Position numbers and translations under genes: made by a program | The notes under the pieces: model-generated | Seen by the model: the letters and a program-made list of their open reading frames with translations, nothing else | Databases searched by the model: none | What the model was told of the DNA's origin: nothing | Source: Symbiodinium sp. CCMP2592 | Lineage: Eukaryota; Sar; Dinophyceae; Suessiales; Symbiodiniaceae | Reading direction: 5' to 3' | DNA length: 64,000 nucleotides | Assembly: GCA_905221615.1 (NCBI GenBank) | Contig: CAJNDT010003369.1 | Span: forward strand, 124,001 to 188,000 | Part shown: piece after piece, positions 1-64,000 of the stretch | Layout of the letters: every line of letters starts with the position of its first letter | Numbering within the stretch: position 1 is the stretch's first letter

Positions 1-2759
1 GGAACCTCAGCCTCATGACCCAGTGGCAGAGAGCGTCGGTGTCTGGCTTGATGTGGCCTTATTCGGGTATCCGGCCCGTCCTCTAGACATCTCTTCACCT
101 CTGCCGTCCCTTGCCATGGCTCAGTCTTTGTATTCTCAGGCCCTCGCGGTCGTAGTTGAGGTTTGCGTGACACCAACTCATGAAAGCAATCACCCTATTC
201 CATTTAATCTCGAGGCGCTCAGCAAAGGTGACGGTGCAGCTGCAGCTTCTCGCTTTGCAAGCTTCAGTGGTTGGTGGGGAGTGGGGAGGGCAAGGGCACA
301 TGTTCTGAGGACGTCTGTGCTTTCATGCAACAAGTTTCTAGAATCTAGAAGAGGGGTGGGACTACTGCAGCGACTCGTGCAACCAGTCCTCGTGAGGCAG
401 CATTGATGTTGGTGTCATGGAGACGTAAACACAGTGTTGCACACATTACCCGTGCGTGACTGCACGGATTTGTGTAGATGCCTACTTGCATGGATGCACA
501 TGTGTCTACATTTTGAGCGTGCATGCCGCCTTTCTTTCGCCGCTTTGTGTGAATATGAGGATGCATCATTGTCTCTTGCTTATGTTAACCATCAGCATGC
601 CACCACCAACAGAGCTGCAGGCTACTTATGGGTCACCGTTGCTTTGTCTCGGCATGAGGCCCAGTGCCCCTCCGGCGTGGATGCGGCAAGGCAGATGTGG
701 ACGTTCTCGGTTTGGAACGGAATTCACGGGCAAGCTTTGTCGTTTCGGCCTCATTTGCGTTTTGTCGGAAGCTTCCGGCTGGTGTTGGGCGCTTTTTCTT
801 GGGTCTTTTCGGCGCGGCATCAAGTGATGAATGGGTGCTCCTAAGCCACTCCCAAAATATTCGATGCTATATATATACATATATAGACACAGTCATCTAT
901 AGTATAGAAATATCTGGCAATGGGGCTTGTAGGGTCTGTTTGGAAAGTTTGGTTTACTCATGTTGACTCTTCTCCTCCGCAACATAGAGGCAACGATTAA
1001 GGAAATCCTGGCCCGGAGCCGCCGGATTATGAATTTCCTGAGAACTTAACAAATAAGGTCCTCCAAACCAGGTATCATAATCAAGCCAAGTCATTGTGTC
1101 TGGCTCACTTTGCAGGGAAGCCTAAACCCTAGGTCGGTGCCCCCCGCTCCCAAACTCCGCTTGTAATTTGTGACTTCCCTGCATCTGCTAGGGAAGCCAG
1201 ACAAATTTGTAGCATTTGACGATTGCATGCTTGCCCACGTTTGACTGCATTTTGGAAGGTTTCGGAAGGGCCTATGTAATCAAAGGCAACCGTCCGAAGA
1301 CTAGGGAGTCACATTGACAGGCCTTAGAGAGACGCCAATGCCAAGAGTGCCTGTAGCAACTGCCAGCGATGCCCATCACTAAGGTAGAGAAGGTTCTACA
1401 AATTGCCGTGTTCGTTTCGCCCGTGGATGCACTGGTGGATGCTGCGACAAATTGGAACTCTGCCCCTTCGGCCAGGAGCGCGAATTTCCAATGAAGAGGC
1501 CTCGGCTCGTTCGCGCAGGGTCGGGAAGTGAAGTGCTGTTGGACCTGAGAGGAAGCTTGATGGGAGCGGTCTTGTCGTCATTTTGGTCGCGAGAGGTTAC
1601 GCAGTTGATGCTCGCACCCTCTGAGCCGTAAGCAGAGAGTGTTGCAGGCTCAAAAGCGGAATTGTTCAAAAGCTTAGCGCCATCCATGCGCTGGCAGGTT
1701 GGCCTTCCGACGCTCCTTCCACAGGCCGGGTGCATCTGCATGCCCTGTGGAGCGCGTTGTGCGGCTTTTGAACTTGGGCGCTCAAGTGGCAAGAACGGGA
1801 CTTTTTTTTGGCAAACTGGCGCCAGATTCTAGTCCAGATTGTTGCGGCAGTTTCACGCGTGAGGCTTGAACCGGTCAGGTTGGGGAGGCATCGCCCTAAA
1901 CTTGTCTTATTTCCAGCAGAGCGACTCTGTTGCATATCCTTTTCCTTGCTTAACCCAATGTCGCATAAGCCGATTTTGGAGTTTGGGCAGATGGGTTCTG
2001 CAACATTTTCATGATCTGGGTGGTTCCCATCTTGAGCTGTGCTCCATCCTGCAAGCTTGAAGATGCTCAAGGTAAGCCATGGCTAATGTAGGTAAAGTGA
2101 GAAACGTGTCTGCACGAATCATACTTCAGCAGCTGCTGCAGTCTCCGATTTCCGCCGTTGTTCTTGCGCTACATCATCTAACTTTGATGGTCTTGCGTTT
2201 GCTTGCCTGCGAATCCAAAAGCCTGTGGAATGTCAAGTCGTGGTCTCTTCACTGAAGCGCGAAACTCATCTCCTCACGACGCTCAGTGCCAGCAATCGCC
2301 GGGCGAGTGGAGCAAGCCGACGTCACATCCGACGTCACATACTGGAAGCTTTCGGCAGGATGACCTTGCGAGCAGTGGAAGCAGGATACGGATAGGGGGC
2401 CCAAGAGCGGGTGGAGCAGACGGAACGGATCGGTGGACACTGCGGCTGAGCTCCGGTCTGGTCACTTGGAGACACGGCGAAACTGTTCTGAGGAGTGCAA
2501 TGAATTTGCCGGTGTCGCGCATGACTGCATCTGCCGCTGAGGCAAACGGGATATGTTCCCAAGGTGAAGTATTCCAAGGTCGAAGGTGAGTGTGCGCAAC
2601 CCTGAATCTGCAGAAGCCTGGCACCTGTCGGCGGGCTGCCAGCTCGAAGGATGAAGCACGTGGTCGATGCACTGCTGGAAGCAACCTAGGGATTCCGCGA
2701 CATACTCAGACATCAGTAGATTTCATTGCCGGAAAGAGGCGATCCTGAAGCATTCCCAG

Positions 2760-3260
2760 GATGACACAGGTATTGCAAAGGGTACGTCGTCGGGTCAGTG
2801 AGAATGATAGCGGCTTAGGGTGCAAAGTGTGGATGCTTGCGGACATGTTTCCATGGATAACCTCTGTCTGCCGATTGCCAGCGCACGACAAAAGGAGCGC
2901 GAGCTTTCTCTCTTGCTTGTGGAACAGTGAAGGGTTGCCGCGCAGCTGTTACTGAGAGAAACTTGTCACAGCACCGTCCAGGTCGCCAGCTAGACCCTGG
3001 AGGCGTCGAACGAGTGGGTTGGTGCTTGCGAAGCAAGTTCATCAGCCTCCACGTTTACGCCATAATTCGCAGAATGCGCTCACCAGTTATTTCGTTGACA
3101 ACCACTAGTGAGTCTCCGTTCTGCATGCTGGTACTTATTGACCAGTGCTAGAGCTGAAGGGAAGAGAGGAGCGGGCGTCATTGCAGTGCTGGCAGGTGGG
3201 GACGTCGACTCGTCACGCTGACGAGGTGACAGTGCCTAGCAATCCTTGGTTAAGGGCTCT
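2760..3260. other. Conserved core block of the tandem unit
   Basis: This block recurs in copies 2 (about 10975-11470), 3 (29270-29765), 5 (44515-45010) and 6 (55375-55870); it is deleted from copy 4. By hand alignment copy 6 differs from copy 1 at only about 20 positions here, although neighbouring parts of copy 6 are much more diverged. No reading frame is convincingly conserved. It may be an exon, an RNA-coding segment or recently converted sequence. Confidence 0.6.
3209..3225. other. Perfect 7-bp hairpin, copy 1
   Basis: CTCGTCA, a CGC loop, then TGACGAG. The same hairpin is intact in every copy that retains this block. It is too short to be called a terminator. Confidence 0.5.
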
Positions 3261-3354
3261 CAGGGTTTACGATTCTCGCTATAGCCGCGATATTCTTTGC
3301 CTTTGAATTCTGCAAACCCAGTCGTCAGAAGCCTTATTGCGCCTTAACCCGGCA

Positions 3355-3395
3355 GACCTCACAGACCCTAAACCCCACAGACCCTAAACCACAAA
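3355..3395. repeat. Interstitial CCCTAAA telomere-like words
   Basis: Two CCCTAAACC words separated by CCACAGA; repeated with small changes in copies 2, 3 and 5. CCCTAAA is the complement of the plant-type telomere repeat TTTAGGG, also used in dinoflagellates. The number of words is too small to be a telomere. Confidence 0.4.
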
Positions 3396-4724
3396 GCGGC
3401 GATGTGGGGGCCTCCGGAAATTGTAGACAGCTGAAGTTTGGGGCCGTTGGCTACGTATACAAGCGCGCCCAGAGGGCCCGAAGTGCTCTCGAGCATTGTT
3501 GGTGTAGGCCGTCGGCCAGGCCGCCCATCTCCGTCCCTATCTGATTCTGTGAATTACGGTTTGAGGGGCACCTGCCGTTTAATGGTCATGGAGCCGGGCA
3601 ACCAAGAAGAATCCAGATACTTGTATAACAAATTTCAGGTTATGACCAGCAGCTGTACCGGTAGAGTAGAAATGACCGTCCTTGACCGGAGGAGGAGAGA
3701 TGATCGGGTCTTATGTAGGACTTGGGAGCCTGTAGCAGCACCTTCGTGAAGCTCCGTGTAATGCCACAGTCCGGATATGCGTATGGTCATCTGAAGGCAT
3801 AGTGGCTGAGGTTTCCTCTCCTCACGCCCGCCAGATTTGCGACTGTTCGCATGTTAACACTCGCAAATACCTGTTCGAACGCATCCAAACTTTCGAGCTT
3901 CCAATCTGCAGACTTCCCAAACCCCAAACAAACGCAAGAACTTTCAAAGCTTCAATACCCAGCCTTTTGAAAGCCCAAACAATTGAAACCTGTAATTCCT
4001 CAAACTCTCGAACCTCAAGCTCTTAAGCTTTCAACCTGTCGTGTTGTCAAGCTTTCGATTGACTTCCACGACGCCCTGTCTGCCGGTGGACGCCTGCGTC
4101 TGACGCGACCCTCTCAAACTCTCAAGCGAAGGTTTTTTCAAGCTTTCGAGCGCCACACTGATTCAGGGTTCGACCTCCAAACTCTCGAACTCGGGAAGCT
4201 CCCAACTTTCACATCCTCGAAGAATCTCCAGGAGGATAACGTGCCATTGACAATATGGAGACAATGAGTCAACTGGTTCTTAGTCGAGAATCAGGGGATT
4301 TTGTAGGGACTGTCTTTCAATTTCCAAAATGTCTTTTAAGCATTGGGGAGAAACAAGTGGAACCACAAACGGCATAGAAGAAAGCGACTAAGGAAATGAG
4401 TTCCCTTTAGGGATGCTGCTGATTGAGTTCCGGTCACGAACAAACCGGAGGCATGCGGTGGACAGCGAGCTGCGGTCCGCACAAACCTCAGCTTCAGGAT
4501 GCGTAGCCAGCACTTTAGATGTGAATTGCGCGTTTCTACGGCCTGCGCTCAAAAGTACATGCGGTATACCCTACACTCAATGCCCTTTGCTAGGTACTAT
4601 ATATACGGCACAATAGCTACTCATTACGATAGGAGAGCATAGAATGAAATGGGGACGGCATAGTATGGCGGGATGGCGAGGCTTTGCACTTTTCGATAGT
4701 ATGGTCAACTCCGCATTTAGCTGA

Positions 4725-4975
4725 GTGTATATACGTGTATGTATATGTATATATGTATACGTATACATACACACATGTATATGTATGTATGTATATATAC
4801 AGATGTATGTATGTATGTATGTATGTATGTATGTATGTGTGTATGTATGTATGTATATATACATCTATATATATATATATACATATCCATATATATATAT
4901 ATGTATATATATATACATCTACATATATATATATATATGTATATGTGCACCTATACATACATATGAGTATATATT
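4725..4975. repeat. TATG/TA compound microsatellite, copy 1
   Basis: Runs of TATG, TATA and GTATAC. The equivalent site in copy 2 carries the retrotransposon, so this is one of the empty sites. The apparent reading frames of Tyr/Ile/His/Cys here are artefacts of the repeat. Confidence 0.9.
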
Positions 4976-5256
4976 GCTAACGAGTCTCATGTGGATGCTG
5001 GTTTCTCGCTCGTTGGTCCATCAAGCACGCTTTCAAACAAAACACGAAGCTCTGTTTTGGGATGCCTGGCTGGCTGACTCCCTAGAGTCCCTAGAGCCAA
5101 CCTGCAAGTAATTCCCCTGGAGAAAAGAGCGGCTTGGTAGGTCTTCTTTGGGTGCTTCAGGTGACGATGGCCACACCGTGAAGGTGACAGGCCTGTTGTT
5201 ACGTTAGCTTCCATTTTACCAATATCAAATGCACTTGCAAAGGCCTATCGTGGCGG

Positions 5257-5988
5257 TTGACCCACTACCACATCCGTAAGGACCCACGTCTGCCACAGCA
5301 TACCATCTACTGCGTCGGAGTTTCCTGGATCCTGAGCATTTGTCTTCCCTCTTACTGGATTTGTCCTGAAAATCGGAGTTGCAGGACTTTGAAGGATGTG
5401 GGCCAGTGGTCACCTGTCGTGTCCCCAAGGACAAGGCCCGATGGAATCAGCCGTGCTCGTTTGGTACTAGGTCGCGATTTCTCTCGCATGGACATGTTGG
5501 CCACGGCAGTGGAGGACGGCTACATCAAAGGTTATGCTTTTATCCAATTCAATCATGAAGATGCCGCGAGCTCAGTGGGCTCCCAGTTCAAGGCTCAAGG
5601 TTGTGGATGGGGCCCTGTGTTCTGTATTCGGAAGTGCGGCCAGGCCGTTCAGCAGGCTTTGGAGTACCATGGGACGTTCTACTACGGCAGAAAGATCTTC
5701 GTCCGCAAAGCAGGAGGCAAGGACGCCCTGCCTTTTAGCTTGCTTGTGGGCTCCGGTGCTTCGGATTCTGGCAGGTGGCAAGGGAAAGGGACGAAACGTC
5801 CGCCGGAACGTTTGAAGTCCGGAAGGCCAAAGGTGGCTTGGAGATTGAATGCGGGCCAGCATCGGGACGGGCCCACTCGAGTAGAAGCGTGCAAGCAGCA
5901 GGGTTACGTAGGAGTACGCTATAGTCGGTCCCGAGTCAATTGTGGCCTCTTGCCAAGCTCAAGCTGTTGGGCCTCGATGAAAAATTGA
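5257..5988 (+). pseudogene. RRM-type RNA-binding protein gene relic, copy 1
   Basis: An open frame of 243 codons contains pieces of an RNA-recognition motif (RRM). The RNP1 octamer KGYAFIQF is at 5527-5550, an RNP2-like piece (TIYCVGVSW) lies near 5308-5334, and the C-terminal strand of the fold (ALEYHGTFYYGRKIFVRKA) is near 5659-5712. The piece expected between RNP2 and RNP1 (DFEGCGPVVTCRVPKDKA) is present but in another frame, near 5391-5450, and extra sequence separates RNP1 from the C-terminal strand. This fits an RRM gene split by several short introns, of which the long frame reads through some. Family knowledge: RRM proteins bind single-stranded RNA. Whether this copy is expressed is unknown; the first codons are not part of any recognised domain. 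Confidence 0.5.
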
Positions 5989-8900
5989 GGTGTTTCCTCG
6001 TTTGTGCCGGGCCGTTGCCCCACTGCGAGAATCGCCCAAGCGAAGTTGCCCTGATCAAGTGTAGTGTCGTAAAGTAAATCAAGACTCTGATATAATCTGT
6101 TTATTTCTGCCGAGCCCACGAGATATTGCGTCTGTTCTCTGCCCGCTGTGGGCAGAATGCCGAAAGCTGGGCCTTGCTTCCACGTTTACAAACAGAGGGA
6201 TTTGAGGGTTGGAGAGGTTCCGGGAGATTCCAACTTCGAGACTCAGGGATGTTTAGCGGTCTGTAAGGGAAGCACCCTAAGATGCGATGATGGGTCGTTA
6301 GGTCGGGCCAGGCACAGACTGATCGCAGCAACGGGCCACAGCAGCTGAGACAGGCCCTCTCTTGCGTCAATGCTGCAGGTAGCTGTTGGTTTCAGTCTAG
6401 TGTTGGGTGATTCTGGGCATCCCAGGTCAATCGGGCTATGAGTTCCGGATCTTGGTTCTTAAGCTAGCAGCGAAGGATGTGGAAGCTGATGCGCACGCAC
6501 GCCGCAGTGCAAAATCTTCTTGCGTAAGAGTTGCTGTAGCCGAAGTGTGTTCCAAGGCTGAAAGCCCAACTCGCCAAAGAGCTGCTTGCACCTTCGAAGT
6601 AGTGACGCTTGAGTACAGACGCTCTTCCAGGTTTTGCTTCGTGTGGCGACACGGGTGAGCCATCAACTGCCAAGTTTCAAAGCGCAGAATTGCTCTCGTT
6701 TCTATCTCAAGCTTCGCTGTCGAGGCTCATGCAGTGAGAATTCCTGGCCCATCAAAGTCGGTCCTTGTTCTAGGGTGCTTGTAGCTTGCATTCGTGCATG
6801 TCTTGAATAGCCTAGCAGATGCAGCAGCCATCAGTTCCGCAACCAGAAAACGCTCAAGCGAAGTTGCTTTGGATGCTGAGCCAGCCTTTCTGTGGGTGCA
6901 AGAAAGATTAGGGTCTTGGGTTTAGGCATCGGTTGGTTTGGTTCGTGCAGCTTTCATGGGGTTCATGCATTGTGCACTGCGCTTAAAGCCCGAACCATTT
7001 GGACAAACAGCGTCTTGCAAGTGCATCTGTGTGTTCGCTCGCAGTCACCAGGAAGCATGCGGCGCAGGAATCCCAAATGGGCCTGACGCAGAATTACAGG
7101 TTTGAGTATCATGCGACATCTTTGCTTCTTGGCTCTGACAGCGTTCAGTGGATTGCACAAAGCATTGCAAATCCCAACAGATCATGCAGGCGTTCCGCTA
7201 TGTTTGTTTTGCGGGGGTTGCGGGGCAGGGTCGTTGAATGACCCTGGAATGTTCCAGTGCACGGTAGCTAAGGCAGGCCAGGCGTGAAGATCCAACTCAG
7301 GTTTTTGGTAGCTTTCTTTGTGTTGCATGGAATTTTAGCAGAGACCCTATGTTGTTGTCCCTGCCCACTTGATCCGTGGCACCGTCACAGGTCTGTGTCA
7401 TGATGGTTGCGCCTGCATGGTCTAGACCTCGGAAAGCGCTTGGATGCGTGTGGAATACTTGTAGGGCCGTACAAACAAGACGACATGAAGAATCCCCACA
7501 TTGTAATCAGTGAGATACCACAACAGTTTCGCAAGTTTCCCTAGCATTTGCATTATATTCCAATGATAATTCTACAACAGTATCATGATCCTGAGGAGCG
7601 CCAGCGAAGCTTGGAGGGCGCAACTGTGCGACATGGAGCAGGCCCAAGCAAACACTCGAGTGCAGTTGAGTTCGGGCTTCATTTCCGAGGCCCTTGAGGA
7701 AAGCTTTTTGCAGGGCTGCTAACTCAAATCTAAATGCCTAAACTGATGATGGTTGGTTGAGGAAAGTTTTCTCGCAGGGCATGGGGTCGGGTGGAGCGGG
7801 GGTGGGAGATGATGTCCAGTCATTCTGGAGGGATACAAAACCAAAGTTCAGATGACTTGCGCTGAGGTCCGTGTGACCTTTCATACGGCCTTCAGCAAGA
7901 GTTTCGACTTTCCCAGGTATGCTGCTAGTTGCTGCTACAGGGCTGCACATGTTTCCGCCACGAGGAGGGCTGTGGGCTTCTAATAAGTGATGACTTGGAG
8001 CATAGATGCAGGGGAACCCCGCAACGCATATTCTGATTGCGTAGCCTCCCCTGCCGTACCAAAGTCGAGTTCGTCTCTTCAGCTCTTTTAGTGTTTTGTC
8101 ATTGTACCGCTTCTTGGAGCCGAATCTTCCCGGAAGTCGAAGGAGGTCAAAGGAAATCCCGAAGCAAACCTCTGAATGAATTTCTTACATTGGAACATGA
8201 CTTGAAGTAGGTCCGTGGGGGCTAGATGCCATTGAAGGGGCAACTTCTTTAACAATCTTGGCAGCTGTGTCTCCTTCGCTGAGGAGGAAATGCATTCCAT
8301 GGCTGCGTTGGAACCTCAGTCTCATCAGGACCCAGTGGCAGCGAGCGCTGGTTTGATGCTGGCCGTATTCGGGTATCCGGCCCGTCCCCTGGACATCTCG
8401 TCACCTTTGCCATCCCTTGTGATGACTCAGTCTTCGTATTCTCAGGCCACCCTCATCGATGCATGCCCATATGCATGACACCAACTCATGAAATTAATCA
8501 CCTTTCCTCCGTTGGGCCTGACCTCGAGGCAAAGCGCAAGAAAGGTGGCGTTTCAGCCCCGGCATTTATCGATAAGTTTCAGTGGTTGTTGGAGAGGGGA
8601 GAGGGCAAGTGCACATTGCATGTTCTGAGGACGGCGGTGCTTTCATGCATTTTCATGAAAATCATTGAAAAATCTAGAAGAGGAGTGAGACTACAGCAGC
8701 GACTCGTGCAACCAGTCCTCATGAGGCACCATTCATATTCATGTTGGTGTAGCAGCACAATACCCGCGCCTGGCTGCATGTATCTGTGCAGATGCCTGCG
8801 TGCATGAATGCGCATGTGTGCACATCTTGAGGGAGCATGCTACCCTTCTTCCGCCGCTTTCTGTGAACATGAGGATGCACGATTGTCTTGCTTACGTTAC

Positions 8901-9198
8901 GCATCAGCACGCCATCATCAGAGTTGCAGGCTATTGATGGGTTACTGTTGCTTTGTCTCGGCATGAGGCCCAGCATGCCTCCTCCGTGGACACGGCCAGG
9001 CAGATGTGGACAGTTCTCGGGTTGGACAGGAATTCATCGGCAATGTATATTTTTCCCCCCTCATGTGTGACTCTGTACGTTTTGTGCGAAGCTTCCGGCT
9101 GTTGTTGGATGCTTTCTTGGGTCTTTGCGGCGCGATGCCAAGTTGTCAACTGATGGGTTCACTTTTTCCAAGGCGACTCCCGAAAAATGGACAGCGAA

Positions 9199-9290
9199 CG
9201 TGTATGTATACGTGTATACATAATATATATATATATATATATGTCTATACATACTCTGCATGTGTGTGTGTGTGTATGTATACACATCTA
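9199..9290. repeat. TA/TG microsatellite in copy 2 head block
   Basis: Alternating TATG, (TA)n and (TG)n tracts; equivalent tracts of different length lie at 27449-27530 and 35770-35890. Confidence 0.8.
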
Positions 9291-11421
9291 TAATATAGAG
9301 ATATCTGCGGGAGGGGTCTCCAGGGTCTGTTTGAACACTTGGGCGTACTCCGTTTTATTCTTCTCCTCCCCAAAGTAAAGGCAGCGGTTACAACAAATAT
9401 GTCTTGGCCCGAAGCCCTCTGATCACGAATTTCCTGTGAACTCAATAAGTAAGGTGATTAAAGACAATCATAATCGAGCCAAGTCAGCGGGTCGGTTCAC
9501 TTGGCAGCTTAAGACCATCCCCCCTCCACGACCCTTGCGACTTCCCTGCATCTGTTAAGGAAGCCAGACAATTTCGTGTGATTTGACGGATTTGGGCGAT
9601 GTCATGGCATGCTTGCCCATGTTTGGCTGCTGGTTGGAAGGTTTTGGGAGGGCTTTTTAATCACAGACAACGGGAAATGGTTCCGCCAACTGTCCGAAGA
9701 GTAGGGAGTGACAGTGACAGGCTTTGGGGAGACGCCAATGACAACAGTGCTGGCCTCGGGTCGTTCGCGCAGGGTCGGGAAGTGAAGTGCTGTTGGACCT
9801 GAGAGGAAGCTTGAGCAATCGGAGCGGTCCTGTCGTCATTTTGGTCGCGAGAGGTTACGCAGTTGACGCTCGCACCCTCACAAGACCCAACCTCCGAGCC
9901 TGAAGCAGAGAGTTGCAGGCTCAAAGGCGGATTTGTTCAGAAGCTTAGCGCCACCCATGCGCTTGCAGGTTCGCCTTCCGACACTCCTTCCACAGGCCGG
10001 GTGCATTTGCATGCCGGGTGGAGTGCGTTGTGCGGCGTTTGAACTTGGGCGCTCAAGTGGCAAGAAAGCATTGCCTGGGCGAAGAACGGCACCTTGTTTG
10101 GCAAACTGGCGCCAGATTCTAGTCCAGAGTGTTGGGGTAGTTTCATGCGAGAGGTTTGAACCGGTCAGGTTGGGGAGGCATTGCCCTAAACTTGTCCTAT
10201 TTCCAGCAGAGCGACTGTGTTGCATATCTTTTTTCCTTGCTTAACCCAATGTCGCATAAGCCGATTTTGGAGTTTGGGCAGATGGGTTCTGCAACATTTT
10301 CATGATCTGGGTGGTTCCCATCTTGAGCTGTGCTCCATCCTGCGAGCTTGACGATGCTCAAGGTAAGCCATGGCTAATGTAGGTAAAGTGAGAAACACGT
10401 CTGCACGAATCATACTTCAGCAGCACGCAGCTTTGCAATTGTCGATTGCTGCTGCAGTCTCCGATTTCCGCCATCTAGCCACTTCTTGTTAACTTCGACG
10501 GTCTTGCGCCTCTGCCTGCGAATCCGAAAGTTTGTGGAATGTCAAGTCGTGGTCTCTTCACTGAAGCGCGAAACTCATCTCCTCACGACGCTCAGTGCCA
10601 GCAATCGCCGGGCGAGTGGAATAAGCCGACGTCACATCCGACGTCACATACTGGAAGCTTTCGGCAGGATGACCTTGCGAGCAGTGGAAGCAGGATACGG
10701 ATAGGGGGCCCAAGAGCGGGTGGAGCAGACGGAACGGATCGGTGGACACTGCGGCTGAGCTCCGGTCTGGTCACTTGGAGACACGGCGAATGTGTTCTGA
10801 GGAGTGCAATTAATGCAGAAGCCTGGCACCTGTCGGCGGGCTTTCAGCTCGAAGGATTAAGCACGGCTCTTCGTGGTCGATGCACTGCTGGAAGCAACCT
10901 AGGGATTCCGCGACATATTCAGACATCAGTAGATTTCATTGCCGGAAAGAGGCGATCCTGAAGCATTCCCAGGATGACACAGGTATTGCAAAGGGTACGT
11001 CGTCGGGTCAGTGAGAATGATAGCGGCTTAGGGTGCAAAATGTGGATGCTTGCGGACATGTTTCCATGGATAACCTCTGTCTGCCGATTGCCAGCGCACG
11101 ACAAAAGGAGCGCGAGCTTTCTCTCTTGCTTGTGGAACAGTGAAGGGTTGCCGCGCAGCTGTTACTGAGAGAAACTTGTCACAGCACCGTCCAGGTCGCC
11201 AGCTAGACCCTGGAGGCGTCGAACGAGTGGGTTGGTGCTTGCGAAGCAAGTTCATCAGCCTCCACGTTTACGCCATAATTCGCAGAATGCGCTCACCACT
11301 TATTTCGTTGACAACCACTGGTGAATCTCCGTTCTGCATGCTGGTACTTATTGACCAGTGCTAGAGCTGAAGGGAAGAGAGGAGCGGGCGTCATTGCAGT
11401 GCTGGCAGGTGGGGACGTCGA

Positions 11422-11438
11422 CTCGTCACGCTGACGAG
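11422..11438. other. Perfect 7-bp hairpin, copy 2
   Basis: Same CTCGTCA-CGC-TGACGAG hairpin as in copy 1. Confidence 0.5.
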
Positions 11439-12881
11439 GTGACAGTGCCTAGCAATCCTTGGTTAAGGGCTCTCAGGGTTTACGGTTCTCGCTATAGCCG
11501 CGATATTCTTTGCCTTTGAATTCTGCAAACCCAGTCGTCAGAAGCCTTATTGCGCCTTAACCCGGCAAACCTCACAGACCCTACCCCACAGACCCTAAAC
11601 CACAAAGCGGCGATGTGGGGCCTCCGGAAATTGTAGACAGCTGAAGTTTGGGGCCGTTGGCTACCTATACAAGCGCGCCCAGAGGGCCCGAAGTGCTCTC
11701 GAGCATTGTTGGTGTAGGCCGTCGGCCAGGCCGCTCATCTCCGTCCCTATCTGATTCTGTGAATTACGGTTTGAGGGGCACCTGCCGTTTAATGGTCATG
11801 GAGCCGGGCAGCCAAGAAGAATCCAGATACTTGTATAACAAGTTTCAGGTTATGACCAGCAGCTGTACCGGTAGAGTAGAAATGACCGTCCTTGACCGGA
11901 GGAGGAGGAGACATGAAATGCATGAGCGCTTCGGGCACTCCCGCTGTTCACAATGATGCCCGAATGCGGTGTTTCGAAGTTGAAGGTTTGGGGTCGGGTC
12001 TTAGGATTTGGGAACTTGCAGCAGCACTTTCGTGAAGCTCCGTGTAATGCCACAGTCCGGATATGCGTGTGGTCATCTGAAGGCATAGTGGCTGAGATTT
12101 CCTCTCCTCACGCCCGCCAGATTTGCGACTGTTCGCATGTTAACACTTGCAACAAATACCTGTTCGAACGCATACAAACTTTGGAGCTTTCAATCTGCAG
12201 ACTTCCCAGACCCCAAACAAACTTAAGAACTTTCAAATCTTCAATATCCAGCCTTTTGAAAGCCCAAACAATTGAAACCTGTAATTCCTCAAACTCTCGA
12301 ACCTCAAGCTCTTGCACTTTCAACCTGTCGTGTTGTCAAGCTTTCGATTGACTTCCACGACGCCCCGCCTGTCTGCCGGTGGACGCCTGCGTCTGATGCG
12401 ACCCTCTCAAACTCTCAAGCGAAGTTTTTTTCAAGCTTTCGAGCGCCACACTGATTCAGGGTTCGACCTCCAAACTCTCGAACTCGGGAAGCTCCCAACT
12501 TTCACATCCTCGAAGAATCTCCAGGAGGATAACGTGCCATTGACAATATGGAGGCAATGAGTCAACTGGTTCTTAGTCGAGAATCAGGGGATTTTGTAGG
12601 GACTGTCTTTCAATTTCCAAAATGTCTTGAAAGCATTGGGGGGAAACAAGTGGAACCACAAACGGCATAGAAGAAAGCGACTAAGGAAATTAGTTCCCTT
12701 TAGGGATGCTGCTGATTGAGTTCCGGTCACGAACAAACCGGAGGCATGCCCTGGACAGCGAGCTGCGGTCCGCACAAACCTCAGCTTCAGGATGCGTAGC
12801 CAGCACTTGAGAATTGCGCGTTTCTACGGCCTGCGCTCAAAAGTATATGCGGTATACCCTACACTCTATGCCTTTTGCTAG

Positions 12882-12917
<36 letters not shown>

Positions 12918-13035
12918 CGGTACAATAATTACTCATTACGATAGGAGAGCATAGAATGAAATGGGGATGGCATAGTATGGCGGGATGGCGAGGCAATGCA
13001 CTTTTCAATAGTATGGTCAACTCCGTATTTAGCTG

Positions 13036-13186
13036 AGTGTATATACGTGTATGTATATGTATATATGTACATGTATACATACACACATGTATATGTGTGT
13101 ATGTATATATACAGATGTATATGTATGTATATGTATATATGTATACGTATACATACACACATGTATATGTATGTATGTATGTATGT
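13036..13186. repeat. TATG microsatellite, left flank of the retrotransposon
   Basis: TATG/TATA/GTATAC tract ending in repeated ATGT, directly abutting repeat A1. It continues on the other side of the element at 22981, so the element sits inside this tract. Confidence 0.9.
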
Positions 13187-13222
13187 CTCCTAATTATCGG
13201 TCTGGTGGGTAGGAATTAGGAG
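13187..13222. other. 9-bp inverted repeat at the element terminus
   Basis: CTCCTAATT (13187-13195) and AATTAGGAG (13214-13222) form a perfect inverted repeat around an 18-base spacer. It recurs in A2. Its place next to the B-A junction makes a recombinase-binding site possible; this is inference. Confidence 0.5.
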
Positions 13223-13263
13223 ATCAGTTTCGCGATCGTTGGAACAGACTTGATCTATCTTCT

Positions 13264-13284
13264 CCGTGGCCATTTTGGCGATAG
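13264..13284 (+). promoter_or_regulatory. Dinoflagellate spliced-leader-like sequence in A1
   Basis: CCGTGGCCATTTTGGCGATAG, preceded by T, matches the 22-base dinoflagellate spliced leader (consensus CCGTAGCCATTTTGGCTCAAG after one variable base) at 18 of 22 positions, including an 11-base exact run. In dinoflagellates this leader is added to mRNA 5' ends by trans-splicing, and reverse-transcribed copies of mRNAs are known to leave leader relics in the genome. Here it lies inside the terminal repeat and 70 bases before the ATG of ORF1. Confidence 0.6.
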
Positions 13285-13353
13285 CCGATCGGGCCATACC
13301 GAAAAATAAGTTCGGCGTGGGTGAGGAACAGGATAGATCCCTCCAGTGCAGCA

Positions 13354-14937
13354 ATGTCGTTCCCTCCCGCCGGCTTCGCTCAAGGTCGGCAGATGGCGGC
13401 CCCGGTGGCTCCCCAGTTCGGGTTGCCTCGCCGGCTTGGTCAGCCTGAGTCTCCGGGAAACTGGGGATTCTATACTCCAGGCGAGGCAGAGGCTCCCGAG
13501 AATCCCGCGGCTCCAGCTGCCGCATCCGGCGATTGGGGCTCCGGAGGCTGGGGTCGCGACGATCGTCGTGGACGTCGCGACCGCGGGGCTCCTGCTGCTC
13601 ACAACCCCTTCGCTGTTCAGCGGCCTGAGTTCGTTCGCCAGCTCGTGGTCGAGGAAGAGGACGAGACACAGAACTCGCTCCTCGTCATCGACGACCGCGA
13701 CGACCGGGTGATCTCCCCGTTCCAGAACTGGCTGGCCGAGGAGATCATCTCGAATGCCGCCAGCTCGATCAATGTGCTGACGGAACGGGACTCGGTCATG
13801 CCCCCGAACTCGGGCTACCATTGTTCGCTGTTCGCGAACTATACGCTCGATGGCATCAAGGCAGTTCTGCTCTTTTCGATGTCTTCGAGAACAGGGGGAC
13901 CATGTGCTCAGTGGGACTCCTACGCGAGTCGGGCTCTATCGCACCCGGCTTTCCAGCCCTTCACTTGGCCGGTGATGTTCGATACCTCGGCCACCTATGT
14001 GGATGTGAAGGTCTTCAATGGAAACGAGGTCCTGTTCCATTGGGTCTTCAGGGGCTACCGCTCGGACTCGGATCTTTCTGTCCAGCAGCAGTTCTGTGAC
14101 GAGGTGTTGATCCGGTCAGCCAACGAAGGATGGTTCCGACCCTCGATCGTCATCTCGGTCTTCGTTGGATGGAAGGTCTCCGTGACCTCGTTGGAGGTTG
14201 GAGCCCGAGTCTACACGATCGGCCCGAGAGGAGCAGTGATGGCGAGCGACCATGCCATGAGCACTTGCGAGCTCAGGGTGACAGAACGCTCGTCCCGAGA
14301 AGGCTATGGGAACGACGCCGATCGTGTTGAGTTCCGGTTCCGGGACGCCAATAACCGGATCGACCTCAAGTGCGGGAGGACTTCGGTGCCTGGCACGTGG
14401 CTCACAGTCAGCCACATCTCGGGCCCCGCTCTGATCAGCACGATCCAGGCCTGTCGGAGCCAGCGTGCTCGCGTGGAAGGTCCAGACCACATCCAGCAGT
14501 TCGCTCAGCTGTCTGCGGTGATCGCCCCCTGGTACCACAGTGCGTTCGCCAACGAACAGGAGCAAGTGGGGACTGCGACAGACGAGTTCCCGATGGATCA
14601 TGGGAACTTCCACGTACGGGCTAGATCTAAGCTCAGGGTCTGCCCACTGGAGTTCGTCCGGCAGGAGGCGCTCGCCCACCGGTCGCACGATGAGAGCAAC
14701 GCCGTTCGAGCTCGGAATGGCCCCCCGGCTCTCATGGAAGAGGCGGCTCGGCAGGCGGTTCAGCAACTGGGCTCCTCGGTCACTTCGGCGCTCACCAACA
14801 TGCCCACCTCGGCTCAGCAGGTGTTCGACCAGAAGGTGAGCACTGTTCCGGTGCCGGAGGAGGGCCAGCTCGGCCAGGAGCAGATTGCCGAGGAGGTCGT
14901 CACCGATGCCCGCGATCGCATGAGGGCCGACATGTGA
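13354..14937 (+). CDS. ORF1, unrecognised element protein
   Basis: An open frame of 527 codons from the ATG at 13354; the frame is open a further 11 codons upstream, but that stretch has no ATG. I do not recognise a family. The N-terminal 100 residues are low-complexity, rich in Pro, Ala and Gly, with a Gly/Trp/Arg-rich patch near residues 59-78 and an acidic cluster near 100-118, so this part is probably disordered. The remaining 400 residues look folded, with mixed hydrophobic strands and no membrane segment or catalytic signature I can name. It ends at a TGA (14935-14937), after which the same frame stays open to 15162. As the first gene of a retroelement it could be a structural or RNA-binding protein, but ORF3 is the better Gag candidate. 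Function unknown. Confidence 0.75.
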   Translation: MSFPPAGFAQGRQMAAPVAPQFGLPRRLGQPESPGNWGFYTPGEAEAPENPAAPAAASGDWGSGGWGRDDRRGRRDRGAPAAHNPFAVQRPEFVRQLVVEEEDETQNSLLVIDDRDDRVISPFQNWLAEEIISNAASSINVLTERDSVMPPNSGYHCSLFANYTLDGIKAVLLFSMSSRTGGPCAQWDSYASRALSHPAFQPFTWPVMFDTSATYVDVKVFNGNEVLFHWVFRGYRSDSDLSVQQQFCDEVLIRSANEGWFRPSIVISVFVGWKVSVTSLEVGARVYTIGPRGAVMASDHAMSTCELRVTERSSREGYGNDADRVEFRFRDANNRIDLKCGRTSVPGTWLTVSHISGPALISTIQACRSQRARVEGPDHIQQFAQLSAVIAPWYHSAFANEQEQVGTATDEFPMDHGNFHVRARSKLRVCPLEFVRQEALAHRSHDESNAVRARNGPPALMEEAARQAVQQLGSSVTSALTNMPTSAQQVFDQKVSTVPVPEEGQLGQEQIAEEVVTDARDRMRADM

Positions 14938-15162
14938 TTCTCGCGCACGTCGGCTGCGATCACGCCTCAGGTGTTCACCAACGTACTCCAGCACCGTGAG
15001 CAGGCGGAGTACGAGCGGATCAGCACGGTCAGGGTGGAGGAGACGGGCCAAGAGATCACGGCTTCCCCCTCCACTACGACCACGGTGCCGAAGGCGTTCG
15101 CCCCAGCTTACCCGCCGGCCAGATCGTCGACGGGGCCCTACACGATGGACAATTCGGATTAG
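14938..15162 (+). pseudogene. In-frame continuation of ORF1 after TGA
   Basis: The same frame as ORF1 runs on for 74 codons to a TAG at 15160. The composition is protein-like (VFTNVLQHREQAEYERIS, then a Thr/Pro-rich tail). This suggests that the TGA at 14935 is a recent substitution or is read through. There is no ATG near the start, so it is unlikely to be an independent gene. Confidence 0.5.
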
Positions 15163-15275
15163 TTGTCGATCGAGGCCTAGGTGATGGTCGGTTTTTGTGC
15201 ACGCTCCTAAGAGAGTGGTGCGCCGCACGACCGAAGCCTCCTGGCGGATCAGCCGGGCTCTTCCGCGGAACAAAC

Positions 15276-17255
15276 ATGCCGAGCGATCCTCTCGGCGCGC
15301 TAGATCCCAGCGCATGTTCTGCCGGAAGTGAGATTGATCAATACCTGTCTCAGGCACGGCGCTCGGTTACCATTAGCAGGCACGTGCGATCGTTCGTGCA
15401 GCTGCTCAGGCCCAGCATGGATAGGTCCGTTCGGAAGATCCTATCCCTCCCCCTGTTCGGGGATGAATTTTGCCAATGGTTGGTGGATCTTCGGATGGCT
15501 CAGTTCGAGAAGCTCACGGCTGTTTCGGACGGGACGATCGCTGAGTGTGTGCAAGCGTTCGTTGATCTTGTCCCTGCCCTCGAGGAACTCCACACGCCAG
15601 ATCGGCGGAAGAACGAGGAGGAGCTCGGCGGGTGGGTTCCGTCGATCGAGCTGTTGTTTGTGCTGGTTCGTAGCACGGCAGCAGCGGGCTGGGCTGATCT
15701 GGCCACTGATCTGGGATTCGGCTTGGCTGAAGCTCCGGTCGTCTTCGGGCGATCGCCACTGAAGTCGAAGGGAACTGGCAAGGAGCCTCCTATGCCATTG
15801 CCGCTCGCCAAGAGGCCGCGGGCGATCGAGCCGAGGCCTGAAGATCCGCAGGCATCGCTCAAAACCCGTGAGCTCGGCGAGGCCCGAAAGTGGGGCATGA
15901 GGCTGAAAGCGATCGTGGAGAGGTGTGGCGAGCACGCCGCGATCGCGGGCAACCCGAAGCCGGGATCACCCCTGTCTCAGGATGAGATGAATGCGTTGAG
16001 GTTGATCGTCTTCGAGAGTGGCGGTTTCCGCACCATCCAACAGTGCGTTCGTCACTGGGAGAGGATTGAGACTTGGGCGAAGTCGCAGAACCTAGCGGTG
16101 ATCCCGCTGACTACCGACGTGCTCGTCAAGTACCTCTTAGATCTCTCCGATCGAGGTTGCGGCCCCACCGTGATACCTTCGGTACGTGGGGCGGTCAAAT
16201 GGATCTGCAAGCGGATCGGCTTGTCGTTGCCCGACCTTCTCGATCCCCGGATCATGGCCCTGCAGAAGAAGGTCTATGGCGATCGCGGGAAAGAGACGAG
16301 GGAAGCGGTTCCCATCCCTTTGATCTTGGTGGCGGCGCTCGAGCGGTTCGTGTGCGCTCGTTTTAAGTCGAGCCAATTCCCCATGGCGTTCTTCGCATGG
16401 TGGGTCCTCGTGATGATCTACTCGTCCCTCAGGTTCGACGACGCGCTCCACGTCGTGCCCGAGGCTCTCGCCCTGAAGGACGAGGCTCTCTATGGGGTGG
16501 TTTGGCAGACTAAGGTCGAGCGACAAAAGAAGGGAACGCGGTTCGCGGCGGCCAGAGTCTCCGTCTCCGGATCCGACTGGATGGAAGACGGATGGCACGC
16601 AGCTGCGTTCGAAATGGACGATCGCGACTACTTCATGAAAGAGCTCGAATCGGCTGAGCGATTCGCCGATCGGCCTGCCAGCTACCAACGGAGCATCCTG
16701 TGGCTGCGGTACGTGCTCACTACTGCAGCTCCGGACGATCTGAAGCGCGGGCACATCTCGCCCGAGCGGCTCAAGGAGCTCCTGAAGATCGTGCCGGAGA
16801 TCACCTGGCACTCCTGCCGAGTCACGCTGCTCTCGGCGGCGGTCCAGGCGCAGGAGCCCGATAAAGAGATCGGGCTCCAAGCGAACTGGAAGGATCCGAG
16901 CCAGCTGGTCCTGAAGTACGCTCGGAGCCGCAAAGAGATCTCGATCGAGATGGTCAAGCGGCTCACGAAGAGGATAGCATCCGACTGGAAATCTCCACCG
17001 GAGTTCGAGGCCGACGATACCAATCTGGTCGACTTCGGTGATCTCGCTCTGACCTATGTCACTAAGGCTAGATCGGCTGCGGGGTCCTCAAAGGATCTGA
17101 GTCTTAAATATCATGCCATGTATATCGATGGTACGGGCACGGAGCGAACGCTCTGCGGCCGGTACGCGATCACCGAGTGCGAGGATCTCGGCGAGATTCC
17201 GCCGAGTACTCAGATGTGCTCGTTGTGTTCCGGTAAGATCTTTACGGAGCCGTGA
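15276..17255 (+). CDS. ORF2, tyrosine recombinase
   Basis: 659 residues from the ATG at 15276; the open frame reaches back to 15195 without another ATG. The central part (about residues 235-320) has the helical core-binding pattern of phage-integrase-type recombinases. The catalytic domain shows every expected residue: Arg386 in SSLRFDDALHV, Lys413 in WQTKVERQKKG, His512 and Arg515 in WHSCRVTLL, Trp538 in ANWKD, and the nucleophile Tyr548 in VLKYARSR. It would cut and rejoin DNA through a 3'-phosphotyrosine bond and so insert the circular DNA copy. The N-terminal 200 residues are unassigned. The C-terminus has Cys627, Cys635, Cys648 and Cys651, a possible zinc site. In most described DIRS/Ngaro elements the recombinase follows RT-RNase H; here it precedes Gag and RT. 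Confidence 0.93.
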   Translation: MPSDPLGALDPSACSAGSEIDQYLSQARRSVTISRHVRSFVQLLRPSMDRSVRKILSLPLFGDEFCQWLVDLRMAQFEKLTAVSDGTIAECVQAFVDLVPALEELHTPDRRKNEEELGGWVPSIELLFVLVRSTAAAGWADLATDLGFGLAEAPVVFGRSPLKSKGTGKEPPMPLPLAKRPRAIEPRPEDPQASLKTRELGEARKWGMRLKAIVERCGEHAAIAGNPKPGSPLSQDEMNALRLIVFESGGFRTIQQCVRHWERIETWAKSQNLAVIPLTTDVLVKYLLDLSDRGCGPTVIPSVRGAVKWICKRIGLSLPDLLDPRIMALQKKVYGDRGKETREAVPIPLILVAALERFVCARFKSSQFPMAFFAWWVLVMIYSSLRFDDALHVVPEALALKDEALYGVVWQTKVERQKKGTRFAAARVSVSGSDWMEDGWHAAAFEMDDRDYFMKELESAERFADRPASYQRSILWLRYVLTTAAPDDLKRGHISPERLKELLKIVPEITWHSCRVTLLSAAVQAQEPDKEIGLQANWKDPSQLVLKYARSRKEISIEMVKRLTKRIASDWKSPPEFEADDTNLVDFGDLALTYVTKARSAAGSSKDLSLKYHAMYIDGTGTERTLCGRYAITECEDLGEIPPSTQMCSLCSGKIFTEP

Positions 17256-17342
17256 ACACAGCTGTTTGCTGTCATGATGGCCACTCGTGCCGAGCCTCTC
17301 CCTGACCGTAGCTTTTCTTTTCAGACAGCTCGTTAGGCAGCC
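17256..17342 (+). promoter_or_regulatory. Spacer with splice-acceptor-like tract before ORF3
   Basis: The 87-base spacer contains a pyrimidine tract followed by CAG (GCTTTTCTTTTCAG, 17311-17324), 18 bases before the ATG of ORF3. This resembles a 3' splice site and could accept a trans-spliced leader to make a separate Gag-Pol mRNA. That role is inference. Confidence 0.35.
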
Positions 17343-18605
17343 ATGGTCGATCGCACCGCATACGCGAATGAGGCGGCGACCCCGAAGCTGAACCTGCGCC
17401 AGATCTTCGGGAGACAGGGGCTAGATCCAGCCCTCTGCAGACTCTCGGCCGACAAAGGTCTCCTCACGGTCGAGATGTTCGCAATGCTGGGGCAGGATCT
17501 CACCTCGGCGAAGTCGACAATCCGCCGGCTGTGGCAAGATGACTTGACCCCGCTCGGGGCTGATGCGGCGGCACAGGAGCTCTCCGTGATGTCCTTGGCA
17601 GCGGTGTGGCAAGCTGCTCAAGCGCTGCAAACGCAGTACGCCTCTCGGCGAGCTCGTATGGAGGAAGACCCGAACAAGATCCCGGAGCTCTCCCAAGAGG
17701 ACCATGCGGAGTTTCGCGATCGCTTTGTGAGGGTTCACCCCGACGTCATCCTGATCGACGCCAAGGAGCCGCATAAGAAGTTCGTCGAACGGCTGTCCCG
17801 AGATTTCCTGATCCATGGGATAGTTCCATTCTACGAGCCGGCCGAGATCAGGACCCGCTCGGATGTTATAGTGGTCAAGTCTGGACTTTCTCGGAACGCC
17901 GAAGATCTTCTGTCCATCTCTAAGGCTGATCAACCCGAGCCGGTCACCGATGTCACGACTCTGTTCAACCGTCTGCATGCTTTCTTCATGGCGCTCGAAT
18001 ACCTCAACATTTGCGCGTTCTCACGCGCCGAGGGCCCACTGAAGTACTTGCAGGAATTGGAGCAGTTCCGCTCGGAATGTCCTGGCTTGCCATTCCTCAT
18101 GGCGGCGGACCGAGCTATCCGGAAGAAGATCTTTCGCCTGCTGTCTGAACAGAGGGCGACGTACATCTCGTTCTCGCAGGCCCTTGTCGAGGTGCTCACC
18201 AACCACAAATATTTGTGGAATGATGCTCGCACTTCAGCGACTCTCTCGAAGATGGAACAGAACCGCCAGCAGCTCGCGACTAACCCTGATCAGGTCAAGG
18301 AGGATGAAGTTCCTCCTCCTCCTCCTCCCCACACCCCGTTCAAAAGGCCTCGGGGCGGAGGGAAGAAGAAGAAGCGACTGCAGACTCCTTCGAAGGACGA
18401 TCCGCCGAAGAAGGTCGTTAAGGAGGATCCCAACAAGAAGCTCAAGCGGGACAATCGGATCCCAGAGAAGGAGTGGAAGCTCATTGCCGATGCGGCTAAG
18501 AAGGTGCAGGGCGCTCGCCGGTGCCACTACTTCAACTCCTCGCTCGGGGCGACAATTGTCGTTTCAAGCACCTGTGCATGGTCTGTGGGGAGCCGCATGC
18601 CATGA
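17343..18605 (+). CDS. ORF3, Gag-like protein with broken zinc finger
   Basis: 420 residues from the ATG at 17343. Residues 1-310 are mostly helical and soluble (for example around 205-290), as expected of a capsid-like region. They are followed by a run of six prolines (324-329), a Lys/Arg-rich stretch (333-370) suited to binding nucleic acid, and the start of a zinc finger (Cys394-His395). The last 18 residues are out of character: just downstream, the frame of ORF4 encodes Cys-x3-His (CRFKH) and a second Cys-x2-Cys pair with histidines (CMVCGEPH), which would complete a zinc-binding nucleocapsid-like tail. The simplest reading is that ORF3 is the Gag part of a Gag-Pol frame broken near 18546-18550. 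No sequence family is named with certainty. Confidence 0.7.
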   Translation: MVDRTAYANEAATPKLNLRQIFGRQGLDPALCRLSADKGLLTVEMFAMLGQDLTSAKSTIRRLWQDDLTPLGADAAAQELSVMSLAAVWQAAQALQTQYASRRARMEEDPNKIPELSQEDHAEFRDRFVRVHPDVILIDAKEPHKKFVERLSRDFLIHGIVPFYEPAEIRTRSDVIVVKSGLSRNAEDLLSISKADQPEPVTDVTTLFNRLHAFFMALEYLNICAFSRAEGPLKYLQELEQFRSECPGLPFLMAADRAIRKKIFRLLSEQRATYISFSQALVEVLTNHKYLWNDARTSATLSKMEQNRQQLATNPDQVKEDEVPPPPPPHTPFKRPRGGGKKKKRLQTPSKDDPPKKVVKEDPNKKLKRDNRIPEKEWKLIADAAKKVQGARRCHYFNSSLGATIVVSSTCAWSVGSRMP

Positions 18606-18619
18606 TCGGCAACCACTGA
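18543..18619 (+). other. Frame break and TGA between ORF3 and ORF4
   Basis: Near 18546-18550 the coding signal passes from the ORF3 frame to the ORF4 frame, equivalent to a -1 step or the loss of one base. From 18551 the ORF4 frame encodes zinc-finger residues up to a TGA at 18617-18619, then stays open to 21460. No classical slippery heptamer is seen, so decay is more likely than programmed frameshifting. Confidence 0.7.
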
Positions 18620-21460
18620 TCGGTTCCCAGCGAATCTGATAGTGCTCCTCACCTTACCCTGTCCGGCGCGCGTGGGGGCTGCGATCTGGAATCCCGCGCT
18701 CAAGATCTCCTGAAAAAGCGAGCTCCGCTTCTGCGTGAGGAGATCCTCGACTTGGCTACAGAGCTCCCTGTTCAGGGTCAGCATAAGGCTGCCGACGAAC
18801 GAGGCGGGGCTTTCTTCGCGGGAGCCTATCGCCATGGAGGCATCACAAGACTGCGATCGTCCTGTCACTCATGTCCGTGGTCGATCAAGGCGATCACCAC
18901 GTACATCGCTCAGCAGGCTCCTGAGGCGCTCTTCACGTCGTTCGCCGTCCTCTACGATCAGGAGGCCGAACCTCACCGTGACTCGGGCAATGAGCCGATC
19001 CCGAACATTGTCTTCAAGCTCGGGTCGTTTGAAGGAGGCGGGCTCTGGATCGAAGACCCGCTCGGGCCCGATGTGAGAGAAATCGACGGACGCTCCATCC
19101 CCGGTTTCAACACCGACTTCGTCGACAATAAGATCCTCTTCAACGCTAAGGAAGCTCTGCACGCGACTCTGCCCTGGATCGGAACTCGGGTGGTCCTCGC
19201 CGTGTACTCAGTGCAGGGGGTCGATCGGATCCCTGCCGACGAGTTCGAGCAACTCCTTCAGTTGGGCTTCAAGCCGGCGCTGGTGAAAACAGGTGATGAC
19301 GTGGATCAGTCCTGGCAAACTCTCACTTTTGCGCTCGAGACCCCGGACTCCGATCGGAAGCGGCCCCATGGCGCCCCGGTCAAAGCCGCGGAACATCGTC
19401 AACGATCGGCCGGCAAGAAGGCCGTCGCCGCGGGTTACCAGATGAAGAAGTCTGTCGTGGCTCCGCTGATCGGCACGGAGATGCACCCGGGTGAAGCGAT
19501 CGCTTTCGCCTTGGAAGCTACGCACCCGTTCACAAAGGACGCGGATATCGACCCAGACCTCCTTGATGTTCTGGAGCAAATTGTTCGTGATCCTGCTCAA
19601 GTGCGCGATCGTCGAGCCTCTCTTCTGCAGCATTGGGAACGGCGAGCTCAGGATCTGCTCCCGTCCTCTGACTCCTTGCTCAAGCAGATACCAGATCGGC
19701 ATTTGCGCCGTCTTCTTCGCGGCGGCCCAGACGATCGTCCACTGGAAATGGGTCAGTTCTTCCACGTCGCCCTTTGGCGGGAGCTCATGAATGAGGCCAA
19801 ATGCAGTGACACTGACCTGGTAGATCAGATCATGGCGGGCATGCCGATCGTCGGCGATATTGCCTCCTCCCACCGATGGAAGCCCGATCGCAAACCTCAT
19901 GCGGAGCATCTCTCGGTTGATGCCCTTCGCTCGAGGGCCTGGGAATTTCGATCGAAGGTGTTAGGCGCGATTCGGAAATCTCCGATCACCGAGCACTCTC
20001 CCAAGGTCTGGGAAGGGACCATGGAAGATGTTCGAGAAGGGTCGGCGATCGGTCCCTTCTTCGACGAGGCCGAAGTCTCGGAGTTCGTCGGCGATGATCG
20101 TTGGATCCCTACTCAGCGCTTTGAAGTGGTTCAAAAGAACAAAGTCAGGGGAGTTGACAGTGCTACCTCAAATGGGATCAACATGGCGACGATCGTCACC
20201 GAGAAGCTCGAACTCCCCTCGACGGACGCGAACGTGGCGGTGATCAAGTGGCTGCGCTCGCGGCTGCCGAAGTCCCCGCTACGTGGTTGGGTCCTGGACG
20301 AGCGGCGAGCCTATCGGCAGGTGCCGATCTCCCCGGCCCATCGCAAGTGGAGTGTGGTCGCTCTGAAGGATCCGGCCACGGGAAAGGTGGCGTTCTTCGC
20401 GATGGTCGGCCACTCCTTCGGCTTGGTCTCGGCCGTCTATAACTACAACCGCCGCTCGGCTGCGATTACCGACATTCTAAGGCGCGTGTTCATCGTGGCC
20501 GGTTTCAATTTCTATGACGACAAGTACGGCTTCGAGCCGGAGGCCACGGCAGACAGTGCGTTCGCGCTGGCCGAGAAGGTCCATTGGTGGCTCGGGGCCC
20601 GGTTCGATCAGCAGAAGCTCCAGCTCTGCTCGGATCCCACGATCCTGGGCGTGACCTATGACCTCGATCAGTACTTGCTCAAGATCAAGAAGTCCAGGAA
20701 GCAGGAGCTCTTCGACGAGATCTCGTCGATCCTGGAACACGAAGAGATGTCTCCCGGCCAAGCCGGGAAGCTCAGAGGAAAGCTGATGTTCGGCGCTTCG
20801 CAGCTCTGGGGGAAGATCGGCCGAGCCTTCCTGAGATCTCTGTCGGAGAGGCAATACTCCCGGAAGACGGTCAGTACGAGCCTATCGCCTGCTCTCCTCT
20901 ACTCCCTCTACAAGTGGCGGACGCTCGTGATGCATGGGCCTCCGAGGCCTATCCCCAGTTCGGGGCCGCGGAAGTCCGACGTGGTGATTTTCACGGATGG
21001 ATCGGCGCCGAGCTCGAACCCCAAGGATCCCTCTTCTGAGATGATTGGAGGAGTGATGTTCACTAGGGACGATCAGCCTAGGCAATTCGCCTCGGGGGTG
21101 TCACGGCAGATCATGTCGAGGTGGTTCCCCCGGAAAACCCAAATTTGCATGATCGAACTTTTGGCCGCGGTCGCTGCGATACAGACTTTCAGGGAAGAGA
21201 TCCGTGGAAAGCTGGTCCTCCTCTTTATCGATTCCGAGCCTGTAGAGGCAGCTTTGATCAAAGGCTACTCTGCAAAAGAGGACGTCTGCGAGCTCGTAGG
21301 AATTTTCTGGGAGCTTGTTCTGGAGCTTAGGTGCTCTGTTTATATCGATCGGGTACCGACCGATTCGAACCCGGCGGATAATCCCTCTCGTGGTGATGTC
21401 GCTACAGGTCTGATGTGTGGTTGGATCACTGTCCTCTCGGACTTTCCGAAAGGAGTTTGA
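18620..21460 (+). CDS. ORF4, oxygenase-like domain + reverse transcriptase + RNase H
   Basis: 946 codons open after the TGA at 18617; residues here are counted from the TTG at 18752. The first in-frame ATG is at residue 231, inside the protein, so it was almost certainly translated as a continuation of ORF3. Residues 65-155 resemble a 2-oxoglutarate/Fe(II) dioxygenase: His75-x-Asp77 (EPHRDSGN), the GGGLWIED strand, distal His137 and Arg146 (LHATLPWIGTRVVLAVYS). Reverse transcriptase follows: Asp516 in VLDERRAYRQVPI, Asp589-Asp590 in NFYDDKYG, and the LGVTYD segment near 632. RNase H has Asp749 (FTDGSA), Glu802 (IELLAAV), Asp827 (FIDSEP) and Asp876 (SNPADNPSRG). The RT and RNase H patterns, especially ADNPSR, fit DIRS/Ngaro-type elements. 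The protein would copy element RNA to DNA. The oxygenase substrate is unknown. Confidence 0.9.
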   Translation, partial: SVPSESDSAPHLTLSGARGGCDLESRAQDLLKKRAPLLREEILDLATELPVQGQHKAADERGGAFFAGAYRHGGITRLRSSCHSCPWSIKAITTYIAQQAPEALFTSFAVLYDQEAEPHRDSGNEPIPNIVFKLGSFEGGGLWIEDPLGPDVREIDGRSIPGFNTDFVDNKILFNAKEALHATLPWIGTRVVLAVYSVQGVDRIPADEFEQLLQLGFKPALVKTGDDVDQSWQTLTFALETPDSDRKRPHGAPVKAAEHRQRSAGKKAVAAGYQMKKSVVAPLIGTEMHPGEAIAFALEATHPFTKDADIDPDLLDVLEQIVRDPAQVRDRRASLLQHWERRAQDLLPSSDSLLKQIPDRHLRRLLRGGPDDRPLEMGQFFHVALWRELMNEAKCSDTDLVDQIMAGMPIVGDIASSHRWKPDRKPHAEHLSVDALRSRAWEFRSKVLGAIRKSPITEHSPKVWEGTMEDVREGSAIGPFFDEAEVSEFVGDDRWIPTQRFEVVQKNKVRGVDSATSNGINMATIVTEKLELPSTDANVAVIKWLRSRLPKSPLRGWVLDERRAYRQVPISPAHRKWSVVALKDPATGKVAFFAMVGHSFGLVSAVYNYNRRSAAITDILRRVFIVAGFNFYDDKYGFEPEATADSAFALAEKVHWWLGARFDQQKLQLCSDPTILGVTYDLDQYLLKIKKSRKQELFDEISSILEHEEMSPGQAGKLRGKLMFGASQLWGKIGRAFLRSLSERQYSRKTVSTSLSPALLYSLYKWRTLVMHGPPRPIPSSGPRKSDVVIFTDGSAPSSNPKDPSSEMIGGVMFTRDDQPRQFASGVSRQIMSRWFPRKTQICMIELLAAVAAIQTFREEIRGKLVLLFIDSEPVEAALIKGYSAKEDVCELVGIFWELVLELRCSVYIDRVPTDSNPADNPSRGDVATGLMCGWITVLSDFPKGV

Positions 21461-21472
21461 GGGCCTGGGAAT

Positions 21473-21693
21473 ATCGCTTGTCTGATGTGTCCGATCGGAT
21501 GATGTTGCGGTCTGTGGTGAATGCCATGGCGCACCCCTCGGCGATCGGGGGTCCGATCGGACTTGTGAAGATCAAGTGAAATTTTGATGATCCGACTGTG
21601 GCCGACTCCCACGTTGCGGTCGCATGAAAAAGGTGCGATCGCCGATAGTCTGTTCAGTGAGGGCACCGAACGTCTGCGATCGTAGTAACTGGT
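21473..21693 (+). repeat. Split direct repeat B1
   Basis: 221 bp, 12 bases after the stop of ORF4; differs from B2 at two positions (A/G near 21626 and 21670). It contains the palindrome TCCGATCGGA twice (21490-21499 and within 21551-21562) and joins A2 directly. Confidence 0.93.
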
Positions 21694-21814
21694 CTCCTAA
21701 TTATCGGTCTGGTGGGTAGGAATTAGGAGATCAGTTTCGCGATCGTTGGAACAGACTTGATCTATCTTCTCCGTGGCCATTTTGGCGATAGCCGATCGGG
21801 CCATACCGAAAAAT
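21694..21814 (+). repeat. Split direct repeat A2
   Basis: 121 bp identical to A1. The B1-A2 junction (AACTGGT then CTCCTAATT) represents the joined ends expected of the circular intermediate. Confidence 0.93.
21771..21791 (+). promoter_or_regulatory. Dinoflagellate spliced-leader-like sequence in A2
   Basis: Identical to the copy in A1 (13264-13284), here 57 bases before the ATG of ORF5. Confidence 0.6.
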
Positions 21815-21850
21815 CCCACCCTCTCCACCCTATCTGTTCTTTTCGGTATG
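21802..21850. other. 11-bp hairpin overlapping the ORF5 start codon
   Basis: CATACCGAAAA (21802-21812) and TTTTCGGTATG (21840-21850) are perfect reverse complements around a pyrimidine-rich 27-base loop. The right arm ends with the ATG of ORF5, so pairing in RNA would hide the start codon. The left arm belongs to repeat A2; at A1 it can pair only with a 5-base TTCGG at 13311. Confidence 0.55.
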
Positions 21851-22744
21851 CGGGATCCTCGCAACGACGTTGGTCTTCAAGCGCTCGCTTTCGGCGACAC
21901 AGATCAACTGTGCCGTCCCTGCGTGGATTGCGGCCTGTTCACCGGCTGCTTCTGCGACGGGGACGGCCATGACGAATGTTACGCAGCCGTTCGGGTCCCC
22001 CGCGAAGACTGGGCTCCCAATCAACGCACTCCTTTGTGCACGGCTTGCGATCGTCGCTTTGATGCTTGCCATTTCTGCAGAAGGATCCCCTGGGTGACTC
22101 CGCCGGCTCATCGTGATCGCGATCGTCACCAGCCGGTCGGATATGATCATGGGGCGGATCCTCCCCTGTACTGGGATCAAATCACAGGTCGGCCTCCTTT
22201 TCAGCGGCCGCAGCCAAAGGCTCCGCCGGCTAAAGCTGCTCCGAATAGAGGTTACGATCAACCGATCTTGTATTTGGATCCCAAAGCTAGCGAGCCTCGT
22301 CAAGCTCGCACGGCTCCAGCTCAACGAAGACCGATGTTCGCCGAGCCTGCTCAGTACGTGGTTCCAGGACAGCCCCCCAGGTCGCTCGATGAAGTGCCGC
22401 CTGATGTTCAGATCGCAGGTCCTGCTTACTACGTGGTTCCAGGGCACTCTCCTCGGCGGCTCGATCGACTGCCGCCTAATGCGGAGCTTCCTCCCGGCAC
22501 CGAGATCATGGTGCCTACGCGAAGTTCGACTCCGCAAACCAAAGCGCCGCCCAGCCCCGCCCAGATCGCGGCGTACCAAGCTGGCCGCGCGGCACCTGCT
22601 CGTGCCAAAGCCAAGGCTACTCCAGATGCGGCCTTTCGGGCGGCCGAGCGGCAGCTCATCGACCTGCTCGGTGCGGCTCCTCTTGACGAAGATCCCATCG
22701 AGGAGCCCTCGCCCGAGCCAGAGGATCCGATCGAAAACTTTTGA
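21848..22744 (+). CDS. ORF5, cysteine-rich zinc-binding-like protein
   Basis: 298 residues from the ATG at 21848, lying between A2 and B2. The N-terminal 80 residues hold ten cysteines: Cys22, 25, 28, 34, 36 and 44, then Cys64-x2-Cys67 and Cys74-x2-Cys77, with His41 and His75 nearby. This spacing suggests two or more zinc sites, RING- or MYND-like in general form, but I cannot assign a family. The middle is rich in Pro and Ala with a 25-residue repeat (YVVPG-x2-PR-x-LD-x2-PP) present twice, at about 22355 and 22430. The tail is acidic (DEDPIEEPSPEPEDPIENF). No enzyme signature is seen. Its place between the split repeats, behind its own copy of A, suggests separate expression from the A2 region. 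It may be accessory to the element, or the cargo of a separate non-autonomous element. Confidence 0.75.
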   Translation: MRDPRNDVGLQALAFGDTDQLCRPCVDCGLFTGCFCDGDGHDECYAAVRVPREDWAPNQRTPLCTACDRRFDACHFCRRIPWVTPPAHRDRDRHQPVGYDHGADPPLYWDQITGRPPFQRPQPKAPPAKAAPNRGYDQPILYLDPKASEPRQARTAPAQRRPMFAEPAQYVVPGQPPRSLDEVPPDVQIAGPAYYVVPGHSPRRLDRLPPNAELPPGTEIMVPTRSSTPQTKAPPSPAQIAAYQAGRAAPARAKAKATPDAAFRAAERQLIDLLGAAPLDEDPIEEPSPEPEDPIENF

Positions 22745-22759
22745 TTTTGTTCGCGGGGA

Positions 22760-22980
22760 ATCGCTTGTCTGATGTGTCCGATCGGATGATGTTGCGGTCT
22801 GTGGTGAATGCCATGGCGCACCCCTCGGCGATCGGGGGTCCGATCGGACTTGTGAAGATCAAGTGAAATTTTGATGATCCGACTGTGGCCGACTCCCACG
22901 TTGCGGTCGCATGAGAAAGGTGCGATCGCCGATAGTCTGTTCAGTGAGGGCACCGAGCGTCTGCGATCGTAGTAACTGGT
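22760..22980 (+). repeat. Split direct repeat B2 (right terminus)
   Basis: 221 bp, 219 identical to B1, ending in AACTGGT exactly where the TATG microsatellite resumes. Confidence 0.93.
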
Positions 22981-23140
22981 ATGTATGTATGTATGTATGT
23001 ATGTGTGTATGTGTGTATGTATGTATGTATGTATGTATGTATATGTATATATACATATATGTATATGTATATATATACACATATATCCATATATATATAT
23101 GCATCTATACATATATATATAATTATATATAATTATATAA
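22981..23140. repeat. TATG/TA microsatellite, right flank of the retrotransposon
   Basis: Continues the tract interrupted at 13186; it begins with seven ATGT-type repeats and passes to TA-rich sequence before the unit sequence resumes (GAGTCTCATGTGGATG). Confidence 0.9.
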
Positions 23141-23430
23141 GTATATATTGCTGACGAGTCTCATGTGGATGCTGGTTTCTCGCTCGTTGGTCCATCAAGC
23201 ACGCTTTCAAACAAAACACGAAGCTCTGTTTTGGGATGCCTGGCTGGCTGACTCCCTAGAGTCCCTAGAGCCAACCTGCAAGTAATTCCCCTGGAGAAAA
23301 GAGCGGCTTGGTAGGTCTTCTTTGGGTGCTTCAGGTGACGATGGCCACACCGTGAAGGTGACAGGCCTGTTGTTACGTTAGCTTCCATTTTACCAATATC
23401 AAATGCACTTGCAAAGGCCTATCGTGGCGG

Positions 23431-24168
23431 TTGTGCCACTTCCAAATCCGTAAGGACCCACGTCTGCCACAGCATACCATCTACTGCGTCGGAGTTTCCT
23501 GGATCCTGAGCATTTGTCTTCCCTCTTACCGGATTTGTCCTGAAAATCGGAGTTGCAGGACTTTGAAGGATGTGGGCCAGTGGTCACCTGTCGTGTCCCC
23601 AAGGACAAGGCCCGATGGAATCAGCCGTGCTCGTTTGTTACTAGGTCGCGATTTCTCTCGCATGGACATGTTGGCCACGGCAGTGGAGGACGGCTACATC
23701 AAAGGTTATGCTTTTATCCAATTCAATCATGAAGATGCCGCGAGCTCAGTGAGCTCCCCGTTCAAGGCTCAAGGTTGTGGATGGGGCCCTGTGTTCTGTA
23801 TTCGGAAGTGCGGCCAGGCCGTTCAGCAGGCTTTGGAGTACCATGGGACGTTCTACTACGGCAGAAAGATCTTCGTCAACAAAGCACGAGGTCAGGCCCT
23901 GCCTTTTAGCTTGCTTGTGGACTCCGGTGCTTCGGATTCTGGCAGGTGGCAGGGGAAAGGGACGAAACGTCCGCCGGAACGGAAGTCCGGAAGGCCAAAG
24001 GTGGCTTGGAGATTGATTGCATCATTGCTTGTGGGCCAGCTTCGGGACGGGCCCACCCGAGTAGAAGCGCGCAAGCAGCAGGGTTGCGTAGGAGTACGCT
24101 ACAGTCGGTCCCGAGTCAATTGTGGCCTCTTGCCAAGCTCAAGCTGTTGGGCCTCGATGAAAAATTGA
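23431..24168 (+). pseudogene. RRM gene relic, copy 2
   Basis: 245-codon open frame equivalent to 5257-5988. RNP1 (KGYAFIQF) is at 23701-23724 and the C-terminal strand reads ALEYHGTFYYGRKIFVNKA. It differs from copy 1 in the tail (KARGQALPF), a version shared with copy 5. The middle RRM segment is again in another frame. Confidence 0.5.
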
Positions 24169-27100
24169 GGTGTTTCCTCGTTTGTGCCGGGCCGTTGCCC
24201 CACTGCGAGAATCGCCCAAGCGAAGTTGCCCTGATCAAGTGTAGTGTCGTAAAGTAAATCAAGACTCTGATATAATCTGTTTATTTCTGCCGAGCCCACG
24301 AGATATTGCGTCTGTTCTCTGCCCGCTGTGGGCAGAATGCCGAAAGCTGGGCCTTGCTTCCACGTTTACAAACAGAGGGATTTGAGGGTTGGAGAGGTTC
24401 CGGGAGATTCCAACTTCGAGACTCAGGGATGTTTAGCGGTCTGTAAGGGAAGCACCCTAAGATGCGATGATGGGTCAGAGGCTTCAGGGTTATATAGGTC
24501 GGGCCAGGCACAGACTGATCGCAGCAACGGGCCACAGAAGCTGAGACATTCCCTCTCTTGCGTCAATGCTGCAGGTAGCTGTTGGTTTCAGTCTAGTGTT
24601 TGGTGATTCTGGGGATCCCACATCAAAGACTCGGGTGCATTCAGACTTATACGGCAGGTCAATCGGGCTATGAGTTCCGGATCTTGGTTCTTAAGATAGC
24701 AGCGAAGGATGTGGAAGCTGATGCGCACGCACGCCGCAGTGCAAAATCTTCTTGCGTAAGAGTTGCTGTAGCCGAAGTGTGTTCCAAGGCTGAAAGCCCA
24801 ACTCGCCCAACATCTGCTTGCACCTTCGAAGTAGTGACGCTTGAGTACAGACGCTCTTCCAGGTTTTGGTTCGTGTGGCGACACGGGTGAGCCATCAACT
24901 GCCAAGTTTCAAAGCGCAGAATTGCTCTCGTTTCTATCTCAAGCTTCGCTGTCGAGGCTCATGCAGTGAGAATTCCTGGCCCATCAAAGTCGGTCCTTGT
25001 TCTAGGGTGCTTGTAGCTTGCATTCGTGCATGTCTTGAATAGCCTAGCAGATGCAGCAGCCATCAGTTCCGCAACCAGAAAACGCTCAAGCGAAGTTGCT
25101 TTGGATGCTGAGCCAGCCTTTCTGTGGGTGCAAGAAAGATTAGGGTCTTGGGTTTAGGCATCGGTTGGTTTGGTTCGTGCAGCTTTCATGGTGTTCATGC
25201 ATTGTGCACTGCGCTTGAAGCCCGAACCATTTGGACCAACAGCGTCTTGCAAGTGCATCTGTGTATTCGCTGGCAGTCACCAGGAAGCATGCGGCGCAGG
25301 AATCCCAAATGGGCCTGACGCAGAATTACAGATTTGAGTATCGTGCGACATCTTTGCTTCTTGGCTCTGACAGCCTTCAGTGGATTGCACAAAGCATTGC
25401 AAATCCCAACAGATCATGCAGGCGTTCCGCTATGTTTGTTTTGCGGGGGTTGCGGGGCAGGGTCGTTGAATGACCCTGGAATGTTCCAGTGCACGGTAGC
25501 CAAGGCAGGCCAGGCGTGAAGATCCAACTCAGGTTTTTGGTAGCTTTCTTTGTGTTGCATGGAATTTTAGCAGAGACCCTATGTTGTTGTCCCTGCCCAC
25601 TTGATCCGTGGCACCGTCACAGGTCTGTGTCATGATGGTTGCGCCTGCATGGTCTAGACCTCGGAAAGCGCTTGGATGCCTGTGGAATACTTGTAGGGCC
25701 GTACAAACAAGACGACATGAAGAATCCCTACATTGTAATCAGTGAGATACCACAACAGTATCGCAAGTTTCCCTAGCATTTGCATTATATTCCAATGATA
25801 ATTCTACAACAGTATCATGATCCTGAGGAGCGCCAGCGAAGCTTGGAGGGTGCAACTGTGCGACATGGAGCAGGCCCAAGCAAACACTCGAGTGCAGTTG
25901 AGTTCGGGCTTCATTTCCGAGGCCCTTGAGGAAAGATTTTTGCAGGGCTGCTAACTCAAATCTAAATACCTAAACTGATGATGGTTGGTTGAGGAAAGTT
26001 TTTTCGCATGGCATGGGGTCGGGTGGAGCGGGGGTGGGAGATGATGTCCAGTCATTCTGGAGGGACACAAAACCAAAGTTCAGATGACTTGCGCTGAGGT
26101 CCGTGTGACCTTTCATACGGCCTTCAGCAAGAGTTTCGACATGTTTCGACTTTCCCAGGTATGCTGCTAGTTGCTGCTACAGGGCTGCACATGTTTCCGC
26201 CACGAGGAGGGCTGTGGGCTTCTAATAAGTGATGACTTGGAGCATAGATGCAGGGGAACCCCGCAACGCATATTCTGATTGCGTAGCCTCCCCTGCCGTA
26301 CCAAAGTCGAGTTCGTCTCTTCAGCTCTTTTAGTGTTTTGTCATTGTACTGCTTCTTGGAGCCGAATCTTCCCGGAAGTCGAAGGAGGTCAAAGGAAATC
26401 CCGAAGCAAACCTCTGAATGAATTTTTTACATTGGAACATGACTTGAAGTAGGTCCGTGGGGGCTAGATGCCATTGAAGGGGCAACTTCTTTAACAATCT
26501 TGGCAGCTGTGTCTCCTTCGCTGAGGAGGAAATGCATTCCATGGCTGCGTTGGAACCTCAGTCTCATCAGGACCCAGTGGCAGCGAGCGCTGGTTTGATG
26601 CTGGCCGTATTCGGGTATCCGGCCCGTCCCCTGGACATCTCGTCACCTTTGCCATCCCTTGTGATGACTCAGTCTTCGTATTCTCAGGCCACCCTCATCG
26701 ATGCATGCCCATATGCATGACACCAACTCATGAAATCAATCACCTTTCCTCCGTTGGGCCTGACCTCGAGGCAAAGCGCAAGAAAGGTGGCGTTTCAGCC
26801 CCGGCATTTATCTACAAGTTTCAGTGGTTGTTGGAGAGGGGAGAGGGCAAGTGCACATTGCATGTTCTGAGGACGGCGGTGCTTTCATGCATTGTCATGC
26901 GAAATCATTGAAAAATCTAGAAGAGGAGTGAGACTACAGCAGCGACTCGTGTAACCAGTCCTCATGAGGCACCATTCATATTCATGTTGGTGTAGCAGCA
27001 CAATACCCGCGCCTGGCTGCATGTATCTGTGCAGATGCCTGCGTGCATGAATGCGCATGTGTGCACATCTTGAGGGAGCATGCTACCCTTCTTCCGCCGC

Positions 27101-27448
27101 TTTCTGTGAACATGAGGATGCACGATTGTCTTGCTTACGTTACGCATCAGCACGCCATCATCAGAGTTGCAGGCTATTGATGGGTTACTGTTGCTTTGTC
27201 TCGGCATGAGGCCCAGCATGCCTCCTCCGTGGACACGGCCAGGCAGATGTGGACAGTTCTCGGGTTGGACAGGAATTCATCGGCAATGTATATTTTTCCC
27301 CCCTCATGTGTGACTCTGTACGTTTTGTGCGAAGCTTCCGGCTGTTGTTGGACGCTTTCTTGGGTCTTTGCGGCGCGATGCCAAGTTGTCAACTGATGGG
27401 TTCACTTTTTCCAAGGCGACTCCCGAAAAATGGACAGCGAACGTGTAT

Positions 27449-27530
27449 GTATACGTGTATACATAATATATATATATATATATATGTCTATACATACTCT
27501 GCATGTGTGTGTGTATGTATACACATCTAT
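27449..27530. repeat. TA/TG microsatellite in copy 3 head block
   Basis: Counterpart of 9199-9290 with a shorter TG run. Confidence 0.8.
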
Positions 27531-29708
27531 AATATAGAGATATCTGCGGGAGGGGTCTCCAGGGTCTGTTTGAACACTTGGGCGTACTCATTTTGATTCT
27601 TCTCCTCCCCAAAGTAAAGGCAGCGGTTACAACAAATATGTCTTGGCCCGAAGCCCTCTGATCACGAATTTCCTGTGAACTCAATGAGTAAGGTGATTAA
27701 AGACAATCATAATCGAGCCAAGTCAGCGGGTCGGTTCACTTGGCAGCTTAAGACCATCCCCCCTCCACGACCCTTGCGACTTCCCTGCATCTGTTAAGGA
27801 AGCCAGACAATTTCGTGTGATTTGACGGATTTGGGCGATGTCATGGCATGCTTGCCCATGTTTGGCTGCTGGGAAATGGTTCCGCCAACTGTCCGAAGAG
27901 TAGGGAGTGACAGTGACAGGCTTTGGGGAGACGCCAATGACAACAGTGCTGGCCTCGGGTCGTTCGCGCAGGGTCGGGAAGTGAAGTGCTGTTGGACCTG
28001 AGAGGAAGCTTGAGCAATCGGAGCGGTCCTGTCGTCATTTTGGTCGCGAGAGGTTACGCAGTTGACGCTCGCACCCTCACAAGACCCAACCTCCGAGCCT
28101 GAAGCAGAGAGTTGCAGGCTCAAAGGCGGATTTGTTCAGAAGCTTAGCGCCACCCATGCGCTTGCAGGTTCGCCTTCCGACACTCCTTCCACAGGCCGGG
28201 TGCATTTGCATGCCGGGTGGAGTGCGTTGTGCGGCGTTTGAACTTGGGCGCTCAAGTGGCAAGAAAGCATTGCCTGGGCGAAGAACGGCACCTTGTTTGG
28301 CAAACTGGCGCCAGATTCTATTCCAGAGTGTTGGGGTAGTTTCACGCGAGAGGTTTGAACCGGTCAGGTTGGGGAGGCATTGCCCTAAACTTGTCTTATT
28401 TCCAGCAGAGCGACTGTGTTGCATATCTTTTTTCTTGCTTAACCCAATCTCGCATAAGCCGATTTTGGAGTTTGGGCAGATGGGTTCTGCAACATTTTCA
28501 TGATCTGGGTGGTTCCCATCTTGAGCTGTGCTCCATCCTGCGAGCTTGACGATGCTCAAGGTAAGCCATGGCTAATGTAGGTAAAGTGAGAAACACGTCT
28601 GCACGAATCATACTTCAGCAGCACGCAGCTTTGCAATTGTCGATTGCTGCTGCAGTCTCCGATTTCCGCCATCTAGCCACTTCTTGTTAACTTCGACGGT
28701 CTTGCGCCTCTGCCTGCGAATCCGAAAGCCTGTGGAATGTCAAGTCGTGGTCTCTTCACTGAAGCGCGAAACTCATCTCCTCACGACGCTCAGTGCCAGC
28801 AATCGCCGGGCGAGTGGAATAAGCCGACGTCACATCCGACGTCACATACTGGAAGCTTTCGGCAGGATGACCTTGCGAGCGGTGGAAGCAGGATACGGAT
28901 AGGGGGCCCAAGAGCGGGTGGAGCAGACGGAACGGATCGGTGGACACTGCGGCTGAGCTCCGGTCTGGTCACTTGGAGACACGGCGAATGTGTTCTGAGG
29001 AGTGCAATGAATTTGCCAGTGTCGCGCATGACTGCATCTGCCGCTGAGGCAAACGGGATATGTTCCCAAGGTGAAGTATTCCAAGGTCGAAGGTGAGTGT
29101 GCGCAACCCTGAATCTGCAGAAGCCTGGCACCTGTCGGCGGGCTGCCAGCTCGAAGGATGAAGCACGTGGTCGATGCACTGCTGGAAGCAACCTAGGGAT
29201 TCCGCGACATATTCAGACATCAGTAGATTTCATTGCCGGAAAGAGGCGATCCCGCAAGCATTCCCATGTTGACACAGGTATTGCAAAGGGTACGTCGTCG
29301 GGTCAGTGAGAATGATAGCGGCTTAGGGTGCAAAGTGTGGATGCTTGCGGACATGTTTCCATGGATAACCTCTGTCTGCCGATTGCCAGCGCACGACAAA
29401 AGGAGCGCGAGCTTTCTCTCTTGCTTGTGGAACAGTGAAGGGTTGCCGCGCAGCTGTTACTGAGAAACTTGTCACAGCACCGTCCAGGTCGCCAGCTAGA
29501 CCCTGGAGGCGTCGAACGAGTGGGTTGGTGCTTGCGAAGCAAGTTCATCAGCCTCCACGCCATAATTCGCAGAATGCGCTCACCACTTATTTCGTTGACA
29601 ACCACTAGTGAGTCTCTGTTCTGCATGCTGGTACTTATTGACCAGTGCTAGAGCTGAAGGGAAGAGAGGAGCGGGCGTCATTGCAGTGCTGGCAGGTGGG
29701 GACGTCGA

Positions 29709-29725
29709 CTCGTCACGCTGACGAG
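29709..29725. other. Perfect 7-bp hairpin, copy 3
   Basis: Same CTCGTCA-CGC-TGACGAG hairpin. Confidence 0.5.
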
Positions 29726-31097
29726 GTGACAGTGCCTAGCAATCCTTGGTTAAGGGCTCTCAGGGTCTACGATTCTCGCTATAGCCGCGATATTCTTTGC
29801 CTTTGAATTCTGCAAACCCAGTCGTCAGAAGCTTTATTGCGCCTTGCCCCGGCAAACCTCACAGACCCTAAACCCCACAGACCCTAAACCACAAAACGGC
29901 GATGTGGGGGCCTCCGGAAATTGCAGACAGCTGAAGTTTGGGGCCGTTGGCTACGTATACAAGCGCGCCCAGAGGGACCCGAAGTGCTCTCGAGCATTGT
30001 TGGTGTAGGCCGTCAGGCCAGGCCGCCCATCTCCGTCCCTATCTGATTCTGTGAATTACGGTTTGAAGGGCACCTGCCGTTTAATGGTCATGGAGCCGGG
30101 CAACCAAGAAGAATCCAGATACTTGTATAACAAATTTCAGGTTATGACCAGCAGCTGTACCGGTAGAGTAGAAATGACCGTCCTTGACCGGAGGAGGAGA
30201 GATGATCGGGTCTTATGTAGGACTTGGGAGCCTGTAGCAGCACCTTCGTGAAGCTCCGTGTAATGCCACAGTCCGGATATGCGTGTGGTTATCTGAAGGC
30301 ATAAGGGCTGAGATTTCCTCTCCTCACGCCCGCCAGATTTGCGACTGTTCGCATGTTAACACTTGCAACAAATACCTGTTCGAACGCAGACAAACTTTGG
30401 AGCTTTCAATCTGCAGACTTCCCAGACCCCAAACAAACTTAAGAACTTTCAAATCTTCAATATCCAGCCTTTTGAAAGCCCAAACAATTGAAACCTGTAA
30501 TTCCTCAAACTCTCGAACCTCAAGCTCTTGCGCTTTCAACCTGTCGTGTTGTCAAGCTTTCGATTGACTTCCACGACGCCCCGCCTGTCTGCCGGTGGAC
30601 GCCTGCGTCTGATGCGACCCTCTCAAACTCTCAAGCGAAGTTTTTTTCAAGCTTTCGAGCGCCACACTGATTCAGGGTTCGACCTCCAAACTCTCGAACT
30701 CGGGAAGCTCCCAAACTTCACATCCTCGAAGAATCTCCAGGAGGATAACGTGCCATTGACAATATGGAGGCAATGAGTCAACTGGTTCTTAGTCGAGAAT
30801 CAGGGGATTTTGTAGGGACTGTCTTTCAATTTCCAAAATGTCTTGAAAGCATTGGGGGGAAACAAGTGGGACCACACACGGCATAGAAGAAAACGACTAA
30901 GGAAACTAGTTCGATTTAGGGATGCTGCTGATTGAGTTCCGGTCACGAACAAACCGGAGGCATGCGGTGGACAGCGAGCTGCGGTCCGCGCAAACCTCAG
31001 CTTCAGGATGCGTAGCCAGCACTTGAGATGTGCGCGTTTCTACGGCCTGCGCTCAAAAGTATATGCGGTATACCCTACACTCAATGCCCTTTGCTAG

Positions 31098-31132
<35 letters not shown>

Positions 31133-31204
31133 GGTACAATAATTACTCATTACTAGCGAGGCTTTGCACTTTTCAATAGTATGGTCAACTCCGTATTTAG
31201 CTGA

Positions 31205-31450
31205 GTGTATATATATACACACGTATGTGTATGTATGTATGTATGTATGTATGTATGTATGTATGTATGTATGTATGTATGTATGTATGTATGTATGTAT
31301 GTATGTATGTATGTATATGTGTGTATGTGTGTATGTGTGTATGTATGTATGTATGTATGTATATGTATATGTATATACATATATATATATATATATACAT
31401 ATCCATATATATATATATATATATGCATTTATACATATATATATATAAGT
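31205..31450. repeat. TATG microsatellite, copy 3
   Basis: A long nearly pure run of TATG (about 31228-31315), then GTGTATG and TA-rich parts. It is the uninterrupted counterpart of the retrotransposon insertion site. Confidence 0.9.
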
Positions 31451-31748
31451 ATGTATTGCTGACGAGTCTCATGTGGATGCTGGTTTCTCGCTCGTTGGTC
31501 CATCAAGCACGCTTTCAAACAAAACACGAAGCTGTGTTTTGGGATGCCTGATGATGCCTGGCTGGCTGACTCCCTAGAGTCCCTAGAGCCAACCTGCAAG
31601 TAATTCCCCTGGAGAAAAGAGCGGCTTGGTAGGTCTTCTTTGGGTGCTTCAGGTGACGATGGCCACACCGTGAAGGTTACAGGCCTGTTGTTACGTTAGC
31701 TTCCATTTTATCAATATCAAACGCACTTGCAAAGGCCTATCGTGGCGG

Positions 31749-32480
31749 TTGTGCCACTTCCAAATCCGTAAGGACCCACGTCTGCCACAGCATACCATGT
31801 ACTGCGTCGGAGTTTCCTGGATCCTGAGCATTTGTCTTCCCTCTTACCGGATTTGTCCTGAAAATCGGAGTTGCAGGACTTCGGCGAATGTGGGCAAGTG
31901 GTCACCTGTCGTGTCCCCAAGGACAAGGCCCGATGGAATCAGCCGTGCTCGTTTGTTACTAGGTCGCGATTTCTCTCGCATGGACATGTTGGCCACGGCA
32001 GTGGAGGACGGCTACATCAAAGGAATCGCTTTCATCCAATTCAATCATGAAGATGCCGCGAGCTCAGTGAGCTCCCCGTTCAAGGCTCAAGGTTGTGGAT
32101 GGGGCCCTGTGTTCTGTATTCGGAAGTGCGGCCAGGCCGTTCAGCAGGCCTTGGAGTACCATGGGACGTTCTACTACGGCAGAAAGATCTTCGTCCGCAA
32201 AGCAGGAGGCAAGGACGCCCTGCCTTTCAGCTTGCTTGTGGGCTCCGGTGCTTCGGATTCTGGCAGGTGGCAAGGGAAAGGGACGAAACGTCCGGCGGAA
32301 CGTTTGAAGTCCGGAAGGCCAAAGGTGGCTTGGAGATTGAATGCGGGCCAGCATCGGGACGGGCCCACTCGAGTAGAAGCGTGCAAGCAGCAGGGTTACG
32401 TCGGAGTACGCTATAGTCGGTCCCGAGTCAATTGTGGCCTCTTGCCAAGCTCAAGCTGTTGGGCCTCGATGAAAAATTGA
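31749..32480 (+). pseudogene. RRM gene relic, copy 3
   Basis: 243-codon open frame. RNP1 reads KGIAFIQF at 32019-32042 and the C-terminal strand ALEYHGTFYYGRKIFVRKA. The middle RRM segment (DFGECGQVVTCRVPKDKA) is present in another frame near 31877-31935. Confidence 0.5.
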
Positions 32481-35400
32481 GGTGTTTCCTCGTTTGTGCC
32501 GGGCCGTTGCCCCACTGCGAGAATCGCCCAAGCGAAGTTGCCCTGATCAAGTGTAGTGTCGTAAAGTAAATCAAGACTCTGATATAATCTGTTTTATTTC
32601 TGCCGAGCCCACGAGATATTGCGTCTGTTCTCTGCCCGCTGTGGGCAGAATGCCGAAAGCTGGGCCTTGCTTCCACGTTTACAAACAGAGGGATTTGAGG
32701 CTTGGAGAGGTTCCGGGAGATTCCAACTTCGAGACTCAGGGATGTTTAGTTTTTAGCGGTCTGTAAGGGAAGCACCCTAAGATGCGATGATGGGTCAGAG
32801 GCTTCAGGGTTATATAGGTCGGGCCAGGCACAGACTGATCGCAGCAACGGGCCACAGAAGCTGAGACATTCCCTCTCTTGCGTCAATGCTGCAGGTAGCT
32901 GTTGGTTTCAGTCTAGTGTTTGGTGATTCTGGGGATCCCACATCAAAGACTCGGGTGCATTCAGACTTATACGGCAGGTCAGTCGGGCTATGAGTTCCGG
33001 ACCTTGGTTCTTAAGCTAGCAGCGAAGGATGTGGAAGCTGATGCGCACGCACGCCGCAGTGCAAGATCTTCTTGCGTAAGAGTTGCTGTAGCCGAAGTGT
33101 GTTCCAAGGCTGAAAGCCCAACTCGCCAAAGAGCTGCTTGCACCTTCGAAGTAGTGACGCTTGAGTACAGACGCTCTTCCAGGTTTTGGTTCGTGTGGCG
33201 ACACGGGTGAGCCATCAACTGCCAAGTTTCAAAGCGCAGAATTGCTCTCGTTTCTATCTCAAGCTTCGCTGTCGAGGCTCATGCAGTGAGAATTCCTGGC
33301 CCATCAAAGTCGGTCCTTGTTCTAGGGTGCTTGTAGCTTGCATTCGTGCATGTCTTGAATAGCCTAGCAGATGCAGCAGCCATCAGTTCCGCAACCAGAA
33401 AACGCTCAAGCGAAGTTGCTTTGGATGCTGAGCCAGCCTTTCTGTGGGTGCAAGAAAGATTAGGGTCTTGGGTTTAGGCATCGGTTGGTTCGGTTCGTGC
33501 AGCTTTCATGGGGTTCATGCATTGTGCACTGCGCTTAAAGCCCGAACCATTTGGACCAACAGCGTCTTGCAAGTGCATGTGTGTATTCGCTGGCAGTCAC
33601 CAGGAAGCATGCGGCGCAGGAATCCCAAATGGGCCTGACGCAGAATTACAGATTTGAGTATCGTGCGACATCTTTGCTTCTTGGCTCTGACAGCCTTCCG
33701 TGGATTGCACAAAGCATTGCAAATCCCAACAGATCATGCAGGCGTTCCGCTATGTTTGTTTTGCGGGGGTTGCGGGGCAGGGTCGTTGAATGACCCTGGA
33801 ATGTTCCAGTGCACGGTAGCCAAGGCAGGCCAGGCGTGAAGATCCAACTCAGGTTTTTGGTAGCTTTCTTTGTGTTGCATGGAATTTTAGCAGAGACCCT
33901 ATGTTGTTGTCCCTGCCCACTTGATCCGTGGCACCGTCACAGGTCTGTGTCATGATGGTTGCGCCTGCATGGTCTAGACCTCGGAAAGCGCTTGGATGCC
34001 TGTGGAATACTTGTAGGGCCGTACAAACAAGACGACATGAAGAATCCCTACATTGTAATCAGTGAGATACCACAACAGTATCGCAAGTTTCCCTAGCATT
34101 TGCATTATATTCCAATGATAATTCTACAACAGTATCATGATCCTGAGGAGCGCCAGCGAAGCTTGGAGGGTGCAACTGTGCGACATGGAGCAGGCCCAAG
34201 CAAACACTCGAGTGCAGTTGAGTTCGGGCTTCATTTCCGAGGCCCTTGAGGAAAGATTTTTGCAGGGCTGCTAACTCAAATCTAAATGCCTAAACTGATG
34301 ATTGTTGGTTGAGGAAAGTTTTCTCGCAGGGCATGGGGTCGGGTGGAGCGGGGGTGGGAGATGATGTCCAGTCATTCTGGAGGGACACAAAACCAAAGTT
34401 CAGATGACTTGCGCTGAGGTCCGTGTGACCTTTCATACGGCCTTCAGCAAGAGTTTCGACATGTTTCGACTTTCCCAGGTATGCTGCTAGTTGCTGCTAC
34501 AGGGCTGCACATGTTTCCGCCACGAGGAGGGCTTTGGGCTTCTAATAAGTGATGACTTGGAGCATAGATGCAGGGGAACCCCGCAACGCATATTCTGATT
34601 GCGTAGCCTCCCCTGCCGTACCAAAGTCGAGTTCGTCTCTTCAGCTCTTTTAGTGTTTTGTCATTGTACCGCTTCTTGGAGCCGGATCTTCCCGGAAGTC
34701 GAAGGAGGTCAAATGAAATCCCGAAGCAAACCTCTGAATGAGTTTTTTACATTGGAACATGACTTGAAGTAGGTCCGTGGGGGCTAGATGCCATTGAAGG
34801 GGCAACTTCTTTAACAATCTTGGCAACTGTGTCTCCTTCGCTGAGGAGGAAATGCATTCCATGGCTGCGTTGGAACCTCAGTCTCATCAGGACCCAGTGG
34901 CAGCGAGCGCTGCTTTGATGCTGGTCGTATTCGGGTATCCGGCCCGTCCCCTGGACATCTCGTCACCTTTGCCATCCCTTGTGATGACTCAGTCTTCGTA
35001 TTCTCAGGCCACCCTCATCGATGCATGCCCATATGCATGACACCAACTCATGAAATTAATCACCTTTCCTCCGTTGGGCCTGACCTCGAGGCAAAGCGCA
35101 AGAAAGGTGGCGTTTCAGCCCCGGCATTTATCTACAAGTTTCAGTGGTTGTTGGAGAGGGGAGAGGGCAAGTGCACATTGCATGTTCTGAGGACGGCGGT
35201 GCTTTCATGCATTGTCATGCGAAATCATTGAAAAATCTAGAAGAGGAGTGAGACTACAGCAGCGACTCGTGCAACCAGTCCTCATGAGGCACCATTCATA
35301 TTCATGTTGGTGTAGCAGCACAATACCCGCGCCTGGCTGCATGTATCTGTGCAGATGCCTGCGTGCATGAATGCGCATGTGTGCACATCTTGAGGGAGCA

Positions 35401-35769
35401 TGCTACCCTTCTTCCGCCGCTTTCTGTGAACATGAGGATGCACGATTGTCTTGCTTACGTTACGCATCAGCACGCCATCATCAGAGTTGCAGGCTATTGA
35501 TGGGTTACTGTTGCTTTGTCTCGGCATGAGGCCCAGCATGCCTCCTCCGTGGACACGGCCAGGCAGATGTGGACAGTTCTCGGGTTGGACAGGAATTCAT
35601 CGGCAATGTATATTTTTCCCCCCTCATGTGTGACTCTGTACGTTTTGTGCGAAGCTTCCGGCTGTTGTTGGACGCTTTCTTGGGTCTTTGCGGCGCGATG
35701 CCAAGTTGTCAACTGATGGGTTCACTTTTTCCAAGGCGACTCCCGAAAAATGGACAGCGAACGTGTATG

Positions 35770-35782
35770 TATACGTGTATAC

Positions 35783-35831
<49 letters not shown>

Positions 35832-35890
35832 ATATATATATATGTGTATACATACTCTGCATGTGTGTGTGTGTGTGTATGTATACACAT
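35770..35890. repeat. TA/TG microsatellite in copy 4 head block
   Basis: Expanded (TA)n and (TG)n counterpart of 9199-9290. Confidence 0.8.
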
Positions 35891-37997
35891 CTATAATATA
35901 GAGATATCTGCGGGAGGGGTCTCCAGGGTCTGTTTGAACACTTGGGCGTACTCCGTTTTATTCTTCTCCTCCCCAAAGTAAAGGCAGCGGTTACAACAAA
36001 TATGTCTTGGCCCGAAGCCCTCTGATCACGAATTTCCTGTGAACTCAATAAGTAAGGTGATTAAAGACAATCATAATCGAGCCAAGTCAGCGGGTCGGTT
36101 CACTTGGCAGCTTAAGACCATCCCCCCTCCACGACCCTTGCGACTTCCCTGCATCTGTTAAGGAAGCCAGACAATTTCGTGTGATTTGACGGATTTGGGC
36201 GATGTCATGGCATGCTTGCCCATGTTTGGCTGCTGGTTGGAAGGTTTTGGGAGGGCTTTTTAATCACAGACAACGGGAAATGGTTCCGCCAACTGTCCGA
36301 AGAGTAGGGAGTGACAGTGACAGGCTTTGGGGAGACGCCAATGACAACAGTGCTGGCCTCGGGTCGTTCGCGTAGGGTCGGGAAGTGAAGTGCTTGGACC
36401 TGAGAGGAAGCTTGAGCAATCGGAGCGGTCCTGTCGTCATTTTGGTCGCGAGAGGTTACGCAGTTGACGCTCGCACCCTCACAAGACCCAACCTCCGAGC
36501 CTGAAGCAGAGAGTTGCAGGCTCAAAGGCGGATTTGTTCAGAAGCTTAGCGCCATCCATGCGCTTGCAGGTTCGCCTTCCGACACTCCTTCCACAGGCCG
36601 GGTGCATCTGCATGCCGGGTGGAGTGCTTTGCGCGGCGTTTGAACTTGGGCGCTCAAGTGGCAAGAAAGCTTTGCCTGGGCGAAGAACGGCACATTTGTT
36701 GGCAAACTGGCGCCAGATTCTAGTCCAGAGTGTTGGGGCAGTTTCACGCGAGAGGCTTGAACCGGTCGTCAGGCCAGGCCGCCCATCTCCGTCCCTATCT
36801 GATTCTGTGAATTACGGTTTGAGGGGCACCTGCCGTTTAATGGCCATAGAGCCGGGCAACCAAGAAGAATCCAGATACTTGTATAACAAATTTCAGGTTA
36901 TGACCAGCAGCTGTACCGGTAGAGTAGAAATGACCGTCCTTGACCGGAGGAGGAGAGATGATCGGGTCTTATGTAGGACTTGGGAGCCTGTAGCAGCACC
37001 TTCGTGAAGCTCCGTGTAATGCCACAGTCCGGATATGCGTGTGGTCATCTGAAGGCATAGTGGCTGAGATTTCCTCTCCTCACGCCCGCCAGATTTGCGA
37101 CTGTTCGCATGTTAACACTTGCAACAAATACCTGTTCGAACGCATATAAACTTTCGAGCTTTCAATCTGCAGACTTCCCAAACCCCAAACAAACACAAGA
37201 ACTTTCAAATCTTCAATATCCAGCCTTTTGAAAGCCCAAACAATTGAAACCTGTAATTCCTCAAACTCTCGAACCTCAAGCTCTTACGCTTTCAACCTGT
37301 CGGGTTGTCAAGCTTTCGATTGACTTCCACGACGCCCTGCCTGTCTGCCGGTGGACGCCTGCGTCTGACGCGACCCTCTCAAACTCTCAAGCGAAGGTTT
37401 TTTCAAGCTTTCGAGCGCCACACTGATTCAGGGTTCGACCTCCAAACTCTCGAACTCGGGAAGCTCCCAACTTTCACATCCTCGAAGAATCTCCAGGAGG
37501 ATAACGTGCCATTGACAATATGGAGGCAATGAGTCAACTGGTTCTTAGTCGAGAATCAGGGGATTTTGTAGGGACTGTCTTTCAATTTCCAAAATGTCTT
37601 GAAAGCATTGGGGGGAAACAAGTGGAACCACAAACGGCATAGAAGAAAGCGACTAAGGAAATTAGTTCCCTTTAGGGATGCTGCTGATTGAGTTCCGGTC
37701 ACGAACAAACCGGAGGCATGCCCTGGACAGCGAGCTGCGGTCCGCACAAACCTCAGCTTCAGGATGCGTAGCCAGCACTTGAGAATTGCGCGTTTCTACG
37801 GCCTGCGCTCAAAAGTATATGCGGTATACCCTACACTCTATGCCTTTTGCTAGGTACTATATATATATGTATATACGGTACAATAATTACTCATTACGAT
37901 AGGAGAGCATAGAATGAAATGGGGATGGCATAGTATGGCGGGATGGCGAGGCTTTGCACTTTTCAATAGTATGGTCAACTCCGTATTTAGCTGAGTG

Positions 37998-38410
<413 letters not shown>

Positions 38411-38687
38411 ATTGCTAACGAGTCTCATGTGGATGCTGGTTTCTCGCTCCTTGGTCCATCAAGCACGCTTTCAAACAAAACACGAAGCTCTGTTTTGGGA
38501 TGCCTGGCTGGCTGACTCCCTAGAGCCAACCTGCAAGTAAGCTTCCCTTGGAGGAAAGAGCGGCTTGGTAGGTCTTCTTTGGGTGCTTCAGGTGACGATG
38601 GCCACACCGTGAAGGTGACAGGCCTGTTGTTACGTTAGCTTCCATTTTATCAATATCAAATGCACTTGCAAAGGCCTATCGTGGCGG

Positions 38688-39627
38688 TTGGGCCATTTCC
38701 AAATCCGTAAGGACCCACGTCTGCCACAGCATACAATCTACTGCGTCGGAGTTTCCTGGATCCTGAGCATTCGTCTTCCCTCTTACCGGGTTTGTCCTGA
38801 AAATCGGAGTTGCAGGACTTCGGCGAATGCGGGCAGGTGGTCAGCTGTCGTGTCCCGAAGGATAAGGCCAGATGGAATCAGCCGTGCTTGTTTGTTACTC
38901 GGTCGCGATTTCTCTCGCATGGACATGTTGGCCACGGCACGGCAAAGTTCAGAGCTTGCAGACTAAGCAGTGAAACTGGTGGAAGCACACCCTGCTCCGT
39001 GGCTCCGTGGTTGTGGAGGACGGCTACATCAAAGGAATCGCTTTCATCCAATTCAATCATGAAGATGCCGCGAGCTCAGTGAGCTCCCCGTTCAAGGCTC
39101 AAGGTTGTGGATGGGGCCTTGTGTTCTGTGGTCGGAATCCCTGTGCTTGGATTCGAACGGTGTGATCTTCAGAGACGTCAGGAAGAGGTGTGATCTGCAA
39201 GCGAATCATGCGGGCATGCACGTAAACTCAGGGCATTTCCAGGGCTCTAGAGGCCAGAAAGGTTGTAACAAGGCTGTAAGTGCGACACAGTGCGGCCAGG
39301 CCGTTCAGCAGGCCTTGGAGTATCATGGGACGTTCTACTACGGCAGAAAGATCTTCGTCCACCAAGCAGGAGGCAAGGATGCTTGTGGGCTCCGGTGCTT
39401 CGGATTCTGGCAGGCGGCAGGGGAAAGGGACGAAACGTCCGCCGGAACGTTTGAAGTCCGGAAGGCCAAGGTGGCTTGCATCCTTGTTTGCGGGCCAGCT
39501 TCGGGACGGGCCCACCCGAGTAGAAGCGCGCAAGCAGCAGGGTTACGTAGGAGTACGCTATAGTCGGTCCCGAGTCAATTGTGGCCTCTTGCCAAGCTCA
39601 AGCTGTTGGGCTTCGATGAAAATTTGA
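38688..39627 (+). pseudogene. RRM gene relic with extra segments, copy 4
   Basis: The RRM pieces are spread out by two extra segments: one before RNP1 (about 38940-39013) and one of about 155 bases between RNP1 (39031-39054, KGIAFIQF) and the C-terminal strand (about 39306-39360). Both fall exactly where copies 1-3 have shorter non-RRM sequence, which is what retained introns would look like. The middle segment DFGECGQVVSCRVPKDKARWNQ is well preserved near 38816-38881. Confidence 0.5.
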
Positions 39628-39797
39628 GGTGTTTCCTCGTTTGTGCCGTTGCCCCACTACTGCGAAAGTCGCCCAAGCGAAGTTGCGCTGATCAAGTGTA
39701 GTGTAGTGTCGTAAAGTTAATCAAGACTCTGATATAATCTGTTTCATTGCTGCCGAGCCCACGAGATATTGCGTCTGTTCTCTGCCCGCTGTGGGGG

Positions 39798-40610
39798 AAA
39801 CACTCCTTCCGGACTGGAGCTGTCTGCAGAACTCCTCAGACAGCAGTGGGGCCAGGCAGGCAGCTGCAAGGGCCTCCCAAGGAGACCGATAGTCGAGTTT
39901 CACGGCCGCATCGTCGCCTCTTGTGGAAAATGCTTGGACCGCGAAAAGAGACGCAGAAGTAGCAAGCTGCATGGCCGAGTTGGTGGGTCCCTTCAGCCCG
40001 TGTTACTCGTATCAACCAAACAAGTAGAACGCGTAGAACTACAGGTCCACAGGTCGTTGCACGCACGCCGGTATGGGCAACTACCGCACGATGTACTGCC
40101 ACCTCGTGCTGCAGGGGCTCATCTGCTTAGGCTGCAGGGCCCACAATCCAGAGGCACAGCCGCGCGCCTGTGCCGACATGCCACTCCGATTGCACATGAA
40201 ACTCGACCTTCTCCGGGGTTGAAGGTAGCACTGCGGCAGTAAGCAGATTCTGTCATTGAACCTTGCGTATTTGGGCATATTCGTCAAGGGGTACGTGGAA
40301 TCCATGTTCCTAGGGGTCATGCCAACCGTGCGACAAAGCCAGAGTTCGATGTTCATGTCTCTTTGTTGGAAGCACCTCCGGAGAAGGAGTGGCAAAGTCG
40401 CACCAAGCTCAGGATGCTGCGAGCGTGAGTCTCATGATATCTGTATGATTATAGTCTTCATAGTGTTGTGATAGTAACTACCACTCCAACCATCATCAAA
40501 AATCATCCAGAACAAGGCAAGCAAACAGGAATGTGTCCCCGGGTCTTCCCCGTCAAACCCGAATCCCACTAAAAAGAAGTATTCCGAGACTTCCACCCAC
40601 ACCCAAATAG
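39798..40610. other. Segment shared only by copies 4 and 6
   Basis: It follows CTGCCCGCTGTGGG and matches about 58480-59330 of copy 6; copies 1-3 and 5 lack it. It holds an exon-like piece on the + strand (SLLEAPPEKEWQSRTKLRML, in one frame near 40353-40421) but no recognised domain. Confidence 0.5.
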
Positions 40611-43600
40611 GCTAGACGCAGACCTTGAGTATCATGCGACATCTTTGCTTTTTGGCTCTAGCAGCTGGCGGCGGATTTGACAAAGCACTTCAGATCCCAG
40701 CGCATCATGCAGGCCCCCTGCTACGTTGATTTTCTGTGGGTTGCCGGGGAGTGTCATTCCAGTGCAAGGCGGGTTAGGCCGGTTAGGCATGATGAAGATC
40801 CAGCTCAGCTGATAGCCAGCTTTCTTTGTGTGGCATGGACTTCTACCAGAGACAATCAATCCATGGTTTCCATGTTGTTGCCACTGCCCTCGCACATGCT
40901 TTGATCTGCTTGATCCGTGGCCGCGTCACAGGTCTTCGTCGTTGTGGTGCCGGCATGGTCCAAACCTCGGAAAGCGCTTGGATGCGTGTGAAATACTCGT
41001 AGGGCCATAGGGAGAAGACGGCATGGATTCTTACGCCGCAGAGTTAAGGATACTATCCCAATGTTGCCTCGACAACAGTATCATGATCCTGAGGAGCGCC
41101 AGCGCCGCGTGGACAGCGCAACAGCGCGACATGGAGCAGGCCCAAGCAAACACTGGAGTGCAGTTGAGTTCGGGCTTCATTCCCTCGGCCCCAGGCTGTT
41201 AACCCGTAACCAAGAACCTAAAGTGATGATATTTGTTTGTGTTTGGGAGTGTGGGGGTGGGGATGATGTCCAGTCATGCTGGAGGGACACAAAGCCGAAG
41301 TTTTGCTTGTCGTGGTGTTCTGATATCGCCCTCCGCTCAGCAGAAGATCGGTTCAGATGACTTTCGATGAGGTCCGTGTGACCTTTCGGACGGCCTTCAG
41401 CAAGTTTTTAGATTTCCCGGGTATGCTGCTAGCGAGCTTCACATGTTTACCCCAAGAGGAGGGCCTTCGGCGTCTAGGTGGTGATTTGGAGCATGAATGC
41501 AGGGCCACCCCGAATCCTGCACCCTCCGTCTTGTCAGCCCTTCTTGCATCGCTTCTTGGAGCCGGATCCTCTCGAAAGTCTGCGGACATCCCGAAGCAAA
41601 GCCTTCATTCATAGGTTTTTGCTTGGAACATGACTTGAAGTAGGTCCGTGGGGTTGGATGCCAACTTCTGGAAAAGCCTTGGCAGCTGTATCTCCTTCGC
41701 TGAGGAAGAGTTGTGTTTGATGGCTGCGTTGGAACCTCAGCCTCATCATGACCCAGTGGCAGAGAGCGTCAGTGTCTGGCTTGATGTGGCCTTATTCGGG
41801 TATCCGGCCCTTCCTCTGGACATCTCTTCACCTCTGCCGTCCCTTGCCATGGCTCAGTCTTTGTATTCTCAGGCCCTCACGGTCGTAGTTGATATTTGCA
41901 TGACACCAACTCATGGAAGCAATCACCCTATTCCATTTAATCTCGAGGCGTGCAGCAAAGCTGACGGTGCCGCTGCAGCTTCTCGGCATTTATTTGCAAG
42001 CTTCAGTGGTTGGTGGGGAGTGGGGAGGGCAAGGGCACATGTTCTGAGGACGTCTGTGCTTTCATGCAACAAGTTTCTGGAATCTAGAAGAGGAGTGAGA
42101 CTACTGCAGCGACTCGTGCAACCAGTCCTCGTGAGGCAGCATTCATGTTGGTGTCATGGAGACGTAGACACAGTGTTGCCCACATTACCCGTGCGTGACT
42201 GCACGGATTTGTGTAGATGCCTACTTGCATGGATGCACATGTGTCTACATTTTGAGCGTGCATGCCGCCTTTCTTTCGCCGCTTTGTGTGAATATGAGGA
42301 TGCATCATAGTCTCTTGCTTATGTTAAACATCAGCATGCCACCACCAACAGAGCTGCAGGCTACTTATGGGTCACCGTTGCTTTGTCTCGGCATGAGGCC
42401 CAGTGCCCCTCCGGCGTGGATGCGGCAAGGCAGATGTGGACGTTCTCGGTTTGGACGGGAATTCGTGGGCAAGCTTTGTCGTTTCGGCCTCATTTGCGTT
42501 TTGTCGGAAGCTTCCGGCTGGTGTTGGGCGCTTTTTCTTGGGTCTTTTCGGCACGGCATCAAGTGATGGATGGGTGCTCTTTGTCCTAAGCCACTCCCAA
42601 AATATTCGATGCTATATATATATATATATATCTAGACAGTCATCTATAGTATAGAAATATCTGGTAGCGGGGCTTTTAGGGTCTGTTTGGAAAGTTCGGT
42701 TTGCTCATTTTGATTCTTCTCCTCCGCAACAACGAGGCAACGGTTACAATAAGGAAATCCTGGCCCGGAGCCGCCGGATTATGAATTTCCTGAGAACTTA
42801 ACAAATAAGGTATTCCAGGACAGGTATCATAATCAAGCCAAGTCAGTGTGTCTGGGTCACTTTGCAGGGAAACCTAAAGCCTAGATCGGTGCCCCCCGCC
42901 CCCGCCCCCAAACTCCGCTTGTAATTTGTGACTTCCCTGCATCTGCTAGGGAAGCCAGACGAATTTGTAGCATTTGACGGATTTGGACGATGTCATTGCA
43001 TGCTTACCCACGTTTGACTGCATTTTGGAAGGTTTCGGAAGGGCCTATGTAATCAAAGGCAACCGTCCGAAGACTAGGGAGTCACATTGACAGGCCTTAG
43101 AGAGACGCCAATGCCAAGAGTGCCTGTAGCAACTGCCAGCGATGCCTATCACTAAGCTATAGAGAAGGTTCTACAAATTGCCGTGGATTTCATATTCGTT
43201 TCGCCCATGGATGCACTGGTGGATCCTGCGAAAAATTGGAACTGCCCCTTCGGCCAGGAGCGCGAATTCCCAATGAGGAGGCTTCGGCTCGTTCGCGCAG
43301 GGTCGGGAAGTGAAGCTGTTGGACCTGAGAGGAAGCTTGAGAGATGGGAGCGGTCTTGTCGTCATTTTGGTCGCGAGAGGTTACGCAGTTGACGCTCGCA
43401 CCCTCTGAGCCTTAAGCAGAGAGTGTTGCAGGCTCAAAGGCGGATTTGTTCAGAAGCTTAGCGCCATCCATGCGCTTGCAGGTTCGCCTTCCGACACTCC
43501 TTCCACAGGCCGGGTGCATCTGCATGCCGGGTGGAGTGCTTTGCGCGGCGTTTGAACTTGGGCGCTCAAGTGGCAAGAAAGCTTTGCCTGGGCGAAGAAC

Positions 43601-44963
43601 GGCACATTTTTTGGCAAACTGGCGCCAGATTCTAGTCCAGAGTGTTGGGGCAGTTTCACGCGTGAGGCTTGAACCGGTCAGGTTGGGGAGGCATTGCCCT
43701 AAACTTGTCTTATTTCCAGCAGAGCGACTCTGTTGCATATCCTTTTCCTTGCTTAACCCAATGTCGCATAAGCCGATTTTGGAGTTTGGGCAGATGGGTT
43801 CTGCAACATCTTCATGATCTGGGTGGTTCCCATCTTGAGCTGTGCTCAATCCTGCAAGCTTGAAGACGCTCAAGGTAAGCCATGGCTAATGTAGATAAAG
43901 TGAGATAGGCGTCTGCACGAATCATACTTCAGCAGCTGCTGCAGTCTCCGATTTCCGCCGTTGTTCTTGCGCTACATCATCTAACTTTGATGGTCTTGCG
44001 TTTGCTTGCCTGCGAATCCAAAAGCCTGTGGAATGTCAAGTCGTGGTCTCTTCACTGAAGCGCGAAACTCATCTCCTCACGACGCTCAGTGCCAGCAATC
44101 GCCGGGCGAGTGGAGCAAGCCGACGTCACATCCGACGTCACAAACTGGAAGCTTTCGGCAGGATGACCTTGCGAGCAGTGGAAGCAGGATACGGATAGGG
44201 GGCCCAAGAGCGGGTGGAGCAGACGGAACGGATCGGTGGACACTGCGGCTGAGCTCCGGTCTGGTCACTTGGAGACACGGCGAAAGTGTTCTGAGGAGTG
44301 CAATGAATTTGCCAGTGTCGCGCATGTCTGGATCTGCCGCTGAGGCAAACGGGACATGTTGCCAAGGTGAAGTATTCCAAGGTCGAAGGTGGAAGGGTGT
44401 GCGCAACCCTGAATCTGCAGAAGCATGGCGGCATTGAGCAACCTGGGGATTCCGCATACTCAGACATCAGTAGATTTCATTGCCGGAAAGAGGCGATCCC
44501 GCAAGCATTCCCAGGATGACACAGGTATTGCAAAGGGTGCGTCGTCGGGTCAGTGAGAATGATAGCGGCTTAGGGTGCAAAGTGTGGATGCTTGCGGACA
44601 TGTTTCCATGGATAACCTCTGTCTGCCCATTGCCAGCGCACGACAAAAGGAGCGCGAGCTTTCTCTCTTGCTTGTGGAACAGTGAAGGGTTGCCGCGCAG
44701 CTGTTACTGAGAGAAACTTGTCACAGCACCGTCCAGGTCGCCAGCTAGACCCTGGAGGCGTCGAACGAGTGGGTTGGTGCTTGCGAAGCAAGTTCATCAG
44801 CCTCCACGTTTACGCCATAATTCGCAGAATGCGCTCACCACTTATTTCGTTGACAACCACTAGTGAGTCTCCGTTCTGCATGCTGGTACTTATTGACCAG
44901 TGCTAGAGCTGAAGGGAAGAGAGGAGCGGGCGTCATTGCAGTGCTGGCAGGTGGGGACGTCGA

Positions 44964-44980
44964 CTCGTCACGCTGACGAG
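44964..44980. other. Perfect 7-bp hairpin, copy 5
   Basis: Same CTCGTCA-CGC-TGACGAG hairpin. Confidence 0.5.
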
Positions 44981-46564
44981 GTGACAGTGCCTAGCAGTCC
45001 TTGGTTAAGGGCTCTCAGGGTTTACGATTCTCGCTATAGCCGCGATATTCTTTGCCTTTGAATTCTGCAAACCCAGTCGTCAGAAGCCTTATTGCGCCTT
45101 AACCCGGCAAACCTCACAGACCCTAAACCCCACAGACCCTAAACCACAAAGCGGCGATGTGGGGCCTCCGGAAATTGTAGACAGCTGAAGTTTGGGGCCG
45201 TTGGCTACCTATACAAGCGCGCCCAGAGGGCCCGAAGTGCTCTCGAGCATTGTTGGTGTAGGCCGTCGGCCAGGCCGCCCATCTCCGTACCTATCTGATT
45301 CTGTGAATTACGGGTTGAGGGGCACCTGCCGTTTAATGGTCATGGAGCCGGGCAACCAAGAAGAATCCAGATACTTGTATAACAAGTTTCAGGTTATGAC
45401 CGGCAGCTGTACCGGTAGAGTAGAAATGACCGTCCTTGACCGGAGGAGGAGGAGACATGAAATGCATGAGCGCTTCGGGCACTCCCGCTGTTCACAATGA
45501 TGCCCCAATGCGGTGTTTGAAAGTTGAAGGTTTGGGGTCGGGTCTTAGGATTTGGGAACTTGCAGCAGCACTTTCGTGAAGCTCCGTGTAATGCCACAGT
45601 CCGGATATGCGTGTGGTCATCTGAAGGCATAGTGGCTGAGATTTCCTCTCCTCACGCCCGCCAGATTTGCGACTGTTCGCATGTTAACACTTGCAAATAC
45701 CTGTTCGAACGCATACAAACTTTCGAGCTTCCAATCTGCAGACTTCCCAAACCCCAAACAAACGCAAGAACTTTCAAAGCTTCAATATCCAGCCTTTTGA
45801 AAGCCCAAACAATTGAAACCTGTAATTCCTCAAACTCTCGAACCTCAAGCTCTTAAGCTTTCAACCTGTCGTGTTGTCAAGCTTTCGATTGACTTCCACG
45901 ACGCCCTGTCTGCCGGTGGACGCCTGCGTCTGACGCGACCCTCTCAAACTCTCAAGCGAAGGTTTTTTCAAGCTTTCGAGCGCCACACTGATTCAGGGTT
46001 CGACCTCCAAACTCTCGAACTCGGGAAGCTCCCAACTTTCACATCCTCGAAGAATCTCCAGGAGGATAACGTGCCATTGACAATATGGAGGCAATGAGTC
46101 AACTGGTTCTTAGTCGAGAATCAGGGGATTTTGTAGGGACTGTCTTTCAATTTCCAAAATGTCTTGAAAGCATTGGGGGGAAACAAGTGGAACCACAAAC
46201 GGCATAGAAGAAAGCGACTAAGGAAATTAGTTCCCTTTAGGGATGCTGCTGATTGAGTTCCGGTCACGAACAAACCGGAGGCATGCCCTGGACAGCGAGC
46301 TGCGGTCCGCACAAACCTCAGCTTCAGGATGCGTAGCCAGCACTTGAGAATTGCGCGTTTCTACGGCCTGCGCTCAAAAGTATATGCGGTATACCCTACA
46401 CTCTATGCCTTTTGCTAGGTACTATATATATATATATATATATATATACGGTACAATAACTACTCACTACGATAGGAGAGCATAGAATGAAATGGGGATG
46501 GCATAGTATGGCGGGATGGCGAGGCTTTGCACTTTTCAATAGTATGGTCAACTCCGTATTTAGG

Positions 46565-46805
46565 TGAGTGTATATACGTGTATGTATATGTATATAAATA
46601 TATATATACACACATGTATATGTATGTATGTATTTATGTATGTATGTATGTATGTATATATATACAGATGTCTATGTATGTATGTATGCATGTATGTATA
46701 TATACATCTATATATATATATATACATCTACCGTATATATACACATATATATATATATATATATGTGCACCTATACATATACATATATGTATATACAAGT
46801 ATATA
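46565..46805. repeat. TATG/TA compound microsatellite, copy 5
   Basis: Uninterrupted counterpart of the retrotransposon insertion site. Confidence 0.9.
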
Positions 46806-47081
46806 TTGCTAACGAGTCTCATGTGGATGCTGGTTTCTCGCTCGTTGGTCCATCAAGCACGCTTTCAAACAAAACACGAAGCTCTGTTTTGGGATGCCTG
46901 GCTGGCTGACTCCCTAAAGCCAACCTGCAAGTAAGCTTCCCCTGGAGAAAAGAGCGGCTTGGTAGGTCTTCTTTGGGTGCTTTAGGTGACGATGGCCACA
47001 CCGTTATCGTGACAGGCCTGTTGTTACGTTAGCTTCCATTTTGCCAATATCAAATGCACTTGCAAAGGCCTATCGTGGCGG

Positions 47082-47910
47082 TTGACCCACTACCACATCC
47101 GTAAGGACCCACGTCTGCCACAGCATACCATCTACTGCGTCGGAGTTTCCTGGATCCTGAGCATTTGTCTTCCCTCTTACCGGATTTGTACTGAAAATCG
47201 GAGTTGCAGGACTTCGGCGAATGCGGGCAAGTGGTCAGCTGTCGTGTCCCGAAGGATAAGGCCCGATGGAATCAGCCGTGCTCGTTTGTTACTAGGTCGC
47301 GATTTCTCTCGCATGGACATGTTGGCCACGGCACGGCAAAGTTAGGAGTCGATGAGAAGTTCAGAGCTTGCAGACTAAGCAGTGAAACTTGCGGAAGCAC
47401 ACCCTGCTCCGTGGCTCCGTGGTTGTGGAGGACGGCTACATCAAAGGAATCGCTTTCATCCAATTCAATCATGAAGATGCCGCGAGCTCAGTGAGCTCCC
47501 CGTTCAAGGCTCAAGGTTGTGGATGGGGCCCTGTGTTCTGTATTCGGAAGTGCGGCCAGGCCGTTCAGCAGGCTTTGGAGTACCATGGGACGTTCTACTA
47601 CGGCAGAAAGATCTTCGTCAACAAAGCACGAGGTCAGGCCCTGCCTTTTAGCTTGCTTGTGGACTCCGGTGCTTCGGATTCTGGCAGGTGGCAGGGGAAA
47701 GGGACGAAACGTCCGCCGGAACGGAAGTCCGGAAGGCCAAAGGTGGCTTGGAGATTGATTGCATCATTGCTTGTGGGCCAGCTTCGGGACGGGCCCACCC
47801 GAGTAGAAGCGCGCAAGCAGCAGGGTTGCGTAGGAGTACGCTACAGTCGGTCCCGAGTCAATTGTGGCCTCTTGCCAAGCTCAAGCTGTTGGGCCTCGAT
47901 GAAAAATTGA
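47082..47910 (+). pseudogene. RRM gene relic, copy 5 (mosaic)
   Basis: RNP1 (KGIAFIQF) is at 47443-47466. An extra segment of about 90 bases precedes it (47332-47427), as in copy 4, whereas the segment after RNP1 is short and the tail (VNKARGQALPF) matches copy 2. The N-terminal frame stops at 47345. Confidence 0.5.
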
Positions 47911-49785
47911 GGTGTTTCCTCGTTTGTGCCGGGCCGTTGCCCCACTGCGAGAATCGCCCAAGCGAAGTTGCCCTGATCAAGTGTAGTGTCGTAAAGTAAA
48001 TCAAGACTCTGATATAATCTGTTTTGTTTCTGCCGAGCCCACGAGATATTGCGTCTGTTCTCTGCCCGCTGTGGGCAGAATGCCGAAAGCTGGGCCTTGC
48101 TTCCACGTTTACAAACAGAGGGATTTGAGGGTTGGAGAGGTTCCGGGAGATTCCAACTTCGAGACTCAGGGATGTTTAGCGGTCTGTAAGGGAAGCACCC
48201 TAAGATGCGATGATGGGTCAGAGGCTTCAGGGTTATATAGGTCGGGCCAGGCACAGACTGATCGCAGCGACGGGCCACAGAAGCTGAGACATTCCCTCTC
48301 TTGCGTCAATGCTGCAGGTAGCTGTTGGTTTCAGTCGAGTGTTTGGTGATTCTGGGGATCCCACATCAAAGACTCGGGTGCATTCAGACTTATACGGCAG
48401 GTCAGTCGGGCTATGAGTTCCGGACCTTGGTTCTTAAGCTAGCAGCGAAGGATGTGGAAGCTGATGCGCACGCACGCCGCAGTGCAAAATCTTCTAGCCT
48501 AAGAGTCGTTGTAGCCGAGTTGTGTTCCAAGGCTGAAAGCCAAACTCGCCAAACATCTGCTTGCACCTTCGAAGTAGTGACGCTTGAGTACAGACGCTCT
48601 TCCAGGTTTTGCTTCGTGTGGCGACACGGGTGAGCCATCAACTGCCAAGTTTCAAAGCGCAGAATTGCTCTCCTTTCTATCGCAAGCTTCGCTGTCGAGG
48701 CTCATGCAGTTCATCGTGTCTTGCCACCTTGCCACGTGTAAGCAGAAAATCGCCGAAGCGAAGTTGCTCTGGATGCCGAGCCCGCCCCGCCATGGACAAA
48801 ATGCCAAAAGCCCTTCTTTGGGCGCTGGAAAGCTTAGGTTCTGGGTTTGGTCAGTCTTTTGTTTGGTTTGGTTTGTGCAGCTTGCATGGGGTTCATTGCA
48901 AGTGCATCTGTCTATTCGCCTGCAGTCAGCAGGAAACATGCGGAGCATGTATCGGGTACTTTCAAGGTTTGTATCATGTTTGAGGTTTGCCACCCAAAGC
49001 CTCAAATGGGCTGGACGCAGCCTCCAGCATCATGGGACATCTTTGCTTCTTGGCTCTGACAGCTTGCAGCGAATTGCACAAAGCATTGCAATTTCCGGCG
49101 CAGTATGCAGGCCTCCTGCTATGTCTGTTTTGCCGGGGTTTGCGGGGCAGGGTCATTCCAGGTAAGGCCGGTTAGGCATGAAGATCCAACTCAGGTTTTT
49201 GGTAGCTTTCTTTGTGTGGCATGGACTTGTTTATACCAGCTCAGAGACCATCTATGCCCCAATCCCCCCCCCTCCGCCCCCTTACCCATGTCGTTGCCAC
49301 TGCCCTGGCACATGCTTTAATCCGCTTGATCCGTGGACCCGTCACAGGTCTGCATCATGATGGTTGTGCCTGGATGGTCTAGACCTCGGACAGCGCTTGG
49401 ACATTGTGCCCCAGGGTACTACAACAGTATTGCGACCATATTTTCCCAGCATTTGCATTGATACCTCTACGAAAGTCACGAAAGCTCTCCCCCGGGAGCC
49501 TTTCGTTTCAACAGCCAGAACTTGTTCTGCCAGAAGGCTTAGGGGGTGTGGGGAGGGCCCCCAAGAGGTGGCCAATCCGGTCCCGTTTTTGCAGCCATTC
49601 CCCGTGCCGAGCGGGGCCTTTTTTTGGCTCCAGCGGGTGGTGTTCTAAACGACCCTCCAATGGAGAAGCGAGACCCCCATGATGCCCATGATGCTCGCCT
49701 GCCGGCGCGAATTGGGATCCCAGGTGCTCATGATGCGCTTCGCTGGCTGAGCTTCTTTGAGACGCCTAGCTTCTTCTGTGTGATC

Positions 49786-52015
49786 GTTGTCTTTTTCAGC
49801 GATTTTCACATACAGGGTCAAGGGCTTTGAGTTGCGCAAGGGTTGTGCATGACCCCGTTCGTTTTCTTCTGTATGCTCCTTGGAAACTGAAACAACTGTG
49901 TATGACACCATTCGTTGTCTTTCTCAGCGATTTTAAGATACGGGGTCTAGGGCTTTGAGTGCGCCAGGGTTGTGTATGACCCCGTTCGTTTTCTTCTGTA
50001 TGCTCCTTGGAAACTGAAACAACTGAGTATGACACCATTCGTTGTCTGTTTCAGCGATTTTAAGATACAGGGTCTAGGGCTTTGAGTGCGCAAGGGTTGT
50101 GTATGACCCCGTTCGTTGTCTTCTGCATGCTCCTTGGAAACTGAAACAACTGTGTATGACACCATTCGTTGTCTTTTTCAGCGATGTTAAGATACAGGGT
50201 CTAGGGCTTTGAGTGCGCAAGGGTTGTGTATGACCCCGTTCGTTTTCTTCTGTATGCTCCTTGGAAGCTGAAACAACTGAGTATGACACCATTCGTTGTC
50301 TTTTTCAGCGGTTTCAAGATACAGGGTCTAGGGCTTTGAGTGCGCAAGGGTTGTGTATATGACCCCGTTCGTTTTCTTCTGTATGCTCCTTGGAAACTGA
50401 AACAACTGAGTATGACACCGTTCGTTGTCTTTTTCAGCGATGTTAAGATACAGGGTCTAGGGCTTTGAGTGCGCAAGGGTTGTGTATGACCCCGTTCGTT
50501 TTCTTCTGTATGCTCCTTGGAAACTGGAACAACTGTGTATGACACCATTCGTTGTCTGTTTCACCGATTTTAAGATACAGGGTCTAGGGCTTTGAGTGCG
50601 CAAGGGTTGTGTATGACCCCGTTCGTTTTCTTCTGTATGCTCCTTGGAAACTGGAACAGCTGTGTATGACACCATTCGTTGTCTTTTTCAGCGATGTTTT
50701 AAGATACAGGGTCTAGGGCTTTGAGTGCGCAAGGGTTGTGTATGACCCCGTTCGTTTTCTTCTGTATGCTCCTTGGAAACTGAAACAACTGTGTATGACA
50801 CCATTCGTTGTCTTTTTCAGCGATTTAAGATACAGGGTCTAGGGCTTTGAGTGCGCAAGGGTTGTGTATGACCCCGTTCGTTTTCTTCTGTATGCTCCTT
50901 GGAAACTGAAACAACTGTGTATGACACCATTCGTTGTCTTTTTCAGCGATTTTAAGATACAGGGTCTAGGGCTTTGAGTGCGCAAGGGTTGTGTATGACC
51001 CCGTTCGTTTTCTTCTGTATGCTCCTTGGAAACTGAAACAACTGTGTATGACACCATTCGTTGTCTTTTTCAGCGATTTTAAGATACAGGGTCTTTGAGT
51101 GCGCAAGGGTTGTGTATGACCCCGTTCGTTTTCTTCTGTATGCTCCTTGGAAACTGAAACAACTGTGTATGACACCATTCGTTGTCTTTTTCAACGATTT
51201 TAAGATACAGGGTCTAGGGCTTTGAGTGCGCAAGGGTTGTGTATGACCCCGTTCGTTTTCTTCTGTATGCTCCTTGGAAACTGAAACAACTGTGTATGAC
51301 ACCATTCGTTGTCTTTTTCAGCGATTTTAAGATACAGGGTCTAGGGCTTTGAGTGCGCAAGGGTTGTGTATGACCCCGTTCGTTTTCTTCTGTATGCTCC
51401 TTGGAAACTGAAACAACTGTGTATGACACCATTCGTTGTCTTTTTCAGCGATTTTAAGATACAGGGTCTAGGGCTTTGAGTGCGCAAGGGTTGTGTATGA
51501 CCCCGTTCGTTTTCTTCTGTATGCTCCTTGGAAACTGAAACAACTGTGTATGACACCATTCGTTGTCTTTTTCAGCGATTCTAAAATACAGAGTCTAGGG
51601 CTTTGAGTGCGCAAGGGTTGTGATATGACCCCGTTCGTTTTCTTCTGTATGCTCCTCGGAGATTGAAGCAACTGTGTGTGACCCTTTTCGTTCTCTTTGC
51701 AACGGTTTTAGGGTGTAGGGTCTAGGGCTTTGGGTGCACAAGGGTTGTGTATGACCCCGTTCGTTTTCTTCTGTATGCTCCTTGGAGACAGTTAAACAAC
51801 TGTGTCTGACCCCATTCGTTTCCACTTTCGACGGTTTTAGGGTGTAGGGTCTAGGGCTTTGGGTGTACAAGTCTTGTGTATGAACCCCGTTCGTTTTCCT
51901 CTGTATGTTCCCTGGAGACTTTTTCAACGGGTCTAGGGCTTTGGGTGCACAAGGGTTGTGTATGACCCCGTTCGTTTTCTTCTGTATGCTCCTGAGAAAT
52001 TGAAATAACAGTGTA
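49786..52015. repeat. 127-bp minisatellite array
   Basis: A 127-bp period containing GTATGACACCATTCGTTGTC, a TTTTCAGCGATTTTAAGATAC segment and GTATGCTCCTTGGAAACTG repeats about 15 times with few differences from about 49786 to 51690. Three to four strongly diverged copies follow, to about 52015. Because 127 is not a multiple of three, the apparent 72-residue frames on the minus strand are by-products of the repeat. The array is absent from the other five units. Confidence 0.9.
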
Positions 52016-53511
52016 TTTCTCAACTCCCAAACTTTAATCCCAGTGATGCTCATGATGCGCTTAGCTTTTCTGTGTACGGTCTTCACTCATGCTCACTAAG
52101 CCCATGAAGCTAGAGCTTTCGTCACCCCCCCCTCCGGGTCTCAAGTATCATGATCCTGAGGTGCAGCGACGCGGCGTGGCGAGCACAGATGGCGGACATG
52201 GATGAGGCCCACACAAATACTCGAGTGCGGCTGAGTTCGGGCTTCCCAAAACCAAAGACCCAAATTGATGATGTTTGGTTGGGAACATGCAAAATCAACG
52301 TACGCTGCGGAAAGTTTCGTCGCAGGGCGCAGGGGGTGGGGGTTGATGTCTAGTCAGTATGGAGGGACACAAGGCCAAAGCTCAGATGACTTGCAATGAG
52401 GTCGTGTGACCGTCCATACGGCCTTCAGCAACTTCAATTTTACTCATATTTTACTCCCCGGTATGATGCTACAGGGCTGCACACGTTTAGGCCAAGAGGA
52501 CGGCGTTGGGCGTTTAAGTGATGATTTGGAGCATCCTGCACCGCTTAACGCACATCTTTGTTGATTACATATCCCGCCAGAAGCAGTACCAAAGTCGAGT
52601 CAGTCTCGTCAGCCCTTTTGTTGTGTTTTGTCACGGCGCCGGAGCTCCCCGGAAGTAAGAGGAAATGCCGAAGCAACACTCCCATTCATATGTTTCGATG
52701 TTGTAATTAACATGACTTGAAGTTGGTACGTGGGCTTAGATGACATTGAAGGGGCAACTTCTGGAAACACCGTGGCAGCTGTATCCCCTGCGCTGATGAG
52801 GAAATACAATCCATTGCTCTGCCGGAACCTCAGTCTCATCGAAACCCAGTGGCAGAGAGCGCCGGTCTCTGATTCCCTTTCAACCCCTTGCCATGACCCA
52901 GTCTTAGTCTTTGTAGTCTCACTTCAACCTCATTGATGCACCCCCCCTCATGGTCGCAGTTGTGAGGTTTGCGTGACACCTACTCCTGAAGTCAATCACT
53001 CCATTCCGTCTTCCTTTGGGCCTGACCTCGAGGCGAAATGCAAGAAAGGTGACGATGCAGCTTCTCGGCATTTATCTACAAGTTTCAGTGGTTGCGGGGG
53101 AGGGGGGAGCCTGTGTTTTGATGTAAACTCACTAGAACTGGACCGAGACTATTGCAGCGACTCGTGCAACCAGTCCTCATGAGACAGCCTTGATGTTTGT
53201 GTGTCATGGAGACGTGTGTGGACGACGGAGGCAAGTAAACGGACAGCGTGGCACGCATTGCTGGTGCGTGACTGCGTGTATTTGTGTAGACGCCTGCATG
53301 CATGAGCAGACCTGTGTGCACATTTTGAGTGAGCATGCTAACATTCTTCAACCGCTTCGTGTGAATATGAGGATGCAGCATTGTCTCTTGCTGACGTTGA
53401 TCATCAGCATGCCACGATCAATAGAGCTGCAGGCTATTGATGGGTCATCGTTGCTCTGTCTCAGCATGAGGCCCGATGCTCCTTCCACATGCACGCGGCC
53501 AGGCACACCCG

Positions 53512-53550
53512 CTAAATCCCTAAACCCCTAAAGCCTTAAACCCCATAATC
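53512..53550. repeat. Telomere-like CCCTAAA words in copy 6
   Basis: TAAATCCCTAAACCCCTAAA followed by degenerate copies; a complementary GGGTTTAGGGGTTTAGGGG lies at about 53879-53897. These are short interstitial tracts only. Confidence 0.45.
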
Positions 53551-54939
53551 CTTTCCCTCTCATTTGTGACTCCCTGCGTTTTGCACGTTTGAAGGCCAAC
53601 CTGTGTAGTCAGAGATGACGGGCGGCAGCCTTCGGGAAAAAGCAACCCTTCCCACAGAAACCGCACCCTCACTTTCTGCAAAGCACGGTTTTGGCTTTGA
53701 CACTCATGAAGGTAGAGAGTTGTTTTGCAAATTACTGTTGATTTCATATTCGTTTTCGCACTTTGCACTGGCGGATCCTGCGAACAGTCGGAACTCGCCT
53801 CCTTCGGCCAGGAACGCAGAGCGTTCATGAAGAGGCCTCGGATCGTTCATGCAGGGGAAGGAAGGGAGATGCTTGCAGGGTTTAGGGGTTTAGGGGCAGC
53901 TTGAGAAATGGGGAGGGGCGTTGGTCGCGAGAGGTCACGCAGTTGAGATACCTCAATCTCTGAGCCTTAAGCAGAAAGTTGCAGGTTCAAAGGCTCAGAG
54001 ATGGAGTTCTCCAACAGCCCATGCAATTACAGGTTGGCAGGCTCCCTACGCTTCTTCCACAGGCTGGCTGCATCTGCATGCCCTGTGGACGGCGTTGTAC
54101 AGCTTTTGAACTTGGATGCTAAGTGGCAAGAAAGCTTTGCTTGTACGAATTGCAGGTCCAGACTTTCACAGCTAAAGCTTGAACCGGTCAGGATGCCCTC
54201 AACTGGTCTAATTCCCGGAGAGCGGCCCTGTTGCATATCCTTTGCCTTGCCTAAACCAACGTCGCATAAGCTGATTTTGGAGTTTGGGCAGATGGGTTCG
54301 GGGTACACGCGGTGCAGGAAGATTGCTTGTGGTGCCAGCCATACTGCGAGATCATTTGCAGCATCTGCATGAGCTGGCCCATGATGAGCTCTTCTCCGTT
54401 CTGCGAGTGTGAAGATGCTCAAGGTGAGCAATGGCTGATGTAGGTAAAGTCTGCACTTATCAGACTTATCATACTTCAGCAGCACGCAGCTTTGGCAGTC
54501 ACCGATTTCCCCACATCATCTAAACAGCCACTTCTTGCTAACTTCGACGGTCTTGCGTTTCTGCCTGCGAATCCAACAGCCTGTGGAATGTCAAGTCGTG
54601 GTCTCTTCGCTGAAGTGTGCAACTCATCCCCTTGCGATGTTCAGTGCCAGCAATCGCTGGGCGAGTGGAGCAAGCCGACGTCGCATCCGACGTCACATAC
54701 TGGAAACTGTCGGAAGGATGACCCTTTGAGCAGTGGAAGCAGGATAGAGGCCCTGGGCGGACCAGACGGATCGATGGACACTGCAGCTGAGCTCCGGTCT
54801 GGTCACTTGGAGACACTGCCAAAGCGTTCTGAGGAGGATCGCTTCCAGATCCTCAGAAACCGCCTTCAGCCAGGCCCCTAGCGCAGCCGTAGTTTTTGGC
54901 GTGGCCGCTGCAGAAGAAGCTTCAGACCTGCGGACAGCG

Positions 54940-55015
54940 GAGTGAGAGCGAGAGAGCGAGAGAGTGAGAGAGTGAGGGAGTGCGGCAGGCAGGGAGTGCG
55001 GGAGTGAGGGAGAAT
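54940..55015. repeat. GAGA/GAGT simple repeat
   Basis: Purine-rich run of GAGAGC, GAGAGT and GGGAGT, found only in copy 6. Confidence 0.8.
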
Positions 55016-55189
55016 GGGACCCATGTTTAGAAGCTCGCTGAATGCCCTTGCAATGAATTTGCCACCAGTGTCGCGCATGACTGCATCTGCCGCTGAGGCA
55101 AGCGGGATATGTTCCCAAGGTGAAGTATTCCAAGGCTGAAGGTGGAAGGGTGTCCGCAACCCTGACTCTGCAGAAGCATGGCACCTGTC

Positions 55190-55345
55190 GCCAGTACATT
55201 GGGCGGGCTGCCAGCTCGAAGGATGAGGCACGGCTGTTGTTGGTGGATGAACTGATGGAAGATGAGGCCATAACCACAGCATTGACCGACCTGGGGATTC
55301 CGCGACATATTCAGGCATCAGTAGATTTCATTGCCGGAAAGAGGC
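55190..55345 (+). other. Exon-like segment retained in copy 6
   Basis: One frame reads through KDEARLLLVDELMEDEAI and on to IPRHIQASVDFIAGKRRSRK. In copies 1-5 a deletion removes the LLLVDELMEDEA part but the second part persists. The composition is protein-like. No family is recognised and no start or splice site is certain. Confidence 0.35.
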
Positions 55346-55812
55346 GATCCCGCAAGCATTCTCAGGATGGCACATGCATTGCAAAGGGTACGTCGTCGGG
55401 TCAGTGAGAAGGATAGCGGTTTAGGGTGCAAAGCATGAATGCTTGCGGACATGTTTCCATGGATAACCTCTGTCTGCCGACTGCCAGCACGACAAAAGGA
55501 GCGCGAGCTTTCTGTCTTGCTTGTGGAACAGTGAAGGGTTGCCGCGCAGCTGTTACTCTGAGAAACTTGTCACAGCACCGTCCAGGTCGTCAGATAGATC
55601 CTGGAGGCGTCGAACGAGTGGGTTGGTGCTTGCGAAGCAAGTTCATCAGCCTCCACGTTTACGCCATAATTCGCAGCGTGCGCTCACCACTGATTTCGTT
55701 GACAACCACTAGTGAGTCTCCGTTCTGCATGCTGGTACTTATTGACCAGTGCTAGAGCTGATGTGAAGAGAGGAGCGGGCGTCATTGTAGTGCTGGCAGG
55801 TGGGGACTGCGA

Positions 55813-55829
55813 CTCGTCACGCTGACGAG
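55813..55829. other. Perfect 7-bp hairpin, copy 6
   Basis: Same CTCGTCA-CGC-TGACGAG hairpin, preserved although the bases just upstream differ. Confidence 0.5.
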
Positions 55830-56337
55830 GTGTCAGTGCCTAGCAATCCTTGGTTAGGGGCTCTCAGGGTTTAGAATTCTCGCTGTGTTCTTTGGTCTCT
55901 TAGCTTGCTGAACAGAAACAGGGCCCTCGACGGCTTCTCAACAGCTGCTTCTGCAAACCCAGTCGTCAGGAGCCTCAACCCGGCAGACCTCGCGGACCTT
56001 AAAGCCCATAGACCCTCAATGGCGACCGGAAATTGTAGGAAGCCGAAGTTTGGGGCCGTTGGTTACGTATACGAGCGCGCCCAAGATGGCCCCCAAGTGC
56101 TCTCGAGCATGTTTGGTGTAGGCCGTCAGGCCATCTCCGTGCACATCTGATTCTGTGACTTACGGTTTGAGGGGCACCTGCCGTTTTATGGTCATGGAGC
56201 CGGGTAGCCAACAAGACTCCAGATAGTCGTATTCAGGAACAACAAGTCTCAGGTGAAAAAAGCTTGACAGGAGGAGGAGAGATGAAACGCATGCACGCTT
56301 TGCCCACTCCCCCTGTTCGCAGTCATGTCCGAATGCG

Positions 56338-56495
56338 GTCACTCACTGACTCACTCACTCACTCACTCACTGACTGACTGACTCACTCACTGACTGACTG
56401 ACTCACTCACTCACTCACTCACTCACCCACCCACCCACCCACGCACGCACGCACGCACGCACGCACTCACTCACTCACTCACTGACTCACTGAAG
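56338..56495. repeat. CACT/GACT/CACC/CACG compound tetranucleotide repeat
   Basis: A TCAC-based tract passes from CACT and GACT to CACC, then GCAC, and back to CACT. It occupies a site at which the other copies have ordinary unit sequence. Confidence 0.85.
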
Positions 56496-57109
56496 TTGAA
56501 GGTTTGGGGTCGGGTCTTAGGACTTGGGAGCCTGTAGCAGCACCTTCGTGAAGTTCCGTGTAATGCCGCAGTCCGGATATGCGTGTGGTCATCCTGAAGG
56601 CATATTCGGTGAGCTTGTTTCCGGTTGGGAAGTCAGGTCTGCGCGCCTTATACTGCAGTGAATAAACCGACTACTGCACTCCCTAAATCAATAAATAAGC
56701 CTTCTCCCCAAAGCCCCCCAGATTTGCGAGTATTCGCATGAAAACCAGGACCACAAACCGCATATTAGAGAACGACAGCGGAAATTAATTGGTTCCCTTT
56801 TAATGTTGCTGCTCATTAACTCCGGGGCACGAGTGAACCCAAGGCGTGTCCTGGACAGCGACCTGCGCCTCGCACAAACCTCAGCTTCCTGATGCGTAGC
56901 CAAGCCTTCAGCTTTGAGGGTTTCCGCCAACTGTGCTTCGCAATGTATGCTGTATACCATATACCGTGTGTTTTTCGGTATGTACTATATACTGTACATT
57001 GAATGCCTTTCGCTCTTGGAGAGTTTTGAACGGAATGGGAATGGTATGGTATGACCAGCCGAGGCTTTTAGATTTTTCTATGGTATGATCGACTCCAGCT
57101 TAGCCGAGT

Positions 57110-57150
57110 GTGTATGTATGTATATATATATATATACACACACACACGCC
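57110..57150. repeat. Short TATG/TA/CA microsatellite, copy 6
   Basis: Contracted counterpart of the 240-400-bp microsatellites of copies 1-5. Confidence 0.75.
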
Positions 57151-57437
57151 CTGCTATCGAGTCTCATGTGGATGCTGGTTTCTCGCTCGTTGGTCCATCA
57201 AGCACGCTTTTCAAACAAAACACGAAGCTTTGTTTTGGGATGCCTGGCTGGCTGACTCCCTAGAGTCCCTAGAGCCAACCTGCAAGTAAGCTTCCCCTGG
57301 AGAGAAGAGCGGCTTGGTAGGTCTTCTTTGGGTGCTTCAGGTGACGATGGCCACACCGTGAAGGTGACAGGCCTGTTCCTCACTTCAGATTCCATTCTGC
57401 CAATATCAAATGCACTTGCAAAGGCCTTTCGTGGCGG

Positions 57438-58150
57438 TTGTCCTACTTCCGCATCCTTAAGGACCCACGTCTTGACGACCTCAAAATACCATCTACCCTC
57501 GTCGGAGTTTCCTGGATCCTGAGCACGTGTCTTCCCTCTTACCGGATTTGTCCTGAAAATCGGAGTTGCAGGACTTTGAAGGATGTGGGCCAGTGGTCAC
57601 CTGTCGTGTCCCCAAGGACAAGGCCCGATGGAATCAGCCGTGCTCGTTTGTTACTAGGTCGCGATTTCTCTCGCATGGACATGTTGGCCACGGCAGTGGA
57701 GGACGGCTACATCAAAGGAATGGCTTTCATCCAATTCAATCATGAAGATGCCGCGAGCTCAGTGGGCTCCCAGTTCAAGGCTCAAGGTTGTGGATGGGGC
57801 CCTGTGCGGTGAAGTCGGAATCCCTGTGCTTGGATTCGAACGGTGTGATCTTCAGAGACGTCAGGAAGAGGTGTGATCTGCAAGCGAACCATGCTGTCAC
57901 GCACGTACACTCAGGGCATTTCCAGGGCTCTAGAGGCCAGAAAGGTTGCAACAAGGCTGTAAGCGCGACACAGCGCGGCCAGGCTGTTCGGCAGGCGTTG
58001 AAGTGCAATGCAACCTTCTACTACGGAAGAAGGATCTTCGTCCACAAAGCAGGAGGCAAGGACGCTCTGCCTTTTCGCTTGTTTGTGGCTCCGGTGCTTC
58101 GGATTCTGGCAGGTGGCAGGAGCAAGGGACGCGTCCGCCGGAACGTCTGA
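57438..58150 (+). pseudogene. RRM gene relic with extra segment, copy 6
   Basis: RNP1 reads KGMAFIQF at 57714-57737. About 170 bases separate it from the C-terminal strand (ALKCNATFYYGRRIFVHKA, about 57996-58050), as in copy 4, while the segment before RNP1 is short as in copies 1-3. The block from about 57505 to 57805 is almost identical to copy 1. Confidence 0.5.
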
Positions 58151-58479
58151 AGTCCGGAAGGCCAAAAGTGGCTTGGGGATTGATTGCATCCTGGTGTTGG
58201 GGCCAGCTTCGGGACGAGCACAGCCGAGTACAAGCGCGGAAGCAGCAGGGTTACGTAGGAATACCCTCAGTCAGTGATGCCCAGAGCGTTGTTGGCCTCG
58301 AGCATGTGAAGCATGAGATGAAAATTTGAGGCGTTTCCTCGTTTGTGCCGTTGCCCCACTGCGAAAATCGTCCATGCGAAGTTGCTCTGATCAAGTGTAG
58401 TTCGTAAAGTAAAGGAAGACTCTGATATAGTCTGTTTCATTGCTGCCGAGGGCAAGAGATATTGCCTTTGCTCTCTGCC

Positions 58480-59395
58480 CGCTGTGGGTGCAACCCTCCT
58501 TCCAGAGTGGGCCTTTTGAGCAACAGGAGGAGCTGTCCGCAGAACTCCTCTTACTGTGGTGGGGCCAGGGTAGGCAGCCGCAGGGCCTCCCAAGGAGACG
58601 TTGCAGGGATAGTCGAGTTTCACGGCCGCATCGTCGCCTCTTGCCCAGCGGCCAGCGCGGCATGGCCGAGTTGGCTTCAGCCCGCGCCATCCGTCAGTCA
58701 GACAAGTAGCACGCGTAGAACTACAGGTCCACAGGTCATTGCATGCACGCCGGTATGGGAAACTCCGCACGATGTACTGCCAGCCTCCACGGCGCAAGTT
58801 TTCGCCGTTGCTTTCTGGTTCGGTGCAGGGGCTCATCTGCTTAGGCTGCAGGGCCCACAATCTAGAGGCGCCGCCATGCGCCTGCGCCGAAATGCCACTT
58901 CGATTGCACATGAAACTCGAACTTCTTCGGGGTTGGAGGTAGCACTGAGGCAGTAGGCAGATTCTGCCATTGAACCTTGTGTGTGAGGGCTCACACGTCA
59001 AGGGGCACGTGGAATCCATGGTCCTGGGGGTCATGCCAATCCTGCAACATATCCAGAGTTCGATGTTCATGTCTCTTTTGTTGGAAGCATCTCTGCAGAA
59101 GGAGTGGCAAAGTCGCACAAAGCTCTGGATGTTGCGAGTTGCATCGATCTTACCAATTCCTCTACGATATCTTTATGATTCTAGTCTTCATCGTGACGTG
59201 ATATATAATTCCCAATCGCGATTCTCAACGCCGGCACCGCGCCAGCACCGCACCGCACCAACCATCATCAAACATCGTGACAAAACTCGAATCCCAACGA
59301 GTTGGCCCCCTTCAAGCCTATGCCCGACCTCCGTGATTCCCCATGTTGAGGTAGCACTGTTGCTCCTGGCTTGGCTTCTGCCCGCAGAATGCCGA
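58480..59395. other. Long form of the post-RRM segment in copy 6
   Basis: Starts after CTGCCCGCTGTGGG and ends at CTGCCCGCAGAATGCCG. Copies 1-3 and 5 join these two ends directly, so they look like deletions of this segment at the shared CTGCCCGC. Contains the exon-like pieces also present at 39798-40610; no recognised gene. Confidence 0.5.
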
Positions 59396-59800
59396 AAGCT
59401 GGGCTTTGCTTCCACGTTTACAAACAGACGGATTTGAGGGTTGGAGGGCTTCCGCAGGATTCCAGCTTCAAGACACAGGGATGTTTAGTTGCGGTTGGTG
59501 CAGGTTCAGGGGTTCACTGGTTTCACCGTCGGAAATCTAAACGGAGCATAGTGGGTGAGATGGGGCCGAAGGGGTAAGAAAAGAAGGCCTTTGGGGAAAC
59601 GACCTTCGACAGGGCGTCGTTGAGTGCTGTCCTGACCAGCCTAGTCGAGCTCTCAGCACACAGAGAAGAAGCGCCCTAAGATCCGATGACGGCTCAGAGG
59701 CCTCAGTGTTAGTTTGGGCCAGGCACAGACTTATCGCAGCAACTGGCCACAGAAGCTGAGACAGGCCCGCTCCCGCTTCAAGCAGGATCTCAGGTGTTTG

Positions 59801-62800
59801 TTGCAGCTTTGGGGGGTTTGGGGTTTAGCGTTGATGTTCCAGCCGGGATGACTCGAAGTTAAGTGCTCCAGAGATCCCTTGACAGTAGCAGACGTGTTGA
59901 TGACAGTCACTTTTGGGTTCCTTCAGGACTTGAGCTATTCTGTTAAGGGACATTGGAGTTTCTGGTGCGCATTGATTGGGACTGAGACGGCGCCCGAACC
60001 GCAGAAACCGGTCAGGTCGCCCTGCGCACCTGACTTTCAAGCTCAAGGCGTTGGGGTTTGAGTTTGTCGGTTCAGGGTGGTGGGCTGAAGAGACCTGCCT
60101 CGGGGGTGTAGGTTTCAGGGTTTCGGGTTTCCGGTTTAGCTTATGGGCTTTCTTTGACGAAGCTGTGGGTGGGCGGCAAGGAAAGGATTCAGGGAACTGG
60201 GGTTTCCATTAAAGGTTTTGCGGATGCAAGCTTTTGCAACGCGGGATTCGGCGATGTGTCCAGGTAACTCATCGTTTCTTTGGACTGTAAGGCATTTTTC
60301 GGGTCGACCGCCCCTGTCAATGAGAGAAGAAGCAGTTTTGCCTTGTCTCAGAGCTTGTTTTCCGAACCGAAAGATGGGAAGGCCCTTAGCTTTGTGAATG
60401 CCCGGACGAAGCGACTTGGCATCAGTTTTGTGTGGGTTGTCGTTTGAAGAATACTTGCTGGGGACGTCCTTTTCCGAACTGTGGCTTGGTGATGTGCGGG
60501 GTTCAAGCCAACGCGAGCTGCCAAGGCCAAGGCAACGGCAGAGGGTTGAAGAGGGTGCGTCTAGCGTCCAGATTTGCTACGGGTCCGGGTTTGGAGTTTA
60601 ATCCGAAACCCGACACTCTGAACTTAAACCTAGTGCCTGCCGTCCCTGTTAGGCAAGTAGCGTGGATTGTGTAGGTCCAGGGAGCGCGGTCAAGGGGATT
60701 GATCTTGAGTATGTCAAGCACAACCTATAGTCTTAACCCGATGCCACGACCTAATTCCCGAAGCCGTAGACCAAGAGTACGCCGGCCGCCATTCACTAGA
60801 ACTTCAAAAGATGCTCCTGTCGCCTACATCCCCAAGCTTTTCCGCCCTAACAAGCATTCTTGAGCAAGCCTGCGTAAACCTGGTGCCCCAAGTCACGAGC
60901 CAGAAAACCTCCATCGACGATCAGGATCGGAGAGATCGGGCGATTACAAATATTCTCGTCAAACGGAACTTGCTTGACCTGCAAGGCTTCTCGGATGTGA
61001 ATGTGGGATCGAGGATATGTAATGATGCCGATGGAAAAAGGTGCTGAGGTGGTTGCGGTGGTGTTGGTGGTCGGTGTTGTCGGTATTGTTGGTGTCGTTG
61101 GGTATATTGTCAAGGTGGTCTACGCTTAAACCTTTTTCTGCGTATTCATCGGCTTAGCTCTTGAAAGGGGCCTCTGGACTTTTGTCCTGCCAGTTTGGGG
61201 GTGATGGGTGTTACGACCTGTTACGATGTTTTTTGCGATCCATGAGTTCTCCCGCGGTCCCTCCAATCCGAACCAGGCGCGCTTGGTGATGGGTTTGCAG
61301 TGTACATCGGTTGGGTTGGAGGCATCAAGTGATCACCGGCCTTCGGCAGATGCCGCAGGGACCCAGAGAATTTAACGCACCGGTCACCAGCCTTTAGGCA
61401 GCCCAGTGCTCGAGAGTCTGATTCCTGGACCCAAGATCCTAAAGCCTAAAGCGTCCCCAAAGCGCCGGATTGTACCAACTGGACACCCAATCTGAAGCCC
61501 ACGGCCGCACAGCAACCACAGGACGCAGCTCGAGCAAGCAGCATCAAGACTGATAGTCACTGGAATAGAGTATGTTGATGACAGCGAAAAGTTTGACCGA
61601 GCTGTTGGTGACAATCTCCCATGAATCGCTTCCTCGAAGCCATCAGACTTCAAAAGACGCCGTCTGAAGCTCAGGATTCCTCCGTGTGTTCTAGCTCTGA
61701 GACCCCTGAGAGCAAGGCGTCCACCAAGTGGGGGCTTCGCGGGTGTAAAGGGCCTTCACGCGGGTCGTGCACGGCTGTCTTAAACGGTTTATGTTGGGTT
61801 TTCGTGGGAGTTTTGGAGATTTTGTGCTTTTCTCAAAGTTGGTGAGGCCTTGCCTCGGAGTCCCTGGGTGTTTGGGATCGGGTCTCGGGTGGACCAGCGC
61901 CAAGCGACAATCCCTTCCGCGAATCCGTGAACTCCCAATTGGAGCTTTGCGGAAGGACTGCGACTGAAGCCCCCCTGTCCCGGATCGCACAAATAAAGCT
62001 TGCTCAACGGTTAGATTCAGACAGCCTACAAAACCCAGCTTCCGCCTTGGCTGAAGCACTGAAGAAGTTCAAAGGCCACAGGCCCCTTTGCACATTTCCA
62101 GCTTTACAGTTTGGGGTCAGATCGTGCAAATGTAGTGTGTAGATGTGCAGGGTTTGCGCAGGGCTGATGTGACCCAATCCCGACGCCGGGCAGCGCGTCT
62201 TTGTTCCTGACTGCTCGCAGAAGAATATCACTGTCAGATGCACAACAACCCGGAACCGGAAACCGCCACGCACCCTGAAACCTTGAACCCCAAAGAATGG
62301 AGACTGGCACGCCGTGGCAGCGTGTGTTCTCGAGGTTGAATGTGTTCATCACTGCAATAGTGACGATAAGATACGACCCACAACCATACTGAAGCCAAAA
62401 GCCCTGAGCTCTGAGCCCTGAATCGGACATTTTCATCCTCAAACCTGGAAAGCTCGACCCTGCCAGCTCCAAAAGGCCTAGGAAGCCCAGGCCTCTTCTG
62501 CCAAAGCTCTGCATCCCCCAAGCTGAGCATGACTGAACCTTCCCAGACTCTACGGGCCGCGATCCCTCCAGAACTTGTTTCGCCAGGACACCGCAGTCCA
62601 GAACATCTGCACCACCAGCCGAACGGATGGGAAGAAGTTCAGTGTCTTGCTCGAATTTACAAATCCTCACTTCTTGCAAAGATCCAACCCTCACAGCCAA
62701 ACTCTCGAGCACCCGAAACTTCAGCTCTCCGACCCTTGTCCCGAGGCTGGCAGCGTACAGACAGTCAAAGCGACATAGTGGCCCCTCGGCTCCCGTCAAG

Positions 62801-64000
62801 GTGTGTTTCACTCATAAAGGGGAACTTCTCGGGACTTCCCTGCCAAGCTTGGCCTCGAGATATTTGAGGCGTCAGGATGGCTGACCAGCCTCTGCAGAAA
62901 GATTCGGCATCCCAAGTGCTGGACCGATTGAGCACTTGCACGGCAATGTATCTTCCAACCCTAACCACGATAGGGATCTAAAGCGTTGCCGAACATCAAG
63001 TTTGTGAACGGCGCCTGAAATCCATACATATGTATGGAGAGTCATGTGCAGGTGGATAGGTAAGCAAATAAAGGGCGACTAGCAAATAAGTAAGCGAACA
63101 GCCGAGCAAGATATGTCAGTCTTTGTATATATATATATGCGTGTGTATATATGTGTGTTCACGTGTGTATATAGTATTAGTGCATGCCCGATTAAACCCA
63201 TCTCTAAGTCCCTTGAGTCTCAAGCACTCTGAGCACCTGAAGCCAAACATGCCTTCCTGCCAGGACACCTTCAACCTTGAACTTCCAACTTTGAGCCGCC
63301 CAACATGCAAGCCCAAACCTCAAACCTGAGTCCGCCCTTGAGCCCCAAGGCCCAAGCCCGAACAGGAGGTCGGCCCTCCATGCCGAGCACAGGTCGAGAT
63401 TCCGCTGAAGAACTTGCAGCACGACCACAGCTTCAAGGCATAGCGCTTGCAAAAGGTTTGGGGGTTGAAGCCGACGTTGCTGGTTCAGCGTGCAGAAGAC
63501 TGAAGACTTCACAAGTTAAGCAGATTTGAAGCCCGACAGCCGATGCGCATGATTCCCTCAGCCCCGAAGTAGAACTCCAAACCCGAAGCCCAGACATGGT
63601 AAGTCCACAACTTCCCCAGAGCCAATTTTGTTGCCACAAAGTGAAGAGAGCCCGGTGCGTCAACCCGGCGCCTTCCTTCACCTCCCATGTTGTTTGTCCG
63701 TGCTCCGCATGCTGAAGCTTGTGCTCTCAAATCCTAAAGCCTCCCACAACCGTGGGTTTCGCCGACCTTAACTGCTAGGTGGAAAAAGGCGTTCAATAAT
63801 GAAAGCCACCCTGACAATCTCCTGGTAGTACCCCTCAGCTGACAGCTTTTCAGAGCTTCGAGGCCACTCTCACCAGCGCGGTGCAGGCCTCCGGTAGCAA
63901 CGACGACGAGCACAAGGGAAGGCCACGGGTTGGAGAGCTTTAAGATCCTGCTCTTTGAAAGGGTTATTTTGACGGGATTAAACTTTTGGGGAGTTTCAGT
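59801..64000. other. Non-array sequence, no gene recognised
   Basis: No match to the tandem unit was noticed. It contains scattered degenerate words such as GGGTTTCGGGTTT and CCTGAAACCTTGAACCCC, and several open frames of 60-235 codons on both strands with no recognisable motif. I see no RNA gene or element terminus in it. Confidence 0.5.
63124..63175. repeat. TA/TG microsatellite
   Basis: TATATATATATGCGTGTGTATATATGTGTG-type tract, with coding-like frames that are artefacts of the repeat. Confidence 0.75.

Follow-up and report, generated by a model that had tools for sequence, protein, structure and literature searches.

The window analysed here, a 64,000-nucleotide stretch of Symbiodinium sp. 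CCMP2592 DNA, contains at positions 13185–22980 a retrotransposon of the tyrosine-recombinase (YR) type whose direct repeats are split. Its A repeats carry a mimic of the dinoflagellate spliced leader (SL), and in some copies the ends seem to have taken up the host SL tag itself. The probable reading, in our view, is that of a SymbioDIRS-type family of DIRS-order YR retrotransposons in a dinoflagellate, with a replication cycle based on the SL. More tentatively, and somewhat short of calling it probable, we propose that the host SL serves as the terminal strand-transfer sequence, the mimic in A2 restoring the cut 5′ end, and that a TET/JBP-like oxygenase in Pol marks the cDNA, possibly with 5-hydroxymethyluracil or oxidised 5-methylcytosine. 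The host genome is that of a dinoflagellate, with 429 exact copies of the SL and none of the reversed control.

The element is laid out as A1-ORF1-YR-Gag-Pol-B1A2-ORF5-B2, with all features on the forward strand. Sequence comparison bore out the repeat identities given in a preliminary description of this DNA: A1, the left split direct repeat (13185–13307, 123 nt, beginning with GTCTCC), is identical to A2 (21692–21814) at 123/123 positions, and B1 (21473–21693) matches B2 (22760–22980) at 219/221. B1 and A2 are joined at ACTG-GT-CTCC, their overlap being the GT of this junction, and the split repeats with a junction that mark the DIRS order are all present (A1, B1A2 and B2); the junction would have its role in restoring the ends. 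Beside the crossover lies a terminal inverted repeat (TCTCCTAATT/AATTAGGAGA, loop of 18, 13186–13223, computed for the identical A2), which is preserved in A2 of two sister elements through compensating changes (CTCCTATC/GATAGGAG and CTCCTATT/AATAGGAG). The core pattern of A1 matches at 191 places genome-wide. Alternating AT runs of at least 8 form the right flank of 10 of the 17 full copies, compared with 0.53% of background positions. This bias is one-sided, the left flanks often not being microsatellite, and because the targets of the element are repeats a short target-site duplication could not be seen.

In pairwise comparisons, each of the five genes has a dN/dS well below 1. ORF1 (13354–14937), a protein of unknown function, is ~58% identical in the two sister copies; 15 of 16 comparisons gave it a dN/dS of 0.08–0.28 and the remaining, partial one 0.47. 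At 550 aa from stop to stop, ORF1 is longer than any frame in 1000 first-order simulations of this region, which reached 397 at most. An early stop ends it at 527 aa in the window; open copies reach ~602 aa. The YR (15276–17255, 659 aa, dN/dS 0.03–0.17) has the complete catalytic set of Arg, Lys, His-x-x-Arg, Trp and Tyr that had been read from the window (codons at 16431, 16512, 16809, 16818, 16887 and 16917), and these residues are invariant between the window and the two sister elements. It has a PHROG integrase match (E 0.012), and a Pfam search of the window protein gave no match. ORF5, Cys-rich and then Pro-rich, lies between A2 and B2 (21848–22744 from its first ATG). It has 132 matched stretches genome-wide and a dN/dS of 0.19–0.40 in 20 comparisons, no match was found in the two sister copies, and its length of 327 aa was attained in 6 of 1000 first-order simulations.

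The Gag-like ORF (17343–18605) is under strong constraint (dN/dS 0.02–0.07 in 17 comparisons of at least 246 codons), and in the window it runs for 420 aa before going out of frame within its C-terminal CCCH zinc finger. The element had been called young and nearly complete; it is indeed a recent copy, but the early stop in ORF1 and the loss of the Gag frame mean that it is not intact. A TGA (18617–18619) separates Gag from Pol (18620–21460), which follows in the same frame with 946 aa from stop to stop and is open for at least 940 aa in 9 of the 20 fetched copies. This TGA is present in all 18 sequences holding the region (17 copies and the window; the region is absent in 3 of the 20 copies), and three sequences keep it despite 8–9 changes in the surrounding 42 nt. 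Since Pol starts in the Gag frame right behind one conserved TGA, Gag and Pol belong together. The reverse transcriptase and RNase H (20072–21457) retain all the catalytic acidic residues previously noted (the Asp of motif A and YDD in the former; D, E, D and D in the latter), invariant in comparison with the two sisters. Seven further genomic places match this region at 58–60% identity, and Pfam matches of the RNase H were weak (0.049 at best).

Ahead of the reverse transcriptase, and upstream of the first ATG of Pol at 19442, lies a 2OG-Fe(II) dioxygenase-like domain (18806–19290), with predicted active-site codons for His (18974), Asp (18980), His (19160) and Arg (19187). This HxD..H..R set is invariant in the window and in five genomic relatives at 34–61% identity, and the invariance of the metal and 2OG residues argues, at the sequence level, for an enzymatic activity. 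Tet_JBP was the only Pfam family matched by the domain, relatives included: two of the five relatives of the window domain matched it (0.012 and 0.11), as did a relative domain in another YR-type element, L041 (4.5e-6, 26.4 bits against a curated cut-off of 34.9). Pfam and PDB searches with the window domain itself gave no match, and its PHROGs matches were weak and to other families (0.1 and 0.21).

As a class, 2OG-Fe(II) oxygenases share the HxD..H..R signature, and this, together with the missing Pfam match of the window domain, would suit an RNA demethylase of the AlkB type, or a different 2OG oxygenase that is not TET/JBP-like. An AlkB-type enzyme that demethylates m6A in RNA has been described from Ty3/Gypsy elements of orchids (PMC9289625, in part). 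We nevertheless regard such an identity, or a non-catalytic domain, as unlikely, given that the Pfam search of the domain matched Tet_JBP alone and not AlkB (PF13532), and that the invariant metal and 2OG residues speak against a non-catalytic role. The literature searched yielded no retrotransposon Pol with a TET/JBP-like domain.

A scan of the window located an SL-like motif ending in AG, with 17/21 matches to the dinoflagellate SL, at 13264–13284 in A1 and again at 21771–21791 in A2. These are the only sites in the window with at least 15/21 SL matches, one per A repeat, and the match of the A-repeat motif to the SL (DCCGTAGCCATTTTGGCTCAAG) is beyond chance. The mimic is the best conserved block between families. 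In the two sisters, whose Pol is ~47% different, A2 keeps exactly CCGTGGCCATTTTGG, with 18/21 SL matches, a score that 0 of 20,000 simulations per repeat reached; outside the SL motif and the terminal inverted repeat, the sister and window A repeats align poorly.

Genome-wide, 14 places show the exact host SL end in front of CCGATCGGGCC (control 0), of which 12 were assigned to A1 by distance or flank and none to A2. In ten the spacing to ORF5 or YR is the one usual for A1, one (C2380) has a domain match 5.7 kb downstream, one (C1020:87201) was identified by its A1 right flank, and in two an ORF5 follows at an odd distance, 3.0 kb in one and 10.8 kb in the other. When the first 100 of the 191 listed motifs were compared, 13 of them left unplaced by the script, the SL end was found in 5 of 41 A1 and in 0 of 46 A2 (Fisher p 0.020), and the other placed A1 (36/41) bear an A2-like end. 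Across five repeat pairs whose haplotypes differ, A1 has the variants of its own A2 upstream of the motif and, in addition, the SL triplet that its own A2 is without; in the C519 pair, both repeats show a private change of their own as well. This combination of an A2-matched upstream part with the SL triplet therefore points to a switch inside the motif. A G stands where the common SL has A at 11 of the 14 places, which fits copying from A2; the G form of the SL 21-mer is also present at 35 places outside the SL-end places, and is possibly a minor host SL variant. Three places (C1426, C2380 and C5353) differ further upstream and are not readable.

In the cycle that we propose, transcription would start in or before A1 and the host would trans-splice the transcript, the SL taking the place of all sequence as far as the AG of the SL-like motif to give an RNA of the form SL-CCGATCGGGCC, without the first part of A1. 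ORF1, YR and Gag would be made, with Pol produced by readthrough of the conserved TGA behind Gag. After reverse transcription, the cDNA end copying the SL would pair with the SL-like motif of the internal A2 through 10 identical bases (CCATTTTGGC), and extension on A2 would rebuild the missing part of A1 beside B; an early switch would leave the SL end (TCAAG) permanently in A1. The circle would be joined at ACTG-GT-CTCC, and the YR would insert it where (AT)n follows. As A1 ends are mostly A2-like, a later switch would have to be the usual case, unless most RNAs escape trans-splicing at this site. The dioxygenase-like domain ahead of the reverse transcriptase may have a nucleic acid of the element as its substrate, most likely new cDNA; action on element nucleic acid has been proposed in print for the DNA methyltransferase of SymbioDIRS-Dnmt3 (PMC5890265, in part). 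Both 5-hydroxymethyluracil and oxidised 5-methylcytosine are unusual bases of the DNA of the host group.

The haplotypes need not reflect repeated events: one early SL capture, passed on from A1 to A1, could account for them. In its strict form, a single ancient capture in one A1, spread from A1 to A1 or by gene conversion, would make the SL end a fossil outside the normal cycle, and the identical end at 14/14 places, the shared G in 11 of them and the C473 and C1020 copies, which are duplicates with a common flank, are consistent with it. We nonetheless find this fossil improbable: five distinct upstream haplotypes carry the SL end, they come from both old and young subfamilies, and A1-only inheritance with an A2-matched upstream part would itself need end restoration at the motif. 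More doubtful is that the motif is an old trans-splicing relic now serving as a promoter with a TTTT box, A1 driving ORF1-Pol and A2 driving ORF5, without any end-restoring role. The motif does precede both ORF1 and ORF5, with the first ATG 65–69 nt behind its AG at A1 (17/17 sequences) and 56 nt behind it at A2 (21/21 sequences), and SL relics have been proposed as promoters of dinoflagellate retrogenes (PMC6050394, in part). A promoter role, however, leaves unexplained both the exact SL end at upstream repeats yet not at A2 and the variants upstream of the motif that match the copy's own A2, and the two sisters keep the A2 motif though ORF5 has no match there.

The reading frames are as first described, with YR second, after ORF1 and ahead of the Gag-like and RT genes, and a fifth gene between the split repeats. 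The possibility that this order arose by rearrangement at a single locus found no backing: because no other order was seen in the 20 fetched copies, in the two sister copies (Pol identity ~53%) or in a third element, which by motif reading also has YR-Gag-Pol, this is a real multi-copy lineage. The idea of a distinct YR lineage with gene order as its defining feature was only partly right, because two YR/Pol orders were already published for Symbiodinium DIRS elements in 2018 (de Mendoza et al., PMC5890265, in part); one constant order is common to all copies and relatives read, but with a shuffled order in print and gene layout homoplastic among YR elements (PMC4157794, in part), this definition is very unlikely to hold.

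Comparison with published systems draws on parts of the accounts cited. SymbioDIRS-Dnmt3 (PMC5890265) shares with the window a dinoflagellate host, A-coding-B-A-B repeats, a separate YR ORF, a Pfam-poor RT, variable YR/Pol order and an extra enzyme domain in Pol. By description the two are set apart by that domain, a DNMT in SymbioDIRS-Dnmt3 and a dioxygenase-like one in the window, whose Pol gave no Pfam match to a DNMT domain; ORF5 and the SL motif are absent from the sections of the account considered, and 'dioxygenase' has 0 occurrences in its main text. In the two sister Pol a methyltransferase-like segment is recognisable by motif only, with no Pfam or NCBIfam match, no PDB match for the one tried and a weak profile match (hhalign E 0.011, probability 3.8%), and a related YR-type element has oxygenase-like and methyltransferase-like segments in one polyprotein. 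VIPER/TATE of kinetoplastids share split direct repeats (A1/B1-A2-B2) and a YR upstream of RT/RNase H, but by ORF numbering their order is Gag-like, YR, RT/RH (PMC6681497), whereas the window has ORF1, YR and then Gag-Pol, a gene between A2 and B2, and another host group; the position of YR before Gag speaks against VIPER/TATE membership. Ngaro and PAT/Kangaroo also combine YR, RT-RNase H and split direct repeats, and differ from the window in their order (with an inverted YR in Kangaroo, PMC4157794), the window having extra ORFs and no methyltransferase match (PMC8547959, PMC4157794). No match to a DAM-type methyltransferase was found in the window proteins, which speaks against membership in PAT, Kangaroo or DIRS1. 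The fungal elements of Kojima 2025 (PMC12730594) are likewise mobile elements bearing a TET/JBP-type oxygenase (-like and predicted in the window), but these carriers are DNA transposons and Helitrons, whereas the window element is a retrotransposon. As in retrogenes with DinoSL relics, a host SL appears to have been fixed in DNA after reverse transcription (PMC12014239, PMC6050394), here inside the repeat of an autonomous-type element with a mimic kept in A2. A likeness to Cer1 of C. elegans, a retrotransposon mRNA receiving a spliced leader, may also be drawn: its spliced 2.4 kb mRNA occurs with and without SL1, and its 8 kb RNA is not trans-spliced (PMC3315495).

What is new here relative to the published order is the SL mimic and SL end in A, the dioxygenase-like domain of Pol, the TGA between Gag and Pol and the (AT)n sites. 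To our knowledge, end restoration in split-repeat YR retrotransposons has mostly been modelled rather than observed. It looks as though natural copies of this family preserve the switch point within ~17 bases of the A repeat, with a host RNA tag as the marker. If the proposed cycle is true, the end-restoration step would be directly testable by RNA 5′-end sequencing, and the parasite would have made a host RNA-processing step part of its own replication. A TET/JBP-like domain in Pol, in turn, would link DNA modification borne by the element with the modified bases of dinoflagellate nuclei.

The window copy of the tyrosine recombinase (YR) retrotransposon spans positions 13185-22980 in the order A1-ORF1-YR-Gag-Pol-B1A2-ORF5-B2, and is embedded in an (ATGT)n microsatellite. 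As the preliminary description had reported for these split direct repeats, the 123 nt of A1 recur without change in A2, and B1 matches B2 at 219/221 positions. The inner junction, ACTG-GT-CTCC, is common to 20 of the 21 sequences compared, the remaining one having C for G. Searches of Pfam and NCBIfam with the five window proteins gave no match above cut-off, and PHROGs gave weak matches only, an integrase at 0.012 among them. Around the element we also noted three closely similar open frames of 266-268 aa (5188-5988, 23362-24168 and 31674-32480), which are either a dispersed repeat or a tandem gene family.

The possibility that the gene order arose by rearrangement at this one locus was analysed using copies from the host genome assembly, where at least 132 stretches matched in the ORF5 search, in which 124 of 248 candidates were scored, and the A-repeat core pattern matched 191 places. 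B1, A2, ORF5 and B2 were present in all 20 copies fetched and A1 lay within the stretch in 16, and the order of the parts present was the same in every copy, some with internal deletions, which argues against a rearrangement confined to the window. The 17 full copies, the window's among them, show 0-3 substitutions between A1 and A2, 0-2 between B1 and B2 and no more than one gap, so that many of the insertions are recent. All five frames are open in 4/20 fetched copies, and individually ORF1 is open in 6, YR in 11, Gag in 12, Pol in 9 and ORF5 in 19. Pairwise dN/dS of each copy against the window, comparisons that are not independent of one another, was 0.08-0.28 for ORF1 (0.47 in one partial copy), 0.03-0.17 for YR, 0.02-0.07 for Gag, 0.05-0.43 for Pol and 0.19-0.40 for ORF5, with values of 0 in two comparisons of few codons.

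The body of the window copy is 97-100% like that of one young copy, L020, a range that mostly holds for the remaining young copies too. In a single 300-nt bin of ORF5, by contrast, the window copy is 99% like another copy, L010, and 70% like the young ones. A lineage split was rejected as the source of this difference, since the other bins are mostly 97-100% alike, and the copy is therefore a mosaic. In the stretch 21885-22785, ORF5 occurs as two types that are common to subfamilies whose other genes are alike, a distribution that we read as exchange of the A2-B2 module.

In open copies Gag ends with a C-terminal CCCH zinc finger followed by TGA, and Pol goes on in the same frame, its first ATG lying behind the dioxygenase-like domain. 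This TGA is found in 18/18 sequences that hold the region, three of them with 8-9 changes around it; its conservation led us to reject the idea that it is a lesion, and we infer that it is read through.

The dioxygenase-like domain occupies the N-terminal part of Pol (18806-19290). His-x-Asp, Asn, His and Arg are invariant between the window domain and five genomic relatives (34-61% identity), and the spacing of the His-x-Asp, His and Arg is that of 2OG-Fe(II) oxygenases. PMC9289625 gives the same signature for AlkB, and describes an AlkB-type 2OG domain in orchid Gypsy elements. When the genome was searched for the domain, with 150 of 5091 first-look candidates scored, at least some relatives (34-41%) lay in other long frames; among the candidates scored, the open frames carrying the domain reach 3525 aa. 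Tet_JBP was the sole Pfam family matched, always below the Pfam cut-off: at 0.012 and 0.11 in two of the five relatives, at 4.5e-6 in the related YR-type element L041, and at 2.2e-4 to 3.0e-4 at four genomic places, with 0/14 in control genomes. The matching frames besides L041 are on contigs C113, C1308 and C1371. The window copy's own domain gave no Pfam match, PHROGs searched with it gave weak matches only, to other families, and PDB searches, including one with this domain, gave no useful match.

Two kinds of relative bear on the history of Pol. The RT-RNase H search of the genome found seven places at 58-60% identity, and the two examined, the sister copies L034 and L035, have the gene order of the window followed by B1-A2-B2, with A1 outside the stretch and no ORF5 match found. 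Compared with the window they show 58% identity in ORF1, 36-37% over most of the length of YR, 34-57% in Gag depending on the segment, and 53% in Pol. In L035 Gag is likewise closed by a stop at this position, with Pol in a different frame, so the same-frame arrangement may not hold there. Where the window has its Pol N-domain, both sisters carry a segment with EIFAG, GxPCxTFS and ENP, which we take to be methyltransferase-like motifs; this segment is weakly like DNMT sequences and went unrecognised by Pfam, NCBIfam and a PDB search in which one segment was tried. L041 (G000:C485:45000-49999) has YR-like and Gag-like genes and then a Pol with both dioxygenase-like and methyltransferase-like segments, the former matching the window domain at 1e-28 and 36% identity when the L041 stretch alone was searched; the stretch stops before the RT is complete, and its YR, RT and methyltransferase labels were assigned by reading, with no Pfam match. 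Read most simply, the ancestral Pol would have had both segments, and each branch would have lost one. Scans of viral contigs with Pol, YR, two back-translated Pol motifs and the oxygenase alignment revealed no relative: two had no match at all, the YR pattern matched one stretch and the oxygenase pattern nine, none of them a relative. One viral contig (L001, IMGVR_UViG_3300020167_000153) matches the RT motif-A pattern exactly at 3172-3200.

The copies lie next to (AT)n tracts, mainly on the right side. An alternating AT run of at least 8 directly follows B2 in 10/17 full copies (window included), compared with 0.53% of background window positions; of the other seven, six have an AT tract that starts no more than about six bases away, and (ATGT)n surrounds the window copy. 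The left flanks are less regular than the right ones, reflecting either target choice at one microsatellite edge or an added tail. Median AT runs in full copies were 17 after B2 (counted up to 30) and 5 before A1, and long right-flank runs occur, for example, in copies L018, L021 and L025.

The element's ends are linked to the dinoflagellate spliced leader (SL), of which the host genome holds 429 exact copies (reversed control, 0). Both A repeats contain CCGTGGCCATTTTGGCGATAG, which matches the SL at 17/21 positions; the next best window site has 14 matches, and the range for 60 shuffled SLs was 14-16. The A2 repeats of the two sisters share the first 15 motif bases with the window and match the SL at 18/21, a score reached by 0/20000 simulations per repeat. 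In one copy, L012, the A1 motif finishes with the SL end, TCAAG, and the A2 motif with GATAG, as do all 37 other motifs of the fetched copies and the window. Genome-wide, the SL end precedes CCGATCGGGCC, the bases directly after the motif's AG, at 14 places (control, 0). Ten of these are as far from ORF5 or YR as A1 usually is, and two have an ORF5 downstream, at 3.0 and 10.8 kb. The place on C2380 precedes a dioxygenase-domain match by 5.7 kb, as A1 does in the window, and C1020:87201 shows the A1 right flank; A2 accounts for none of the 14. Among the first 100 of the 191 motifs, the SL end occurred in 5/41 at A1 and 0/46 at A2, with 13 unplaced (p 0.020).

We then compared both repeats of five SL-end copies and two A1 of a sixth, in addition to L012; C473 and C1020 have a common flank and were counted once. 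In the five complete pairs, which are of different haplotypes, the variants upstream of the motif are the same in A1 as in the A2 of that copy, and A1 has the SL triplet absent from that A2; on C519 each repeat has one further private change. Eleven of the 14 SL ends have G where the SL has A, a base that A2 or a minor SL form would have supplied. This G form of the 21-base SL occurs at 46 places, and the 35 outside the 11 A repeats could be relics, a minor SL gene or other elements with a captured SL. The other three repeats (C1426:10870, C2380:584601 and C5353:72559) differ from the G form upstream and are possible cases of other capture breakpoints. At C1191:75200-75350 (L050), an A1 with the SL end starts only a few nt before the SL motif and may mark an insertion that never had its end restored. 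In the mechanism we propose, the transcript would be trans-spliced at the motif's AG and the lost end then restored from A2 through the motif; the SL-end sequences fit both steps and prove neither.

Finally, the DNMT family search gave 124 matches, and none of the four loci examined was retained as a DIRS element: L030, part of which is N, adjoins a Copia-like polyprotein; L031 has no transposon as far as seen; L032 (G000:C2879:273500-283499) holds a DNMT ORF that reads as SymbioLINE-Dnmt-like; and L033 (G000:C114:384500-394499) has a DNMT ORF followed by an endonuclease-like ORF, again like SymbioLINE-Dnmt by reading. By its anatomy, the window element is a DIRS-order element of the SymbioDIRS kind reported in PMC5890265. 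Since the searches revealed no methyltransferase in the Pol of the window, this placement is by anatomy, and we do not assign the element to SymbioDIRS-Dnmt3 proper. The gene order on which a distinct lineage was proposed is confirmed, being shared by the copies and both sisters, but is not in itself the novelty; what is new, compared with the papers searched, are the SL-linked ends and the TET/JBP-like domain of Pol.
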